Under the pieces are notes generated by a model. It worked only from the letters and a program-made list of their open reading frames with translations, had not been told where the DNA came from and ran no database searches. From Pseudanabaena yagii GIHE-NHR1 (GTDB lineage: Bacteria > Cyanobacteriota > Cyanobacteriia > Pseudanabaenales > Pseudanabaenaceae), in assembly GCF_012863495.1 (NCBI RefSeq), contig NZ_JAAVJL010000002.1, positions 374,501 through 438,500 of the forward strand: 64,000 bases of DNA. Direction: 5' to 3'. The translations under genes were made by a program, and so were the position numbers. This document shows positions 1-64,000 of the stretch, in pieces (positions within the stretch are counted from its first letter, which is position 1; each line of letters starts with the position of its first letter).

Positions 1-75
1 CGAACAAAATTCTAGAGTTATTCTAGCAAGCATCGCTACTCAAAAAAACGTCTCATACCAAATCCGATTTAGATA

Positions 76-112
76 GTTTAGAATAGCAGCGCTTTGCGCC
101 GCCATTCTAAAT
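76..112. repeat. Imperfect hairpin upstream of TPR gene
   Basis: The arms TTTAGAAT and ATTCTAAA enclose a GC-rich core (AGCAGCGC, loop, GCGCCGCC) with one or two mismatches. It resembles the hairpin family found at many gene ends in this window and probably belongs to the gene upstream of the window. Nothing else is recognisable in bases 1-201. Confidence 0.5.
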
Positions 113-201
113 CTTTTGGGCAATCTGTCTAAGTACGGTTTTGATAAAGAAGCGCTATCATTTGAAATACATTACATCCACAATTGGTAAGAGTTATACC
201 T

Positions 202-1095
202 GTGCGTTATCGAATTTGGTTGCTGTCAATTCTTGCTTCTGTTAGCGTTGGAGCCTCTCCACTACTCGCTCAAGCCCTTCTACCCCATACGACTCGGATC
301 AACTTTGGCAATCTAGAAGAGCAGGCGCTCAACTTGGCAAGGGAAGCAGCACAACTTGCTCAGTTTGAGCAGTATGATTTGGCTTTACCCCGTGCGCGTC
401 TAGCCGCGCAATTAGCGCCCAAAGCCTACCAGACTCAAGGGATTCTGGGAAGCATTTACCTCCGTCAAGAGAAATACGCAGAGGCGATCGCTGCCCTCAA
501 TACAGCAAATACGCTCAAGAAAGATGAACCGACAATCTTATTTAGTCTAGGGGCTGCCTATCTTCGTAACAAAAGCTATCCCGAAGCGATTAGCAACCTA
601 AAAAAGGGCTTAACTATTGAACCCAAAGCCGCTTCAGCGATGTTCGATCTAGGCAATGCTTACTTTTTGACAAAACGCTACGATGAAGCGGTCACGACTT
701 TTAATGATGTGCTCAACCTTGATAACAAGTTTTGGGCAGCTACCAACAATATTGGTCTAGTTGAATATGAGCGTGGCAATATCGATCAAGCGATCACCAA
801 ATGGCAAAACTCCCTCAAGCAAGCGGAAAAGGTTGAGTTCCTTGCAGCTGAGCCAACCCTTGCCCTCGCTACAGCTTTTTACCGCAAAGGCGATCGCGAG
901 AAGGCGATTCAGTTAGCAGTGCAAGCGATGAAAATTGATCCGCGCTATGGCAAGGTGTCCTATTTAGTGGAAAACCTCTGGGGCGATCGCTTAGTTGCTG
1001 ATGTCCAGATCGTGCTATCACAACCTCAGGTCAAACAAATTCTAGACGAGAGCGATCTCTCCACTCGCCAAGTCACCAAAGTACGTCCCAGATAA
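202..1095 (+). CDS. Secreted tetratricopeptide-repeat protein
   Basis: The GTG at 202 is preferred over the TTG at 184 because it puts an N-terminal hydrophobic segment (RYRIWLLSILASVSVGASPLLAQA) directly at the start, a likely signal peptide cleaved after the ALLAQ-type region. From about residue 60 to 260 the protein is built of TPR-like helical pairs with repeated A..L.....Y..A...L patterns (YAEAIAALNTAN, YPEAISNLKKGL, YDEAVTTFNDVL). TPR arrays mediate protein-protein contacts; the partner cannot be told. It is probably periplasmic or thylakoid-lumenal. The gene is followed by two strong hairpins and converges on the ABC solute-binding gene. Cyanobacteria carry many such proteins and no symbol is warranted. 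Confidence 0.85.
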   Translation: MRYRIWLLSILASVSVGASPLLAQALLPHTTRINFGNLEEQALNLAREAAQLAQFEQYDLALPRARLAAQLAPKAYQTQGILGSIYLRQEKYAEAIAALNTANTLKKDEPTILFSLGAAYLRNKSYPEAISNLKKGLTIEPKAASAMFDLGNAYFLTKRYDEAVTTFNDVLNLDNKFWAATNNIGLVEYERGNIDQAITKWQNSLKQAEKVEFLAAEPTLALATAFYRKGDREKAIQLAVQAMKIDPRYGKVSYLVENLWGDRLVADVQIVLSQPQVKQILDESDLSTRQVTKVRPR

Positions 1096-1099
1096 AATA

Positions 1100-1130
1100 T
1101 AGAGTGGCGGCGCGAAGCGCCGCCACTCTA
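1100..1130. repeat. Perfect palindrome, 14-bp arms, GAA loop
   Basis: The left arm TAGAGTGGCGGCGC and its exact complement flank a GAA triloop, five bases after the TPR stop codon. The core GGCGGCGC-GAA-GCGCCGCC is identical to the one at 58380-58430 and close to the one at 52926-52966. It lacks a clear T tract, so a terminator role is possible but not shown. Confidence 0.85.
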
Positions 1131-1131
1131 A

Positions 1132-1170
1132 TAAAAAGAGAGTCCACAAACAGTTTGGACTCTCTTTTTA
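1132..1170. terminator. Bidirectional terminator between convergent genes
   Basis: Perfect 15-bp arms (TAAAAAGAGAGTCCA and its complement) enclose a 9-base loop. The A run on one side and the T run on the other fit Rho-independent termination in both directions, between the TPR gene and the convergent solute-binding gene ending at 1175. Confidence 0.8.
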
Positions 1171-1174
1171 TCTG

Positions 1175-2971
1175 TTAGGGTTTCAGTTTTAGCTGCTCCA
1201 AATTCCATAATGCACCCGTGACCCCAGTACTACCAGCGAGGGCTGAGGGCTGGACATTTTCTACGCGATCGCGCACAGCTACTAAGTACAGTGGAACCGT
1301 TAAATGGATTAGTGGTAATTGCTCCTGTACTAATTGCTGATATTCGGCATAGATTTCTTTGCGCTTAGTTTCATCAAGTTCTTGAGCGCCCTTGATCATC
1401 AGATCATGAATCTTTTGTTCCCAATCAGCAATTTCTCTTCCAGGGAAAGGTTTTTCATCACCCGCAGGACCTTTGTTAAAGAGATGCGAATCCCCATCGG
1501 TTGCCCAAAGGTTAATGCTACTATTTGGCTCTGCACCACCTGTAAAGCCTAGTAATGTGGCATCCCATTGCTTAGAGTTATCCAGTTTCTCCGTAATAAT
1601 CCGAAAATCGACGGGATTAAAATCTACTTTCATCCCAATTTTTTCGAGATCGTTTTTGATTTGTGCGCCCATCGCAACCCTACCACCCGTAGGAGCCATC
1701 AAGGTAAAGCGTACTGGATTACCTTGAGCATCTAGCAATTGCTCAGCCTCATATTTATAGCCAGCCTTTAACAGAATTTCCTTCGATTTCTCAGGTTGAT
1801 AGTCATATACCTTGAGTCCTTTGTCAGGAGGGAGGAAATAGGGACTGGGAATAGAAATAGGTGAGTTTTGCGTTTGCGCTAAACCGCGAGAGAGATTCGT
1901 AATCATTGCTTCACGATTAATCGCATATGCCACGGCGCGACGAAAATTGACATCATTAAACCATTTGGCTTTGATGGGATCGACAAAGGGCTGATTGGTT
2001 TTGGGATCTTTGCCCTTATTCAAGTTAAACATGATGAACGCTTGACCAGTCGCAGGTCCCGCATTATAGATTTTGTAGCGATCGCGGTTTTCAAAACGTT
2101 TAAGGAGTTGATAGTCTTCCCCTCGCAAACGATACATATCTAGATCACCTGAACGAAATCGCAACAGTGCTGTGTCAGGTGATTCTACAATCTGCATCAC
2201 AAATTTATCAATATAGGGAGTTCCCTTCTTCCAATAGTAAGGATTAGGTTTATAGATGAGCCGTTCCGACGGGCGATATTCCTGAATCAGATAGGGACCA
2301 TTGCCTACTAGCTTCTCAACAGGTGTAGCCAAAGTCCATGTTTCTAAAAATTGTAATTTTTGGTCACTTGGTCGTTCAGTCAATGTGGGCGCAAAAATAT
2401 GTTTGGGCAAAATACCTGTGCCACCAATAGTTCGTAAGGCTGGGGCAAAAGGTTCATTCATGAAGAAAGAAATGCGGCGATCATCTAACTTCTCAACTTT
2501 CGGTAGGGTTTGGGATTTCCCAATTCGCAAAACATCACGACTGCCTGAAGGAATCTTCTCATTGAAAATAATGTCATTGAAAGTGAATAGAACATCATCG
2601 GCAGTGAGAGGTTTTCCATCTGACCATTTCAGATCTGGGCGTAGCGTGAAAATAAGTTGTTTGCCATCCTGTTGAAATTCCCATTTCTCCGCCAGTTCAG
2701 GATCTAAATCCTTAGTAATCGCATTTTCGGTAATCAGCCCAGTTAATGTATAGCCGATCGCAATACCACTGTAAGCATCATTAATTAAAATCGGATTAAA
2801 AGTTTTGATATCACTATCAATCGGGACTACCAAGCGATCTTTGAGAACTTCGGATTTGATGGAGCAACCCCAAAGCAGCAGCGAACATATGCTGATGATC
2901 AGCAATAATATCAATGCTTTCCACTGTTTCACCTTAGCTCGCTGCTGCATACTTCTTTTCACGATCGCCAT
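1175..2971 (-). CDS. ABC transporter solute-binding lipoprotein, family 5 (peptide/nickel type)
   Basis: This is the periplasmic binding component of a DppA/OppA/NikA-type importer (SBP_bac_5). The N-terminus has basic residues, a hydrophobic stretch and a lipobox (LLLWGC near residues 31-36), so it should be a lipoprotein anchored at the outer face of the plasma membrane. Family hallmarks follow: a Glu-rich start (ENAITKDLDPELAEKW), WSDGKPLTADDVLFTFND, and the later pattern FNDVNFRRAVAYAINREAM. The length of 598 residues is normal for cyanobacterial members. No permease or ATPase gene is adjacent, so the rest of the transporter is encoded elsewhere. The substrate cannot be assigned from sequence. 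The MAIVKRSMQQ start is accepted; the Met at residue 8 is an alternative. Confidence 0.9.
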   Translation of the reverse strand: MAIVKRSMQQRAKVKQWKALILLLIISICSLLLWGCSIKSEVLKDRLVVPIDSDIKTFNPILINDAYSGIAIGYTLTGLITENAITKDLDPELAEKWEFQQDGKQLIFTLRPDLKWSDGKPLTADDVLFTFNDIIFNEKIPSGSRDVLRIGKSQTLPKVEKLDDRRISFFMNEPFAPALRTIGGTGILPKHIFAPTLTERPSDQKLQFLETWTLATPVEKLVGNGPYLIQEYRPSERLIYKPNPYYWKKGTPYIDKFVMQIVESPDTALLRFRSGDLDMYRLRGEDYQLLKRFENRDRYKIYNAGPATGQAFIMFNLNKGKDPKTNQPFVDPIKAKWFNDVNFRRAVAYAINREAMITNLSRGLAQTQNSPISIPSPYFLPPDKGLKVYDYQPEKSKEILLKAGYKYEAEQLLDAQGNPVRFTLMAPTGGRVAMGAQIKNDLEKIGMKVDFNPVDFRIITEKLDNSKQWDATLLGFTGGAEPNSSINLWATDGDSHLFNKGPAGDEKPFPGREIADWEQKIHDLMIKGAQELDETKRKEIYAEYQQLVQEQLPLIHLTVPLYLVAVRDRVENVQPSALAGSTGVTGALWNLEQLKLKP

Positions 2972-3005
2972 CTTTCCTCAAAAAATAAACACTAAGACCT
3001 CAACA

Positions 3006-3030
3006 AGCTGTTAGCTAACAGCTAACAGCT
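3006..3030. repeat. Short tandem/inverted AGCTGTTAGCT repeat
   Basis: Overlapping copies of the palindromic motif AGCTGTTAGCTAACAGCT lie just past the ispF stop codon and upstream of the solute-binding gene. It may be a weak terminator for ispF; there is no other support. Confidence 0.4.
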
Positions 3031-3511
3031 ATTCACCTTTAACCAACAACACGACTGCATGAACCGCGATCGCCTCCTTTTGTCCGATCGCATCCTGACC
3101 CTCATTGGTGGTTGCTTTGACACTAACGCAATCAATGGGTAAATTCATCGCTTGCGACAGGCGATCGCGCATTGCTTTAATATGCGGTTTGAGTTTAGGG
3201 GCTTCAGCAATCACCATCGCATCAAGGTTATTCACGCGCCAGCCCTGTGCGCCAATTAACTCCTGAACTTGTTGCAATAGCATAATGCTATCGGCTCCTG
3301 CCCATTTGGGATCAGAGGGTGGGAAATAATGCCCAATGTCACCGAGGGCAAGTGCTCCTAGCATGGCATCCATGATCGCATGGGTTAACACATCGGCATC
3401 GCTATGTCCCAGTAGCCCTTTTTCATAGGGGATTTCCACGCCACCAAGGATTAGACGGCGATCGCTAACGAGTCGATGGAGGTCATAACCATTACCAATG
3501 CGGATATTCAT
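3029..3511 (-). CDS. ispF: 2-C-methyl-D-erythritol 2,4-cyclodiphosphate synthase
   Basis: IspF makes the cyclic diphosphate of methylerythritol in the plastidial/bacterial MEP route to isoprenoids (carotenoids, phytol, quinones), a cytoplasmic homotrimeric zinc enzyme. The zinc ligands are visible as the DLH motif (Asp10, His12) and His44 in [18 protein letters not shown]. The GDIGHYFPP and C-terminal [17 protein letters not shown] regions match the family. The length of 160 residues is standard and the start is fixed by the N-terminal strand [10 protein letters not shown]. It is a single gene, upstream of and on the same strand as the solute-binding gene, with about 57 bases between. Confidence 0.97.
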
Positions 3512-3600
3512 AAAAGTTTTGCAGTTTATTTGCAGTTTAACTGTTTACAATATTAAACCCAATTTTACGTGGTGTTAGGGAGGCATGATAAGCTTAAAGA

Positions 3601-3618
3601 GTTGTTTGTGGAAACAAC
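3601..3618 (+). promoter_or_regulatory. Inverted repeat just upstream of xisH
   Basis: GTTGTTT and AAACAAC, separated by four bases, end six bases before the xisH ATG. It occupies the place of the ribosome-binding region, so it could be an operator or a translational hairpin. This is position-based inference only. Confidence 0.4.
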
Positions 3619-3624
3619 ATAAAT

Positions 3625-4035
3625 ATGGCAAAAGATAAATTTCATGCTGTAGTTAGATTAGCCTTAGAAAAAGAAGGTTGGCAAATCACAGATGATCCCT
3701 ATGAAATTAATGTCGAAGGTGTTGATTTTGAGATTGATCTAGCCGCAGAGCAAGTATTAGCAGCAACTAGAAACAATCAAAAAATTGCTGTAGAGATTAA
3801 AAGCTTTATCAGCCCATCAAATATTTCGGATTTTCACACAGCATTAGGACAATTCTTAAATTATAGAGATGCACTTGCCTTAACTGAGCCAGAACGTCAC
3901 TTGTATCTAGCAGTACGTCTACCTGTTTATGAAAGTTTTTTTCAAAAAAGATTTATTCAATCTGCGATCCGCAAATATCAGTTGAGCCTAGTTATCTACG
4001 ATGTTTCAGAACAGGAGATTGTCAAATGGTTGTAA
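3625..4035 (+). CDS. xisH: XisH family protein (fdxN-element excision-controlling factor type)
   Basis: It matches the XisH family: the start AKDKFHAVVRLALEKEGWQITDDPY and the conserved pattern FEIDLAAEQVLAA...KIAVEIKSFISPSNISDFHTALGQFLNYRDAL. The E..K and D residues in this region resemble a PD-(D/E)XK nuclease-like core. XisH was named in Anabaena, where with XisI it is needed for excision of the fdxN element; most cyanobacterial copies have no such element. The length of 136 residues is normal. The stop overlaps the xisI start by 10 bases, implying translational coupling. No site-specific recombinase (xisF) is present in the window, so the role here is unknown. Confidence 0.9.
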   Translation: MAKDKFHAVVRLALEKEGWQITDDPYEINVEGVDFEIDLAAEQVLAATRNNQKIAVEIKSFISPSNISDFHTALGQFLNYRDALALTEPERHLYLAVRLPVYESFFQKRFIQSAIRKYQLSLVIYDVSEQEIVKWL

Positions 4036-4376
4036 ATCAATCAATTAATCAATATAGGCAATATATTCAAAATATTCTTCTAGAAAAGTCTCGCCGTTCT
4101 TCTAAGAACAAGATCTCTTCAGAATATGAAGTACAAACTATCTTTGATACTGAGAGAGATCATTATCAACTGCTTCGGGTTGGCTGGCGTAATAACAAAC
4201 GTGATTTTGGATGTGTCTTACATCTTGATATCAAAGATGACAAGATTTGGATTCAGCACGATAGTACAGATACTGGTATTGCCAATCAGCTATTGGAAAT
4301 GGGCGTACCCAAAGAGGATATAGTTTTGGCATTTCATGAACCAGAAGTGAGGCAGTTCACTGGATTTGGTTGTTAA
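4026..4376 (+). CDS. xisI: XisI family protein
   Basis: Small acidic protein partnered with XisH. Family motifs visible are YRQYIQNILLE near the start, YQLLRVGWRNNKRDFGCVLHLDIKDDKIWIQHDSTDTGIANQLLEMGVPKEDIVLAFHEPEVRQFTGF, the almost invariant C-terminal part of the family. The length of 116 residues is standard. The ATG lies inside the xisH 3' end (sequence AATGGTTGTAA), giving a 10-base overlap. Function is known only for the Anabaena fdxN element; widespread XisH-XisI pairs without that element are of unknown role. Confidence 0.9.
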   Translation: MVVNQSINQYRQYIQNILLEKSRRSSKNKISSEYEVQTIFDTERDHYQLLRVGWRNNKRDFGCVLHLDIKDDKIWIQHDSTDTGIANQLLEMGVPKEDIVLAFHEPEVRQFTGFGC

Positions 4377-4409
4377 TGCTTATATCTCTTGCCTAATATG
4401 GTAGGTATA

Positions 4410-4500
4410 TATAGCAGTCCTAAATCATTTGTAGATTTTTGGGTTTGTGGAAGCGCACCCCGAAGGGGTGCGCTTCCACAAACCATTTAGGATTGCTATA
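4410..4500. mobile_element. 91-bp MITE-like element with 16-bp terminal repeats
   Basis: The ends TATAGCAGTCCTAAAT and ATTTAGGATTGCTATA are inverted repeats with one mismatch. Inside is a perfect 20-bp-arm hairpin (4442-4461 and 4465-4484, loop GAA) with the core GTGGAAGCGCACCCC. The same core recurs at 14669-14707 and 60031-60061, and a variant at 47360-47400. It has no coding capacity and is probably a non-autonomous element in the gap after xisI. Confidence 0.7.
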
Positions 4501-4619
4501 TTGCTAGAAATCTATGGAGATTAAGCTAAATGTCGCTCATCCTAATCTCATAAATCTTGTCATCATTGTATGCTTGACTTACAACTGCCATAATCTAGCC
4601 TAGTTGCTGACAAATTTTT

Positions 4620-5831
4620 ATGAGCGATCGCCTGTCAAGAGTTACTAATAAAAATACAGATAAGACTGCGGAATTTTCAAATTGTCATGCACTAGAAGGA
4701 TGTGTCCTAGTTGTTGATGATAACCCCACTAACTTAAGTGTATTAGTTAACTTGCTGCGGGATGTGGGGCTGCGGGTGCTAGTAGCAACTGATGGTGAAA
4801 GTGCGATCGAGCAAATTAAATATGTTAAGCCAGATTTAATTTTGCTGGATGTGATGATGCCCGGAATTGATGGATTTGAGACTTGCCAGCGTCTTAAGGC
4901 AAATACAGAAACGGAGAAGATTCCCATTATTTTTATGACGGCACTTTCGGAAACAGTAGATAAGGTGCGCGGTTTATCCTTGGGGGCAGTGGACTATATA
5001 ACTAAGCCCTTTGAGCATGAAGAAGTATTAGTGCGAATTCGGACCCATTTAATGATTGCTAAACAACGTCAAACTATTGAATTACAAAATATCGAACTGC
5101 AAACAGAAATTGCTGAACGCAAGCGTGCTGAAGAGGCGTTAACTATTTTTCTCCACGCAGTTTCCCATGATTTACGTAATCCTGTTACGGGATTAATTAT
5201 GGTACTTGAGCATTTGATGCAAACTGGTAATACCTATGAGAATCACATTCTCTTGCCCAAAACAACGCTAGAACGTATGCGTCAAAGTGGCGATCGCCAA
5301 TTAGCACTCATTAATTCTTTATTAGAGTCCCATGTGAATGATGTCCACGGGATTATAACCCACCCTGAGCCTGTGATGATCGACACAGTGATTCAAGCCT
5401 CTCTCAATGATCTCCAAGGAATTCTAGAAAAAGAAGATACAGAAATAGTACTTCAGATTCCCTCTGATTTACCACTCGCAATGATTGATGCCGCTCATAT
5501 TTGTCGAGTTTTCCAAAATCTGATTGCGAATGCCATTAAACATAATCCTCCCAATCTGAAGTTGACTATTTCGGCACAGATCAATGATGAGAATATGATG
5601 CTTTGTGAAGTTGCTGATAATGGTGTAGGGATGAATAATGAGCAAAGTGAACATCTCTTTGAGCTATATGCCCAAGGAAAGAATCAGCATCAACTAAATC
5701 GGCGATCGTTAAGTCTTGGTTTAGGTCTGTATATTTGTCGTCAAATAGTACAGGCGCATGGTGGTGTAATTTGGGTAATCGGTGAACCAAATGTTGGTTC
5801 ACGGTTCTGGTTTACTTTACCGATCACTTAA
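4620..5831 (+). CDS. Response regulator-histidine kinase hybrid
   Basis: Cytoplasmic two-component protein. The receiver domain (about residues 28-148) has the acidic pair in VLVVDDNP, phosphoacceptor Asp77 (LILLDVMMPG) and the conserved Lys in DYITKPF. A short coiled linker (IELQNIELQTEIAERKRAEEAL) leads to the kinase: H-box HAVSHDLRNP with His183, N-box NLIANAIKHN, G1 DNGVGM and G2 LGLGLYICRQI. With the receiver first, the kinase is likely controlled by an upstream phosphodonor, as in cyanobacterial relay kinases. There are no membrane segments or sensor domain. No cognate regulator is adjacent. The ATG at 4620 is overlapped by GAGCGATCGC. Confidence 0.93.
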   Translation: MSDRLSRVTNKNTDKTAEFSNCHALEGCVLVVDDNPTNLSVLVNLLRDVGLRVLVATDGESAIEQIKYVKPDLILLDVMMPGIDGFETCQRLKANTETEKIPIIFMTALSETVDKVRGLSLGAVDYITKPFEHEEVLVRIRTHLMIAKQRQTIELQNIELQTEIAERKRAEEALTIFLHAVSHDLRNPVTGLIMVLEHLMQTGNTYENHILLPKTTLERMRQSGDRQLALINSLLESHVNDVHGIITHPEPVMIDTVIQASLNDLQGILEKEDTEIVLQIPSDLPLAMIDAAHICRVFQNLIANAIKHNPPNLKLTISAQINDENMMLCEVADNGVGMNNEQSEHLFELYAQGKNQHQLNRRSLSLGLGLYICRQIVQAHGGVIWVIGEPNVGSRFWFTLPIT

Positions 5832-5882
5832 ACCGCGTTAATAATGGTGTGCGGCTTCGCCGCACACCATTATTAACGCGGT
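5832..5882. repeat. Perfect palindrome, 24-bp arms, TTC loop
   Basis: The arms run 5832-5855 and 5859-5882 with the core GTGTGCGGC-TTC-GCCGCACAC. It starts one base after the kinase stop codon and ends before the convergent pentapeptide gene. It probably acts as a shared 3'-end hairpin. Confidence 0.85.
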
Positions 5883-5894
5883 AGCTATGCAAAC

Positions 5895-6896
5895 CTAGTT
5901 TTGCACAGAACCATCGGGCATAATTGTGCCAAATAATTTTGCTTCGGATAAACTTACTCCATTGAGATTTGCTAAGCGCAAGTTTGCTTTTGCCAAATTA
6001 GTACCAATTAAAAAAGCCGCATCTAATTTAGCAGAAATTAACTGCGCTCCATTTAAGGCTGCTCCACTTAAATTAGCATTACTAAGGATAGCATCACTTA
6101 AAATCGTGTCTTCCAAATTACTATTACTTAAATCAGAATTGCTCAGGATTGCATTACTCAAAACAGCATTTTTGAGATTTGCATTACTCAAATTAGCATT
6201 GCTTAAATTGGCATTACTGAGAACGGCATCAGTTAAGTTGGCATGACTCAAATTAGATTGATTGATCGTGGCATTACTCAGATCACATTCTTGTAAATTG
6301 GAGTTACTGAAATTAGCTGTACTGAGATTAGAGTCCGACAAATTTACATTGCTAAGATTGGCAAATTCCAAATTAGCATTGGTCAAATCGCTACGTCTCA
6401 AATCTGCATTTGCAAGATTGACATTACTCAAAATCGCATTACTGAGATTGGTCTCACTCAAATCCGCATTTCTTAACTCACTGGCTTCTAAGTCTGCACC
6501 ACTTAAATTAGCGCCTTTAAAGGAAGCCTCTGTGAGATCGGCTCCATTGAGATTAGCTAAACTCAAATCACATCTCTGTAAACAAGCTTGGCGCAAGTGA
6601 GCTTTGCTTAAATGAGCGCCACTAACTTCTGCATCCTTGAGATTGGCTTTATACAAATCTGCTTCTCGCAAATTAGCTTTAACTAGGTCAGAGCTGCTCA
6701 AATTAGCGCCCAACAAATTTGCATTACTAAGGTTTGTCCAACGTAGATTCACACCGCTTAAATCTGCTTCACGTAGATTAGCCCTTCTCAAGTTAACACC
6801 ACTCAGATTGGGAATAATTTCAGGGTTTTCAAGCCGCCAAAGATTCCAGCTCGCCACCCCTTGCTTCAGTATAGCCAGATGTTCTGAGTTGCCCAT
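5895..6896 (-). CDS. Pentapeptide-repeat protein
   Basis: From about residue 28 to 325 the protein is an almost unbroken run of A(N/D)L-x-x five-residue repeats (ANLREADLSGVNL and many more), which fold as a right-handed quadrilateral beta-helix. The N-terminal 27 residues (HLAILKQGVASWNLWRLENPEI) are the usual cap: the GV..WN.WR motif precedes the repeats in many cyanobacterial members. The central part is unusually Ser/Asn-rich (LSNANLSNAN). The protein has no transmembrane segment or fused domain. Functions of such proteins range from DNA mimicry to scaffolds, and none can be assigned here. Long open frames on the opposite strand are by-products of the repeat codons. Confidence 0.93.
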   Translation of the reverse strand: MGNSEHLAILKQGVASWNLWRLENPEIIPNLSGVNLRRANLREADLSGVNLRWTNLSNANLLGANLSSSDLVKANLREADLYKANLKDAEVSGAHLSKAHLRQACLQRCDLSLANLNGADLTEASFKGANLSGADLEASELRNADLSETNLSNAILSNVNLANADLRRSDLTNANLEFANLSNVNLSDSNLSTANFSNSNLQECDLSNATINQSNLSHANLTDAVLSNANLSNANLSNANLKNAVLSNAILSNSDLSNSNLEDTILSDAILSNANLSGAALNGAQLISAKLDAAFLIGTNLAKANLRLANLNGVSLSEAKLFGTIMPDGSVQN

Positions 6897-7131
6897 TTTC
6901 CAATTACCCCGTGATTTGGTTCCGCAATTTTTCGATTTTTGAGTTTTATGAATAGCAAAGGTCTCTAAATGACGATTTAGGACGATTTAGATTGATTTAG
7001 GATGGCTTATATTCTCACTAATAGGGCTTTGCTAAAACAAGAAAAAGTCGGTTATTTATAGTGATTTTTCAGCACATTAAGGACAAAATTTCAGATTTCA
7101 CTAAATAAGCGATCACCTTTTCAAGATCAGT

Positions 7132-7149
7132 CAAGAGCGATCGCTCTTG
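7132..7149. repeat. 18-bp palindrome around HIP1
   Basis: CAAGAGCGATCGCTCTTG is a perfect palindrome centred on the cyanobacterial HIP1 octamer. It lies in the 595-base gap between 6897 and 7491, which otherwise holds only the MITE-like element at 7199-7310 and no convincing gene. Confidence 0.6.
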
Positions 7150-7198
7150 GTGGTCAATTTGACTCTTCGAGAAATCCCTATGCGATTGATAGCAACTA

Positions 7199-7310
7199 GG
7201 GACTTGCTATTAATTAAAGTACCTGTGGCTTCGACTCTGCTCAGCCAACGTTAGCTGAGCAGAGTCGAAGCTAGATAACTTTGATGGGACATTTTTTATC
7301 CGCAAGTCCC
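7199..7310 (-). mobile_element. MITE-like element family A, copy 1
   Basis: This is a 112-bp non-coding element with ends GGGACTTGC and GCAAGTCCC and an internal hairpin (7228-7245 with 7254-7271) whose 18-bp arms pair perfectly. It is in inverted orientation relative to the copies at 45008, 53539 and 55493. It is flanked by CTA on both sides, a possible 3-bp target duplication. Confidence 0.75.
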
Positions 7311-7491
7311 CTACTAGATTTGGGAGATTTAAACCAGTCTGTAGCTAGCAATAACCTTATTTCACGCTAGTTTACATTATTTAACAATTTGCCACGCAAT
7401 CAGTCTAAAGGGGTAGGATACATAAAGGGAATGGGGCGGAATTTCTAACTAGATAATATTGATTTTTTATTAATTTTTTATTTTTTAAGAT

Positions 7492-8109
7492 ATGGCTTCT
7501 TTTAAATCAGAACCTTTTTTATGGATTCATCTATCGGGAATTGTAGCTTTCCCGATCTTTTTAGTAATTACTTGGTTTGGATTATCAACTAGCGATCGCC
7601 TGCCCACTTTGGGATTAGAACTATTACTAATGGTTGTAATTGGTATCCTCCCTATTTTTCTGATGCAATGGTCTCGACCATTTGAGATTTTTAGTCTGTT
7701 AGTTCTGGCAATGAAACCAGACAAAATCTCCTATCAGCAGCGCCAAATCTTGAGTCTATTTAAAATGCCGAAACAACGTATCCTTAGCGCAGCAACGGCT
7801 GTGGCAATGGTGGGCATATTGTATGGGCTGTATCAATTGCCACCCTTAACGATGATTGAGTTACCGATACTCAGTCAATTGCTGGATCAATTCCACATTC
7901 TGGGACTCTTCATTGCTTGTGCTGCCTTTGTCGGTGCAAATCTATTTTTGCAAGTGCCGATCAGCGTTGTAGGGGTATTGCTTAGTAACGAACAGGAGTT
8001 TGTAAAGATCACCCCCTATCCCACTGAAAAAATTACGCAGGACTTTACCTTGGCAGGTTTTCAGGTTGACCACATTATTGCAATCGATCCAGTTTCCCCA
8101 CAAAAGTAG
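7492..8109 (+). CDS. Membrane protein, low-complexity-tail family (tail absent)
   Basis: A 205-residue membrane protein with hydrophobic segments near residues 14-32, 40-56, 100-118 and 138-160. The start (FKSEPFLWIHLSGIVAFPIF) and the pattern MQWSRPFEIFSLLVLAMKP resemble a cyanobacterial family annotated as low-complexity-tail membrane protein; here the low-complexity C-terminus is lacking. Function is unknown. It is ten to twenty bases upstream of the serine hydrolase gene and probably co-transcribed with it. Family recognition is from memory of the N-terminal pattern and only moderately sure. Confidence 0.8.
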   Translation: MASFKSEPFLWIHLSGIVAFPIFLVITWFGLSTSDRLPTLGLELLLMVVIGILPIFLMQWSRPFEIFSLLVLAMKPDKISYQQRQILSLFKMPKQRILSAATAVAMVGILYGLYQLPPLTMIELPILSQLLDQFHILGLFIACAAFVGANLFLQVPISVVGVLLSNEQEFVKITPYPTEKITQDFTLAGFQVDHIIAIDPVSPQK

Positions 8110-8121
8110 CAATAGCAATTG

Positions 8122-9351
8122 ATGATAATGAAACGATATTCGCTCTCGATCGCTTTTTTAATTACCTGTATTAGTGGATTTGCTTTAGCTAGGAACTTAC
8201 CTGCTCGTGCCGAATCGGTAAACTCATCACAATTGATCGCTTCAGAGGTTGTTACGCCGCAGAAAGCGATCGCGCAATTACTCAACTCTCCCAAACCAAA
8301 GGCGGAATGGTTCACTCCTGAATTATTAACTAAGCTACCACTTGCCCAAATTGAGCAAATCCTTGCCGATTTGCAAATAATCGTTGGCAATTGTCGTGAT
8401 GTGCAAGGTCAAGGTGTCAGTTATTTGGCGATTTGCGATCGCGGTAATGTGCCGATCAAAATTCGGCTCAATCCAGACGGAAAAATTGCCGCATTTTTCT
8501 TGGGTAAGCATCAACAGACTTTTGAACAAGCAGTTGCTAGCTTTAAAGCCTTAGAAGGTGAAGTTAGTCTATTGGTGATGGAAGGCAAAAATCAACGGGC
8601 AGGTATTCGCGCCGATCAGCCAATGGCAGTGGGTTCAGCCTTTAAACTTGCGGTACTCAATGCATTAAAAAATCAAATTGCAGAAGGGAAACTAACTTGG
8701 GGTAAAGTTATCTCACTTCAAACAAAGCACCAAAGCCTACCCACAGGACTGCTACAAAATTGGTCAGCAGGTTCTCTGTTAACGGTGCAAACCTTAGCGG
8801 GTTTGATGATTTCCCTCAGTGACAATACGGCTACGGATACGCTAATCGATCTTGTTGGTAGACAGGAAGTAGAGAGATTTTCCCTTCGCAATCGTCCTCT
8901 ACTGAAAACCCGTGAAATGTTTACCTTACGGGGTTCTAAGAATGCGGAACTATTAAAGAAATATCGATTTGCTAATACTAGCGATCGCCTACAGATCCTC
9001 CAAGAAATTTCGCGTCAAGACCTACCCGATGTGATGGAATTTGTGACCAATCCCAAGGTTTCTCTTGATATCGAATGGATTTTTACAACAAGAGAATTAT
9101 GTGCTCTGATTGAAGATGTTGCTGATTTGCCCTTGATGTCTTTTAACTCAGGTATAGCTGATCCAACGGGATGGGCAAAGGTTGCCTTTAAAGGTGGTTC
9201 GGATGCAGGTGTGTTAAACTTTACAACTTTCCTACAATCAAAAACTGGTAAATCCTATTGTGTTTCCGCCACATGGAATAATACCAAGCCTGTAAGTGAA
9301 GTTCAATTTGCAACTCTCTATAAAGGTTTAATTGATACTATTCCCAAATAG
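8122..9351 (+). CDS. Beta-lactamase-like serine hydrolase, secreted
   Basis: Penicillin-recognising serine hydrolase of the class A beta-lactamase fold. The ATG at 8122 (or 8128) is preferred to the TTG at 8119. A signal peptide (YSLSIAFLITCISGFALARNLPARA) is followed by an N-terminal domain of about 110 residues, seen in cyanobacterial relatives, and then the catalytic domain. That domain has SxxK at Ser172-Lys175 (GSAFK), SDN at 233-235 and a KGG in place of KTG at 357-359. All three active-site boxes are kept, so it should be an active acyl-serine enzyme, either a beta-lactamase or more likely a peptidoglycan-linked or esterase-type hydrolase in the periplasm. It follows the membrane-protein gene closely. 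Confidence 0.9.
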   Translation: MIMKRYSLSIAFLITCISGFALARNLPARAESVNSSQLIASEVVTPQKAIAQLLNSPKPKAEWFTPELLTKLPLAQIEQILADLQIIVGNCRDVQGQGVSYLAICDRGNVPIKIRLNPDGKIAAFFLGKHQQTFEQAVASFKALEGEVSLLVMEGKNQRAGIRADQPMAVGSAFKLAVLNALKNQIAEGKLTWGKVISLQTKHQSLPTGLLQNWSAGSLLTVQTLAGLMISLSDNTATDTLIDLVGRQEVERFSLRNRPLLKTREMFTLRGSKNAELLKKYRFANTSDRLQILQEISRQDLPDVMEFVTNPKVSLDIEWIFTTRELCALIEDVADLPLMSFNSGIADPTGWAKVAFKGGSDAGVLNFTTFLQSKTGKSYCVSATWNNTKPVSEVQFATLYKGLIDTIPK

Positions 9352-9379
9352 ATACAGCGCTTTGCGCTTTCTCGAAACC

Positions 9380-9430
9380 CAGATAAATTTTGAAAAAGCT
9401 TGCTTCGCAAGCTTTTTCAAAATTTATCTG
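9380..9430. repeat. Perfect palindrome, 24-bp arms, TTC loop
   Basis: The arms run 9380-9403 and 9407-9430 with the core AAGCTTGC-TTC-GCAAGCTT and AT-rich outer stems, downstream of the serine hydrolase. It probably serves as that gene's 3'-end hairpin. Confidence 0.85.
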
Positions 9431-9517
9431 TATTACACTAACCCTAAATAGGCTGCTGTATTCCTAACTAATGGTTGCAAAACGCTATACTAAGTAGCGA
9501 TCATGATATGCGCTCCT

Positions 9518-10720
9518 ATGAATATTGCTCCTTTAAGTTGGACAGAACTAGAATCTCTGACGGATTTTCAAATAGACTATGTCAATGGACTTACTAATGC
9601 ACAATCGAAGTTGCGCCTATTTGGGCATTCGGAAAATGATGTGCGTGTTACTCTATACCGCGATAACCATGCATGGTGTCCCTACTGTCAAAAAATTTGG
9701 CTGTGGCTAGAAGAAAAGCAGATTCCCTATCGCATCGAAAAAGTCACCATGTTTTGCTATGGCGAAAAGGAAAGTTGGTACAAAAGGAAAGTACCATCGG
9801 GGATGTTGCCTGCGATCGAGCTTGATGGACGCTTAATTACTGAAAGTGATGATATTTTGATCGCATTAGAACAGGCTTTTGGTCCTCTTGGACTCGGTAT
9901 GCTCGATGCTCAGGTGATTCCTATTAGAAGATTAGAGAGGCTTTTGTTTAGAGCATGGTGCGAATGGCTCTGTCGTCCGATTATGTCTGCCCGCCAAGAA
10001 CAGCGCAATCGTGAGCAGTTTATCGAAGTGATGCAAAAAGTGGAAGAGGTTTTAGGTAGTACTCCTAGCCCTTACTTTTTGGATGATTTTGGAACTGCCG
10101 ATGTGATTTTTACTCCTTATGTTGAGCGCATGAACGCTAGTTTGTATTATTACAAAGGCTATTCAATGCGGGAAGAGAATCCACGAATGGCTGCATGGTT
10201 TGATGCGATGGAAAGTCGAGCCACCTATCGCGGCACTCAGAGCGATTTCCATACCCATGCCCATGATCTACCACCACAAATGGGAGGTTGTTGGGAAAAT
10301 GGTGAACCACAAATGCTGATCAATAAGGCTAGAGTCGATCATGGCTCTTGGTTTGGCTTACCCGATGTTACTTATCCTGAACCTGAGAACTCGCGAGAAG
10401 AAGCGCTCTATCGTGTAATTAAGCATCGTCATAATATTATTCGGGTTAATCCTGCGGACGATCGCTTATTTGATGAGGCTCTACGTTGTGCTTTGACCAA
10501 TATGATCAAGGGTACAGATTGTATTCCACCATCGGGTTCTGATGGCGCATTGAGGTATTTACGCGATCGCATTAGTGTGCCACGCGATATGTCCATTTAC
10601 GCCGCAAAACGGTTGCGCGAAGCTTTAGAAAAGACGGCGGCACTAGTAGGCGATCGGCAAGGTGATCCCATTCCTTTTAAGCACCGCCGCGATCAAGACC
10701 CTGCCAACTTCAGAAATTAG
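9518..10720 (+). CDS. Glutathione S-transferase family protein
   Basis: The N-terminal thioredoxin-fold domain contains WCPYCQK (Cys54, Cys57 counted from the ATG at 9518) and the cis-proline region [20 protein letters not shown], followed by an all-helical GST C-domain to about residue 230. A further 150 or so residues (from [10 protein letters not shown] onwards) have no recognised domain; this extended architecture occurs in plant and cyanobacterial GST-like proteins. The CxxC implies glutaredoxin/omega-like thiol chemistry instead of classical Ser/Tyr conjugation. It should be cytoplasmic. The ATG at 9518 (MNIAPLSW) is favoured over the one at 9503 because family alignment begins there. 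The substrate is unknown and the gene stands alone. Confidence 0.88.
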
Positions 10721-10727
10721 TTGTCCA

Positions 10728-10782
10728 TTTCGAGAGAGGATTATTTACCCGCCTTCGGCGGGTAAATAATCCTCTCTTGAAA
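10728..10782. repeat. Palindrome with 21-bp perfect core arms, TTC loop
   Basis: The arms 10733-10753 and 10757-10777 (core TTTACCCGCC-TTC-GGCGGGTAAA) extend outwards with one wobble pair to about 10728-10782. It sits between the convergent GST-like and GspE-like genes. Confidence 0.8.
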
Positions 10783-10797
10783 TGCGGCAAAGCTGCA

Positions 10798-12459
10798 CTA
10801 AATAGTTTCTCGAGCATCCTCATTCATCAGTAATTGGCGTGGTATTACTCGAAGCGCTTCTTCTAGGGTAGTAACCCCCGTAGAAACCTTCTCACGCACA
10901 CCATAGGCAAAAGACTCATAGTTCTGTTCTGATGATAAGTAGGAAACTAAATGGGATTGATCCTCTTCATTGATGATTTTGCGTAGTTTTGGAGTGATAT
11001 TTAAAACTTCAAATATTGCCTCCCGTCCTAAATATCCCGAACCAAAGCAATGTTCACAGCCCTTGCCTCTTCGCCAGTCTTGATACTTAATATCTTGTAT
11101 ACCGATATTGAGTAACTTCAATTCAGATTTGGTTGGGACATAGGACTCAGAGCAAAAAGAACAAATCTTTCTAACTAATCGCTGAGCGACTATCCCTAAT
11201 AGCGATTCAATTATTAAGTTGGTATTCATTCCCAAATCTTTTAATCTCGAAATCGTACTAATGGCATCATTAGTATGCATGGTTGAGAGTACGAGATGTC
11301 CTGTAAGAGCCGCCCTAACTGTAATTTCAGCAGTTTCTAAATCACGGATTTCCCCCACCATAATGATGTCGGGATCTTGACGTAAAATCGATTTTAGCCC
11401 TGACGCGAAGGTAAGTCCCCCTACTTCCTGAACCTGACCTTGCGTGATATTTGATAAGTTGTATTCAATGGGATCTTCCATAGTAATGACATTGACTTGA
11501 TCCGTGGCTAATAATTGTAAAGTGGCATAGAGCGTACTAGTTTTGCCTGAACCCGTAGGACCCGTCACAATAATTAAGCCTTGAGGTTGAGATAGCCAAT
11601 TGCGATAGATATTTAGCGATCGCTCGTTAAAGCCAACATCTTCCAGTCTAGTCATCATCATTTTGTTGCGTGGCAATAGCCGAATTACTGCCTTTTCGCC
11701 ACCAACACAAGGAAATGTGCTCACTCGCATATCTAAATCAAGGTCGAGATGATCGGCAGTAACATAGTGTTGACTAATACGACCATCTTGAGGACGACGA
11801 CTTTCGCCAATATTCATATTACTCATAACCTTAAGCGCCACAATTGTTTTGCGGCTAACTTCGGGCGGGAGGATGCGTGTTGTTCTTAAGATGCCATCAA
11901 TGCGATAACGTACTCTCAATCCCAATTCTGTGGGTTCTAAGTGGATATCACTAGCTCGATGTTGCAGTGCTACCGAAATTAGAGCATTAATCCGATGGGT
12001 TTGATCAAGTGCTTGGGATAGATATATTTCAGAAATCTCGTCGAGATGCGCTTCTTCATTGCTTCCTGTAAGGGGATTTACAATTGGAGAAGCGATACTA
12101 TTTGGCTCAGGTAAATTTTGTCTAAGAAACCATAGTAAATAGCTTTCAGAAGAGACAGTGATATTTTTGATACCTGTCAATGTGCGATTACTGATTAGTT
12201 TCATTTCTTCGCTACTTAGCGGACGTGGTGAACCTAAATAAAAATAGCCATGCCACAGTAGCAAAGGAATTATAGGTGGTAAGGATTTGCGGTCTTCAAA
12301 ATAATGAAAAAATCGGTAATTAATATCTTCATCAAGTAGATCAATGCGTAAGCCCCCCCTTTTATCGACTAATAGCTGAAGGGCTTCTTCGCAAGTAATT
12401 TCTTGTTTGCGGAGACGCTTCCATACAGATGTAGGAGAATTTATAAGTACGTCATTCAT
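10798..12459 (-). CDS. GspE/PulE/PilB-type secretion ATPase, orphan
   Basis: Hexameric ATPase of the type II secretion / type IV pilus assembly class, acting at the cytoplasmic face of the membrane. The family region ASDIHLEPTELGLRVRYRIDG (about residue 170-190) is followed by Walker A GPTGSGKTS (about 300-308), the Asp box, Walker B with DPDIIMVGEIRD, the His box STMHTNDAI, and a four-cysteine zinc motif (CSFC and CEHC, about 435-475). The length of 553 residues and the weak N-terminal domain make it shorter than usual cyanobacterial PilB, which has about 670 residues. No pilT, pilC or gsp gene is nearby, so it may be a paralogue. Which machine it powers is unknown. Confidence 0.92.
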   Translation of the reverse strand: MNDVLINSPTSVWKRLRKQEITCEEALQLLVDKRGGLRIDLLDEDINYRFFHYFEDRKSLPPIIPLLLWHGYFYLGSPRPLSSEEMKLISNRTLTGIKNITVSSESYLLWFLRQNLPEPNSIASPIVNPLTGSNEEAHLDEISEIYLSQALDQTHRINALISVALQHRASDIHLEPTELGLRVRYRIDGILRTTRILPPEVSRKTIVALKVMSNMNIGESRRPQDGRISQHYVTADHLDLDLDMRVSTFPCVGGEKAVIRLLPRNKMMMTRLEDVGFNERSLNIYRNWLSQPQGLIIVTGPTGSGKTSTLYATLQLLATDQVNVITMEDPIEYNLSNITQGQVQEVGGLTFASGLKSILRQDPDIIMVGEIRDLETAEITVRAALTGHLVLSTMHTNDAISTISRLKDLGMNTNLIIESLLGIVAQRLVRKICSFCSESYVPTKSELKLLNIGIQDIKYQDWRRGKGCEHCFGSGYLGREAIFEVLNITPKLRKIINEEDQSHLVSYLSSEQNYESFAYGVREKVSTGVTTLEEALRVIPRQLLMNEDARETI

Positions 12460-12695
12460 ACTATTTTCTGTTAATTTCTTCTCTTATCCGTGAGTGCGAT
12501 CATCCCTACATACCTATAACAATAGCTATCCTACCTTTGCCTTCACTGTCTACCCCCAATATGATGATTAATGAGAAATGGCAATTATTAAGATCAGGAA
12601 ACTCTCTAAAAAGTTAAATTTAGCTAGTTATTTGGCAATTTATTAAAGCTGTTCTAGAATTGCTACACCCAACATCCAATCTGGAAAAGTAAAGT

Positions 12696-13541
12696 ATGGA
12701 AACTGAAAATAATAAACAAGTTCCCACGGAACCACTTTTCTTGACTAAAGTTGAGAACCTTGAGAAAGAGATTCAGGAGTTAAAAGCTCAAAATCAAAAT
12801 CTCAAAGATCAGTTAAACTCCAAGATTCTTCAAGAGCAGCAGCTCGCACTAGCTAATTATTCCCTACAAACAGAAATAATAGATCGCCAACAGACCGAGG
12901 CGGCTCTGCGATTGCTTTTGGAGAAGTTGGCAAGTGAAAAAAATGATTTAGAACTAATTTTAGATACAACTACTACCCATAGTGACACGATTGAAGCGTT
13001 GCTCTATGACAAGGCTCTATCGCTTGCCCGTGAAGTAACGATTGATGGATTGACTCAAATTTCTAATCGTCGTGCCTTTGATCAACGCCTAGTTACGGAA
13101 TGGCAACGTTTAGCTAGGGAATGTGCACCTCTGTCCTTACTATTATGCGATGTGGATTTTTTTAAACGCTTTAACGATCGCTATGGACATCCTGCGGGGG
13201 ATACTTGTTTAAAAGCGGTGGCAAAGGCGATCGAAACTTGTATCCGTCGTCCTGCTGATCTTGCCGCACGTTATGGTGGTGAAGAATTTGCGGTGATTTT
13301 GCCAAGTACGCAAAAAGAGGGAGCTATCTATATTGCTGAACAAATTTGTCAAGCTGTCAATGATCTACAAATTCCCCATGAAGCATCCTATATAAGTGGA
13401 TATGTGTCATTGAGTATTGGTGTATCTACCATATTCCCTGAGCGACAAATCGATCCCAAGGTGCTCGTTGAAGCGGCAGATAAGGGTTTATATTTAGCAA
13501 AAAATCAAGGGCGCGATCGCGCAATATTTAGTAATCCCTAA
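12696..13541 (+). CDS. Diguanylate cyclase (GGDEF) with N-terminal coiled coil
   Basis: It synthesises cyclic di-GMP from two GTP. The N-terminal 120 residues are a coiled coil (ENLEKEIQELKAQNQNLKDQL), likely for dimerisation; no sensor domain is visible. The GGDEF domain spans about residues 120-280, with the active-site GGEEF at 194-198 and the product-inhibition I-site RPAD at 185-188, exactly five residues before it. The enzyme should therefore be active and feedback-inhibited. It is soluble. The gene is divergent from the GspE-like gene with 236 bases between; a functional link between c-di-GMP and a pilus ATPase is attractive but is inference. Confidence 0.95.
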   Translation: METENNKQVPTEPLFLTKVENLEKEIQELKAQNQNLKDQLNSKILQEQQLALANYSLQTEIIDRQQTEAALRLLLEKLASEKNDLELILDTTTTHSDTIEALLYDKALSLAREVTIDGLTQISNRRAFDQRLVTEWQRLARECAPLSLLLCDVDFFKRFNDRYGHPAGDTCLKAVAKAIETCIRRPADLAARYGGEEFAVILPSTQKEGAIYIAEQICQAVNDLQIPHEASYISGYVSLSIGVSTIFPERQIDPKVLVEAADKGLYLAKNQGRDRAIFSNP

Positions 13542-13542
13542 T

Positions 13543-13579
13543 CTCCAAAAAAGTGTTGCGAAGCAACACTTTTTTGGAG
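13543..13579. repeat. Perfect palindrome, 17-bp arms, GAA loop
   Basis: CTCCAAAAAAGTGTTGC and its complement flank a GAA triloop between the convergent cyclase and dehydrogenase genes. The T-rich arms would allow termination in both directions. Confidence 0.85.
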
Positions 13580-13589
13580 GCTAATCACG

Positions 13590-14606
13590 CTACTTATGGC
13601 TTGCGATCGCTTTGTCTAGATTGACAGCATTTACACAAGATCCACTTTGCTCAAATTCTGTAATATTGCTGAGAGTTGTTTCGGCGATATTCGCAAGAGC
13701 TTGACTAGTGAAAAAGGCTTGATGACCTGTCACAATCACATTAGGAAAAGTGAGTAAGCGCTGAAAAGTATCATCCTGAATGACTTCATTAGATAAATCT
13801 TCAAAGAACAAATCTGCTTCTTGTTCGTACACATCAATACCGAGATAGCCGATCGCTCCAGATTTCAAACCATCAATCGCGGCTTGGGTATCAATCAATC
13901 CACCACGGCTAGTATTAATCAGCATTGTGCCAGTCTTGAGTTTAGCGATCGCTGTCGCATTAATTAAATGATGGGTATCAGGAGTTAATGGACAATGGAG
14001 CGAAATTACATCGGACTGCGCGAGTAGCTCAGACAACGAGACATATTCCATTCCTAGCTCTAAACAAGTAGGATTGTGATAGGAATCGTAGCCTAATAGT
14101 TTGCAACCAAATCCACGCATAATCTGAGCAAAGATCGCTCCAATTTTTCCTGTTCCTATGACACCAACCGTTGCTTCATGCAAATCAAATCCAAGCAATC
14201 CTTCAATAGAAAAATTCCCTTCTCTCACACGGTTGTAGGCGCGATGCACTTTGCGATTGAGCGATAAGATCAGCGCAACAGCATGTTCAGCTACGGCATA
14301 GGGAGAATAGGCAGGAACGCGCACAATCTGAATTCCCAAATTGTGAGCTGCGGCTAAGTCCACATGGTTAAACCCTGCCGATCGCAAAGCAATTAATTGC
14401 GTACCACCTTGGGCAAGAGTTTGCAGCATTGAGCTATTGAGATAGTCATTAATAAAAATGCAAACTGCGGGAAATCCTGCGGCAAGAGAAATCGTCTCAT
14501 GGCTGAGATGGGATTCAAAAAAGACGATTTCATGCTGATGCTGCTCATTGGCTATTCCAAAAAATTGGCGATCGTAGGGCTTGGTATTGAAAAAAGCGAC
14601 TTTCAT
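13590..14606 (-). CDS. D-2-hydroxyacid dehydrogenase (D-lactate dehydrogenase type)
   Basis: NAD-dependent dehydrogenase that interconverts pyruvate-type 2-oxoacids and D-2-hydroxyacids; the closest functional class is fermentative D-lactate dehydrogenase. The start is set at the ATG at 14606 ([16 protein letters not shown]); the open frame continues upstream only through hairpin repeat DNA. The Rossmann motif GVIGTGKIG lies mid-protein. The substrate-binding Arg is in [11 protein letters not shown], the Glu in [13 protein letters not shown] and the catalytic His in VTGHQAFFT. The length of 338 residues is typical. It is downstream of glgP on the same strand, separated by two hairpins. Pairing with glycogen breakdown would suit dark fermentation (inference). 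Confidence 0.93.
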
Positions 14607-14635
14607 AACTAGTTGGATAGAATGTGCATCAAATA

Positions 14636-14662
14636 ATAAAGGCTCGCTAAGCGAGCCTTTAT
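14636..14662. repeat. Perfect hairpin, 12-bp arms, TAA loop
   Basis: ATAAAGGCTCGC and its complement flank a TAA triloop, between glgP and the dehydrogenase start. It lies in the 106-base gap with the next hairpin; it may end or attenuate glgP transcription. Confidence 0.8.
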
Positions 14663-14668
14663 CTAGTG

Positions 14669-14707
14669 TTTGTGGAAGCGCACCCCTTTGGGGTGCGCTT
14701 CCACAAA
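14669..14707. repeat. Perfect hairpin, 18-bp arms, TTT loop
   Basis: The arms TTTGTGGAAGCGCACCCC and complement flank a TTT loop, with the same core as in the 4410-4500 element and at 60031-60061, just past the glgP stop codon. Confidence 0.85.
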
Positions 14708-14712
14708 TCATT

Positions 14713-17247
14713 TTAACTACCAACGTTAAGAGTTGCTTTTGCTGGATCGTAGGGTTCCAGTTCTACCTTAACGGGTTTTACATTCCAGATATCGTCGCAG
14801 TATTCCTTGATTGTGCGATCGGAAGAGAATTTACCAGAACGGGCAACATTGAGAATACTCATAGTTGTCCAACTCTCAACATCCTTATAGGCTTCAGCTA
14901 CTCGATCCTGACAATCTGCATAGGCTTGATAATCTGCCAATAGCATATAGTCATCGCGATAAAGTAAAGCATCGACAAGAGGCTTAAACAAGTCCTTTTC
15001 GCCAGGGGAGAAATATCCCATAGCTAAGCGATCGAGAACATGACGCAATTCTTCATTCTTCTCGTAGTAAGAATAAGGATTGTACCCTTCAGACTTCATT
15101 TGCTCGACTTCCGCCGCAGTTAGACCAAAGAGGAAGAAATTATCTTCGCCGACTTCTTCACGAATCTCGATATTCGCTCCATCCAATGTACCAATGGTCA
15201 AGGCTCCATTCATCGTGAATTTCATGTTGCCAGTACCAGAAGCTTCCTTACCTGCGGTAGAGATTTGTTCTGATAGATCTGCCGCAGGATAAATCAATTG
15301 TCCGAGGGAAGCACTGAAGTTCGCCAAGAAGACAACCTTAATCCGTCCATGTACATCAGGATCACGATTAACGACATCAGCAACCGCATTGATGGCTTTG
15401 ATAATCAACTTCGCCATGAAGTAACCAGGAGCCGCCTTACCACCAAAGATAAAGGTGCGAGGAGTCATCTGGATACTAGGATTTTGCTTGATGCGAAGGT
15501 ACAGCGCAATGATATGTAAAAGGTCAAGATGTTGACGTTTGTATTCATGAATCCGCTTGACTTGAATATCAAAGATGGAATTGACATCCACTTCTACGGA
15601 ATTGTGAGCCATGATGTAATCGGCAAGCCTTTGCTTATTAGCTTGTTTGATCTGTCTCCAGCGATCGCGAAAATCTTTGTCATCCACAAAAGCTTCGAGT
15701 TTACGGAGTTCATCAAGATGCTTGAGCCAAGTATCACCAATTTTTTCGGTAATCAATCCTGATAAAGCAGGGTTAGCCAGCAACACCCAACGGCGAGGGG
15801 TAACACCATTCGTTTTGTTGTTAAACTTCTCTGGCCAAAGCTTGTAGAAATCCTTTAAGACATCTTGCTTGAGTAGTTCAGTATGCAATGCCGCAACACC
15901 ATTAACGGCATGACTGCCAATGGTTGCAAGGTTTGCCATGCGTACCTGTTTGCCGCCGCTTTCTTCAATGATGGATAGACGAGACAATAACTCATCATCA
16001 TCGGGATACCAAGTTTGGACATCCTGCAAGAAGCGATGATTGATCTCGTAAATGATTTCCAAATGGCGAGGCAATAGGCTCTCAAACAGAGGAACTCCCC
16101 ATTTTTCCAACGCCTCAGGCATGAGGGTGTGGTTAGTGTAGGCAAAGGTGCTTTGGGTAATGCGCCATGCTTCATCCCAATACAGACCATGCTCATCGAC
16201 CAACAGACGCATCATTTCCGCAATGCTGATCGCGGGGTGCGTATCATTTAGCTGGATCGCGGCATGTTCAGGTAAGTTGTCAAGGCGATTATATTTTTTG
16301 AGATGACGACGAATGATATCTTGCAGTGAGCAGGACACAAAGAAGAATTGCTGCTCTAGACGCAACTGACGACCTTGAGGAGTGTTGTCGTTGGGATAGA
16401 GCACCTTGGAAATAGTTTCCGATTTGATCTTGGTGGCTACCGCGCCATCATAATCACCAGAGTTAAAAGCTTGGAAGTTAAAGTCTTCACCCGCTTCTGC
16501 TTTCCATAGACGCAAAGTATTTACGGTGTTGGTTTGATATCCGGGGACGGGGGTATCGTGGGGAATGCCTTCAACGGTGAAGCTAGGAATCCAACGGGTA
16601 TGGGGACGACCGCGATCGTCGTTGTAGATTTCTGTATGTCCACCAAATTTGACTTGGACGGTGGACTCATAGCGCACTACTTCCCAAGGATTGCCGCAAC
16701 GTAGCCATTTGTCAGGGATCTCCACCTGCCAGCCATGCTGAATTGATTGGTTGAAAATACCAAATTCATAGCGGATGCCATAGCCCATGGCAGGGACTTC
16801 CAAAGTAGCTAGGGAGTCTAGAAAACAAGCGGCTAAACGCCCCAAACCACCGTTACCTAAACCGGGATCGGGTTCCTGCTCTAATACTTCGGTAAGATCT
16901 AGTCCCGACTCTCGTACAGCTTGCTCGATCGATTCGTAGAGGTCAAGGTTAATCAAGCTATTACCGAGATGTCGCCCCATCAAAAATTCGGCAGAAAGGT
17001 AATAAACAGTCTTGATGTCTTGCTCATGGTAGACCTTGAGGGTTTGAAGCCAACGTTGCAACAGGCGATCGCGTGTGGTGTACGATAGCGCCATATAGTA
17101 GTCGGTAAAATTTGCCAGAAGTGCCAGTTTGCCTTGTATGTAGAAAAGGTTATCGGCAAATGCTCGCTTGAGGGTTTCAATACTTAAACCTGTGCGATCG
17201 TCTTCTACCGTAATATTGCTGGTTTGATTAGCAACATTTGTTTGCAT
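14713..17247 (-). CDS. glgP: Glycogen phosphorylase
   Basis: It removes glucose from glycogen ends with phosphate, giving glucose-1-phosphate, in the cytoplasm; cyanobacteria use it for dark or fermentative energy and for recovery from starvation. Family marks are the [10 protein letters not shown] and [15 protein letters not shown] regions near the N-terminus, [14 protein letters not shown], the TNGVTPRRW segment and the PLP-binding Lys676 in [24 protein letters not shown]. The length of 844 residues is normal. The start [11 protein letters not shown] is accepted. The gene is followed by the D-lactate-dehydrogenase-like gene on the same strand, with two hairpins in the gap. Confidence 0.97.
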
Positions 17248-17544
17248 AGAATTATTCCTGAATGATTACTTGTCTTATTGCCGTTCTGCTGACCCTAAGG
17301 CGGAGGGCAAGGCTACACTCCTATCCAACCATAAACTTTGAGATGTTGGGTATTTATTAACTGATAATTTATGTTTGGAGAGCGCAATATTTACGGTTTC
17401 CTGACATTGGCTTAAATTCTTATGAAAAAAAGCTTGTTTAACTCAATCCGTAAATACAAAAGTAGACACTTACAATACTTGCAGCGATGTGTAATCTCTG
17501 AAAGGAACTATAAAGGAGCAACATTCTTATTGGAATTGTTAATC

Positions 17545-17638
17545 AGCTAGGCATAATTACAAACTACGGTTAAAACCTGTGAGGCTTGCTGTGAGTGCGT
17601 CACAGGTTTTAGATTTTTGTATTTAATCGCACCTAGCT
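17545..17638. mobile_element. MITE-like element family B, copy 1
   Basis: The ends AGCTAGGCATAATTA and (complement) AGCTAGGTGCGATTAAA are imperfect inverted repeats around an internal hairpin AAAACCTGTG ... CACAGGTTTT. A second copy is at 59261-59358. It lies in the 460-base gap between glgP and the MASE1 fragment; the rest of that gap shows no gene or RNA I recognise. Confidence 0.65.
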
Positions 17639-17710
17639 ACCTATGAAATAGTACTTTCAATAACAACAAAAATTTTGAAAAATTTTGCCAACATCGCTAC
17701 GCACGTCTTT

Positions 17711-17920
17711 ATGAAGACCAATAAAATAATCAATGCAATCAATACTTCTTGGTGGATTGATAACGCAATTATTGCTGTACTTTACTTCGTTTTTAGTGCG
17801 TTAGTTTTGAAGCTGCCCCAGTCTCCTCTCGGCTCACCATTTTGGCCATCGGCGGGGATCGCTGTTTGCAAGAGGGCGATCGTGCTGGTTTGGCATATTT
17901 TTGGGAGCAGCTTTAAATAG
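17711..17920 (+). pseudogene. N-terminal MASE1 fragment of frameshifted SpoIIE gene
   Basis: From the ATG at 17711 the frame encodes INTSWWIDNAIIAVLYFVF and SPFWPSAGIAV, the start of a MASE1-type membrane sensor domain, then loses similarity (CKRAIVLVWHIFG) and stops. The continuation, GRSCWFGIFLGAALNSFLN, is in another frame and runs straight into the next coding region. A small deletion or frameshift therefore lies around 17865-17885. An assembly error cannot be excluded. A TTG at 17675 is an alternative start. Confidence 0.65.
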
Positions 17921-19529
17921 TTTTTTGAATTCTAAAGTGCCTTTCATCTTCGCAATAATGGCAGGACTTGCACCTGCGATCGGTGCTTTATTATCAACTA
18001 CGTTGGTATTACATTTTAATAAAACTAATTATTTCTTGGGCTACGTTAAGCATTTTGTAGTCTTTGCGCTAGCAGCCACCTTTAGCGGCACAATCTTGCA
18101 GGCATTCTTGGGATCTGCAATTGTGCTTTGGGCAGGATTAATCCCTTGGGATATCTATTGGACTGTTACCTTGGGATGGTGGGTTGGCGATGTGGTAGGC
18201 ATTTTAGTATTTGCCCCCTTAATCTTGGCATGGTGGAATAAGGAAACAAAAATAAAACCAAATAAAATCAAGCAAAAACTTGAGATTCTTGACAACCAAT
18301 TTGATCTCAAAGAACTATTTTTTGCGGTAACGCTCTTAATCGCTATTTCTTATTTAGCACTTATCGAAAGTCAACCAATTGAGTATTTACTTCTACCCTC
18401 TTTGCTATGGTCAGCATTTCGCTTTGGGGCTAAAATCACAACCTTGCTGGTAACAACTACGGCAATGGTAGCTTCCATTAGCACAGCCTATAGAATTGGT
18501 TTTTTCTACAAAGTATCTCAAGAGAGTAGTTCTCTCTTACTACTGCAACTCTTTATGGGGGTGATCTCCATTACCGCGATCGTGGTCTTATCCTTAGTTG
18601 CCGAAAATAATCGAGCCGCTGCAAAACTCCAAGAGCAGGTATTTCTCAAAGACCAAGCATATATTCAGTTAGACCAAGTTAACAAAAATCTCGAAGATAT
18701 CATTGCAGAACGAACTAGTGAATTAGTTGAAGCTAATCGAGAAATTAGTTTCCTTAATCAGCAATTAACAACTGAAAACATCCGCATGAGTTCCGAACTA
18801 GCAGTTACTCGACGTTTGCAGGAAATGATCTTACCAAAGGTAAAAGAGTTAAATAGTATTGCAGAGTTAGATATTGTGGGATTTATGGAACCTGCCGATG
18901 AGGTGGGGGGGGATTATTATGATGTTCTGCAAAAAAATGGCAAGATTAAAATTGGCATTGGCGATGTGACGGGACATGGATTAGAAAGTGGCGTAATCAT
19001 GATTATGGTTCAGACAGCCATTCGCGCTTTACTAATTAATGGAGAAAATGATCCTGTGAAGTTTCTCTCGACGGTAAACCATACAATCTATGAGAATATT
19101 CAACGCATGAATTCTGATAAGAATTTAAGCCTAATTCTTATGGATTATCGCGATCATGCACTGCGATTAAGTGGACAGCATGAGAGTGTGATTGTGCTTA
19201 GAGCCAGTGGGGATGTGGAAATTATTGATACAGATTCATTAGGATTTCCCATTGGTTTAACGGATGATATTAGTGATTTTATCTTTGAAGTAAATATCGA
19301 TTTAGAACTGGATGATGTAGTGGTGCTTTATACAGATGGTATTACTGAGGCGGAGAACACAAATAAACAGTTCTATGGGCTTCCACGTTTAATTGAATTA
19401 ATTAAACAAAACCATCAACATCCTGTTGATCAAATTAGAGAAATGATCATTGCGGATGTCCGTGAATTTATCGGTTCTGGCAAAGTCTATGATGACATCA
19501 CTCTTGTGGTGATGAAGCGCAAAATTTGA
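17901..19529 (+). CDS. MASE1-SpoIIE phosphatase (5' frameshifted)
   Basis: The open frame begins (TTG at 17901) inside the MASE1 membrane domain. Several hydrophobic segments run to about residue 235, including the MASE1-like WDIYWTVTLGWWVGDVVGILVFAPLILAWW. A coiled coil follows (about 245-300, LDQVNKNLEDIIAERTSELVEANREI), then a PP2C-type SpoIIE phosphatase domain (about 310-540) with EPADEVGGDYYDV, IGDVTGHGLESG and VVLYTDGITEAEN, which supply the metal-binding aspartates. Such proteins dephosphorylate anti-sigma-antagonist partners in response to a membrane signal. The catalytic part is intact, but the first membrane helices are in another frame, so either the gene is broken or translation restarts here. 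Confidence 0.85.
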   Translation: MGAALNSFLNSKVPFIFAIMAGLAPAIGALLSTTLVLHFNKTNYFLGYVKHFVVFALAATFSGTILQAFLGSAIVLWAGLIPWDIYWTVTLGWWVGDVVGILVFAPLILAWWNKETKIKPNKIKQKLEILDNQFDLKELFFAVTLLIAISYLALIESQPIEYLLLPSLLWSAFRFGAKITTLLVTTTAMVASISTAYRIGFFYKVSQESSSLLLLQLFMGVISITAIVVLSLVAENNRAAAKLQEQVFLKDQAYIQLDQVNKNLEDIIAERTSELVEANREISFLNQQLTTENIRMSSELAVTRRLQEMILPKVKELNSIAELDIVGFMEPADEVGGDYYDVLQKNGKIKIGIGDVTGHGLESGVIMIMVQTAIRALLINGENDPVKFLSTVNHTIYENIQRMNSDKNLSLILMDYRDHALRLSGQHESVIVLRASGDVEIIDTDSLGFPIGLTDDISDFIFEVNIDLELDDVVVLYTDGITEAENTNKQFYGLPRLIELIKQNHQHPVDQIREMIIADVREFIGSGKVYDDITLVVMKRKI

Positions 19530-19586
19530 GGGTTTCTGATTCCCTCGCTAGCGAATTATTACTGATATTACATCGCCAAGTACTGA

Positions 19587-19633
19587 CTTAAATTTTGAAA
19601 AGCGTGGCTTTGCCACGCTTTTCAAAATTTAAG
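19587..19633. repeat. Perfect palindrome, 22-bp arms, TTT loop
   Basis: The arms 19587-19608 and 19612-19633 share the inner core AGCGTGGC-TTT-GCCACGCT with the palindrome at 40063-40111, while the outer arms differ. It is downstream of the SpoIIE gene. Confidence 0.85.
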
Positions 19634-19770
19634 CTTCAATAGGATGTAGTTGGTAAATGTATTGATGACGACAAGTATTTGTGAACCAAAAGATCTATTG
19701 TGGGAACTTCACACAAAAACAAGTAGTATCACTTAGAATAACCTTAGGAAACACTTGCCATCTTCAGTCT

Positions 19771-21096
19771 ATGAAAGCTTTTTGGATATTAGCCACGATC
19801 GCTAGCTTGTCAGGTGTAACCGCAAGTTGCACGCAAAATAATAAGGATGCCTCCCAAGCTCAAGTACAGAACCAAAAACCTGCTGTAGCCGTAGATGTGG
19901 CGATCGCAAGTTTGGAGCTACTGGAAGAAGAAAATGAATACACAGGAACGACTGCACCTATTAGAGAGGTGTCAGTGCGATCGCGTTTGGAAGGACGATT
20001 ACTAGATTTGAATGTGGATGTTGGCGATCGCGTGGCAACTGGACAGCCAATAGCCCAATTGGATGATGCAGTTCTATCCGCAACTGTGCTGCAGGCAGAA
20101 GCGGAAGTTGCGGCAAGGGAATCGGAAGTATCGCAAGCAACTGCCGCAGTGGGTAATGCTCGTGCCCAAGTGGAGAGAGCGAGAGTGCAGTACCAACAGG
20201 CACAAGCAAATGCTCAGCGCTTCACCCAATTGGCTAAAGAAGGAGCAGTTTCTCCTCAAACCGCCGAGAATGCTGTTACTGAAGCCAAAGCTGCCGAACA
20301 GTCATTGCGATCGGCTGAACAGCAAGTTAGCCTCCAACAGCAAACCGTGAGTGCTAGTTCCCAAAGAGTTTTAGCCCAAGAAGCAATCAAGCTCAGAGAG
20401 CAAGAGCGCCAATCCTATACCACAATTACATCTCCCATCAATGGCATTGTCCTAGAGCGGGTGAGTGAGATTGGCAATCTCCTATTTGCAGGTAATGAAG
20501 TTGTGAAGTTAGGAGATTTTAGTCAAGTTAAGGTGATTGTCCTAATTTCGGAATTAGAAATTAGCAAAATTCGCGTAAATCAATCCGTTGATGTCCGTTT
20601 TGATACTTTCCCCGATCAAAAGTTTACGGGAACAGTAAGACGTATTTCGCCAGTAGCCGATCCAGTGGCGCGATTGATTCCTGTGGAAGTGATAGTTCCT
20701 AATCGAGATGGAAAACTGGGTAGTGGTCAATTAGCGAGAGTGCAGTTTGCAGGCAAACAGGAACGTCAAATCGCGATCGCAGAGACGGCTCTAGAGGTAG
20801 CAGGACGACCGACCCAAGCACCTAAAGATACAAATATTCAAGCGAAATCGAAAACTGATACCAAGTCTAGCCCTAATGCGAGTGACAAAGGCAAGCCCAA
20901 AACTGGCACAGTTTTTGTAATTACGGGCGATCAGAAAGATCCAAAAGTGTTGGCGCGTAAAGTTACTCTTGGAGATCGCCGTGACGGTAAAGTTGTGATT
21001 CTCTCTGGTTTGCAGGTCGGCGATCGCATTGTTGTTAGGAGTGGTGGTAAGTTGCAGGATGGCGATTCTGTAAAGCTGAGCGTGTTATCCCGATAA
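19771..21096 (+). CDS. RND efflux periplasmic adaptor lipoprotein
   Basis: Membrane-fusion protein linking an inner-membrane RND pump to an outer-membrane channel. The ATG at 19771 is chosen because it gives a lipoprotein signal with lipobox VTASC; the open frame extends upstream to 19681 without support. The order is biotinyl-lipoyl half-motif (VSVRSRLEGRLLDLNVDVGDRVATGQPIAQLDD), a long Ala/Gln-rich alpha-helical hairpin (about residues 95-200), the second lipoyl half (TTITSPINGIVLERVSEIGN), a beta-barrel (VRFDTFPDQKFTGTVRRISPVADP) and a membrane-proximal domain with a low-complexity Lys/Thr/Ser insertion near residue 350. The pump gene follows after 65 bases and is surely its partner. Confidence 0.93.
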   Translation: MKAFWILATIASLSGVTASCTQNNKDASQAQVQNQKPAVAVDVAIASLELLEEENEYTGTTAPIREVSVRSRLEGRLLDLNVDVGDRVATGQPIAQLDDAVLSATVLQAEAEVAARESEVSQATAAVGNARAQVERARVQYQQAQANAQRFTQLAKEGAVSPQTAENAVTEAKAAEQSLRSAEQQVSLQQQTVSASSQRVLAQEAIKLREQERQSYTTITSPINGIVLERVSEIGNLLFAGNEVVKLGDFSQVKVIVLISELEISKIRVNQSVDVRFDTFPDQKFTGTVRRISPVADPVARLIPVEVIVPNRDGKLGSGQLARVQFAGKQERQIAIAETALEVAGRPTQAPKDTNIQAKSKTDTKSSPNASDKGKPKTGTVFVITGDQKDPKVLARKVTLGDRRDGKVVILSGLQVGDRIVVRSGGKLQDGDSVKLSVLSR

Positions 21097-21161
21097 GTAA
21101 TGAGGTAAGGCTATTCGTGCTTTGCATCGTTACCTTTTTTTTAATTATTTAAGAAATAACT

Positions 21162-24100
21162 ATGAGCGAACAGAAATCATCCAATCCTAAGCCAACAGGA
21201 TTTAGTATTAGTGCGATCGCGATTCGTCGGCATATTGGCACATTGATGCTGACCCTCGCGATTTTTGTGATGGGGGCATTCTATATCAGCCGCTTGCAGG
21301 TGGATTTACTGCCATCTATTGTTTATCCCCGAATTGGCGTACAGGTGAATATTCCGGGGATTAGTCCAGAAGTTGCGATTACGGAAGTTACCAAACCACT
21401 CGAAGAAGCTCTAGCCTTGACGGAAGGTGTGAATCAGCTTTTTTCGCGTACCCGTGAAGGGCAAGTACGAGTGGATTTGTTTTTTGAGGCAGGTAGTAAT
21501 GTCGAGCAGGCGCTTAATAATACTGTGGCTAGCTTTAACCGAGGTCGTAGTCAATTACCAGACGATATTGAAGATGCGCGTATTTTCAAATTTGACCCAT
21601 CTCAGTTTCCTATCTATGAGTTTGCGCTCACATCGCCTTCCCTTTCACTAACAGAGTTACGTCTATTTGCCGATGAGGAATTAGGGCGCGAGTTAGCGAT
21701 CGTGCCAGGGGTAGCAGGAATCGATGTGGTTGGTGGTGTCAAAGAAGAGGTAAAGGTCAATCTCGATCTTAAGCGTCTGCAAGCCGTCGGCGTGAATATT
21801 GATGATGTCTTAAAGGCTTTACGCGATCGCAATGTCGATATTTCAGGCGGACGCTTGCGAGATGGCACTGTCGAACCGCTTACCCGTGCGATCGGTAAAT
21901 TTCGCAATACTAAGGAACTAGAAAACCTATCTTTTACTGTGCGTAGTGGCAGTACCACAGCCCAACCCCGACAGGTCTATTTGCGTGACTTTGCCGAAAT
22001 AGTTGATGGGACTGAGGAGCAACGGGTATTTACTTCCCTGAATGGACAATCTGCCGTTAGATTGCTAGTCACCAAACAACCCGATGCCAATACGATTGAG
22101 GTTGTCGATCTCGTCACAGAAAAGATTGCCGCCCTCCAAGCAAGTGGCGCAATTCCCAGTGATGCCATTATTACCGCCACCTTAGATGAATCCAAATTAA
22201 TTCGCGCTTCCGTTGCCAACGTTGCCTCTTCAGGAATCATGGGGGCAGTTTTAGCGGGGACAGCCGTGTTGCTATTTTTGGGTTCGATCCGTCAAACCTT
22301 GATTATCACCCTCGCCATTCCCCTCGCTACCCTTGCCTCCATTATTGCGATGGGTATTTTTGGATTTTCGATGAACCTCTTTAGCTTAGGTGGTTTAGCC
22401 TTAGGTGTGGGTGGGGTCGTGGACTGCTCCATCGTCATGTTAGACAACATTATCAATGGGCTGGAGCGCAATCGCAAAAATCACGGTGTGCAAGATACGA
22501 TCGCCCAAGCTCAAATTAGCAGTTCCGAAATTGAATCCGCATTGGTTGCCTCTACGAGTACTAACCTTGTGGTTATTTTTCCATTTCTATTACTCGGTGG
22601 ATTTCTATCACTGCTATTCAATCAACTGATTCTCACAATTAGTTTTGGGAGTATCGCCGCGATCGCGATCGCGATTACCGTCGTCCCGATGATCGCCTCA
22701 CGCCTGTTAGGTATTCCTTGGTCGAGTCGGTTGAGCGAAACTTGGTTTATGCGTGGATTTCAGCAAAGATTCGCCGCCGCTACATTGGGCTATGCAGGAT
22801 TCCTCGCTAGAATCGTCCATTATCGGCTGTGGGTAGTGATTGCCGTATTTGCGATCCTTGGTGGTGGCGGCTTCTTCATGGGGAGACAACTGCCCCAAGA
22901 GATCATTCCACAGGTGAAAACAGGTGATGTTAGCTTAAACGCTCAATTTCCCGCAGGTACTACCCTTGCAGCTAACCGCAAAGTCATGGAAATTGTGGAT
23001 GATATTCTCATTAAACAGCCTGAAACTGCCTATGCCTTTACAACCATCGGTGGCGGTTCCTTTGGTAATAATGTAACTGCAAATCCATTACGCAGTGGCA
23101 GCACTATTACTCTCAAACCAAATGCAGATCTGACAGGTTTTATCAGTCGCGTCAATCGGGAAATCAGCAAATTAAATCTGGCAGGTGTGAGAATCAGGGT
23201 TAACCCCGGACAAGTACGCGGCATTATCGTTAATAATTCCCCTGTACCACGCACGGATATTGATGTAATTTTGCAGGGTACTAATCCTGAAGCCCTAGCC
23301 CAAGCAGGTGCAGAAGTTCTCAGCGCCTTAGAAAAAAGTGTTAAAGGCGCAAACTTCCGTCCTGATACCGATGCCCGTCAACCCGAAGTGCAAATTTTCC
23401 CTGACTGGGAACGTTTACAAGCTTTGGGATTATCTACGCAATCCATTGGTTCTACTCTGCAAACTGCAATTACAGGCTCTGTGCCGACCCAGTTACAAAG
23501 AGGCGATCGCCTAGTCGATGTGCGCGTCCAACTCGATCCCGAATCACGCAAAAATGCCTCGCAATTGCAGCAAGTTCCGCTATTTGTCAGCAATAATCGT
23601 CCTGTCCGCCTTGCGGATGTCTCTACTATCCGCGAAGGTCTCGCCCCAGGGGAAATTCAACGTATCAACCAGCGTCAAGTGTTCTTGATTCTCGGCAGTT
23701 TAGAACGCGGCACAAGTCTCAGCGATGCGCTCAAACAGACAGAAGATGTGATTGCAGCGATCGATCTGCCTGATGGGGTCGTGGCTTTACCTAGTACCGC
23801 CAAACAAGCGAACGATAATCTCTCCAAAGCCTTTGGGGTATTAGGTTTACTCGCTTCTTTCTTAGTATTTGTGGTGATGGCAGTTCAGTACAACTCGTTG
23901 ATCGATCCTTTGGTGATTATGCTGACAATTCCCCTTGCTCTAGCGGGCGGCATTGTTGGTCTATATGTCACCAATAGCTCGATCAATGTGATGGTGGTGA
24001 TCGGTGTAATCTTGCTGGTGGGGATTGTGGTTAACAATGCGATCGTCATGGTCGAGTTTGCCAACCAATTGCGTGAGGAACAGAAATGTAGCCGCATTCA

Positions 24101-24362
24101 AGCAATTCTCCAAGCCGCACCGATGCGATTACGCCCCATCCTAATGACCACAATTACAACTGTTGTTGGTGCTTTTCCTCTGGCTCTAGGCGGCAGCGAA
24201 GGTGGCGAGTTCTTGCAACCATTGGGAATTGTTACTTTTTCTGGTTTAGCCCTTGCCACAATTCTGACTCTATTCCTAATTCCTTGCTCCTATGTCCTTT
24301 TGCACGAGTTTAGCTGGGCAAATGTAAAGAAGCTAGTACCAGTAAAAATTACATCTCGCTAA
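21162..24362 (+). CDS. RND efflux pump, AcrB/HAE type
   Basis: Proton-driven inner-membrane transporter with 12 expected membrane helices in two halves, each with a large periplasmic loop. The start RRHIGTLMLTLAIFVMGAFY is the first helix; LLPSIVYPRIGVQVNIPGISPEVAITEVTKPLEEAL is the typical porter-domain entry. In the fourth helix the usual Asp-Asp pair reads VVDC (GVGGVVDCSIVMLDN), so only one Asp is kept, as in families with VVDN. The second half has VGIVVNNAIVMVEFANQL. The 1066 residues are full length. It is encoded with its adaptor; no outer-membrane TolC gene is nearby. Substrates are unknown. Confidence 0.95.
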   Translation: MSEQKSSNPKPTGFSISAIAIRRHIGTLMLTLAIFVMGAFYISRLQVDLLPSIVYPRIGVQVNIPGISPEVAITEVTKPLEEALALTEGVNQLFSRTREGQVRVDLFFEAGSNVEQALNNTVASFNRGRSQLPDDIEDARIFKFDPSQFPIYEFALTSPSLSLTELRLFADEELGRELAIVPGVAGIDVVGGVKEEVKVNLDLKRLQAVGVNIDDVLKALRDRNVDISGGRLRDGTVEPLTRAIGKFRNTKELENLSFTVRSGSTTAQPRQVYLRDFAEIVDGTEEQRVFTSLNGQSAVRLLVTKQPDANTIEVVDLVTEKIAALQASGAIPSDAIITATLDESKLIRASVANVASSGIMGAVLAGTAVLLFLGSIRQTLIITLAIPLATLASIIAMGIFGFSMNLFSLGGLALGVGGVVDCSIVMLDNIINGLERNRKNHGVQDTIAQAQISSSEIESALVASTSTNLVVIFPFLLLGGFLSLLFNQLILTISFGSIAAIAIAITVVPMIASRLLGIPWSSRLSETWFMRGFQQRFAAATLGYAGFLARIVHYRLWVVIAVFAILGGGGFFMGRQLPQEIIPQVKTGDVSLNAQFPAGTTLAANRKVMEIVDDILIKQPETAYAFTTIGGGSFGNNVTANPLRSGSTITLKPNADLTGFISRVNREISKLNLAGVRIRVNPGQVRGIIVNNSPVPRTDIDVILQGTNPEALAQAGAEVLSALEKSVKGANFRPDTDARQPEVQIFPDWERLQALGLSTQSIGSTLQTAITGSVPTQLQRGDRLVDVRVQLDPESRKNASQLQQVPLFVSNNRPVRLADVSTIREGLAPGEIQRINQRQVFLILGSLERGTSLSDALKQTEDVIAAIDLPDGVVALPSTAKQANDNLSKAFGVLGLLASFLVFVVMAVQYNSLIDPLVIMLTIPLALAGGIVGLYVTNSSINVMVVIGVILLVGIVVNNAIVMVEFANQLREEQKCSRIQAILQAAPMRLRPILMTTITTVVGAFPLALGGSEGGEFLQPLGIVTFSGLALATILTLFLIPCSYVLLHEFSWANVKKLVPVKITSR

Positions 24363-24398
24363 ATCTAAAAACCTCGCAAAGCGAGGTTTTTAGATTTA
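24360..24398. repeat. Palindrome containing both convergent stop codons
   Basis: TAAATCTAAAAACCTCGC and its complement flank an AAA loop. The first three bases are the pump's TAA stop codon and the last three are the complement of the TAA of the convergent Uma2-like gene. It probably serves as bidirectional terminator. Confidence 0.85.
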
Positions 24399-25043
24399 AC
24401 AATGAAAGGTTTGAAGCCATTCTCGAAACTCTCTTCTTAAAATACTTATCGGTTCCTCCTTACTTTTCTCTAGAAACAAAGAAATACCTTCAATAACTGG
24501 AATCGCTGGAAAAGCTTTACTGATGGTCGAATTGAGATATTTACCATCCTCAAATAGACTAATCTCTAATTTACCATTTCTATATCGCCAGATTTCAGGA
24601 ATAGCTAAAGCTTCATAGGCGCTGATTTGTGTAATTGAGGTTAAGTCTACTTCGATCGCTAAATCAGGCACAGGATCAACTGTAAGATCAATTCTTTGTT
24701 TGCCAATTACCGCTTGGTAGTTCTGAATATAAAAACAGTCATCAGGCTCGATCCCTACCTGCATTTGCTTATTCTTAAAGGTTGTCGAGCCGAGAGATTC
24801 CCACTCCAAGGCTAATTCATCCAAGATAATCTTGAGTAAATCTCCGATCAAAACCTTAGCGCGTTCATGTCCTGCTAATGGCATTCTCAGTTCCAACACT
24901 CCTTTGTAATAGGCAATTAGTGCATGACGATGCTCTCCTAAATCTTCTAAGATGTCCTCAAATTCTTGCCAGTTAATATTTTCAAGGGTGACTCGTTGAC
25001 CTTGGTTTAGCTGTATTTGCGCGATCGCAATTTTGACTGGCAT
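24396..25043 (-). CDS. Uma2 family (PD-(D/E)XK) endonuclease-like protein
   Basis: Cyanobacterial Uma2 domain protein of unknown role, common in many copies per genome. The ATG at 25043 (MPVKIAIAQIQLNQ) is preferred; the frame upstream runs through hairpin DNA. Family patterns are INWQEFEDILEDLGEHRHALIAYYKGVLELRMP, EHERAKVLIGDLLKIILDEL with substitution, and the catalytic-core-like PDLAIEVDLTS followed by IPEIWRYRNGKLEISLFEDGKY. The P-D...E-V-D pattern matches the restriction-nuclease fold. It has 215 residues and is soluble. It is convergent with the RND pump and shares a palindrome with it. Confidence 0.9.
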   Translation of the reverse strand: MPVKIAIAQIQLNQGQRVTLENINWQEFEDILEDLGEHRHALIAYYKGVLELRMPLAGHERAKVLIGDLLKIILDELALEWESLGSTTFKNKQMQVGIEPDDCFYIQNYQAVIGKQRIDLTVDPVPDLAIEVDLTSITQISAYEALAIPEIWRYRNGKLEISLFEDGKYLNSTISKAFPAIPVIEGISLFLEKSKEEPISILRREFREWLQTFHC

Positions 25044-25093
25044 GATAACAATCTCAAGTTGATCAATATCGATTCTATAGCAAATCAAAAACC

Positions 25094-25134
25094 AAGGGAT
25101 GAGTGGCGGTGCTTTGCACTGCCACTCATCCCTT
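25094..25134. repeat. Hairpin, 19-bp arms with one mismatch, TTT loop
   Basis: AAGGGATGAGTGGCGGTGC pairs with GCACTGCCACTCATCCCTT. It is related to the hairpin at 53446-53488 (GATGAGTGGC) and lies upstream of the Uma2-like gene and before the photolyase. Confidence 0.75.
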
Positions 25135-25211
25135 ATTTTTAACTCAAGCATTGCGATATCCAGGAAATTTTTGATTAATAATGGTGAAGTGCTGTAAATC
25201 TGTAGATAGTT

Positions 25212-26681
25212 ATGCCTCAAATAGCCAGTAATTCTGGAAAAAATCGTGAAATATTATCGGGACAGATCGCTTTAGTCTGGCATCGGCGCGATTTGCGAAT
25301 TGATGACAATCCTACTTTAAGTGAGGCGATCTCACAGGTGGGAGAACAAGGGATCGTGATCGGTTTATTTATATTTGATCCTGATATTCTCGATGATGGC
25401 GTGACCGAGGGCAGCAAGGTTGACTTTATGCTTGGTTGTTTGCGCGAGTTGCAAGCTAACTATCGACGTTTGGGCAGCGAATTGCTATTCATGTATGGGC
25501 AGCCCGTGCAATCGATTCGTGAACTGGCAAAAGCAATTAATGCAAGTCATGTCTTTTTTAACCAAGATGTCGAACCCTTTGCGATTAAGCGCGATCGCGA
25601 AGCGACTCAAGCTTTACAAGAAATCGGTGTCAAGGTTCAAAGTTTCATTGATATTGGCTTGATAGCTCCCGATGCGATCGCTACGCAATCAGGAGAACCC
25701 TACAAGGTCTACACCCCCTTTTGGCGAAATTGGCAAAGTAAGTCAAAGCCTCAACCCTTTACATCTCCTCACAAATTAACAGGTTTAGCAAATTATGAAA
25801 ACCTCCCTGTAATTCCTTTACCAAGCTTGCGTGAACTAAAATTCATCAATGACATTACCTTACCGAAAGCAGGTGAAGCCGCAGCTTTAGAACTATTAGA
25901 AACCTTTTGTGATGGTAATGGAATTTTGCGTTATCAAACGGAACGTGATTTTCCTGCCCATGCGGGTACATCGACATTGAGTACCCATTTGCGCTTCGGG
26001 ACAGTTGGCATTAGAAGAGTATGGGAAAAAGCGATCGCGGCTGAGCAGCTAGTGCGTAGTGAAGAGGATGCCGCAGGAATTACTACATGGAAACAGGAAC
26101 TAGCATGGCGGGAATTCTATCAGCATGTTCTCTTTTACTTCCCTGAATTAGAAACAGGAGCCTATCGTCCCCAAATGCGAAACTTCCCTTGGGATGATGA
26201 CGAAGAGAAATTTACTGCATGGTGTGAAGGTCGCACGGGTTATCCGATTGTCGATGCAGCAATGCGGCAACTTAATCAAACGGGCTGGATGCACAACCGT
26301 TGTCGGATGATTGTCGCCAGTTTCTTAACTAAGGATTTGATAATTAATTGGCAATGGGGCGAACGCTATTTTATGCAGAAGTTGCTAGATGGTGACTTAG
26401 CCGCAAATAATGGTGGTTGGCAATGGAGCGCATCTAGTGGCATGGATCCCAAGCCTTTGCGGATTTTTAATCCTGCATCACAAGCCCGCAAGTATGATCC
26501 AGAAGGTGAGTATATTTTGCGGTGGTTGCCTGAATTACAGGGATTGACTACAGCCGAGCTTTTGAGTGGGAATATTCCACCACATCAATGCAAAAAGCGC
26601 GATTATCCTCTACCAATTGTGGATCACAATATGCAGCAGCAAAAATTTAAGAAGCTCTATCAGGATTGTAAAACTAACTAA
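25212..26681 (+). CDS. phr: Deoxyribodipyrimidine photo-lyase
   Basis: Blue-light repair of cyclobutane pyrimidine dimers. The N-terminal antenna domain (LVWHRRDLRIDDNPTLSEAI, about residues 18-160) should bind 8-HDF, as in other cyanobacterial class I enzymes. The C-terminal FAD domain has WKQELAWREFYQHVL, GYPIVDAAMRQLNQTGWMHNRCRMIVASFLTKDLIINWQWGE and NNGGWQWSASSGMDPKPLRIFNP, the classical CPD photolyase signature with FAD and lesion-binding residues. The length of 489 residues is standard. It could in principle be a cryptochrome-like paralogue, but the conserved NNGGWQW region argues for a repair enzyme. It converges on argB; the last codons lie inside a palindrome. Confidence 0.96.
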   Translation: MPQIASNSGKNREILSGQIALVWHRRDLRIDDNPTLSEAISQVGEQGIVIGLFIFDPDILDDGVTEGSKVDFMLGCLRELQANYRRLGSELLFMYGQPVQSIRELAKAINASHVFFNQDVEPFAIKRDREATQALQEIGVKVQSFIDIGLIAPDAIATQSGEPYKVYTPFWRNWQSKSKPQPFTSPHKLTGLANYENLPVIPLPSLRELKFINDITLPKAGEAAALELLETFCDGNGILRYQTERDFPAHAGTSTLSTHLRFGTVGIRRVWEKAIAAEQLVRSEEDAAGITTWKQELAWREFYQHVLFYFPELETGAYRPQMRNFPWDDDEEKFTAWCEGRTGYPIVDAAMRQLNQTGWMHNRCRMIVASFLTKDLIINWQWGERYFMQKLLDGDLAANNGGWQWSASSGMDPKPLRIFNPASQARKYDPEGEYILRWLPELQGLTTAELLSGNIPPHQCKKRDYPLPIVDHNMQQQKFKKLYQDCKTN

Positions 26682-26723
26682 ACAGAAGAATGCCCCCTTT
26701 GGGGGCATTCTTCTGTTTAGTTA
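26675..26723. repeat. Perfect palindrome spanning phr and argB stop codons
   Basis: The 23-bp arms (26675-26697 and 26701-26723, loop TTT) include the last phr codons and its TAA at 26679-26681; the far end is the argB TAA. The core is AATGCCCCC-TTT-GGGGGCATT. It is a probable bidirectional terminator. Confidence 0.85.
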
Positions 26724-27590
26724 AAGAGCTGTTTCAGAAGCGACAATCATAGAACCAACGCCACTGTTAGTAAAGATTTCCAGTAATAGAGAATGTGGTA
26801 CGCGCCCATCGACAATATGTGCAGCTTTTACCCCCTGCGCTAGCGATCGCACACAGCACTGAACTTTAGGAATCATGCCACCACTGACGACATTTTCATT
26901 CATCAGTTCTCTAGCTTTGCTGATCGTCAAACTGCGATAGAGCGTACTGGGATCTTTGTAATTATGGAGAATACCTGCAATGTCGGTGAGGAGAATCAAT
27001 TTCTCCGCTCCCAAAGCGGCGGCGAGTTCACCAGCGACGGTATCCGCATTGATGTTGTAGGACTGACCTGTTTCATCGGTCGCGACACTAGATACAACGG
27101 GAATATGTCCTGCTTCGAGTAGGGTTGAGAGCAGACCGATATTAATGCCACTGACTTCACCCACAAAGCCGATCGCATCATTGCCTTGGGGACGCGCACG
27201 AATCAGATTGCCATCCTTACCGCATAGACCGACACCAGAGCCACCTGCGAGGTTAATCATTTCTACGATCTGCTTGTTGACTCGACCAACTAGCACCATT
27301 TCCACAACTTCCATAGTGGCGGCATCGGTAACCCGCAATCCATTGATAAACTGTGGCTCGATGTTCAGTTTGGTGAGCCATGTATTGATTTCGGGCCCGC
27401 CACCATGCACTAGTACTGGGCGCAATCCCATAAATGACATCGTGACGACATCGCGGATCACGTCCTGCCGAAGATTTTCTTCTTTCATTGCCGCCCCACC
27501 ATATTTGACGACAATGGTACGCCCCGCAAATTGCTGCATGTAGGGCAAAGCTTCACTTAGAACCTGAACGCGATCGCTGTCTGTTAGCAT
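26721..27590 (-). CDS. argB: Acetylglutamate kinase
   Basis: Phosphorylates N-acetyl-L-glutamate, the controlled step of arginine synthesis. Motifs are [15 protein letters not shown] (ATP site), [14 protein letters not shown] (substrate), [12 protein letters not shown], and the C-terminal part [41 protein letters not shown]. The N-terminal helix ([19 protein letters not shown]) is the element that makes arginine-inhibited hexamers, and in cyanobacteria the enzyme binds the PII protein GlnB; the C-terminal signature agrees, though PII contact is family knowledge. The length of 289 residues is normal. No other arg gene is in the window. Confidence 0.97.
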
Positions 27591-27726
27591 TTAACGCCTC
27601 GACTACTCTTAAAAAAAATACTTTTATAAACCTTACAACCTCAAATACACCAATAGATAAGCGATTTAGGTTGGATATTGTTATTTGATGACTTTTACGA
27701 TTATCTGTCCTCACAGCAGAGAGTAA

Positions 27727-27759
27727 TTAAGGGTGTGTGGCTAAGCCACACACCCTTAA
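27727..27759. repeat. Perfect hairpin, 15-bp arms, TAA loop
   Basis: TTAAGGGTGTGTGGC and its complement flank TAA, in the 218-base gap between argB and the Rpn-gene fragment. There is nothing else recognisable in the gap. Confidence 0.8.
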
Positions 27760-27808
27760 ATTGTTTTTTATTTATTGGCGATCGCTTTTCTAGTAAAGGC
27801 TAAGACTT

Positions 27809-28100
27809 TTATGAGCGCTTTGTCTGTGACGATTTGGGTGATTGAGATTGCTTTGCGGCGAGTTTTTGCAATTTTTCGATTTGTTTAAGAGTTAACCCTG
27901 TAACCTGAGCAATTAAATCTGTGGACATATTAGAACGCAACATATTAAGAGCAATTTGATTAGTTGCCTCAGCCAAGCCTTTCGCCTTACCCTCAGCCAA
28001 GCCTTTTGCCTTACCTTCAGCTAATCCTTTGGCCTTACCTTCAGCTAATCCTTCAGCCAAGCCTTCTCGTAAGATTTCTTGATAAATTACTGATTCTTTC
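27809..28100 (-). pseudogene. Rpn-family gene, 3' part (separated by IS insertion)
   Basis: It encodes the C-terminal tail KESVIYQEILREG followed by repeated GLAEGKAK heptads and a final helical part (MSTDLIAQVTGLTLKQIEKLQKL), the usual tail of cyanobacterial Rpn/PD-(D/E)XK transposase-like nucleases. The 5' part is at 30670-31268. Removing bases 28092-30669 (one 9-bp target copy plus the element) joins both parts in frame, giving a 293-residue protein. The tail has no start of its own. Confidence 0.9.
28092..28100. repeat. Target-site duplication, left copy
   Basis: GATTCTTTC here is repeated at 30670-30678, directly outside the two inverted ends of the IS4-type element. Confidence 0.9.
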
Positions 28101-29090
28101 CTAAGTACAGGACAAAAATTTAATGGAGTTAAAGAAGGCTTGAGAATTGAGATGTAAGTCAAAGATGATGTGACGAAGGAAATCAAAACCAAGGCGAAAA
28201 ATGCTTTTAGGAAGACGACCGTGTTTTTTAGGCTTGAGGGGATTTAGTTGAGCCAACCAAAGCCCAGAAGAAAAAGCCCAACATAAAGCCAGAGTAAGCA
28301 AAGCAATTAGTTTGGAAAGACGTTCAGGATCTTGAAGATGAGTGGACTCCAAACAAAAGCCACGGGTTTTAAAGCACCCGAATAAAGTCTCAATAGCCCA
28401 ACGCTTAGCATAGTCAGCAATAGCCGTATCAGGGTCATGAGTCGTCGCGACAATTAATAAATCGCCATCATCAAGACGCATAGCGGCTATACGAAGCCAA
28501 TGGTTCCAAACCTTTCTGGGCTTGGACAATACTTTGGACTGACCAACTTGGAGGTCTTGAAAACAAATGTCGGCACGCAGTTTTTTCTGCCCGTCATTGA
28601 GCAAAGTATTTTTACGAATGCGGATACGAAAACGGTTACATGGTTCACACAACAAGTAATCTAACCAATCCTCACCGACAAACTCTCGGTCTGCACTCAA
28701 AAAGTCGATTTTGCGGTCTCCAAATATTTCCAGAAATCGATTACACAATTCACAGCGCTCACGGGTGTTTGAGTTACCTTTTTTGTCCAGCATCATCCAT
28801 ACCAACGGGAATGCAATACCGTAATGCACTATTCCCAATGTCAGCACATTAAACACGGTTTTACCGAATTCCCAATCGGTGCGGTCGATAGAAATTACCC
28901 AAGGTTCGGGGATTTGCATGACTTTGACGACCATGAGTGCGATCTTTTCATAGTCCACTTCAAAGTCTCGAAAAAATCTCTGTAACCTCTTATAGTGTGA
29001 TTCGACTTTGGCATAACCACTAAATCCTGTGGCAATTTCAGCTAGGTTTACTGTCTTTACTCGCATTAGCGCGATCAAGAACATGGACAC
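28101..29090 (-). pseudogene. IS4-family transposase, main part (5' end cut off by nested IS)
   Basis: DDE transposase with ISIDRTDWEFG (first Asp), DFLSADREFVG (second Asp) and the IS4 hallmark Y-x2-R-x3-E-x6-K in YAKRWAIETLFGCFK. The stop codon TAG lies inside the terminal inverted repeat. The first 18 codons are at 30537-30590 on the other side of the nested IS; joined there, the protein starts MKEINLFREKLQQHLQWN and is 353 residues with no other defect. As it stands, translation could start only at GTG 29090, without the N-terminus, so it is probably inactive. Confidence 0.9.
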
Positions 29091-29108
29091 AAAGGCTAGT
29101 CTTGCTCT

Positions 29109-29118
29109 ATTCCATTGC
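29109..29118. repeat. Target-site duplication of nested IS, left copy
   Basis: ATTCCATTGC recurs at 30537-30546, abutting both ends of the nested element. Confidence 0.9.
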
Positions 29119-30536
29119 CAGCAATTCTCATTATGAACGAAGGCTAGTCAAACCGTTGATATAGGGATATTGTAAATAACATGATGATTGATTTAGGGGA
29201 AGAGCTTTGAAAGCACAAGGCTCATTCGACAGAATTGTAGAAATTTTCCGACAACAACTAGAATCATTGCCAGACAAGCGGACAGGCAAAAATAGTCGCT
29301 ATGGCATGGAAGATGCAGCCATGAGTGCATTCAGTGTATTTTTCACTCAAAGTCCATCATTCTTGTCTTACCAGCGGACAATGGAGCAGACAAAAGGGCG
29401 AAGCAACGCCCAAAGTTTATTTGGGGTGCATAAAATACCAACGGATAACCATATCCGAGACTTGCTAGACCCAGTGCAACCTAAAGAAATGTTTCCAGTG
29501 TTCGAGACAATCTTGGAGACGATAGAGCAAAAGGGGAAACTGCAAAGATTTCGAGGATTCGCCAACAATCTATTAATGGCGCTAGATGGGACAGAGTACT
29601 TTAGTTCAAAACAAATACACTGTCACCATTGTTCGAGTAGGAAAATGAAATCAGGAGAAATTCATTATTTTCATAGCGTAGTTACGCCAGTTATCGTCAG
29701 TCCACATCAATCGCAAGTGATTCCCCTAGTACCAGAATTTATTGTGCCGCAGGATGGAAATGACAAGCAAGACTGTGAGAATACAGCCGCCAAAAGATGG
29801 TTGTTACAACATGGCAGTAAGTACAGTGCATTCAAGGTAACTGTTTTGGGTGATGACCTTTATTCTCGCCAACCCCTCTGCCAAATGCTATTAGAGCAAC
29901 AGTTCAACTTCATCTTAGTCTGCCGCCCCGAATCTCACCCCACTATCTATGAGCATATAGAAGGGATTGCTTTGCCAACGGTGGTTGTCAATAAGTGGAC
30001 AGGGAAAGTTCAAGAGACCTATACCTACCAATATGTCAATGGGCTACCTATCAAAGATGGTGACGATGCTTTGCTGGTTAACTGGTGTGAACTAACTGTG
30101 ACTAGACCTGATGGCAAGGTAGTTTACAAAAACTCTTTTGCCACCAATCACCTGATTACTGAGCAAACAGTGGTGGAAATCGTGCTGGCTGGTCGTACTC
30201 GTTGGAAAGTGGAAAATGAGAATAACAATACTCTCAAAACTAAGGGCTACAACCTAGAACACAACTTTGGACATGGCAAGGAGCATCTTGCTTCATTCCT
30301 AGCCACCCTCAATATTTTGTCCCTACTATTTCACACGTTATTGGAATTGGTCGATGACAAGTACCAGTTATTGCGCTCTCATTTGCCAACCCGCAAAACC
30401 TTTTTTAACGATTTACGCGCCTTGACTCGATATCTTGTTTTTGATAGTTGGGATCATCTTTTGACTTTTATGATTCAAGGTTTGGAGTTAGATCTCCCTC
30501 CCAACAGTAGTTAATTTTTCATAATGAGAATTGCTG
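29119..30536 (+). mobile_element. Nested insertion sequence, 1418 bp
   Basis: Perfect 18-bp terminal repeats (CAGCAATTCTCATTATGA at 29119-29136, its complement at 30519-30536) flanked by the 10-bp duplication ATTCCATTGC. It holds one intact transposase gene, so it is the youngest insertion here and probably still able to move. Confidence 0.93.
29207..30514 (+). CDS. DDE transposase of nested IS
   Basis: A 435-residue transposase, intact, starting with TTG (MKAQGSFDRIVEIFRQQLESLPDKR). Candidate catalytic residues are Asp in LMALDGTEYF, Asp in TVLGDDLYSRQ and Glu in WKVENENNNTLKTKGY. A cysteine/histidine cluster HCHHCSSRK follows the first Asp. I recognise the type from other bacteria but cannot name the IS family with certainty; the long target duplication and the single frame exclude families with programmed frameshifts. 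Confidence 0.9.
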   Translation: MKAQGSFDRIVEIFRQQLESLPDKRTGKNSRYGMEDAAMSAFSVFFTQSPSFLSYQRTMEQTKGRSNAQSLFGVHKIPTDNHIRDLLDPVQPKEMFPVFETILETIEQKGKLQRFRGFANNLLMALDGTEYFSSKQIHCHHCSSRKMKSGEIHYFHSVVTPVIVSPHQSQVIPLVPEFIVPQDGNDKQDCENTAAKRWLLQHGSKYSAFKVTVLGDDLYSRQPLCQMLLEQQFNFILVCRPESHPTIYEHIEGIALPTVVVNKWTGKVQETYTYQYVNGLPIKDGDDALLVNWCELTVTRPDGKVVYKNSFATNHLITEQTVVEIVLAGRTRWKVENENNNTLKTKGYNLEHNFGHGKEHLASFLATLNILSLLFHTLLELVDDKYQLLRSHLPTRKTFFNDLRALTRYLVFDSWDHLLTFMIQGLELDLPPNSS

Positions 30537-30590
30537 ATTCCATTGCAGATGTTGCTGCAACTTTTCTCGGAATAGGTTAATCTCTTTCAT
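30537..30590 (-). pseudogene. IS4-family transposase, separated first 18 codons
   Basis: The minus strand from ATG 30590 reads MKEINLFREKLQQHLQWN and ends in the target duplication of the nested IS. It continues in frame at 29108 as RARLAF and then the main transposase part. Confidence 0.88.
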
Positions 30591-30669
30591 AGGGGTTTTA
30601 TTTACGATGTGGTTATCTTTTATAAAACCCCTCCCTGCCTACTTTTGCAACTTTTTGTCCTGTACTAAG

Positions 30670-31268
30670 GATTCTTTCATAATTTCGCTCCTGAGTAATC
30701 TTTGGATGATTTCTTTGCTTAGGGCTATGCCAGATATTATAGCGGTTGAGGCGGCTACGTTGCTCTGTACCTGCTTATCGGCAATATTTTCAATTTGTTT
30801 GGCGACTTGTCTTAAGGTTGCTTCTGGGTTGTTAGTCTGAGATAGGGTGGCAAAGGGTAATAGTCCTTGGTATTGCTGAAATATTTCCGTGGGTTGTTCC
30901 CATAGTCGGATGACGTTAAAGCGATGGTTTAGCTCTCTAAGGGTGAATGTGGTTTCATGGACTAGTGGTGATTGACTGGGACTTAGATAGATAACGACTT
31001 GATGGGTTTGCTTTTCAGGGAATTTGCGATATAGGCGTAGGCGATAGTCTGCCATACGAAAGGGGATATTTTTATTGGGATCGGTCTGAAACTCGATGTG
31101 CAGGATAATTTCTGAGGATTCCAGAAATATGACTGAGTCGACACGAATTGGCTCGGTTGAGAGTTCTGATGGTTCGAGTTTGGTGAGGGTTATGGATTCG
31201 CCTAAGATCCAACTGGCAAAGTCACTGGAAAAGCTTTCTGCTAAGAATTTACAAATGTTATCGATCAT
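30670..31268 (-). pseudogene. Rpn-family nuclease gene, 5' part (IS-disrupted)
   Basis: It encodes the catalytic region of an Rpn/PD-(D/E)XK nuclease-like protein: MIDNICKFLAESFSSDFASWILG, RVDSVIFLESSEIILHIEFQTD (the D...E-x-Q core) and MADYRLRLYRKFP. The gene is cut after IMKES by the IS4-type element; the native frame would continue VIYQEILREG at 28091. The present frame runs 10 codons into the IS (LVQDKKLQK) and stops at 30639, so a 209-residue tailless protein could still be made. Rpn proteins are recombination-promoting nucleases in E. coli; the cyanobacterial copies are numerous and not understood. Confidence 0.9.
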
Positions 31269-31316
31269 TCTTGAACTATCGTCTCCTTCTAAACATCAAT
31301 GAATAATCCACAAGAA

Positions 31317-32462
31317 TTAGGCGATCGCCATTTCAAATTCGGCACAGACAGAGGGAATTGAGAACTTTAATTTTGCTTGGCTATAGGCAGCTTCGACCAT
31401 CTTTTGGGTTGCTTCGCGATCGCTAAAAATTTGTTGCATGGCAGCCGCCAGTAATTGCGGATCGTTAGGAGGAATTAATAAACCTGTCACGCCATTGGTA
31501 ATAATTTCGCTAGTACCACCACCGATAGTTGCGATCGCAGGTCTTTTCGATAATTGCGCCTCGACAATTACGCGCCCAAAGGGTTCAGGAGCAGTTGAAC
31601 AATGGGCGATCGCATCGCAAGCTTTCATTAAGGCGGGAATATCTTGCCGAAAGCCGAGCCAATGCACACGACCCTTGAGACTCTCTTGCGCCGCAATATT
31701 TTTCAGCTTTTCCCTATACTCTGCTTCGCCAAAAAGCGCATCACCGACTAGCAACACATGGACATCAGGGAGTTGACTAGCAGCTTCTAATAAAATATGT
31801 TGCCCTTTCCAGTAAGACAGCCGACTGAACATTCCCACTAAAGGGCGATCGCGGGGAATGCCTAATTCCTCTCGCAAAGTGGCTTGATTATCATCAACTT
31901 GATCAAACTTTTCACTATCAAATCCGTTATATACCGTGCGTAATAGTCGGCGATTGCCCCCTGCGGCAATAAATGCGTCTGCTGTCGCTTGAGAATTGAC
32001 AATTACTCTCGTAGCAAACCAATTCGCTAAGGTAACTGCGATCCTACGATTGGTTGCACTAAAAATATCGGCGGTCAAAATATCATGCAAGTGCCAAACT
32101 ACAGGTGCACCACCCAATAATCTTGCGATCGCCGCCACCACAAATCCTTTTTGATTATTGGCATGGATTAAATCAAAGGCTTGACTTTTATTGGCAATCT
32201 GTTTGCCAAGTCGCCAGAGATCACCAATAGATTTCAGAGATGAGCCTAGCCCACTTGATAGCTTGACATCAGCAAGTGATCGCGATGCTTGCAAAACCTC
32301 AACCTTGACCCCTAAATCTTCCAATCGTGTTTTTAAAATTCCATCGGTGAGCAGCACTACCTGACTAGTTTCACGATAAGCATTAGCAAAATCGATTAAA
32401 CAAAGTTCTCCCCCACCTAAAACTGCGGTATAGCTCACAAATAAAATTTTTTTATTATCCAT
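31317..32462 (-). CDS. Glycosyltransferase family 4
   Basis: GT-B fold transferase that uses a nucleotide sugar, probably in cell-surface polysaccharide assembly. It opens with ILFVSYTAVLGGGELCLIDFANAY, the acceptor-side glycine loop, and has the Glycos_transf_1 core in the C-terminal half: PRDRPLVGMFSRLSYWKGQHILLEAASQL, LLVGDALFGE, and the E-x7-E region EPFGRVIVEAQLSKRPAIATIGGGTSEII. The 381 residues are normal. It has no signal peptide and should act at the cytoplasmic membrane face. The gene is alone on its strand between the Rpn remnant and an unknown membrane protein; donor and acceptor are unknown. Confidence 0.93.
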   Translation of the reverse strand: MDNKKILFVSYTAVLGGGELCLIDFANAYRETSQVVLLTDGILKTRLEDLGVKVEVLQASRSLADVKLSSGLGSSLKSIGDLWRLGKQIANKSQAFDLIHANNQKGFVVAAIARLLGGAPVVWHLHDILTADIFSATNRRIAVTLANWFATRVIVNSQATADAFIAAGGNRRLLRTVYNGFDSEKFDQVDDNQATLREELGIPRDRPLVGMFSRLSYWKGQHILLEAASQLPDVHVLLVGDALFGEAEYREKLKNIAAQESLKGRVHWLGFRQDIPALMKACDAIAHCSTAPEPFGRVIVEAQLSKRPAIATIGGGTSEIITNGVTGLLIPPNDPQLLAAAMQQIFSDREATQKMVEAAYSQAKLKFSIPSVCAEFEMAIA

Positions 32463-32511
32463 ATTTTTATGCTTGATGTGTAACTTAATTACACGTTGTT
32501 TTTTATATTAT

Positions 32512-33306
32512 TTATTTGACGAATTTAGCGTAATCTCCCAACCATTCCGATTTAGGATTTAACTCGAATTTCGTCACATCTATCATTGCTAACAGTAATG
32601 ATTTTTGTTTCACAGCCTTTTTACGGTAGATAGTCGCTTCCTGCTGTTTCTCAACATAGTTATCCCAAGAAACATCTGTTAATAGAGCTACACCAATATT
32701 AGTAATCATTTGCTGCCTCATTTGTAAATGCTTATGAAATAGCTCCTCTAGGCTAAGAGTAGGATAATAAATACGCACACTTCTAGGATTACGCCAGAAA
32801 CCGTAAGCAATACTAGCTGTAATACTTACCTCTTGATTAATGCTACTTAATGTCCAGCCTTGCTCTAGGCTACTCATAATTGAGACATTTCTAGAAAATG
32901 ATTCTCCAGTTGCTTTAAAAACCTCGTTTACTTCTGCATAACAATAATTGTCTGGATGAGCAAAACACTTCGCAAAGCCTGATGTTTGTGCGATTTTATA
33001 ATCCATAACCTGCACAAATCCAAGAAGTTCTAATTGATTAGTTTGATCTTGGAACCAATTAAAATTTAAGAGTGGATAGTCTTCAATACTAGCAGTTTCA
33101 TAATTAAATTTATCCGATTGTGATCTGATTAGTTTTTCCTTAATATCTGACAGCAACCAAATAAAACAAATAAACAGAAAAAAAGCAATTATACTAGCTA
33201 CTCTCCATCCATAAAAGTGAAAAGCAACTGCAATAGTCAAGGCAGAAGAAAGAGAATATCCTCTAATTTGTGACCAAAAATTCTGGGTTCCATCGCTTAA
33301 TTTCAT
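32512..33306 (-). CDS. Conserved hypothetical protein with N-terminal membrane hairpin
   Basis: I do not recognise this 264-residue protein. Two adjacent hydrophobic stretches (SSALTIAVAFHFYGW and ASIIAFFLFICFIWLL, about residues 18-50) would insert in the membrane, leaving about 210 residues soluble, probably cytoplasmic. The soluble part contains YYPTLSLEELFHKHLQMRQQM near residue 185. It is AT-richer than its neighbours by eye. It sits between the glycosyltransferase and DUF928 genes on the same strand; spacing of about 50 and 80 bases permits co-transcription. Confidence 0.75.
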   Translation of the reverse strand: MKLSDGTQNFWSQIRGYSLSSALTIAVAFHFYGWRVASIIAFFLFICFIWLLSDIKEKLIRSQSDKFNYETASIEDYPLLNFNWFQDQTNQLELLGFVQVMDYKIAQTSGFAKCFAHPDNYCYAEVNEVFKATGESFSRNVSIMSSLEQGWTLSSINQEVSITASIAYGFWRNPRSVRIYYPTLSLEELFHKHLQMRQQMITNIGVALLTDVSWDNYVEKQQEATIYRKKAVKQKSLLLAMIDVTKFELNPKSEWLGDYAKFVK

Positions 33307-33383
33307 ACTGTTTTCTGTTATTTGCTGATATTTACAGTAAATTAGTCAGATTAAAAATAGGGATGAGCAAAGAGAGACAAACA

Positions 33384-34403
33384 CTACTTAACTGATGATT
33401 TTGTTGCGTCGGTATTTAGTAACCCAATAAAAGCATCAATATCTAAGTTTTGATTGGTAGCAAATCCTGATTTCAAGATTTCATTTCTGGCATTTCTTGT
33501 TTTGAGATCCTTAGGATTAATTTTTAGCCAACGGGTATAACCATCGATCGCCTCAAACCAATATCCCGCTTCAGCATAAATCTTGGCGCGATCGCGAGTT
33601 GTCAAAGCACGCATCAAAGACTTTTGCAGACTACTTTCAGGAGGGGAATATACAATCCAGCCACTTACAATTACGTCCTCTTCCAGTTCATTTTGTTGAG
33701 CTGGTAATGTGATTTCCCAACGGTAGCTTTTAGATGATTGCAAAGAAGCTGCGATCGGCAATTTGAAGCTGGACAAACCACTCTTCATTGTTAACTTAGT
33801 TTGAAATATTGTCGTTGTGTCCTTTTGATCCTCCGTCAAGATGACACGAAGTTGTCCAACAAAACAATCCTGAGACTCTGTTGTGTGAGTCGACTCATCC
33901 GTTTTGTTGACATGATGCTCAAGATCATTAGTAGATGAAGACATTTGTTTGGGTTGATCATACAAATACCAATACAAAGTAGGTTGAGCATTGGCTGTCC
34001 GCCCACCATCCTCAGGCGTAATCAATGTTAGGAGAGGTTGTGGCTGTAGCTGTCGCATTAGTAATGCTGGGGATCTATCTCTGCTACGTATCGAAGGTAT
34101 AACCCCACGTCGAGGTTGCGTATTAGGAGCATTTTCATCTGTTTCAAGGCTATCTCTATTCACAAGCCTCGTCCCTCCCCCTGTACTTGCACTTTTGGGT
34201 AAACCTAAGCCATAACCTTTATTGTTAGATTGGGCTAACAACAAAGGTTGAGCGATCGCGGCTAAGGGGATCAACTCGCCTGTACCTATACTTGCCAAAG
34301 AGCAGGTCAAGATGAGTAATGCTCTGCCCAAATAAGTCCGCGATCGCCGCTTATTCGCTACGGTAAACGGACTACTTGAAGGGATAAGGGCTTTAAGTTT
34401 CAT
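33384..34403 (-). CDS. DUF928 family protein, secreted
   Basis: Cyanobacterial DUF928 protein. The ATG at 34403 gives a basic N-terminus and a hydrophobic stretch (LGRALLILTCSLASIGTGEL), a likely signal peptide; the ATG at 34436 is an alternative. The DUF928 pattern is visible: LLTLITPEDGGRTANAQPTLYWYL, then a beta-sandwich-like part (QTKLTMKSGLSSFKLPIAASLQSSKSYRWEITL) and the C-terminal helical YAEAGYWFEAIDGYTRWLKINPKD. In other cyanobacteria DUF928 genes often neighbour CHASE2-domain genes; none is here. The role is unknown, presumably periplasmic. Confidence 0.88.
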   Translation of the reverse strand: MKLKALIPSSSPFTVANKRRSRTYLGRALLILTCSLASIGTGELIPLAAIAQPLLLAQSNNKGYGLGLPKSASTGGGTRLVNRDSLETDENAPNTQPRRGVIPSIRSRDRSPALLMRQLQPQPLLTLITPEDGGRTANAQPTLYWYLYDQPKQMSSSTNDLEHHVNKTDESTHTTESQDCFVGQLRVILTEDQKDTTTIFQTKLTMKSGLSSFKLPIAASLQSSKSYRWEITLPAQQNELEEDVIVSGWIVYSPPESSLQKSLMRALTTRDRAKIYAEAGYWFEAIDGYTRWLKINPKDLKTRNARNEILKSGFATNQNLDIDAFIGLLNTDATKSSVK

Positions 34404-34538
34404 GATTTTTGTAGTCGTGAAGGTTGATCCATGCACGAGATTATGGCTTTAGATTAAACGTTTAGGCAACAAAATTTCCCACCGCTAATTCTATAAATCA
34501 TACTGAGTCCGTCTTAAACCGTCACAGAGGCTAGAAAT

Positions 34539-35240
34539 ATGAGTGAGAATGAGCTACCAAAATCTGGAACTCGCCCCAAAGTAAGCAGAGGATTTTTGAT
34601 CACTGTGGGCATTCTCGCAATTTTAGCGGTAGTAGGCAAACCAGTGATGCAATGGGGCAAGGTTCAATACGATGCTTATAAGGCGCGTACTACTGACTTA
34701 ACAGCTAGTGAGCCTAAATACCAAGAACTGCGCAAGGTAATCCAAGCAAATCAGCGCCCAAATTCTGGATACAATTCTGGAAATACCAATACTAAAAATG
34801 ACTTAAAGACTCCTGAAAAAATTTTTCAAACTGCTTTATCCCGTGACCTTTTGGGTAGAAGTAGTCTGTATGAACCGAATACTAGTAATGGCAAGTTAGC
34901 CTGTGCGCGTATGGTAAATATGGTGCTTGATCGCGCCTTGGGCTATCAAGTTGGGCAGAATACTCTATATGTTCCTTCTATAGTTGCAGACTTAGATAAA
35001 GGTCAGGGTAAACGCATTGACCAAAAGCAAGCTGTACGCGGAGATATTGCGATCGCTAATGGTACAGACTACACCAATGGACAGTGGCATATTGGTATTT
35101 GTATGAATGATGGCTGTCGTTTAATTCTGTCAAATTCTCCCTTTAAATCGGAATTTTCGTGGCTCACAGGTACAACTTTTGAAGGAGCATTTGATCAATA
35201 TCCAGGCAAGACTACTTTCTATCGAATTTTGCAACACTAG
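34539..35240 (+). CDS. Membrane-anchored CHAP/NlpC-like cysteine amidase (putative)
   Basis: A single N-terminal membrane segment (GFLITVGILAILAVVGKPVM) anchors a linker rich in Asn/Ser/Gly and a C-terminal domain with the papain-like order Cys then His: LACARMVN (Cys122) and GDIAIANG ... WHIGICM (His184). That order and the GDIA/H-I-G-I pattern fit the CHAP/NlpC-P60 amidase class, which cleaves peptidoglycan cross-links or stem peptides. I cannot place it in a named family. It is divergent from the DUF928 gene. Confidence 0.75.
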   Translation: MSENELPKSGTRPKVSRGFLITVGILAILAVVGKPVMQWGKVQYDAYKARTTDLTASEPKYQELRKVIQANQRPNSGYNSGNTNTKNDLKTPEKIFQTALSRDLLGRSSLYEPNTSNGKLACARMVNMVLDRALGYQVGQNTLYVPSIVADLDKGQGKRIDQKQAVRGDIAIANGTDYTNGQWHIGICMNDGCRLILSNSPFKSEFSWLTGTTFEGAFDQYPGKTTFYRILQH

Positions 35241-35246
35241 TACTAT

Positions 35247-35300
35247 AAACCTACAGCGCTTTACACTATATTCAAACCTACAGCGCTTTACACTATATTC
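35247..35300. repeat. Perfect tandem duplication of 27 bp
   Basis: Two identical 27-bp units (35247-35273 and 35274-35300, beginning AAACCTACAGCGC) follow the amidase stop and precede the family-3 binding-protein gene. They may duplicate a promoter or leader element (each contains TTTACACTATATTC). Confidence 0.85.
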
Positions 35301-35332
35301 TTAGAATTGCCGAGAAAAGCACGCATAATTAA

Positions 35333-36241
35333 ATGTTGAAGTACATCCAAAAATTCACTTATTGGGCAATCTATGCAGGCGTAAGTCTTGGAGTTGTCAG
35401 CAACATTGTCCCATTCCCTGCCCCTACATTTGCTGAAGATAGTAGCCTAGGGATTGTGATGCGTCGTGGGCACTTGCGAGTAGGAATTGATGCCGCAATT
35501 GGTGGTCCCTATATGTTCTGGAACGCCAAAACCCAATTTTATGATGGATTTGAGCTAGAAATTCTTCAAGAAATTGCGTCAAGATTAAATATTGAGCCAC
35601 GTCCGATTAATGTTCCTTGGACAACTCAGCCTGAGAATTTAGCTTCCAGACAAGTTGATCTCTTACTCAGTGCGCGGGAAGAGGGTGCGCTAGAAAATGG
35701 TGATACCAAGGGTAAATTTATAGAATCCTTGCCCTATTATCGCAGTGCTCAGCGATTGCTGATTCGAGCTGATGGTACGCAAATTAAATCCTTGCGTGAC
35801 ATGATCGGTAAGCGGGTAGGAGTTGTTGCTAATAGTGGTGGTGCAGCGATCGCGGAAACCTATAATAAAAATAGGGGCAACGCCATTCGGCTATTTTCAT
35901 CAAGGGATCTTGATCGGATGATTATCCAATTACGCGATCGCCAACTCGATGCGATGATTCTTGATGAGCCTGTAGCGGTGTGGCAGGTACGAAACAATCC
36001 TAACTTTATAATTGTCGGTGAGCCTTTAATCCCGATTCGCTTAGTAGCGATCATCAATAAGGATGATGTATCCCTTAAAAAAGCGATCGATAAGGCTTTA
36101 ACTGAGATGATTCAAGACGGTAAACTCGAACAGATACTTAAGAGGTGGAACCTGTGGGAAAGCCAGAAAACTTTAAAATCGACAAAGGACTTGCCAGCTT
36201 CGGTGTTAGCGATCATTACGCCATACTCGGTCTACCGTTAA
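35333..36241 (+). CDS. Solute-binding protein, family 3 (amino-acid type)
   Basis: Periplasmic SBP_bac_3 domain. The signal peptide is FTYWAIYAGVSLGVVSNIVPFPAPTFA. The mature part begins IVMRRGHLRVGIDAAIGGPYMF and has the family patterns FYDGFELEILQEIASRLNI, ASRQVDLLLSA and VGVVANSGGAAIAETY, ending in KLEQILKRWNLW. Such proteins bind amino acids for an ABC importer or act as sensor inputs; no permease gene is adjacent. After the usual end the frame runs another 25 residues and overlaps the J-domain gene by about 90 bases. Confidence 0.92.
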   Translation: MLKYIQKFTYWAIYAGVSLGVVSNIVPFPAPTFAEDSSLGIVMRRGHLRVGIDAAIGGPYMFWNAKTQFYDGFELEILQEIASRLNIEPRPINVPWTTQPENLASRQVDLLLSAREEGALENGDTKGKFIESLPYYRSAQRLLIRADGTQIKSLRDMIGKRVGVVANSGGAAIAETYNKNRGNAIRLFSSRDLDRMIIQLRDRQLDAMILDEPVAVWQVRNNPNFIIVGEPLIPIRLVAIINKDDVSLKKAIDKALTEMIQDGKLEQILKRWNLWESQKTLKSTKDLPASVLAIITPYSVYR

Positions 36242-37077
36242 ATACCGATGCGGCTCACATTCGCAAAAAATTTCTCAAGCTTGCTAAAATCTTGCATCCC
36301 GACGTTTTTGGGCGCACTGATGAAGAAAAGGACACCGCAACCAAATATTTTTCTAAGATGGTTAGTCCTGCTTATCAAGTGCTAAATAGCGATCGCGATC
36401 GCGGTGAATATTTAGCCACCTTGAGAATATTTGCTCAGACTCAAAAACAAAAAGGCACTGCACTCACCCTAAGTACGGAAATTGCTCAAAAACTATATCG
36501 GCTACCCCACGAAATCACCTATACGCAATTCGTGGAACAAGTTGCCCCAAAGCAATACGAAACCCTAGAGTCGATTTTGGAATATACGGCAACTCTCAGC
36601 GAATTAAATCTTGTGTATTTAATGACGCAATCTAGCCTCAGCTTTACGACAGGCAGCAGTGCGGCGGCTCCCGCATTCAGTCAATCCCCCAGTCAGTCAC
36701 CCAGTCAAACGGTGGCTCAAAATGGCAATGGTCAGCCCAGTGTTGCTCCAAAACCTGCCCAATCTCCCGCACTGCGGAACCTCAACATGGCAGAGCTATT
36801 TATTGGGAAAAAGCAATGGACGGATGCGCTCAAGGAGTTAATCGCCGCCGAGAAACTAGATCCTAATAATGCCAAAGTCTATGCCCTCAAAGGTCTAGTG
36901 CAGATGAATCAAAATGCGGCAGCGATCGCTAAAGTAAGTTTCCAAAAGGCTCTAAAACTTGATCCAAAAGAACCAACTGCTCTGAAGTACATTAATCAAG
37001 TGAGTGCTGCACAGGCTCAAACTCCTGCCAAGGCTCCTGAGAAGAAGGGAGGTCTATTTGGATGGGGGAAAAAATAA
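36145..37077 (+). CDS. J-domain protein with C-terminal TPR region
   Basis: Co-chaperone-type protein. The J domain spans residues about 22-85 (DHYAILGLPLNTDAAHIRKKFLKLAKILHPDVFG) with the essential HPD tripeptide. A central part of about 80 residues is followed by a Pro/Ser/Gln-rich linker (about 175-205) and two TPR-like repeats (LNMAELFIGKKQWTDALKELIAAEKLDP, AKVYALKGLVQMNQNAAAIAKVSFQKALKLDP). It ends in a Lys-rich tail. The start must lie upstream of the J domain; only GTG 36145 or GTG 36154 are available, so the gene really overlaps the solute-binding gene. A Hsp70-like gene follows at 38343, a possible partner. Confidence 0.88.
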   Translation: MEPVGKPENFKIDKGLASFGVSDHYAILGLPLNTDAAHIRKKFLKLAKILHPDVFGRTDEEKDTATKYFSKMVSPAYQVLNSDRDRGEYLATLRIFAQTQKQKGTALTLSTEIAQKLYRLPHEITYTQFVEQVAPKQYETLESILEYTATLSELNLVYLMTQSSLSFTTGSSAAAPAFSQSPSQSPSQTVAQNGNGQPSVAPKPAQSPALRNLNMAELFIGKKQWTDALKELIAAEKLDPNNAKVYALKGLVQMNQNAAAIAKVSFQKALKLDPKEPTALKYINQVSAAQAQTPAKAPEKKGGLFGWGKK

Positions 37078-37111
37078 TTCATTACATTTTTCTCTAGTAA
37101 ACAGAAATATT

Positions 37112-37166
37112 TTGGTTAAAAGCTGCACTAGTTAAAAGTTTTACTTAGGCAGACTTTTAACCAAAC
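37112..37166. terminator. Hairpin after J-domain gene
   Basis: The arms TTTGGTTAAAAGCTGC and GCAGACTTTTAACCAAA (one bulged A) enclose a 22-base loop, 35 bases after the stop codon. It is a likely transcription end. Confidence 0.6.
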
Positions 37167-37255
37167 TTCTTGACATTTCGGATAGCGCTTGGCGCTGTCA
37201 ACTCGGCGGTGACAAGGTGGTTTTTTGGGAATTTAGATAGGGCGAGGCAAATACC

Positions 37256-38284
37256 TTGGATTTTCGCAGATTAAAATATTATCGTCGCAATTCGCTAATT
37301 CTAGTTACTAGTGGCGATCTTAAGCTACTGTCTGAAGTTGCAGAAGTTTTATCCTCAGAAAAATATAACTACATCACTGAACCCAGTGGCGAGAAGGCTT
37401 GGGAAATAATTCTCCAAAAAAGACCTGTAATTGTGCTAGCGGACTGGACAATTCCTGATGTTTCGGGCTTAGCACTATGTCATCGGGTGAAATCGAATCT
37501 GGCTTATCCTGAGCTGAGCGCTACCTACTTTGTCTTGATTGTAGAGGCGTTGAATTCTCAACAACGCCAGATCGGTCTAGATACAGGGGTAGATGATTTT
37601 CTCAATAGTCCGATAGATAGCGCTGAGCTAAAGGTGAGATTACGAACAGGGCTAAGAATTAGCGCGTTAGTTCAGTCTTTAACATGGACTAATCAAAGAC
37701 TATTAGCGCAAAATGATTTGTTAGATGCCCTGACATTATCCGATCCCTTAACTAAAGTTTTGAATGAGCAAGCATTTGCAGGGATTATTCCCAAAATGAT
37801 GCAGCAGTTTAAAGGATTTGGAAATTATAAAGGCTATAGCTTTCTTAGTATCTTAGTAATTGATATCGATCAGTTTCAACAGGTTACTCAGTCCTATGGA
37901 GATAAAGTGGGTAATGAAACTATTAAGGCGATCGCAGGCAGATTGAGTCATAACTGCGCGGCGAATAGTCTGTTGTATCGGTATGGACTAGATGAATTTG
38001 TCTGTGTGACACCACATATGGATGCCCAAAGTGGCTCACAGCTTGCTAATGATCTACTAGCTAGTATTCGCAGCCATCCGATCTCCGTATCTTCGGGTTT
38101 ACTGTTTCCCCTCACAGTTAGCGTTGGTGGAGTGATAAAACAATTAGCCAATCAAAAGAGTGAAACGAATTTCAATAACGAGCCTGATATTAGTTTCAGT
38201 GAATTAATTTTCCTCGCTAAGCGATCGCTGGAGCAAGCTCAACAATCTGGCGGCAATCGTGCGTATATCGAACATGGGTTTTGA
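37256..38284 (+). CDS. Degenerate receiver-GGDEF protein
   Basis: The N-terminal receiver-like domain (about 13-130) keeps the phosphoacceptor position Asp63 (VLADWTIPDVSG) but lacks the acidic pair (VTSGD instead of a DD pair), and the switch Lys is Ser (DDFLNSPID). The GGDEF domain (about 150-335) has GLDEF at 244-248 instead of GGDEF and no RxxD I-site. Both domains therefore look unable to work in the standard way: probably neither phosphorylated normally nor an active cyclase, perhaps a c-di-GMP/GTP-binding or protein-interaction module. The start is TTG 37256 in frame with RRLKYYRRNSLILVTS; no nearby ATG exists. Confidence 0.88.
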   Translation: MDFRRLKYYRRNSLILVTSGDLKLLSEVAEVLSSEKYNYITEPSGEKAWEIILQKRPVIVLADWTIPDVSGLALCHRVKSNLAYPELSATYFVLIVEALNSQQRQIGLDTGVDDFLNSPIDSAELKVRLRTGLRISALVQSLTWTNQRLLAQNDLLDALTLSDPLTKVLNEQAFAGIIPKMMQQFKGFGNYKGYSFLSILVIDIDQFQQVTQSYGDKVGNETIKAIAGRLSHNCAANSLLYRYGLDEFVCVTPHMDAQSGSQLANDLLASIRSHPISVSSGLLFPLTVSVGGVIKQLANQKSETNFNNEPDISFSELIFLAKRSLEQAQQSGGNRAYIEHGF

Positions 38285-38317
38285 GTTTTTATTTTGTCTT
38301 CAGCAAAATAAAAACTC
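38283..38317. terminator. Hairpin including the TGA of the GGDEF gene
   Basis: GAGTTTTTATTTTG and its complement (14 bp) flank a 7-base loop. The stop codon is in the left arm, and the T-rich and A-rich arms suit Rho-independent termination. Confidence 0.7.
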
Positions 38318-38342
38318 TGACTAGGATTATTGGGAATTGAAG

Positions 38343-39992
38343 ATGACGATCATTGCGATTGATTTTGGTACAAGTAATACGGCGATCGCCATACTCACTT
38401 CTCAAGGCGATCGCGATATATCTACACCCAAAACTTTATGCTTTGATGACATTTCCTGCGATTTTGCTACTCCTGACGGTTTCGCTTGTTTAGTCCCCAG
38501 TTTGGTCTATGTCAGTGGTAAGCAGCAATTTTTCTTTGGTAAACAGGCGGAAAAACAAGCAGGAATACAACTCCAATCGCAGGATCACTCAAAACGTCTA
38601 TTTCAAGGCTTTAAGCGGGATATTGTCGCAAATTTCCGATCGCCTGATCGCGAGATTGATGGTGAACGTTACGATGTGGAAGCGATCGCTGAAATCTTTT
38701 TGATGGAACTATGGCAACGCTTACGATTACAAAATATTGAACCGGCCCAATTAATCTTAACCGTTCCTGTGGGGGCTTTTGAGGCATATCTCAACTGGTT
38801 TCATAGCTTTGCTGACAAGATTCAAGTTCCAAATCTGCAAATTATTGATGAATCTACGGCGGCTGCCTTAGGCTATGCCGTGACCCGTCCCAATGCGTTG
38901 GTATTGGTAATTGATTTTGGTGGTGGAACCTTAGATCTCAGTCTGGTGCGTACTGCCCCAATTAATGAAAAATCTCAAGTTACCAAAGCCGAAGCGATCG
39001 CGAAATCCGATGCTTATATCGGCGGGATCGATGTTGATCGCTGGATTACTGAACATTTTTTGCGTCAATGGGGAATGGCGCGATCGCAAATTAGTGAAGT
39101 TGATTGGCTAAAAATTTTAAAACTTGCGGAACAGATCAAGATTAAATTGTCGCTGGTTACAGAAGTAACGGAAACTTGGCTAGATGAGCAGATGATCTCC
39201 CATGAAATGAGTCTGACGCAAGCGGAATTGACTGATATTCTCGAACAAAATCAAATGCTCGAACAGTTACGCGAAGCAATTGATGAAGTGCTAACGCTTG
39301 CTCTCAATAAAGGCACGAGCAAGGCAGCCATTGAGCAAGTTCTCTTAGTTGGGGGAAGTTGCCAAATTGTCGCAATTCAGCAATTAATCATTTCCTATTT
39401 CGGTAAATCTAAAGTCAAACTTGGTAAACCTTTTGAAGCAGTTGCTCATGGAGCCTTAGCTTTAGGACAGGCGATCGCGATCGAAGACCATCTCCGCCAT
39501 AGCTATGCGATTCGCCTGTGGGAACCCTACCTCAATCAATATTCTTTCTATACCCTATTTGAGAAGGGGGTAAAATATCCTTGTCAGCGTCCCGAACCAC
39601 TGATCCTACAAGCCGCGATCACAGGACAAGCAGAAATCTGGCTAGACATCGGCGAAGTTGCGGATATTTCCCAAGCAGAAGTTACCTATGATGGCTCAGG
39701 ACGAATGACCAGCAGTCAACTATTAAAACAGTCAGATTTTCGTTCCCTCGCAATTAATAGCAGAAATGCCCCTATACATGACTCTAGCAACAACTATCAG
39801 GTGATTAATCAGGAGCAAGCTGAGCCAAGTCAGGTTTGTATTGCTCGCCTCGAACCCCTCGGACAATTAGGTAGCGATCGCATTGCTGTGGATTTTGCCA
39901 TTGATGAGCGCCGTGTCTTAATTGCCACGATTAAAGACTTACTTACTGACAAATTGTTAATAAATCAGCAAGCGATCGCTAAATTAGAATAA
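38343..39992 (+). CDS. Hsp70-family ATPase (DnaK-like, divergent)
   Basis: Actin-fold ATPase with the Hsp70 phosphate-1 motif (IIAIDFGTSNTAIAIL), phosphate-2 motif (VLVIDFGGGTLDLSLV) and adenosine motif (VLLVGGSCQIVAIQQLI). The nucleotide-binding domain takes residues 1 to about 390; the C-terminal 160 residues are much shorter than the peptide-binding and lid domains of DnaK and do not resemble them. It is one of the non-canonical Hsp70 relatives of cyanobacteria; the client is unknown. The ATG at 38343 is preferred to the TTG at 38337. The J-domain/TPR gene 1.3 kb upstream could supply a partner (inference). The last three codons and the stop lie in a long palindrome. Confidence 0.93.
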   Translation: MTIIAIDFGTSNTAIAILTSQGDRDISTPKTLCFDDISCDFATPDGFACLVPSLVYVSGKQQFFFGKQAEKQAGIQLQSQDHSKRLFQGFKRDIVANFRSPDREIDGERYDVEAIAEIFLMELWQRLRLQNIEPAQLILTVPVGAFEAYLNWFHSFADKIQVPNLQIIDESTAAALGYAVTRPNALVLVIDFGGGTLDLSLVRTAPINEKSQVTKAEAIAKSDAYIGGIDVDRWITEHFLRQWGMARSQISEVDWLKILKLAEQIKIKLSLVTEVTETWLDEQMISHEMSLTQAELTDILEQNQMLEQLREAIDEVLTLALNKGTSKAAIEQVLLVGGSCQIVAIQQLIISYFGKSKVKLGKPFEAVAHGALALGQAIAIEDHLRHSYAIRLWEPYLNQYSFYTLFEKGVKYPCQRPEPLILQAAITGQAEIWLDIGEVADISQAEVTYDGSGRMTSSQLLKQSDFRSLAINSRNAPIHDSSNNYQVINQEQAEPSQVCIARLEPLGQLGSDRIAVDFAIDERRVLIATIKDLLTDKLLINQQAIAKLE

Positions 39993-40041
39993 ATTTTCAA
40001 AAGGATTGCAAAGCAATCCTTTTGAAAATTTATTCTAATTT
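39981..40041. repeat. Perfect 61-bp palindrome extending into the Hsp70 gene
   Basis: The 29-bp arms (39981-40009 and 40013-40041, loop AAA) include the last three codons (Lys-Leu-Glu) and the TAA of the Hsp70 gene. No gene lies on the other side, so the right arm is a copy of coding DNA. Confidence 0.9.
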
Positions 40042-40062
40042 TATGAAAGCACAAAGCAATAA

Positions 40063-40111
40063 AGAGAAATTTTTGAAAGCGTGGCTTTGCCACGCTTTCA
40101 AAAATTTCTCT
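40063..40111. repeat. Perfect palindrome, 23-bp arms, TTT loop
   Basis: The arms 40063-40085 and 40089-40111 share the core AGCGTGGC-TTT-GCCACGCT with the palindrome at 19587-19633. The remaining part of the 374-base gap to 40366 is AT-rich with no visible gene; it must hold the promoter of the downstream pair. Confidence 0.85.
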
Positions 40112-40366
40112 GGTTTTTAACCCAGCACATTGTGCTGTAACAGAAATTTGGGTTTAATTTAAGCTTATGCCTAGATTAAATTGCATGAAATTTTGTAGAA
40201 TCTAAGTAGGTATATCCTAACGTTCTGATTCTAGAGTGGTATTTGTTCTGTTGCAGACAAAACGAGTACCGCAAATCCTTAGCTGTAATTGATTTTTTGT
40301 TTTACAAATGAGTATGTACTTACTTTGTACAACACTATACTTTTCAGAAGATAGCAGGCAGCAATT

Positions 40367-40876
40367 GTGACACACACTCGATCTAAACATTCCCGCCTGA
40401 TGATTGCTGTCTTACCTGACGAATCCTCAGCCTTTGAAGCATATCGTCTTCTTCAATGTCATGGTATTTCTCCAGAAAATTTAGCACTAGTTGGCAAGGG
40501 CTACAGTAGCCCCGATAGCGTTGGGCTATTTAATCCTACCCGCACGACATGGCGTTATGCCAAGCGGGGAATGTTTTGGGTGGGAGCGTTCAGCATTCTC
40601 ATGGGGATGATTTTGCATCTGATTTTTAACTTGCAATTGCCGAATCTTGATTGGTATCAAACACTACTAACGATCGCCTCAACCTCAGGAATTATTGGTA
40701 TTGCGATTGGGGGCGTGATTGGAACTTTATATGGATGGTTTTTTAAGAGTAGCCTGTCAATTTCTTGCCGAAATTGTTTGGATCGAGGGCAATACCTACT
40801 AATGCTAGAGGGTTCAGAAACATTGACTCGTCGCGGACGCGAAATTCTAGATAGTTATACAGTCAAGCCTTATTGA
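40367..40876 (+). CDS. Conserved hypothetical protein with two membrane helices
   Basis: A 169-residue protein starting at GTG 40367. The first 70 residues resemble a small alpha/beta domain with the motif AVLPDESSAFEAYRLLQCHGISPENLALVGKG, as in stress-type proteins that recognise inter-subunit or c-di-nucleotide contacts; this likeness is loose. Two membrane helices follow (FWVGAFSILMGMILHLIF and GIIGIAIGGVIGTLYGWFF) and a C-terminal strand-rich part (QYLLMLEGSETLTRRGREIL). The gene ends 21 bases before the large hybrid kinase, so the two are probably one transcription unit. Confidence 0.8.
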   Translation: MTHTRSKHSRLMIAVLPDESSAFEAYRLLQCHGISPENLALVGKGYSSPDSVGLFNPTRTTWRYAKRGMFWVGAFSILMGMILHLIFNLQLPNLDWYQTLLTIASTSGIIGIAIGGVIGTLYGWFFKSSLSISCRNCLDRGQYLLMLEGSETLTRRGREILDSYTVKPY

Positions 40877-40897
40877 TCTTAAATTTTGGGTTAAATA

Positions 40898-43800
40898 ATG
40901 CCAGATGCTGTAACTATTCTGATTTTGGATGATTCTGATAGCGATCGCTTACTATGTCGTCAATATATTCAAAGAGATACGCAGAATACCTATCGCATCT
41001 TAGAAGCAGATACGATCGATCAAGCAATGGAACTTTGGCGATCACAACAGCCTGATGTGACTTTGGTTGACTTTAATTTGCGTGATGGCAACGGGCTGAA
41101 ATTTCTAGAATCCATCCGAGCCTATCTCCTAGCCAAAAACGCATCGAATAGTGGCATCCTCGACCCAAAATTGCCCGTAATCATGCTGACTGGTCATGGT
41201 GATGAGAGAGTGGCTGTGAATGCCATGAAGTTGGGAGCCTTTGATTATCTAGTCAAAAATGACATCACAGAATTTTCATTGCGACAGAGTATCCATAGCT
41301 TACTAGAGCATATCGCCTTGAGATATCAACTAGAGCAGTCTCGAAGACGGGAAGCTCTGATTAATCATCTCTCTTTAAATATTCGGCAGTTTTTAAATTT
41401 AGAAGGTATCTGTCAGACCGTCACTCAAGAAATTCAGAAGTTCTTGCAGGCTGATCGCACTCTGATTTATAAATTTAATCAAGACATGAGTCGGCGGATT
41501 GTGGCAGAAACTGTGGTTGATCCTTGGCAGTCTTGTATGAATGCAGTCTCTGAGGAAGATTGTATTAATACTCATGCCAATGGGCAAATCCACGAATATA
41601 AAAAAGGCAGGGTTTTAGTAGCTTCGGATATATATAACGCTAATTTTGCGGATTGCCATGTGCAAATGTTAGAGGGTTTTCAGGTAAGAGCAAATATTGT
41701 TGTGCCGATCCTGCTATCCGAATCGATGAATCATCATCTCCATGATTTGCGGCATCCCCAAGATCCATCGTTATGGGGACTACTCATTGCCCATCAATGT
41801 TCTGCGCCCCGTATATGGAAAGATGGTGAAATTCAATTACTTCAGCAGATGTCTGTCCAAATTGCGATCGCTATTCAGCAAGCAGAAATCTATCAGAATC
41901 TCCAAAATCTCAATAATTCCCTAGAGTGCCAAATCCAAGAACGGACATTAGCCCTGCAAACGAGCGAGAATAAGTTGCGTTCTATCCTGACCTCATTGCC
42001 AGATCTGATCAATTTATTTGCTGAAGATGGCACTTATCTTGAATCAATTCACAATAACGCAGACCATGACCTTATCCCGCCAAATATTGATCGCATTGGC
42101 AAAAAAATTACGGAACTACTGCCAGAATCAATTACCAATCGGCAGATAACAGCGATTCAGAAAGCAATTGCTACTAGAGAAATGCAGACTCTCGAACAAA
42201 GCTTTATGGTCAACAATTGCTTAGCCTATGAAGACGTGCGAGTAGTTCCGTTTGAAGATAATTCCGCAATTGTGGTTGTCCGCGATATTAGCGATCGTAA
42301 GTATGCTGAAGAAGAGCTACAACGTCAATATCAAATGACACAGCTACTTTCTGAAGTCACGCTCAAAATCCGTCAATCTCTTAAAATAGATGATATCTTA
42401 ACAACAACTGTTGCTGAAATCAAAAGAATCCTTCAAGTAGATCGAGCATTAATTTGCCAAATTCAGGATGATGGTTCAGGAATTATCTTAAAAGAAACTG
42501 TGACGGGTCAGTTTGCACCAGTCACTGGTCAAGTCACTCCCTCTGTTCGTGAAGAATATTATAAACCCTATCACCAAGGCATATTTAGCAAGATCGATAA
42601 TATCGATACCGCTAATATTAGTGCTATTCATACCGAGTTTTTGCGTCAGAACGCTGTCAAAGCCGATATTGTTGTACCAATTATGCAATCTGAACGGCTA
42701 TGGGGATTGCTCATTGTCAATCAATGCGATCGCCCTAGACAATGGACAGAATCCGAAATTGACCTCATGCAACAATTGGCTAACCAAGTCGCGATCGCCA
42801 TTACCCAAAGTCAACTGATAGAAGCATTACAAAAAAGTGAAGAGCAACGCAGGCTTTCTACCGATTTAAGTCAAGTAGGTACTTGGGACTTAGATCTAGC
42901 AACAGGTAAGGCAATATGGAATACAAATAAATTTAACTTATTGGGAGTAAACGCTAATGAGTATGAAAGTAGTTATGTAACATGGCGTAATCGAGTACAT
43001 CCCGATGATTTGGAATGGGTAGAAGTTGCTTTCATAAATGCGCTAGAAAACTGCACAGTGCTAGATATGGAGTATCGCATCGTCCAACCACAAGGAGATA
43101 TCTACTGGGTTCTAAGTAAAGGTAGAGGGATTTACGATAAATCAGGTAAAGCAGTTCGGATGGTTGGCGTGATCTTAGATATCAATGACCGCAAAAAGAT
43201 GGAATTAGCGTTACAAAATAGTTTGAAACGTGAACAAATGATTAATCATTTTGTGCAAACTATTCGCAATTCCCTAGACTTAGAAGTTGTATTTAAGGCG
43301 GCAACTAATGCGATCGCTAATTTACTCAATTTAGAGCAGGTCACAATCGTTAAATATTTGCCAGAGCGAAAAATCTGGAGACAGGTTGCCGTCTTTCTGG
43401 ATGGATCAGAAGTTTTTAACAAGGTTGGGTTAGAGATTCCTGATGAGGGTAATCCTTTTGCTGAGCGTCTCAAACGCATGGAGATTGTGCAAGTTGATGA
43501 TGCGAATGAAATTGAAGATGAAATTAATCGTGAATTAGCGGAACATGCTTCTGGAGCTTGGTTACTGGTTCCAATTGTTGTAAACGATCAAGTATGGGGC
43601 TGTCTCAGTTCACGTAAAACTTATAACGTCAAACCTTGGGAGTCCCAAGAAATTGAGCTAGCACAAGCGATCTCTAACCAACTTGCGATCGCCATTCAAC
43701 AAGCAACACTCTATCAACAGTTACAACTAGAACTCGCAGAACGTAAACAAACAGAAATTAAATTAGCGCAAGCTAAGGAATCAGCCGAAACTGCCAATAA

Positions 43801-45007
43801 AGCTAAGAGTGAATTTCTCGCTAATATGAGCCATGAAATCCGTACTCCGATGAATGGAGTAATTGGAATGGCACAACTACTAGCGACTACACCTCTTAGG
43901 GATGATCAAAAGCATTTTGTGCAAATCATCTTAGATAGTGGTGATGCCCTGTTAACTATCATTAACGACATTTTAGATTTATCCAAAATTGAATCAGGCA
44001 AATTGAATCTAGAAGCGAAAGAATTTAATTTGATTGACACCTTAAATTCTGCTTGTAATCTATTGAGCAAACAAGCATTTGATAAAGGTATTAATCTGCG
44101 CTACCAGATTCAGCCCAATATTCCCAAGATGTTTATTGGTGATAGTCCGCGATTACGTCAAATATTGATTAACTTAATTGGCAATGCGATCAAGTTTACG
44201 GAGCAAGGAAGTATTACAATCGCAGTTAGTGGCAAGTCTATGACAGCTAATACCTACGAATTGAGATTTGCGATCGCAGATACAGGTATTGGTATTAACA
44301 GTGAGCATATTGGCAATTTATTTAAACCATTTATGCAAGCAGATACTTCCATCAATCGTCAATTTGGCGGTACTGGATTAGGACTAGCGATTTGCAAACG
44401 TCTCGTCGAGTTAATGGGCGGTACAATATGGGTAGAAAGCCTTGGCAATATCGGTGGTAGTCCTCCCCCAGATTGGAATATTGCAAGAACTAATACGCCA
44501 TCTCAAGGTTCAATATTTCATTTTGCGATCGATTTACCTGTCCATGATAGTAATCAGTCCATTGAGGCATCAGATTCCTTAGCTTCTATTGATGTTGAAA
44601 TTATTCCTGAGCAATTACCAATCAAAATTTTGATAGTTGAAGACAATATTCTCAATCAAAAAATTACACAACTCATGCTAAAAAAATTGGGCTATGAGCC
44701 AGATATTATTGAAAACGGACAGCAATGTTTAACTATTCTAGCCAATCCAAATCCAGCAACAGAATATGAAATTATCTTCATGGATGTGCAAATGCCTGTA
44801 ATGGATGGGATTACAGCAACTAAGAGGATTCGAGAAAATCGGGCTTCTCCTAATAAGCCTTGGATTATTGCACTTACTGCTGATGCTTTAGCTGAGGAGC
44901 AGAAGGCTTGTATGGATGCAGGAATGAATGACTTTATTAGTAAACCTGTCCGCATTAAGGAAGTAAGTAGAGCTATAGTGACATATATTCAACAAAAAGA
45001 GAGATAA
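40898..45007 (+). CDS. Hybrid sensor histidine kinase with cyanobacteriochrome-like GAF
   Basis: Multidomain cytoplasmic kinase, 1369 residues. Order: receiver (about 4-135, Asp58); GAF1 (about 165-335) with Cys253-His254 in NANFADCHVQMLEGFQVRANIVVPI, the bilin-binding Cys-His of cyanobacteriochromes, plus Cys222 in EEDCI near where the DXCF cysteine lies; PAS-like (about 350-470); GAF2 (about 490-645), same style but Ile-His replaces Cys-His; PAS (about 655-770); GAF3 (about 785-945); HisKA with His979 (NMSHEIRTPMNG); HATPase with NLIGNAIKF, DTGIGI, GGTGLGLAICKRL; and a terminal receiver with Asp1296. It is expected to be a light-responsive phosphorelay kinase, if bilin is bound. A small membrane protein gene precedes it. 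Confidence 0.95.
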   Translation: MPDAVTILILDDSDSDRLLCRQYIQRDTQNTYRILEADTIDQAMELWRSQQPDVTLVDFNLRDGNGLKFLESIRAYLLAKNASNSGILDPKLPVIMLTGHGDERVAVNAMKLGAFDYLVKNDITEFSLRQSIHSLLEHIALRYQLEQSRRREALINHLSLNIRQFLNLEGICQTVTQEIQKFLQADRTLIYKFNQDMSRRIVAETVVDPWQSCMNAVSEEDCINTHANGQIHEYKKGRVLVASDIYNANFADCHVQMLEGFQVRANIVVPILLSESMNHHLHDLRHPQDPSLWGLLIAHQCSAPRIWKDGEIQLLQQMSVQIAIAIQQAEIYQNLQNLNNSLECQIQERTLALQTSENKLRSILTSLPDLINLFAEDGTYLESIHNNADHDLIPPNIDRIGKKITELLPESITNRQITAIQKAIATREMQTLEQSFMVNNCLAYEDVRVVPFEDNSAIVVVRDISDRKYAEEELQRQYQMTQLLSEVTLKIRQSLKIDDILTTTVAEIKRILQVDRALICQIQDDGSGIILKETVTGQFAPVTGQVTPSVREEYYKPYHQGIFSKIDNIDTANISAIHTEFLRQNAVKADIVVPIMQSERLWGLLIVNQCDRPRQWTESEIDLMQQLANQVAIAITQSQLIEALQKSEEQRRLSTDLSQVGTWDLDLATGKAIWNTNKFNLLGVNANEYESSYVTWRNRVHPDDLEWVEVAFINALENCTVLDMEYRIVQPQGDIYWVLSKGRGIYDKSGKAVRMVGVILDINDRKKMELALQNSLKREQMINHFVQTIRNSLDLEVVFKAATNAIANLLNLEQVTIVKYLPERKIWRQVAVFLDGSEVFNKVGLEIPDEGNPFAERLKRMEIVQVDDANEIEDEINRELAEHASGAWLLVPIVVNDQVWGCLSSRKTYNVKPWESQEIELAQAISNQLAIAIQQATLYQQLQLELAERKQTEIKLAQAKESAETANKAKSEFLANMSHEIRTPMNGVIGMAQLLATTPLRDDQKHFVQIILDSGDALLTIINDILDLSKIESGKLNLEAKEFNLIDTLNSACNLLSKQAFDKGINLRYQIQPNIPKMFIGDSPRLRQILINLIGNAIKFTEQGSITIAVSGKSMTANTYELRFAIADTGIGINSEHIGNLFKPFMQADTSINRQFGGTGLGLAICKRLVELMGGTIWVESLGNIGGSPPPDWNIARTNTPSQGSIFHFAIDLPVHDSNQSIEASDSLASIDVEIIPEQLPIKILIVEDNILNQKITQLMLKKLGYEPDIIENGQQCLTILANPNPATEYEIIFMDVQMPVMDGITATKRIRENRASPNKPWIIALTADALAEEQKACMDAGMNDFISKPVRIKEVSRAIVTYIQQKER

Positions 45008-45093
45008 GGCTATTGCGGATAAAAACTGTCCCACCAAGGTGATCTAGCTTCGACTTCGCTCAGCTAAAGTTGGCTGAGCGGAGTCGAAGCCAC
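45008..45093 (+). mobile_element. MITE-like element family A, truncated copy
   Basis: It starts GGCTATTGCGGATAAAA immediately after the kinase's TAA stop codon and matches the other copies through the internal hairpin (GCTTCGACTTCGCTCAGC, GCTGAGCGGAGTCGAAGC), then diverges after GCCAC. The right end is missing. Confidence 0.75.
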
Positions 45094-45168
45094 TGCGAAC
45101 CATACTGCTAGCATCATTAGACCAAAAGCAACAACATAGTTCCATTTCAGGCTTTCTCAGAAGACAAT

Positions 45169-45203
45169 ATCATAGAGACGTTGCAATGCAACGTCTCTAT
45201 GAT
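45169..45203. terminator. Hairpin, 16-bp perfect arms, AAT loop
   Basis: ATCATAGAGACGTTGC and its complement flank a triloop, between the kinase and the convergent oligopeptidase gene. It is a probable bidirectional end. Confidence 0.8.
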
Positions 45204-45219
45204 GTCGCATCCTCTATGA

Positions 45220-47304
45220 TTAGACTTTTGCTAAACCACTGTGACGAAGTAAAGGTGCAGTGCTAGGTTCACGTCCTCGGAAGGTCTTGAAGACTTCCAT
45301 TGGATGCTTACTACCACCAAGGGCTAAGACTGTATCGCGATAGAGCCTACCTGTCGAAGCGATCGCCTCTTCATTTTCGAGACCAGCTTCCTCAAATGCA
45401 GCAAAGGCATCGGCACTGAGGACTTCAGCCCACTTGTAGCTGTAGTAACCTGCGGCATAGCCACCTGCGAAGATATGACCAAAGGAGCAGAGGAAGTTAT
45501 CTTCAGGCAAGGGGGGGATAACCATTGTTTTTTCTGCAAGGCGCGATCGCACTTGTATGGGAGTTTCGCCGCTACCAACTTGATAACGATGGTGTAGCTC
45601 AATATCTACAAGGCTAAAGTGCAACTGACGCAACATTCCCGAACCACTCATATAGTTCTTGGAATCAACGAGCTTTTGGTAATAGGATTCAGGCAGAGTT
45701 TCGCCTGTTTCATAATGCTTTGCCATGCCAAACAAGGTGGCGCGATCATAGCACCAGTTTTCCATAAATTGGCTGGGTAGCTCTACTGCGTCCCATTCTA
45801 CATTATTGATACCAGAAGCACCCGAATAGTCAACCTTAGTGAGCATATGCTGTAAGCCATGTCCAAACTCATGGAAGAGGGTTTCCACTTCGCCAAAGGT
45901 CATCAGGCTAGGCTTGCCATCAACGGGGGGAGACTGGTTGCAAATGAGATAGGCAACGGGTAAGCGAGTGATCGGCTGACCATCTTCGATGACCTTAGCA
46001 CGTCCAATGCAGTCATTCATCCATGCCCCACCACGCTTTTCGGCAGGACGGCTGTAGGGATCAAGGTAGAAATAGGCGATCGCTTCATTGCTTTCGTTTT
46101 GAATCTCAAAGAAGCGTACGCTCTCATGCCAAATGGGAGCCTTACCATCCGCAGGAACTACGGTTACGCCAAATAGGCGATTTACGAGGGCAAAGAGACC
46201 TTCGAGGACTTTTGGCAAGGGGAAATAGGGACGCAATTCTTCAACGGTAAAGTTGAATTTGGTTTCGCGTTGACGTTCTGACCAGTAAGCAGTATCCCAA
46301 TGCTTCAGTTCTTCCGTTTCACCTTGAGATTTGGCAAATTCCTTTAATTCGGCAAATTCTGCAACGGCGGCGGTGTAACTTGACTGGCGCAATTCTTCTA
46401 GCAATTTCTCTACAGCATCAACATTAGGAGCCATCTTCCGAGCGAGACTCAATTCCGCATAGGTAGGATAGCCGAGCAAGTTTGCCTTTTGTTGACGCAA
46501 TTCGAGAATGCGATCGATCAATGGCGAATTATCAAATTCACCACTGGCGGCACGACTGACGAAAGCGCGATAAAGCTTCTCACGTAAATCACGGCGGCGG
46601 CTATGCTGCATAAATGGAACATAGCTAGGATAGTCGAGGGTAATGCACCAAGGACCATGTTCAGGGGTAGCTTTGTCGTCTCCGTCAAGACGCGCAGCTT
46701 GGGCAGCTTGAGCCAATAAACTTGGTGGTAAACCTTCGATCTCTTCGGGTAAGGTCAGGGTCATGCTAAAGGCTTTGGTGGCATCTAGTACATGATTTGA
46801 GAAGTTAGTCGAGAGTTCCGCAAGTTCCATTTGAATTGCATTGAACTTTTCTTTGGCTTCACCTTCTAAACCGACACCCGATAGCTCAGCATCGCGGATG
46901 GCTGCTTCAACGATGCGTTTTTGGGCAGCCTCGAGACTATCCCACTGTGCTGATGTATAGATTGATTTGTAAGCCTTATAAACTGGCTGACTTTGGCTAA
47001 AGCGGTTGAAGAATTTAATTACACTAGGCTGAACTACCTTGTGAGCATCACGCAGTTCAACACTGTTTCTGACGCTAAGCAAATGCTCGATCGCACCCCA
47101 TGCCCAACCAATTCGCTCGGTGAGACGTTCTAGTGGCTCCACTAAGCCCGACCATGTGGGTTCGAGCGTTGCTTCGAGATCCGTTAAGCTTGCATTCACT
47201 TCTTCCAGCAATTGCGTTACCGCAGGGATCACATGCTCAGATTTAATTTCTGGAAATGGTGGTAAACCTTTACCAATTAAAAGAGGGTTAGAAACTTCGC
47301 TCAT
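45220..47304 (-). CDS. prlC: Oligopeptidase A-like M3 metallopeptidase
   Basis: Cytoplasmic zinc endopeptidase of the thimet/oligopeptidase A family, which degrades small peptides including cleaved signal and transit peptides. The zinc site is His478-Glu-Phe-Gly-His482 (HEFGHGLQHML), followed by GINNVEWDAVELPSQFMENW, where the family's third-ligand Glu sits. N-terminal INP-like and central MAPNVDAVEKLLEELRQ helices match. The length of 694 residues is normal. It is convergent with the hybrid kinase gene. The symbol is by family resemblance to PrlC; DCP-type relatives differ in the active-site surroundings. Confidence 0.94.
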   Translation of the reverse strand: MSEVSNPLLIGKGLPPFPEIKSEHVIPAVTQLLEEVNASLTDLEATLEPTWSGLVEPLERLTERIGWAWGAIEHLLSVRNSVELRDAHKVVQPSVIKFFNRFSQSQPVYKAYKSIYTSAQWDSLEAAQKRIVEAAIRDAELSGVGLEGEAKEKFNAIQMELAELSTNFSNHVLDATKAFSMTLTLPEEIEGLPPSLLAQAAQAARLDGDDKATPEHGPWCITLDYPSYVPFMQHSRRRDLREKLYRAFVSRAASGEFDNSPLIDRILELRQQKANLLGYPTYAELSLARKMAPNVDAVEKLLEELRQSSYTAAVAEFAELKEFAKSQGETEELKHWDTAYWSERQRETKFNFTVEELRPYFPLPKVLEGLFALVNRLFGVTVVPADGKAPIWHESVRFFEIQNESNEAIAYFYLDPYSRPAEKRGGAWMNDCIGRAKVIEDGQPITRLPVAYLICNQSPPVDGKPSLMTFGEVETLFHEFGHGLQHMLTKVDYSGASGINNVEWDAVELPSQFMENWCYDRATLFGMAKHYETGETLPESYYQKLVDSKNYMSGSGMLRQLHFSLVDIELHHRYQVGSGETPIQVRSRLAEKTMVIPPLPEDNFLCSFGHIFAGGYAAGYYSYKWAEVLSADAFAAFEEAGLENEEAIASTGRLYRDTVLALGGSKHPMEVFKTFRGREPSTAPLLRHSGLAKV

Positions 47305-47359
47305 AAATAATCTTTAAGATTTGTAAATATCTAATTTGATTATATCGCAATCCTAAAAG

Positions 47360-47400
47360 GTTTGAGGAAGCGTATCCCTATGGGATACGCTTCCTCAAAC
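47360..47400. repeat. Perfect hairpin, 19-bp arms, TAT loop
   Basis: GTTTGAGGAAGCGTATCCC and its complement; a variant of the GAAGCGCACCCC hairpin in the 4410-4500 element. The preceding TATCGCAATCCTAAAA resembles that element's terminal repeat, so this may be a relic of another copy with one end lost. Confidence 0.75.
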
Positions 47401-47408
47401 TCAAAAAC

Positions 47409-48251
47409 CTACTGAAGAGATGTAATTCCTGCAATTAAGCCTTGGCAAACATTGGTGAGAAATTCTAAATCTAGAGTCTCTAGGCGATCGCTACTTTTGT
47501 GATAGTGAGGATTTCGCATATTTGCCGTATCTGTAATCATTAAAGCCTTATAGCCTGCATCCCAGAAAGGAGCATGATCGCTGCGGCGCGTGTCAGGTAT
47601 AGCTAAACCACGCCAACCTGCGGGGAGCCATTCACAGGGGACTGTAGATTTCATATGACGCTGCAAATGGAGCAGATCGGGAATTGTGGAAATGTTGCCG
47701 ATCAAACCAATGAAATCGCCTGTATTGGGGTAAAACCTGTCTAAACCTGCGGGATAGCTTTGTGAATTAGGATTGCGATCGCAATAGCCTAGCATCTCCA
47801 AGGAAATCATCAGGCGCAGCTTTTGCCGATCACCCTTGAGCTTCTTGGCATAGGCATGACTTCCCGATAAGCCATATTCCTCCATATCAAAGGCGATCAA
47901 GTGAACAGGATATTTAAGGGGATTGGCGGAGAGATATTCAGCAAGTTCCAAAAGTACAGCCACACCTGAGCCATTATCATCTGCACCAACACAGGCAGGA
48001 ACCGTGTCGTAATGTGCACCAATAATCAGAGGCGATCGCTGTTTGCCATCTTTAGCCGCAATTTGCAAAATCAAGTTTTGGTGCTGATTTCCATTCACAT
48101 CAAATTCATGGGTTAACACTTCACCGAATTTGGCGAAATGCGATCGGATATATTCTCTCGCAAATAAATGTCCTGCCGAAGCGTAATAAGGATTACGTTC
48201 AATCACAATTTTTTCGAGATATGTGCTTAATCGGGATTGTAAATTATTCAT
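47409..48251 (-). CDS. M28-family zinc aminopeptidase
   Basis: Di-zinc exopeptidase of the M28 class. Metal ligands are in IIGAHYDTVPACVGADDNGSGVAVLLELA (His and bridging Asp), the catalytic Glu-Glu in FDMEEYGLSGSHAYAK, and the last His in the C-terminal NPHYHKSSDRLETLDLEFL. The length of 280 residues is a single catalytic domain. There is no signal peptide, so it should be cytoplasmic. It is 19 bases downstream of the PATAN-AAA gene's stop and likely in one operon with it; a functional link is not obvious. Confidence 0.93.
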   Translation of the reverse strand: MNNLQSRLSTYLEKIVIERNPYYASAGHLFAREYIRSHFAKFGEVLTHEFDVNGNQHQNLILQIAAKDGKQRSPLIIGAHYDTVPACVGADDNGSGVAVLLELAEYLSANPLKYPVHLIAFDMEEYGLSGSHAYAKKLKGDRQKLRLMISLEMLGYCDRNPNSQSYPAGLDRFYPNTGDFIGLIGNISTIPDLLHLQRHMKSTVPCEWLPAGWRGLAIPDTRRSDHAPFWDAGYKALMITDTANMRNPHYHKSSDRLETLDLEFLTNVCQGLIAGITSLQ

Positions 48252-48270
48252 TATCTAGAGAAAAATAGCC

Positions 48271-50295
48271 CTACTCGATTCTTAAACTTTGGCGAAAGTA
48301 TCGATAATAAAGTTCACACATCGGAATAACCAGATTACCTTTGAATTTGACTAAGCCAATATTTCTGAGTTTAAAAGCGACACGACTATCTAACTGTAAA
48401 GGGCTATCACTAGCAATCAGGCTTTTAAAAGCTTCCATCATTTCAGGTTCTTGTTTTAAGTTTTCTAATTGATGACGTAGATGATCGTTATAAATACCTT
48501 CTTCAGTAGCAGCTAGTTTTTCTAAATTTTCCCAATCCGTCCTTCCACTTGCTATTTGATAGAGAGCTTGTCTTACTAAATAAGGATGCCCACCCGTCAA
48601 GATATGCAAACGCTCAACTTGCTTAGGAAACCAATTAAGTTGATGACGAACTACTAAATCTTCCAGTTGTGAATATGTAAATTCTGGCAATTCAATAGGT
48701 AAGCCTACGTTAAAGGGAGATTCGTGTATCTTCAAAGGAATATATACTTCCTTTGAGTGGACGATTACTAATCGTAATTTCTTCCAAATATCCTCATTCT
48801 TGCCCTTTTCGTGCCACGATCTAAGTAACCCAAAAAAATCAGTAGCAATCTTAGGATATTGAAAAATCAAATCTACTTCATCTAGTCCAAGTACCAAAGG
48901 TAATTCATTAGAGGTTAATAGATAGCGCTGAAAGTACTTAGTACATTTGTTCTTACTTCCTAAAACTCCGTGCCAATATTCTCCCAGATTCTCTTCAAGA
49001 TCTAGCTCAGAAGCAACACTTGCACATAACCATTGCAAAAACAGATCTAGATTCTCAAAGATATCTCGATCCGCTTGCTGAAAATTTAGATGGACAACTT
49101 GATATTCATTAGATTTAGCAAAGGCAAGTATCCTTGAAAGCAAGGATGATTTGCCCATTTGTCCAGATGCTTTAATCCGAATGAGTGAGCCATCACGAAG
49201 GATAGTATCTCGACAGTCTTGTTCAATTGGAAGCCTTTGGATATAGAGATGAGATCCTATTGATACCTGACCTTTTGGCTCTTCTAAATGCTCTAACCGC
49301 AGTTGTGATTGTGAGACATGCACAAGTGTTCTCGTCTCACCAGAAATATTGAGAAGTTTAGATGTTGCCTTTAAAGATTCATTGGGAAATTCATTGGGAA
49401 AATTACGAACATTCCTTAGTGGAGCTAGTTGTCGCTGATCACTATTTCTTTCCTTGTCAATCCTGTCTAAATCTTCAGTATTCATCAAGTAATAAGTCTG
49501 TGGAAGCATGTCAAAGGGAGATAATGGTGCTCTCAACAAAATTGCCCCATTACTAATTAAGGGATGTAACTGCTTAGCGATCGCTAGTGGATCTTTACCC
49601 AGTAATGCACCTATTTGACAAAAGTTAGCACCTCGTAAAAGTCGCCCAAGCTTTTGTACATTTTTAGTAGACATGTACTTTTCAGCTATTGCTTGACTAA
49701 CTAAATATGGGCATTGATAGGGTGATAGGATTGTAGGTCCAAATTCATACCACAATTCGAGGCGATGTGTAACGATATCAATAATCCTATCGATAGATAA
49801 ACTACAGTAGGTTGATATCAAGAAATGTTCGTGATAGATTCCATTGAACTCCCCATTTGGTAGGCTTAAGAAAGCCTCAATCACTTCTAAGATAATCTTT
49901 TCTACCAGCTTAATTGCCATAGGCTTTGGCAAATGCTTTTCACTTACGAGCCAGATGATCGCAAGGTACTCAACACTAAGAAGTTCCGACGCAACCACAT
50001 AGTCGTTATCTCGTGATGGGTTCTCAAACATTATTCGCAGTTGCTTTCGCAATTTACTATCAAGGGCTGGTAGTTTGCGACTTAAGCTACGCAAATGTCT
50101 TTCTAATCTTTCAAAGCTATCTAATGAATGCGCGGCATAAACTATTTTCCCGTTCTCAACGTAAAAAGACCAACGAATACCGTTGTTTACCACATAAACA
50201 CAACCGTCTCTGCTTAGCTCTAGGCTTTTTAGCATTTCTCTAGTAGTCTCTGTCTTATCCCCACTTACGTCACCTAAGTCAAGATCACCATACAT
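48271..50295 (-). CDS. PATAN domain-AAA (STAND-like) ATPase fusion
   Basis: Residues about 15-285 match the PATAN domain known from PatA/PixG-type regulators: LELSRDGCVYVVNNGIRWSFYVENGKIVYAAHS and, at its end, LGRLLRGANFCQIGALLGKDPLAIAKQLHPLISNGAILLRAP. After a linker the AAA-like domain of cyanobacteria begins (about 345): GSHLYIQRLPIEQDC, a Walker-A-like SGQMGKSSLL, Walker B LPLVLGLDEVDLIF, and the winged-helix part (LHILTGGHPYLVRQALYQI) with C-terminal LVIPMCELYYRYFRQSL. Such ATPases usually carry WD40 or CHASE2 partners. The fusion suggests an ATP-driven switch that listens to the PATAN module. No receiver domain is present. Confidence 0.9.
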   Translation of the reverse strand: MYGDLDLGDVSGDKTETTREMLKSLELSRDGCVYVVNNGIRWSFYVENGKIVYAAHSLDSFERLERHLRSLSRKLPALDSKLRKQLRIMFENPSRDNDYVVASELLSVEYLAIIWLVSEKHLPKPMAIKLVEKIILEVIEAFLSLPNGEFNGIYHEHFLISTYCSLSIDRIIDIVTHRLELWYEFGPTILSPYQCPYLVSQAIAEKYMSTKNVQKLGRLLRGANFCQIGALLGKDPLAIAKQLHPLISNGAILLRAPLSPFDMLPQTYYLMNTEDLDRIDKERNSDQRQLAPLRNVRNFPNEFPNESLKATSKLLNISGETRTLVHVSQSQLRLEHLEEPKGQVSIGSHLYIQRLPIEQDCRDTILRDGSLIRIKASGQMGKSSLLSRILAFAKSNEYQVVHLNFQQADRDIFENLDLFLQWLCASVASELDLEENLGEYWHGVLGSKNKCTKYFQRYLLTSNELPLVLGLDEVDLIFQYPKIATDFFGLLRSWHEKGKNEDIWKKLRLVIVHSKEVYIPLKIHESPFNVGLPIELPEFTYSQLEDLVVRHQLNWFPKQVERLHILTGGHPYLVRQALYQIASGRTDWENLEKLAATEEGIYNDHLRHQLENLKQEPEMMEAFKSLIASDSPLQLDSRVAFKLRNIGLVKFKGNLVIPMCELYYRYFRQSLRIE

Positions 50296-50773
50296 AAAGA
50301 TTGCAGAATATTAGAGTGATACAAATTAGAATAGCATAAGTCAAAATCAGTTATAGATAGTTACATTAATGTGGGTTTCTGCTGTTATAAGGTGGGGTAA
50401 ATCACCACTTTATACCGGTTGATTTTTGAATTGTTCTAATACAATTGCTTCGAGTTACAAAAAGTTTGACAAACAGATTTGATTTGTTAACTGTTATCAG
50501 GAAAATTCAGCATTTTGGCTTAATTGCACAAACTCTAATTACTTTAGCGCTTTAATTATAAATAAATAGGATTTAATAGAATTTTGTCTTGGATCTTTAG
50601 GGGAAAAACTTATACGAGCTATTTCCCAACATTACTTGTCAAAAGTTTGTCTCGATAAATTCTTGCGGTTATTTTGCCATTTTTATTGCCTCTAAAAATA
50701 TTTTCCCATTTCTACTTTCTCGCATCTCATTTAGGATTGATATAGTAATCTAAGGGTTCTGCTATTTAATAAA

Positions 50774-50822
50774 GAACTAAATTTTTTGTGGCTGGGCAAA
50801 GCCTCACCCACAAAATCGGTTC
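50774..50822. repeat. Imperfect hairpin with GAAC...GGTTC ends
   Basis: GAAC and GGTTC bracket TTTTTTGTGGCTGGGC-AAA-GCCTCACCCACAAAAT. It is related to the hairpin at 56128-56162. It is the only structure seen in the 572-base gap 50296-50867, which is very AT-rich and otherwise holds no gene I can support. Confidence 0.55.
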
Positions 50823-50867
50823 CTTATGTTACTGAACGTCCCTAATTGAGGTAATTGAGGTCAAGTA

Positions 50868-51833
50868 ATGAGCGATCGCCAACCTACTGTTTCTGTGATC
50901 ATCCCAGCATATAATGCGGCTAATTTCATCAGCCAAACTATTGAATCTGTTCTAAATCAAACCTTTACAGATTTTGAATTATTAGTCATTGATGACGGCT
51001 CCACAGATAATACATTGGCAGTAACAAATCAATATGCTTTACGCGATCGCCGTATCCAAGTTTTATCTCAAACTAATCAGGGCGTATCAGCTACACGCAA
51101 TTACGGAGTTCAAATTGCTAAGGGGAATTTAATCGCCTTCCTTGATGCAGATGATCTGTGGTTCCCAGATAAACTCACTTTACATATCCAGCATTTTCAT
51201 GCAAATCCAAACCTAGCAGTCAGTTTTAGTCGAGTCGAATTTATCAATTTTCAAGGGGAACCTACAGGACAGTTATCTACTTCGCGCCTCACAGATCTTA
51301 AAGCTGAGGATTTCCTCTACGAAAATCCCACTACTACAGTTTCCAATATTATTACTCGCTCTCAGGTCTTTGCAGAAGTGGGTGGCTTTGCTGAAGATAT
51401 GAGCTATTCTGAAGATCTTGAATGGTTATTTCGAGTGCTCTGTCATCAAGATCATATCTGGCAGATTGAAGGCATCGATCGCGTATTACTTTACTATCGC
51501 GCTAGTCCATCAGGTCTCTCAGCATCACTATATCGAATGGAAGCAGGATGGGACTTACTCATTGATAGAGCAAAAAAGTATGCCCCTAGTCTGGTACAGC
51601 GGCATTATTCCATTGCTAGAGCCGTACATTTACGCTATTTGGCGCGACGTGCTTTTCGACTGCAATTACCAGCCTCAGTCGGGTTAGACTTTATCAATCG
51701 GGCGATAGTTTCTGATTGGCGGATTCTATTCCGTGAGCCACATCGTACTTTATTGACAATATTGGCAGTCTACGGGCGCTATTTCCTGAGTTTATTTCAA
51801 GGCAAAAAGCAATTGATTGCCAAATCAAAATGA
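50868..51833 (+). CDS. Glycosyltransferase family 2, copy 1
   Basis: GT-A fold transferase for cell-surface glycans. It has the nucleotide-sugar motif SVIIPAYNAANFISQTIESVLNQTF, LLVIDDGSTDNT, and the metal-binding FLDADDLWFPDKL. The acceptor-side Glu-Asp is in MSYSEDLEWLFRV. After about residue 215 follows a helical tail (IARAVHLRYLARRAFRLQLPASVGLDFINRAI) that is shared with the next gene. No membrane helix is evident beyond a weak C-terminal hydrophobic part (LLTILAVYGRYFLSLF). The ATG at 50868 is followed by HIP1. The gene is 76 bases from its paralogue and certainly co-transcribed with it. Confidence 0.93.
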   Translation: MSDRQPTVSVIIPAYNAANFISQTIESVLNQTFTDFELLVIDDGSTDNTLAVTNQYALRDRRIQVLSQTNQGVSATRNYGVQIAKGNLIAFLDADDLWFPDKLTLHIQHFHANPNLAVSFSRVEFINFQGEPTGQLSTSRLTDLKAEDFLYENPTTTVSNIITRSQVFAEVGGFAEDMSYSEDLEWLFRVLCHQDHIWQIEGIDRVLLYYRASPSGLSASLYRMEAGWDLLIDRAKKYAPSLVQRHYSIARAVHLRYLARRAFRLQLPASVGLDFINRAIVSDWRILFREPHRTLLTILAVYGRYFLSLFQGKKQLIAKSK

Positions 51834-51899
51834 TTGGCATAAGGATGAGAATCATGCAATTGCTATATGTTTAGTTTCTAGAATTTTGCGAGTGTTTAG

Positions 51900-51907
51900 G
51901 GAGGTGG
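51900..51907 (+). promoter_or_regulatory. Strong ribosome-binding site of GT2 copy 2
   Basis: The run GGGAGGTGG lies a few bases before ATG 51910 and decides this start over the in-frame upstream codon at 51817, which overlaps the previous gene. Confidence 0.7.
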
Positions 51908-51909
51908 CT

Positions 51910-52932
51910 ATGCCTAAGGTTTCAGTAATTGTTCCTGTCTACAATGTTGAGAAATATATTGCAGAAACTATTAATTCAGTTTTGGCACAGACCTTTACTG
52001 ATTTTGAAATAATAATCATTGATGATGAGTCAAAAGATCGCAGTATTGAAATTTGTGAAAACTTTATAGATCCAAGGATCAAAATTGTCCGTCAAAAAAA
52101 TCGGGGACTTGCGGGAGCGCGAAATACGGGAATTCGTCACGCACAGGGGGAATATTTAGCTTTTTTAGATTCTGATGATGTTTGGCGATCGCAAAAACTG
52201 GCGAAACATGTTCAACATTTAGATGAAAATCCTTTAGTTGGAGTTAGTTTCTGTGGATCAGAGTTTATTGATGATGACAGTCAACCCCTTGGAATTTATC
52301 AAATTCCGCAAAATAGAGATATTACTCCTGAAATAGTTCTTTGTCGTAATCCTATTGGCAATGGTTCTGTCCCTGTAATTCGTAGAGCTGTATTTCAAGA
52401 TATTGAATTTCCTGAAAACTTTTATGGAATAGAAGAGAAGTTCTATTTTGACGATCGCTTTCGCCAGTCTGAGGATATTGAATGTTGGGTAAGAATTGCA
52501 CTAACGACAAATTGGCAACTTGAGGGGATTCCCGATATATTGACACTCTATCGGGTCAATACTGGTAGCCTATCGGCAAATATGCTCAAGCAGTTAGAAT
52601 CTTGGGAAAAGGCGATCGCTAAAACACGTACCTATGCCCCTGAGTTTATTGCGAAGTGGGAGTCTTTAGCGCGAGCCTATCAATTACGCTATCTTGCTCG
52701 TCGGGCAGTCCGTAATCGCGATGGCAAAGCGGCAGTACAACTGATTAATCGTGCCTTAGCCACTAATTGGAAGATCTTACTTTACGAGCCGAAGCGATCG
52801 CTCTTGACGATTGTGGCAGCATATCTGATTTGGATTTTACCGAGAGGCTTATATCGCAGTCTAGAAAACTTAGCTCTTAAGGTGACAGGAAAAAATCAAC
52901 GCAAGGCGATCGCTAATAGTCATAAAAAATAA
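51910..52932 (+). CDS. Glycosyltransferase family 2, copy 2
   Basis: Paralogue of the preceding gene, with SVIVPVYNVEKYIAETINSVLAQTF, IIIIDDESKDRS, YLAFLDSDDVWRSQKL and the acceptor motif FRQSEDIECWVRI. The tail YAPEFIAKWESLARAYQLRYLARRAVRNRDGKAAVQLINRAL parallels that of copy 1, as does LLYEPKRSLLTIVAAYLIWILP, indicating tandem duplication. The start at 51910 is set by the ribosome-binding site and by the family start MPKVSVIVPVYN. The products probably add consecutive sugars in the same surface polysaccharide (inference). The stop codon lies in a palindrome. Confidence 0.93.
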   Translation: MPKVSVIVPVYNVEKYIAETINSVLAQTFTDFEIIIIDDESKDRSIEICENFIDPRIKIVRQKNRGLAGARNTGIRHAQGEYLAFLDSDDVWRSQKLAKHVQHLDENPLVGVSFCGSEFIDDDSQPLGIYQIPQNRDITPEIVLCRNPIGNGSVPVIRRAVFQDIEFPENFYGIEEKFYFDDRFRQSEDIECWVRIALTTNWQLEGIPDILTLYRVNTGSLSANMLKQLESWEKAIAKTRTYAPEFIAKWESLARAYQLRYLARRAVRNRDGKAAVQLINRALATNWKILLYEPKRSLLTIVAAYLIWILPRGLYRSLENLALKVTGKNQRKAIANSHKK

Positions 52933-52966
52933 GAGAGGCGGCGCATTGCGCCGCCTCTCTTATTTT
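52926..52966. repeat. Perfect palindrome, 19-bp arms, ATT loop
   Basis: AAAATAAGAGAGGCGGCGC and its complement; it includes the GT2 TAA stop codon and the GGCGGCGC core, and sits before the convergent rpsN end. Confidence 0.85.
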
Positions 52967-52975
52967 GGGGTGAAA

Positions 52976-53281
52976 CTACCAGCTAGATTTCACAACACCA
53001 GGTAATAGTCCTTGGTGAGCCATTTCACGTAAAACGTTGCGGCATACACCAAAATCTTTGTAATAGCCACGAGGTCTGCCAGTCAACCAGCAACGGTTGC
53101 GGTGACGAGTGGGGTTAGCATTACGGGGAATTTGTTGAATTTCGCGATGTACTGCGATCTTCTGTTGTTGTGTCAGTTCAGGACTGGCAAACTTTTCTTT
53201 AAGTGCTTCGAGCTTAGCTGCATATTTTTCAGCTAACTTAGCGCGCTTTTTTTCGCGCTCGATCATGCTTTTCTTAGCCAT
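52976..53281 (-). CDS. rpsN: Ribosomal protein S14
   Basis: Component of the 30S subunit head. The full-length form of 101 residues starts [16 protein letters not shown] and ends with [40 protein letters not shown]. It lacks the CxxC...CxxC zinc knuckle of the short S14 type, as is usual in cyanobacteria. It stands alone, not in a ribosomal operon, which is also typical for cyanobacteria. Confidence 0.98.
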
Positions 53282-53445
53282 TGCGGTTCTATCAGGTGAT
53301 GTAGAGGTAAAAGTCTAAAAATTTAATACAATTCGCGACAGTTACCGATCATAACCTAAATAGACAGATTATTGAGTATAAATTTTTTAAAGGTAATTAA
53401 TTACCTCCTGCATTTCCTAATCTTTATACATTTAGCAATAAAACC

Positions 53446-53488
53446 CAAGAGATGAGTGGCAGCGCTTCGCGCCGCCACTCGTCTCTTG
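53446..53488. repeat. Imperfect hairpin, GATGAGTGGC family
   Basis: CAAGAGATGAGTGGCAGCG pairs with a near complement ending CTCTTG, with two mismatches. It is related to 25094-25134. It lies in the 450-base gap upstream of sulP together with the element at 53539-53649; no gene is visible there. Confidence 0.65.
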
Positions 53489-53538
53489 ATGACTGAAAAC
53501 CAAGTACCTTGCCTCTCGCGTATTAGGCGGCACTATAA

Positions 53539-53649
53539 GGGACTTGCGGATAAAAAATGTCCCACCAAAGTTATCTAGCTTCGACTTCGCTCAGCTAACG
53601 TTGGCTGAGCGGAGTCGAAGCCACAGGTACTTTAATTAATAGCAAGCCC
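53539..53649 (+). mobile_element. MITE-like element family A, copy upstream of sulP
   Basis: The ends GGGACTTGCGGATAAAA and AATTAATAGCAAGCCC are flanked by TAA on both sides (3-bp duplication). It is identical over 104 bp to the copy at 55497-55600 and in the same orientation. Confidence 0.8.
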
Positions 53650-53731
53650 TAATCTTGGTTTGGTTTATAAATTGCAATCAAGTTTTAGGTAATCTGGAAG
53701 ATCTACCTTTAAAAATTAAACCTGAGGTGCA

Positions 53732-55492
53732 TTGTTGACCAATCCTCACTCGATCGCTCCTTTTCCTCTCACATCACGTCCCCATGGATTAGCACGATGG
53801 ATACCATTAATTGCTGTATTGCGGAATTACAAACGATCTTGGCTGATGCAGGACATTGGCGCAGGGTTAGCGCTGACAGCAATTTTGATCCCCGCAGGAA
53901 TGGGATATGCCGAGGCTACTAACTTATCCGCGATTTATGGACTCTATGCCACCATTATTCCCTTAATTGCCTATGCTATTTTTGGTCCCAGTCGGATTTT
54001 GGTACTAGGTCCCGACTCTGCACTGATTCCATTAATTTCGGCAACTGTGATCCCACTAGCGAATGGAGATCCCATCAAGGCGATCGCGATCGCAGGTATG
54101 TTAGCCATTCTTTCGGGGGGAATGTGCATTATCGCTGGCATCGCCCGATTTGGTTTTGTTACTGATTTAATTTCTAAACCCATTCGCTATGGATATCTCA
54201 ATGGCATTGCTCTAAGCGTCATTATTAGTCAATTACCTAAAATATTTGGCTTCTCTATCAGTGCAAATTCGATGGGAGCAGAACTGAGTGCTTTTATCCA
54301 GAATGTCCATGATGGCAAAACGAATTACACGGCTTTTGCGATCGGTGCAGCTTGTTTATTCGTAATTCTAGTTTTGAAACATATTGCACCTAAAATTTCA
54401 GGGGTATTAATAGCTGTAGTTGGTGCAACCATTATTAGCTCGCTATTTGACCTGTCTCATCAGGCGGGGATATCTGTAATTGGAGTATTGCCACAGGGAT
54501 TACCAACATTGCAGATCCCTAATATTACGCCATTGGATTTTCAAACTTTATTATCGAGTGGCTTAGCGATCGCCTTAGTTTCCTTTGCGGATATGAGCTT
54601 ACTGTCACGGACTTTTGCGATTAGGGGGGGATATAAAGTCGAACGCAATCAAGAATTAATTGCCCTTGGAATTGCCAATATTGCCGCAGGATTATTTCAA
54701 GGTTTTTCGGTTAGTAGTAGTGCCTCGCGTACACCAGTTGCTGAGGCAGCAGGAGCCAAAACGCAAATTACAGGAATTGTTGGGGCAATTTGCATTGCGA
54801 TCGTGTTATTATTTGCGCCCATGCTCTTGCAAAATTTGCCCCAATCAGCGCTTAGTGCAGTAGTGATTTCGGCGGGGATTGCCATTTTCGAGATTTCGGG
54901 GACATTGCGGCTTTATAAGTTACGGCGATTTGAGTTTGCCCTATCAATTGTTTGTTTTGCAGGGGTAGCCTTTCTAGGAGTGATTCAAGGGATTTTCATT
55001 GCGGTTGGCTTAGCTCTGTTGGCATTTGTGTGGAGTGCATGGCGACCACATTATGCAGTGTTAGGACGAGTTGATGGGATTAAGGGCTATCACGATGTTT
55101 CGCGTCATCCTGAAGCTAGACGGATTCCTGGTTTGGTAATTTTTCGCTGGGATGCACCATTATTTTTTGCTAATGCAGAAACCTTTTGCGAACATGTCAT
55201 GCAAGCTGTAGTGACTGCACCCACGATCACCAATTGGGTTCTAGTTGCCGCAGAGCCTGTAACTGATATCGATCTAACGGCGGCAGATGCGATCGCTGAA
55301 CTTGACAAAACCCTCTGCCAAGCGGGCATCGAGTTATGTTTTGCAGAAATGAAGGGGCCAACTAAAGATCGTCTAAAGCGCTATGGACTGTTTAATACAT
55401 TGGGCAAAGAAAACTTTTTTCCCACAATTGGGCAAGCCGTAGATGCTTATTTAGAAATCAATCAGGTGGAATGGAAAGACTGGGATGAATAA
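53732..55492 (+). CDS. SulP-family anion transporter with STAS domain
   Basis: Membrane transporter of the SulP (SLC26) family. The start is TTG 53732 or 53735, preceded by GAGGTG. The signature DIGAGLALTAILIPAGMGYAEATNLSAIYGLY begins the first helices; about 10-14 membrane segments follow up to residue 435 (ADMSLLSRTFAIRGGYKVERNQELIALGIANIAAGLFQGF includes the SulP core motif). The C-terminal STAS domain (about 455-580) has HPEARRIPGLVIFRWDAPLFFANAETF. It might carry sulfate, bicarbonate (BicA-like) or another anion; sequence alone does not decide. It is flanked by two direct element copies. Confidence 0.94.
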   Translation: MLTNPHSIAPFPLTSRPHGLARWIPLIAVLRNYKRSWLMQDIGAGLALTAILIPAGMGYAEATNLSAIYGLYATIIPLIAYAIFGPSRILVLGPDSALIPLISATVIPLANGDPIKAIAIAGMLAILSGGMCIIAGIARFGFVTDLISKPIRYGYLNGIALSVIISQLPKIFGFSISANSMGAELSAFIQNVHDGKTNYTAFAIGAACLFVILVLKHIAPKISGVLIAVVGATIISSLFDLSHQAGISVIGVLPQGLPTLQIPNITPLDFQTLLSSGLAIALVSFADMSLLSRTFAIRGGYKVERNQELIALGIANIAAGLFQGFSVSSSASRTPVAEAAGAKTQITGIVGAICIAIVLLFAPMLLQNLPQSALSAVVISAGIAIFEISGTLRLYKLRRFEFALSIVCFAGVAFLGVIQGIFIAVGLALLAFVWSAWRPHYAVLGRVDGIKGYHDVSRHPEARRIPGLVIFRWDAPLFFANAETFCEHVMQAVVTAPTITNWVLVAAEPVTDIDLTAADAIAELDKTLCQAGIELCFAEMKGPTKDRLKRYGLFNTLGKENFFPTIGQAVDAYLEINQVEWKDWDE

Positions 55493-55603
55493 GGCTCTTG
55501 CGGATAAAAAATGTCCCACCAAAGTTATCTAGCTTCGACTTCGCTCAGCTAACGTTGGCTGAGCGGAGTCGAAGCCACAGGTACTTTAATTAATAGCAAG
55601 TCA
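55493..55603 (+). mobile_element. MITE-like element family A, copy downstream of sulP
   Basis: It starts GGCTCTTGCGG right after the sulP TAA stop codon and ends AATAGCAAGTC. Its right end overlaps the left arm of the next palindrome. Confidence 0.8.
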
Positions 55604-55652
55604 TAAAGTTTAGAGAGAGCCGCTAAGCGGCTCTCTCTAAACTTTATGACTT
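55598..55652. repeat. Perfect palindrome, 26-bp arms, TAA loop
   Basis: The left arm (from AAGTCATAAAG) starts inside the element's terminal repeat; the right arm includes the last two codons and the stop of the 68-residue gene. The core is GAGAGCCGC-TAA-GCGGCTCTC. Confidence 0.85.
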
Positions 55653-55850
55653 AATTGTGATCCAATCTCTCTTTAGTAATGCTCGAAATGTTGTAATGCC
55701 TTTAGAAAATCCATCGGGATCTTGTAAAACATATTCAGGAAATTCTTCGTAGTTGCGCCATTGTTCCAATGGGCTATGGCGCAAGTGCAAGACATGCTCG
55801 CCATCTTCGCGCTTCCAGCACATTTGACCACCAGTTGGGATATTAGACAT
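55644..55850 (-). CDS. Small conserved hypothetical protein
   Basis: A 68-residue protein (start MSNIPTGGQMCWKREDGEHV), with a very strong ribosome-binding site (AGGAGGAGTCC directly before the ATG), which is the main reason to call it. Its content is charged and aromatic (HLRHSPLEQWRNYEEFPEYVLQDPDGF), without membrane segment or known domain. The function is unknown. It converges on sulP; the stop codon lies inside the palindrome. Confidence 0.8.
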   Translation of the reverse strand: MSNIPTGGQMCWKREDGEHVLHLRHSPLEQWRNYEEFPEYVLQDPDGFSKGITTFRALLKRDWITIKS

Positions 55851-56127
55851 GGACTCCTCCTGTTACTTAATAAGAACACTGATAGCACTTTTCGAGGTGT
55901 TGCATTTGCTGAAAGCAAGCATACAAACCTAATAACTTGAAAATTGCTATAGCGTTTTCGCAATCAATATGAGCAAATTGCTAACCTAATTGTGGCGATC
56001 TAAATATTAAATTCTGTAAATATTGTTACCTTAAATATCGCTATTGTCGCCAAATTGGTGTATAGAGCCAAGGCATAATTAGTTCCTTCCAAAGGAGGAT
56101 TTATTGAAAGTTAAAGCTTGTTGCAAG

Positions 56128-56162
56128 TTTTTTGTGGCACAGCGAAGCTGCGCCACAAAAAA
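56128..56162. repeat. Hairpin, 16-bp arms with one mismatch, GAA loop
   Basis: TTTTTTGTGGCACAGC pairs with GCTGCGCCACAAAAAA. It is related to 50774-50822 (both are followed by ATCGG...TTC). It lies in the 395-base gap 55851-56245, which has no supported gene. Confidence 0.75.
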
Positions 56163-56245
56163 TCGGGTTCTTTAGCACCCTAGTAGTTAATCAGGCTCGG
56201 TAAATGTCAAAATAAACTTTAACGTTGCGAGATTGAGGCGAAACG

Positions 56246-58306
56246 ATGTCACTGAAAGCTGGCAAAGAGGCATTGTTGCGAAAACATTACACTGAAGCGA
56301 TCGCGATCTTGACTGAATATAGCCAAGGTTGTGCAGATCCCACATCCAAAGATTACGTGCAAGCGCAGATTTGGCTGGTTTCTGCATACAAAAAAACGGG
56401 ACGCGCGGATAAAGCGATCGCTATTTGTGAACAGTTAGAGACCTATGCTGACCCACAGTTACAAAAGTGGGCACAAAAATCTTTAATTACCCTACGTGCA
56501 GTCCTTGATGAGCCATCCGATGATCGCATCAAGCGCAATGAAGATGTTGCCTCAGTCATCAAATCTGCGCCTCGCCGCTATCGCAAAAAGGATGTCACCC
56601 TAGCACTTCCATCTCGTTATACTTACTTTCTAATTGCCGCAATTCTATTTACGATTCTCGCAATTGTTGGCTTACAGTTTTTAATTGGCTATGCAATTTC
56701 ACTGATTTTCACCACTACCTTCACGAGTGCTTGGTTAACTGCGATCTCGATTGTGACTTTCGTGGTTAGCATTTTGCTGTTTTTCATGTCACCTTGGATT
56801 ATTGATATCACCCAAAAGCAGTATCATCGTATTCAATGGATTACGCTGGCAGACTTGGATGAAAAGAGTCCTGAAGCTGTAGAAATCATTGAGAATTTTT
56901 GTGAGAAATACAATATTTTTGTGCCGCGCTTGGGGTGGATTGAGGATGATGCGCCTGTTGCCTTTACCTATGGGGTAATTTCTAATTCTGCACGCATTGT
57001 CGTTAGTCGAGGTTTATTTGAATGTCTTGATGATGATGAAATCGCCACAGTTTATGCCTATCAATTGGGGAGAATTCGCAATAAAAGTTTTGCAGTCTTG
57101 ACCTTTATTTCTGCTCCTGTGCAAGTTCTCTATTACCTCTATGTATTACTAAGCCGCCAAAGTTATCGTGCCAAAAGTGCAAAGCAAATCTGGCAAATTG
57201 CGGCAACTTTCGCTAATGTGCTCTACTCACTCAGTAATTATTTGTTGGTTTGGCTCTCCCATGCCAGTACGATTGTCAGCGATCGCTTTGCCTCAGAAGT
57301 AACGGGAAACCCCAATGCTCTCGCCCGTGCTTTGCCAAAAATGGCAAGGCAAATGTTGCCTTACAATCAACCTGCCATGCCCACTAATCGTCTTTTAGAA
57401 TCGACAAGAGCCTTGGGTATTTGCGATCGCCAAACGATGACTGCGATCGGGCTAGCGATGGAAATTGCCCATGTGGGACAAACTGATCAAGATCCCTACC
57501 GTGTATTCCTATGGGAGCTATTCAATCCTTGGCGACGTTGGCTAGAAATCCATTCTACCCATCCTTTGACTGGCAAGCGTCTGAGGTTTCTATCGGGCTA
57601 TTCCAAACAGCTCGGACTAGTCACGGAATATGACTTTGCTGAATTATTGAAAGAAGAGAAGAAACTGAATAAAAAGCGTCTATATCAAAACTTTTGGCGC
57701 GATTTATTTATTCAAATTTCACCATTTATTGGTGTGGCGATCGCGCTCATCGCCTCTATGTTGTTATATCAACTCTTTAATCGATGGTTATTACTGAGTT
57801 TCTCATTGATCGGCTTAGGGCTAGGCTTTATGTTTCAAGGAAGCCTACGCTATCCCGATTTTCGGAAAGTTGCTGATACAGATCTTGTGAGTTTACTGAT
57901 CGATCCCTATGCTAGCTATGTTCAAGGTTCGCCTGTACAAATACCAGGGGAATTGCTGGGGTATGGTACTGATGAGTTTTATATTGGCTATTCATTACGT
58001 TTAGAAGATCAAGGGGGATTAGCTTTTCTCAACTACATTCCCAATTTCCGTCAATGGATTATCGATCCTTCCAATACAATTAAAAATTTAGAGTTACTAT
58101 GCGATCGCTCAGTACTAGCTTCTGGGTGGTTTCGTCGCGGTAAGTTTCCCATTATTGATCTATCCACTTTACAGCCGATCATGCAGGATAGCCCTAAACA
58201 CAGAGCTTCTCTAATCAGCTATCACCAGTTTTGGAATAATATCGGTAGTTCCGTTCTCGTATTATTAGGTCTATCAATCTTATTACTAACTTCTCGCTTA
58301 TTTTGA
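56246..58306 (+). CDS. M48-type membrane protein, inactive protease (pseudoenzyme)
   Basis: A TPR-like N-terminal part (about 1-85, KHYTEAIAILTEYSQGCADP) precedes two membrane helices (about 127-190) and the M48-like domain. The zinc motif HExxH is replaced by Tyr272-Gln-Leu-Gly-Arg276 (VYAYQLGRIRNKSF), and the third-ligand region, usually R-x-x-E-x-x-AD, reads SHASTIVSDRFASEVTGNPNALARAL without the Glu. All metal ligands are thus lost while the surrounding fold motifs are kept, including STHPLTGKRLRFL. Two more helices (about 485-525) precede a C-terminal beta domain (VQIPGELLGYG). It is probably a membrane scaffold or regulator derived from an HtpX-like protease. Confidence 0.9.
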   Translation: MSLKAGKEALLRKHYTEAIAILTEYSQGCADPTSKDYVQAQIWLVSAYKKTGRADKAIAICEQLETYADPQLQKWAQKSLITLRAVLDEPSDDRIKRNEDVASVIKSAPRRYRKKDVTLALPSRYTYFLIAAILFTILAIVGLQFLIGYAISLIFTTTFTSAWLTAISIVTFVVSILLFFMSPWIIDITQKQYHRIQWITLADLDEKSPEAVEIIENFCEKYNIFVPRLGWIEDDAPVAFTYGVISNSARIVVSRGLFECLDDDEIATVYAYQLGRIRNKSFAVLTFISAPVQVLYYLYVLLSRQSYRAKSAKQIWQIAATFANVLYSLSNYLLVWLSHASTIVSDRFASEVTGNPNALARALPKMARQMLPYNQPAMPTNRLLESTRALGICDRQTMTAIGLAMEIAHVGQTDQDPYRVFLWELFNPWRRWLEIHSTHPLTGKRLRFLSGYSKQLGLVTEYDFAELLKEEKKLNKKRLYQNFWRDLFIQISPFIGVAIALIASMLLYQLFNRWLLLSFSLIGLGLGFMFQGSLRYPDFRKVADTDLVSLLIDPYASYVQGSPVQIPGELLGYGTDEFYIGYSLRLEDQGGLAFLNYIPNFRQWIIDPSNTIKNLELLCDRSVLASGWFRRGKFPIIDLSTLQPIMQDSPKHRASLISYHQFWNNIGSSVLVLLGLSILLLTSRLF

Positions 58307-58311
58307 TTCCG

Positions 58312-58363
58312 AAATTCCAAAAGATAGGTACTGCTTTGCTCTACCACCTATCTTCTGGAATTT
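58312..58363. repeat. Imperfect hairpin after M48-like gene
   Basis: AAATTCCA-AAGATAGGT and ACCTATCTT-TGGAATTT arms with internal mismatches around TGC-TTT-GC. It is the first of four inverted repeats that fill the gap 58307-58633. Confidence 0.65.
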
Positions 58364-58379
58364 AATTAATTGGTAGTGC

Positions 58380-58430
58380 TAAATAGGTAAAGATGGGCGG
58401 CGCGAAGCGCCGCCCATCTTTACCTATTTA
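58380..58430. repeat. Perfect palindrome, 24-bp arms, GAA loop
   Basis: The arms 58380-58403 and 58407-58430 have core GGCGGCGC-GAA-GCGCCGCC, the same as at 1100-1130 but with different outer arms. Confidence 0.85.
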
Positions 58431-58455
58431 ACGCGAGTTCGAGATAATTTGAAAC

Positions 58456-58500
58456 GGGCTTTGGGAGAGGGTTTGCTATGCAAACCCTCTCCCAAAGCCC
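58456..58500. repeat. Perfect palindrome, 21-bp arms, TAT loop
   Basis: The arms start GGGCTTTGGGAGAGGG and end CCCTCTCCCAAAGCCC. It shares its last four bases with the next palindrome. Confidence 0.85.
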
Positions 58501-58541
58501 AAAAGTAAAAGCCTTGCTACGCAAGGCTTTTACTTTTGGGC
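58497..58541. repeat. Perfect palindrome, 21-bp arms, TAC loop
   Basis: GCCCAAAAGTAAAAGCC begins the left arm; the core is CCTTGC-TAC-GCAAGG. It overlaps the preceding palindrome by GCCC. Confidence 0.85.
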
Positions 58542-58633
58542 TTTTAAAATTTGTCAGCTTAACCTGAACTGACGTTATTTAGCACTTTTCGTTGCTATAG
58601 TGTTGATCTCAACGATAGAGTAAGCAAAAGTTA

Positions 58634-59257
58634 ATGCTAAATCGTTTTTTATTGGTAATATTGTTAACCTGCCAATTAATATGTTTAGGCTTGCTATGGG
58701 TTAGCTGTTTCCCTGGGCTGATTTTAGATTTACTATTTATTATTGGTGCCATTATTTATGTATGTGCAATTCCGTTTGCAATCGCCTTAATCTTGGGCGC
58801 TATATTTGTGGCACGGCTTGCCAACAAAGAAAAGTTTTTACCAGTTAAACTAGCAAATCAAACTAAATATGATCGCCGTAGATTATTGCTTGCTTTTGCG
58901 ATCACAATTGGTCTAACTACGATTTTATTAAAAACAAATCTGCCTCAAACAGTTACTTTTGCCCTATCACGTCCTGCTTTTGAAGCGGTAATTGCCGATG
59001 CCGATAAACTCAAATCTATTTGTAATAGTAAACCCACTGAGCAACAATTAGGTTTCTATAAGGTCATAGAATGCGATCGCGATAATCGTGGTGGTATTTA
59101 CTTTAGTACTGGTCAATATGGCTTTCTGTTTGACTCTTTCTACTTTGGATTTGTTTACCAACCTAATCCCCGTGGAAGTCAACATTTTGGTACTAAAGTT
59201 TATGAATATCCCATTATTGGTGATTGGTATGGATTTAAAGCTGGCAATAGTTTTTGA
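58634..59257 (+). CDS. Hypothetical membrane protein
   Basis: A 207-residue protein I do not recognise. Hydrophobic segments lie near residues 4-25 (FLLVILLTCQLICLGLLWVS), 30-60 and 84-100, followed by about 100 residues outside the membrane with Cys130-like and Cys146-like residues (ICNSKP, IECDRD), compatible with an extracytoplasmic domain. The frame is well bounded by ATG 58634 and the MITE-like element after the stop. No operon partner is evident. Confidence 0.7.
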   Translation: MLNRFLLVILLTCQLICLGLLWVSCFPGLILDLLFIIGAIIYVCAIPFAIALILGAIFVARLANKEKFLPVKLANQTKYDRRRLLLAFAITIGLTTILLKTNLPQTVTFALSRPAFEAVIADADKLKSICNSKPTEQQLGFYKVIECDRDNRGGIYFSTGQYGFLFDSFYFGFVYQPNPRGSQHFGTKVYEYPIIGDWYGFKAGNSF

Positions 59258-59260
59258 TAA

Positions 59261-59358
59261 GTAGCTGGGCATAATTAAAAACCAGAGCCAAAACCTGTGG
59301 CGCACGCTGTGCGTGCGCTACAGGTTTTGGGCTTTTATATTTAATTGCGCCCACCTAC
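59261..59358. mobile_element. MITE-like element family B, copy 2
   Basis: The ends GTAGCTGGGCATAATTAAA and (complement) GTAGGTGGGCGCAATTAAA surround an internal hairpin AAAACCTGTGGCGCACGC ... GCGTGCGCTACAGGTTTT. It corresponds to the copy at 17545-17638. Confidence 0.7.
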
Positions 59359-59389
59359 TTAGTAAAGTCTTAATCAAGATGGTTTAGTT

Positions 59390-60028
59390 ATGAACACAAT
59401 TTTAAATTCCCTTTCAAATTCTCTTACGCTCGCTTTTGGATTATCCTGTTTAGCGATCGCCCCTGTCGCTGCTGAAACCATTGCCCAATCGCAAATATTT
59501 GGTGTAGCAGCTCCTGCCTGTGAGTCCCAAACGCAAATTGGTCTGAATATCTGTGCTTCCCGATGGGCAAAAACTACCAATTTCTTGCGATCGCTGATTT
59601 ATGAAGAAGTCTCTAGTCAGCAATCTGAAGCAGGTCGAACTCAACTAAAAGTGATCGAAAAAACTTGGACTTCCTATCGAGATAACCATTGCCAAGAAGT
59701 GAGTGAACCATTTCGTGAAGGTTCCATTTATCCATTACTTTACTTGAGTTGTCTGGCGAGGGTGACGAATGATCGCATTGCTGATTTACAGGGTACAAAC
59801 AATCCAAAACTGACACCAGATGCGACGGCTCAGCGCTTAGCCAAAATTCTCAATCAAGGAAATCTCAAGAATTCGGCTGGACAACGTCAATGGTTACAAT
59901 ACCAAGCACAACATTGTCAGTTTGAGTCATTACGCTTTACTGAGCGATCGCAGGTAGTCAAACAATGTCGCGATCGCCTAGCTGAGAGTCGCCTCAGGGA
60001 ACTAGAAGCATTGGTACGAATTCGCTAA
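59390..60028 (+). CDS. LprI-like (DUF1311) secreted protein
   Basis: A signal peptide (LTLAFGLSCLAIAPVAAETIA) is followed by the Cys-rich LprI/DUF1311 pattern: C..Q..LN.CA..W (CESQTQIGLNICASRWAK), KTWTSYRDNHCQ and YPLLYLSCLARVTNDRIADL, then a second, weaker copy of the C-x-x repeat (WLQYQAQHCQFESL, VKQCRDRLAESRLREL). LprI of Mycobacterium inhibits lysozyme; in cyanobacteria the role is unknown. It is a periplasmic, 212-residue protein with a likely domain duplication. Confidence 0.88.
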   Translation: MNTILNSLSNSLTLAFGLSCLAIAPVAAETIAQSQIFGVAAPACESQTQIGLNICASRWAKTTNFLRSLIYEEVSSQQSEAGRTQLKVIEKTWTSYRDNHCQEVSEPFREGSIYPLLYLSCLARVTNDRIADLQGTNNPKLTPDATAQRLAKILNQGNLKNSAGQRQWLQYQAQHCQFESLRFTERSQVVKQCRDRLAESRLRELEALVRIR

Positions 60029-60030
60029 TG

Positions 60031-60061
60031 TGGAAGCGCACCCCGAAAGGGTGCGCTTCCA
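60031..60061. repeat. Hairpin, 13-bp arms, GAAGCGCACCC core
   Basis: TGGAAGCGCACCC and its complement enclose a 5-base loop CGAAA, compared with a GAA loop in the related copies; one base change has opened the innermost pair. It lies between the convergent LprI-like and DUF2809 genes. Confidence 0.8.
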
Positions 60062-60062
60062 A

Positions 60063-60449
60063 CTATTGCCTTTTAGGTGCTCTATTTTCCCAAACTAGGA
60101 TGATTGCCGTACCAAGGACATAGGCAAGGATATCTTTCCAATCAAAGGTTGTGCCTAAAATAATCGCTAAAACCTTGTACTGTCTCCATCCTAACTTATC
60201 GATTAGATTGAGGTACTGCAATCCTTCGACAAAACAGGCAAAGACTAAAACCGATAGAGCCGCTACATTTGCCTTGATTTTCCAAAAGGTTCTCACAAAG
60301 CTGTAAATGAGGATAACTACTAACACATCGCCAACAAAGGGACGAATAAATTGATCATCGAAAAAAACTGCGATCGCCACTTCTATGAGAAAGAGTAAAA
60401 CCGTCAAATAGAAATACTGGCGATTGAAAGTAAGTTTATTGGTCATCAT
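60063..60449 (-). CDS. DUF2809 membrane protein
   Basis: A small four-helix membrane protein of the DUF2809 family: FYLTVLLFLIEVAIAVFFDDQFIRPFVGDVLVVILIYSFVRTF, then FACFVEGLQYLNLIDKLG and a final helix after FDWKDILAYVLGTAII. The motif FIRPFVGDVLVV and the DWKD...Y..G segment are family-typical. The second Met (60446) is an equally good start. The function is unknown. Confidence 0.88.
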   Translation of the reverse strand: MMTNKLTFNRQYFYLTVLLFLIEVAIAVFFDDQFIRPFVGDVLVVILIYSFVRTFWKIKANVAALSVLVFACFVEGLQYLNLIDKLGWRQYKVLAIILGTTFDWKDILAYVLGTAIILVWENRAPKRQ

Positions 60450-60503
60450 TATATTTTCATTAACTAGACAGCGCTTTGCTCTGCCTCCTCTAATTTTAGG
60501 ATT

Positions 60504-62960
60504 TTAGGTAAAGATTGCGCCGCCTTGTAAGCGCTGATAGTGCATTTCAAATTCGGCTTTAAGGGCAGGGAAATGTTCTAAAGTGGGATCTTTTTTGATA
60601 ATGCGTTCGGCGGCTTCACGGGCAATTTGGAAAATCTCTTGACGGGCTGCCTCATCGGGTAAGCGATCCTCAATGGAAAAACCTGCATGACCTGATTGTT
60701 CTGTCCCTTCGTCTCTGCCCTTGCCGCGCATCTGAAAATCACGCTCGGCAATAAAAAAGCCATCCTGCGATTGTTCAAGAACTTGTAAACGCTCTTGGGC
60801 GGTTTGTGATTTAGAACTGCTCAGTAAGAGGCAATAGGATTGGGATGCACCACGACCAACTCTGCCCCGCAGTTGGTGTAACTGGGCTAAACCAAAGCGA
60901 TCGGCATGTTCGATTAACATTACAGAAGCATTGGGAATATCGACCCCAACTTCCACAACGGTTGTAGCAACTAGAATTTGAGTCTCGCCCCGACGGAATG
61001 TGCTAATCGCTTCATCCTTTTCCGCAGAAGACATTTGTCCATGCAGTAACCCAATTTGGAAGTGCGGAAAAACTACATTCTGTAAATGTTCGCGTTCTTG
61101 TGTGGCTGCCTTAATATCTTCCATTTTCTCCGACTCTTCCACTAGAGGCAGCACGATATAAACCTGTCTGCCTTGAGCAATTTCGCGCTTAATCAGATCA
61201 TAGGCATCTTTGCGCTGTGAAGGTTTGAGCAGGACAGTTTGAATTGGTTTGCGTCCAGGAGGAAGTTCATCAATGACGCTAACTTCGATTTCGGAATTAG
61301 TGAGATAGAGAGTACGCGGAATCGGTGTTGCTGTCATGATTAGTACATGGGGATCATTGCCCTTTTGCAAAAGTCGCGATCGCTGATCTCTACCAAAACG
61401 ATGCTGCTCATCAATTACCGCTAAACCTAATCGCGCAAAGTTTACCCCATCTTGAATTAAGGCATGGGTTCCAATCACTAGAGGTAATTCCCCCGTTTCC
61501 AATTGCCTTAAAATCTCGCGCCGCTTGGCAGTTTTGGTGGAACCCGTGAGAATTTCCACGGGGAGATTTAGCTGCATAAACCATTCCACAATCTTGCGAT
61601 AATGTTGCTCCGTGAGGACTTCCGTAGGAGCCATCAGCGCTGTTTGATAACCTGCCTCGATCGCGGTTAAAAGTGCATATACCGCCACAATTGTTTTACC
61701 TGAACCGACATCCCCCTGCACCAGTCGATTCATCGGTGTTTGCCCTTGCAGGTCGGCGCGAATTTCGGCGACAACTCGTTTTTGAGCCTTAGTTAATTCA
61801 AAGGGTAGAATTTTTTCGAGCTGAGCGATCGCCTCACTCTTTGGTACAAAATGAATTGCCTTTTGCTGTTGCCGACGATAGAGGGACACAAGGCGGCGAT
61901 AGAAATATTTATCAAAGGTCAGGCGAATTACGGCTTGCTCCAGCATTTCGCTCGTATCGGGATAATGCACTTGGGCGATCGCCTCTGGCAAGGGCATCAT
62001 TTGATAATCCCGCAAAAAGCGATCGGGCATCGGATCGCTAATTTGGGATACTGCGGGTAAACATTGAGCGACAAGGCGACGGATTGCTTCGGGGGTAATT
62101 CCTTCCGTAAGCGGATAGACTGGTACTACGCGCCCAACGGTTTTCGATTGGATCGTATCTTGAGTATGTTCGAGAACTTCTACTTCATAATTCTCTAGGG
62201 TCAAGCCATATTTACTCTGTTTGACTACTCCCGAAGCTGCGATCGTACAGCCTTGGGGATAGAGCTTTTTCTGAGTTTCTTGCCAACCGCGATTGGCGTA
62301 GCGTTTACCTGTCCAAAAGCGACTTAATTTGATTTGTCCCGTATGGTCACGCAGAATAATTTCCACAATTGTGAGATTGGGATTTTTAGGACTGGTAAAG
62401 CAGCCAAATTTTTTAATCGTCCCGATGACCGTCACCGTATCCCCATCCTTTAGTTCACGAATGGGAATTTGCCGCGCGTAGTCAATATGATCGCGGGGAT
62501 AGTAACTAAGCACATCACGCACGGTATACAAATCGAGCAGCTTAAACCTAGTTGCCATAAATGAACCAACACCTTCGACATCTTTTAGTTCGGTTTCGGG
62601 AGTCAGTTTTTTAATGGTTTTGGGTTCAGTCGTTGCGATCGCGGCCGTTTTAGGTTTCTTCTGCTTCGGTGCTGCATTAGTTTCCGCCAGTTCGCGACGA
62701 CGCACTTCATAGAGCAAGCGCCTCGTCTCCGCTATTAGATGCTGCCTACGTCCTAGTGGCAAATCACCATATTGAGCATATTGATTAGCAAGGGTTTGGG
62801 CTTGTAAGCGATCGCTCATTTCCCAATCGTCAGGCAAATCCTCCTGCAAACTTACTTTTAAAAAATCCGCAAACAGAAATTGCTTTCCCTGCAAATTAGA
62901 AAAGCCTCTTTCTGCCTCGATACTCAAGGCTTGCTGTAAGCGGTTTATATCAAGGGGCAC
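60504..62960 (-). CDS. recG: ATP-dependent DNA helicase RecG
   Basis: It remodels stalled replication forks and recombination intermediates. The N-terminal extension of about 120 residues (with Lys-rich linker PKQKKPKTAAIATTEPK) is typical for cyanobacteria. The wedge/OB domain has VRDVLSYYPRDHIDY and DGDTVTVIGTIKKF. The helicase core shows Walker A QGDVGSGKTIVA, DEQH box VIDEQHRFG, TATPIPRTLYL, and motif VI RVGRGASQSYCLLLS. The C-terminal part has the TRG-like FFIAERDFQMRGKGRDEGTEQSG. The length of 818 residues agrees with cyanobacterial RecG. It is 14 bases downstream of the site-2-protease-like gene and may share its transcript. Confidence 0.97.
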   Translation of the reverse strand: MPLDINRLQQALSIEAERGFSNLQGKQFLFADFLKVSLQEDLPDDWEMSDRLQAQTLANQYAQYGDLPLGRRQHLIAETRRLLYEVRRRELAETNAAPKQKKPKTAAIATTEPKTIKKLTPETELKDVEGVGSFMATRFKLLDLYTVRDVLSYYPRDHIDYARQIPIRELKDGDTVTVIGTIKKFGCFTSPKNPNLTIVEIILRDHTGQIKLSRFWTGKRYANRGWQETQKKLYPQGCTIAASGVVKQSKYGLTLENYEVEVLEHTQDTIQSKTVGRVVPVYPLTEGITPEAIRRLVAQCLPAVSQISDPMPDRFLRDYQMMPLPEAIAQVHYPDTSEMLEQAVIRLTFDKYFYRRLVSLYRRQQQKAIHFVPKSEAIAQLEKILPFELTKAQKRVVAEIRADLQGQTPMNRLVQGDVGSGKTIVAVYALLTAIEAGYQTALMAPTEVLTEQHYRKIVEWFMQLNLPVEILTGSTKTAKRREILRQLETGELPLVIGTHALIQDGVNFARLGLAVIDEQHRFGRDQRSRLLQKGNDPHVLIMTATPIPRTLYLTNSEIEVSVIDELPPGRKPIQTVLLKPSQRKDAYDLIKREIAQGRQVYIVLPLVEESEKMEDIKAATQEREHLQNVVFPHFQIGLLHGQMSSAEKDEAISTFRRGETQILVATTVVEVGVDIPNASVMLIEHADRFGLAQLHQLRGRVGRGASQSYCLLLSSSKSQTAQERLQVLEQSQDGFFIAERDFQMRGKGRDEGTEQSGHAGFSIEDRLPDEAARQEIFQIAREAAERIIKKDPTLEHFPALKAEFEMHYQRLQGGAIFT

Positions 62961-62974
62961 AGGATTGAGACTAG

Positions 62975-64000
62975 TTATTGGTTATTCTGGGTTAACTGTT
63001 CACAAATTTCCACTAAACGAAAGTTCGGGGGGAATTTCCCATCGGCTTTAATTTGTTTAATATATTCGGAAGGAATTCGCCAAAGTAGCTTGCTATCTAG
63101 GGCTTTGATAATATCGCCACGATCAATTACCCCTGCCACCGATCCAACAGGCGATCGCACAATTACATAACGCAACTGTTTTTGCTCGAGTAGACTGACA
63201 ATTTTGGAAATTTGGTCTTTGAGTTCGACGGTATCAATCTCATCAAAGGGTTTAATTAGAGCTTGGAGAGATTTTGATGGCCACTCATGGCTATCGATAT
63301 GACGAATCTGCTCTGCTGACACCAAACCGCGATCACGTCCATTTGCCGAAGCAACATAGATAGGATTCGCGTCCTTATCTTCCATCAAGAGAAATTTATC
63401 TGCAAAGTCCCTCAATGAAATATCCGCATCTACCAAGCGAAAATCCCTTGTCATCGCAGCTTCGGCATTAAGATCTAGAAGAGCTTGTTGCAAGTTATTG
63501 AGATAGAGATATCCACCTGCACTACCGAACATAAACCAACCGAGGACAATCAAGAAGAGTCCGCCAAAGTTGTTCAACAATATCAGTCCACCTAAGACCA
63601 TAATCAGGATTCCAAAAAATTGTCCTGATCTGGCTGCCCATCGGATTCCTGCGAAGCGATCGCCTGTTAATTTCCAAATTGCTGCTTTGAGAATATGCCC
63701 ACCCTCAAAGGGAAGCGCAGGAATGAGACTAAACACGCCAATAAAGAGATTGATTTGAGCAAAATAGAGAGCAATAATTGTCCAAATAGTCCGCATAGTC
63801 CCGATACTAGAGGGTAAAGCTTCGATCACTTTGGGATTACTCGATAAAATAGCATCCCCTGCAATTAGCCAAGTGGTTGTAAAGCCAATCGCACTTAAAA
63901 ATAAGCTAGTTAAAGGTCCTGAAATAGCAATGCTAAATACGGAAAATGGATCTTGAGATTCTCGCTCAACGTTATTTGCTGCCCCCATAAACTGAATATT
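62975..64000 (-). CDS. Site-2 protease (M50)-like protein with CBS pair, 5' end outside window
   Basis: The frame is open to the window edge, so the N-terminal part with the expected HExxH helix is missing. Visible are NNVERESQDPFSVFSIAISGPLTSLF (typical of rhomboid-free S2P after the first active-site helix), the second metal-site region as SLIPALPFEGGHILKAAIWKL, more membrane helices (to about residue 160 of the visible part) and a CBS-domain pair from about 180 to 325. CBS pairs usually bind adenine nucleotides and would regulate intramembrane cleavage. The expected DG of the xxPxxDGG motif reads EGG (Glu in place of Asp), which should be checked. Confidence 0.88.
   Translation of the reverse strand, partial: NIQFMGAANNVERESQDPFSVFSIAISGPLTSLFLSAIGFTTTWLIAGDAILSSNPKVIEALPSSIGTMRTIWTIIALYFAQINLFIGVFSLIPALPFEGGHILKAAIWKLTGDRFAGIRWAARSGQFFGILIMVLGGLILLNNFGGLFLIVLGWFMFGSAGGYLYLNNLQQALLDLNAEAAMTRDFRLVDADISLRDFADKFLLMEDKDANPIYVASANGRDRGLVSAEQIRHIDSHEWPSKSLQALIKPFDEIDTVELKDQISKIVSLLEQKQLRYVIVRSPVGSVAGVIDRGDIIKALDSKLLWRIPSEYIKQIKADGKFPPNFRLVEICEQLTQNNQ

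Follow-up and report, generated by a model that had tools for sequence, protein, structure and literature searches.

Perfect gene-end hairpins in Pseudanabaena as probable products of local template switching

Local template switching very probably both builds the perfect hairpins that lie at the 3' ends of Pseudanabaena genes and keeps them perfect, a reading to which we assign a probability of roughly 0.85. It is based on a window of 64,000 nucleotides (64 kb), the whole stretch of DNA that was analysed, which spans positions 374501-438500 of contig C2 in the Pseudanabaena genome G000, and on genomes of related strains, whose comparison shows that local sequence is copied, that loops are inverted and arms homogenised, and that in one clear case the arms have grown.

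The hairpin at the end of an Hsp70-like gene

An Hsp70-like ORF of 551 aa (38337-39992, plus strand) ends within the left arm of a 61-bp perfect hairpin (39981-40041, plus strand), whose arms of 29 nt each (39981-40009 and 40013-40041) are 100% complementary and enclose a 3-nt loop, AAA. The left arm opens with the gene's final three codons and its stop, Lys-Leu-Glu-stop (AAA TTA GAA TAA, 39981-39992, plus strand), and the non-coding outer right arm (40031-40041, plus strand, TATTCTAATTT) complements this coding end. The sequence-only reading had described both the palindrome and its overlap with the gene, and the pairing of the arms and the extent of the ORF confirm it. Perfect arms of at least 29 are expected only about 7e-12 times in 64 kb. 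The hairpin folds into a full-length stem as DNA and also as RNA; it is followed by a T-rich tail, but its stem has few G-C pairs, and every match in an Rfam search fell under the gathering score, hence no known structured RNA was recognised. A DNA search across the whole genome that holds the window (G000) matched the hairpin to itself alone, as a single copy. A second perfect hairpin lies downstream (40063-40111, plus strand, arms 23/23, loop TTT) and belongs to a dispersed family, GAAATTTTTGAAAGCGTGGC-TTT-..., present at about 40 further places in G000, where a short conserved tail often follows the hairpin.

The gene end AAATTAGAA is common to many relatives, as had been predicted, and in G002 and G021 no hairpin overlaps it. 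G023 and G025 harbor a hairpin of the same origin at the end of the gene, with arms of just 20 bp, and carry TATTTGGATTT at the place of the outer right arm. A gapless comparison of 70 bases with these two genomes reveals a changed loop and two substitutions in the left arm, each with its counterpart in the right arm. Moreover, the right flank reads CTA in G000 versus TGG in G023 and G025, CTA being exactly the three bases that lengthen the pairing in G000 into the Leu and Lys codons. All these differences (paired substitutions, loop and three-base extension) are in register, and the simplest reading of the hairpin would be a templated replacement in register. The pairing could have been lost in G023 and G025 rather than gained in G000; growth in G000, as opposed to decay in the other two, is a polarity that we infer and do not regard as proven.

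Other gene ends and the abundance of perfect hairpins

Two further gene ends in the window, cited by the sequence-only reading as similar cases, are as it described them. Between the convergent genes phr (photolyase-like, 489 aa, 25212-26681, plus strand) and argB (acetylglutamate kinase-like, 26721-27590, minus strand), a perfect hairpin (26675-26723, plus strand, arms 23/23, loop TTT) holds the stop codons of both genes; that of argB (26721-26723), which forms the right base of the hairpin, had been overlooked. The other hairpin (55598-55652, minus strand, arms 27/27, one unpaired base) contains in its right arm the last two codons and the stop of a minus-strand gene. Both are imperfect in G023, where the last residue of phr is Ser, not Asn, and where the coding arm of the second hairpin is conserved and its non-coding arm imperfect.

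In G002 and G021, two different species, the end of phr sits 17 nt inside a hairpin with 27-bp arms and reads GTAAGGTTTTTCAAAAC-TAA and GCAAGGTTTTTCAAAAC-TAA, respectively. A synonymous Cys codon, TGT in G002 and TGC in G021, is mirrored outside the gene, where the far non-coding arm ends in CCTTAC in the former and CCTTGC in the latter; the loop is also inverted, GTA in G002 versus TAC in G021. It had been predicted that orthologous loci would share a core and that the non-coding arm would follow each strain's own coding strand, and the Hsp70, phr and 55598 orthologues agree with this, the mirrored phr codon satisfying the prediction directly. The C-termini encoded by phr differ widely across the genus, and the tail VFQN of G002 and G021, located inside the hairpin arm, is unlike the tails of their relatives. 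Thus, the idea that the right arm was copied from a left arm constrained by coding largely stands among the orthologues, whereas its premise of a fixed coding template does not always hold, since phr tails are variable. The VFQN tail suggests that hairpins can rewrite protein ends, and template copying may run into a gene as well as out of one. As judged from these alignments, the mechanism put forward earlier, in which arms are copied from local sequence, is supported.

Such hairpins are abundant. The window contains 24 perfect ones with arms of at least 12, most commonly with 3-nt loops, whereas order-2 Markov shuffles of the window yielded no arm above 11. At the same arm length, the sampled Pseudanabaena (G000, G002, G018 and G021 to G025) harbor 20 to 60 perfect hairpins per 100 kb, against 2 in 359 kb from other genera of Pseudanabaenaceae and 8 in 280 kb from other cyanobacterial families, the overall density in other cyanobacteria being about 2 per 100 kb. 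Mismatches are absent from 479 of 555 near-perfect hairpins drawn from six genomes (G023 and G025 each counted). Over 480 kb of G023, 35 of 146 distances between a hairpin and a gene 3' end are below 20 nt, compared with 3 of 120 for 5' ends, and 16 hairpins overlap a gene 3' end. The hairpins at one gene end are often unrelated in sequence between species, which suggests that insertion or replacement also contributes.

Repeated elements occur in the window and beyond it. A dispersed family, GTTTGTGGAAGCGCACCC-NNN-..., is present at 4442, 14669, 47360 and 60031; G000 has at least 25 copies of it, and several relatives have many. Its member at 47360-47400 (plus strand, arms 19/19, loop TAT) has an orthologue in G023 with a nearly unchanged left arm and a strongly mismatched right arm; it was dropped as a candidate for de novo birth, because the family is dispersed and the G023 orthologue may have decayed. 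A quasipalindrome with an 8-nt centre (GCTTCGACTTCGCTCAGC / GCTGAGCGGAGTCGAAGC) is repeated at 7228, 45047, 53578 and 55532 and, unlike other hairpins, retains the same mismatch in three copies. The perfect hairpins at 58456-58500 and 58494-58544 overlap by 7 bases, which serve as right base of the first and left base of the second. Finally, G023 (contig C1, near 945183-945274) contains a MITE-like element about 110 bp long, which is bounded by TATAGCGGTTTTCA...TGAAAACCGCTATA and encloses two hairpins; one of its insertions differs between G023 and G025.

Changes between two close genomes and their possible causes

G023 and the metagenome-assembled genome G025 align over 394 kb with 0.58% substitutions. 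Among 126 eligible loops in orthologous hairpins, 93 are unchanged, 28 are exactly inverted and 5 are otherwise changed, while point mutation would be expected to produce about 0.03 exact inversions; after correction, loops flip about 50 times as fast as single sites are substituted (about 50 flips per hairpin per substitution per site). A spacer that is exactly inverted is a hallmark of template switching, as is the homogenisation of arms. The arms show 18 one-sided changes and 2 two-sided matching ones, the latter against about 0.02 expected, and one matched one-base indel is present in both arms of a hairpin; together with the phr codon, the two-sided changes and the paired indel represent such homogenisation. 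Loop inversion is moderately significantly associated with arm change (9/31 versus 11/97, Fisher p = 0.025), as a single switch event predicts.

A clear case of growth is found in G025 (C97:8112), where the hairpin has 30-bp arms and G023 has a 7-bp core, CCCCCTT-AAA-AAGGGGG. This core is followed in G023 by GAGAATTTTCTTCTTCCCCC, whereas the right arm of G025 continues with ATTGAGGGGGATCACTAACACCT, the complement of its own left flank. The copied segment includes AGGTGTTAGTGATC, which the G023 sample contains once and G025 twice, so the source of the copy is the single-copy left flank. A multi-base change that is the reverse complement of nearby sequence, a further hallmark of template switching, is thus seen here, and also in the TGG/CTA difference at Hsp70. 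The proposal that arms grow at gene ends is borne out in so far as growth from core to arm is observed between these two genomes, while at Hsp70 itself the direction is not formally polarised. A second growth case of 10 bp at 58345 was demoted, because it concerns a dispersed family and gene conversion from another copy is possible, and a hairpin of G023 at 443522 without counterpart in G025 was set aside as not templated.

Selection on RNA alone would see in these hairpins intrinsic terminators or 3'-end stabilisers, with stems kept by compensatory point mutations. A stem-loop shortly 3' of the stop codon, as expected of a terminator, is indeed present, hairpins crowd gene 3' ends, the focal locus has 11 terminator-like sites against 0.5 in shuffles, and no Rho gene was found above the cut-off in the 24 genomes searched. 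As the sole cause, such selection is nevertheless largely refuted, and we consider it quite improbable: the exact loop inversions bring no evident RNA advantage and are implausible by point mutation, and stems extend well beyond what a terminator requires. A tail with at least 6 T in its 12-base window was seen in 93 of 265 oriented hairpins. The mismatches are also telling, as RNA pairs G.U only and a terminator should tolerate it above A.C on the sense strand, whereas 22 A.C and 18 G.U were counted. Selection for RNA pairing being invisible in the mismatch types, the perfection of the hairpins is mainly a DNA-level product. Their location at 3' ends and the lack of a detected Rho suggest that selection probably retains them there because transcripts end or are protected at these sites.

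Mobile palindromes (MITE- or REP-like) could alternatively have been inserted at gene ends with both arms, supplying the last codons of the gene. Several hairpin families are dispersed in tens of copies, the phr tail of G002 and G021 differs from those of relatives, and different species have unrelated hairpins at the same place, all of which fits such insertions. However, the focal hairpin is single-copy, in contrast to its multi-copy neighbour at 40063-40111, and with no other copy of the 61-bp unit a mobile origin is refuted in this case. The explanation is very unlikely more broadly, as the coding arm at Hsp70 is genus-wide even without an overlapping hairpin, the growth in G025 copied a single-copy flank, and insertion does not invert loops. 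Hardly credible, finally, is an artefact of assembly or sequencing, in which short-read graphs leave the orientation of a loop flanked by identical arms undecided, and false palindromes come from fold-back reads. Loop orientation is ambiguous in principle where arms exceed the graph word size, and G025 is a metagenome assembly, but arms are below 20 bp (down to 13), and so under usual word sizes, in 12 of the 22 pure inversions, and both arm growth and the mirrored codon differences would be left unexplained. Assembly error, named by the sequence-only reading as a possible refutation, is moreover unlikely because many independently made assemblies of one genus contain the hairpins, which other cyanobacteria almost entirely lack.

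Proposed mechanism and comparison with known systems

Local template switching would start from a short core hairpin present during DNA synthesis, typically a stem on a 3-nt loop (for example GC-NNN-GC). At the core, the nascent strand would pair with the opposite arm, take it as template and then switch back. A switch within the arms would invert the loop or correct a mismatch, whereas synthesis past the base of the stem would copy the flank and so lengthen the arm, up to a microhomology at which the strand returns; if that flank is a gene end, the new arm would complement the last codons, as at Hsp70. The replicative character of this mechanism and the enzymes behind it are inferences. Reciprocal recombination across a 3-nt spacer seems physically implausible, and arm-to-arm strand switching during synthesis explains flips, corrections and growth together, as reported for other organisms (PMC8794818, PMC8604942).

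A feature of the genus that may be relevant is a second SbcD gene, found above the cut-off in all Pseudanabaena genomes searched but one. A second SbcC-like gene is present in most of them and adjoins the second SbcD in G000 (C2:552112-556345), where the pair has a transposase-like ORF of 280 aa as its neighbour. In other genera of the family a single full SbcC-like gene was seen, mostly with a single full SbcD, and a search of 146 genomes gave relatives of the second SbcC at E <1e-150 in only 5 others. Loss of SbcCD was rejected as a cause of the hairpins, since SbcD is found throughout and Pseudanabaena carries an additional pair. We tentatively suggest that Pseudanabaena may have made hairpin template switching routine and genus-specific, perhaps via hairpin processing altered by the second SbcCD-like pair, so that gene-end hairpins would be continually created locally, kept perfect and rewritten, generating terminators and occasionally C-terminal codons.

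The origin and upkeep of long perfect stems is an old question, to which template switching is a proposed answer, with events that are rare in most genomes. Dozens of events between genomes 0.58% apart mean that one cyanobacterial genus suffices to measure rates, direction, microhomology and enzymes, and indicate a route by which intergenic hairpins come to mirror, and perhaps alter, the last codons of genes. Our literature searches found no description of such hairpins in Pseudanabaena. Quasipalindrome correction in bacteria was reportedly treated by van Noort et al. 2003.

That study is cited on quasipalindrome correction in PMC10434271, and assays of this process in E. coli appear in PMC7202029. 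The likeness is that strand misalignment turns imperfect palindromes perfect, and the earlier work reportedly concerned mutation hotspots or genome statistics, whereas here genome comparison reveals that arms extend past the previous stem and reach into the ends of genes. The available part of PMC13155455, on perfect inverted repeats at transcript ends in 118,019 genomes, similarly reports that bacterial inverted repeats are enriched 3' of genes and that spacers have more substitutions than arms; its commonest bacterial spacer is 4 nt, versus 3 nt in Pseudanabaena, and that part neither mentions loop inversion nor names cyanobacteria.

Long perfect inverted repeats also overlap coding sequence in the mitochondria of Nematomorpha (PMC6649704), where both arms are coding and far longer, while in Pseudanabaena one arm usually lies outside the gene. 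In Saccharomyces coding DNA, closely related strains differ by homogenised arms and exactly inverted spacers, which were ascribed to template switching (PMC8604942); ten spacer inversions were found there, as compared with 28 in 126 hairpins over about 0.4 Mb in one Pseudanabaena genome pair. A similar kind of event is the template switch that gives rise to RNA hairpins and preserves them (PMC8794818); single events, some of them in bacterial rRNA genes, make reverse-complement arms, fix stems and invert loops. Those concern rRNA and microRNA stems over long evolution, whereas Pseudanabaena, one genus, has hundreds of gene-end hairpins per genome, with arms that grow into coding sequence. Template switching and quasipalindrome correction are thus known in kind, and what is unusual here is their intensity: they are frequent, genus-wide and reach gene ends.
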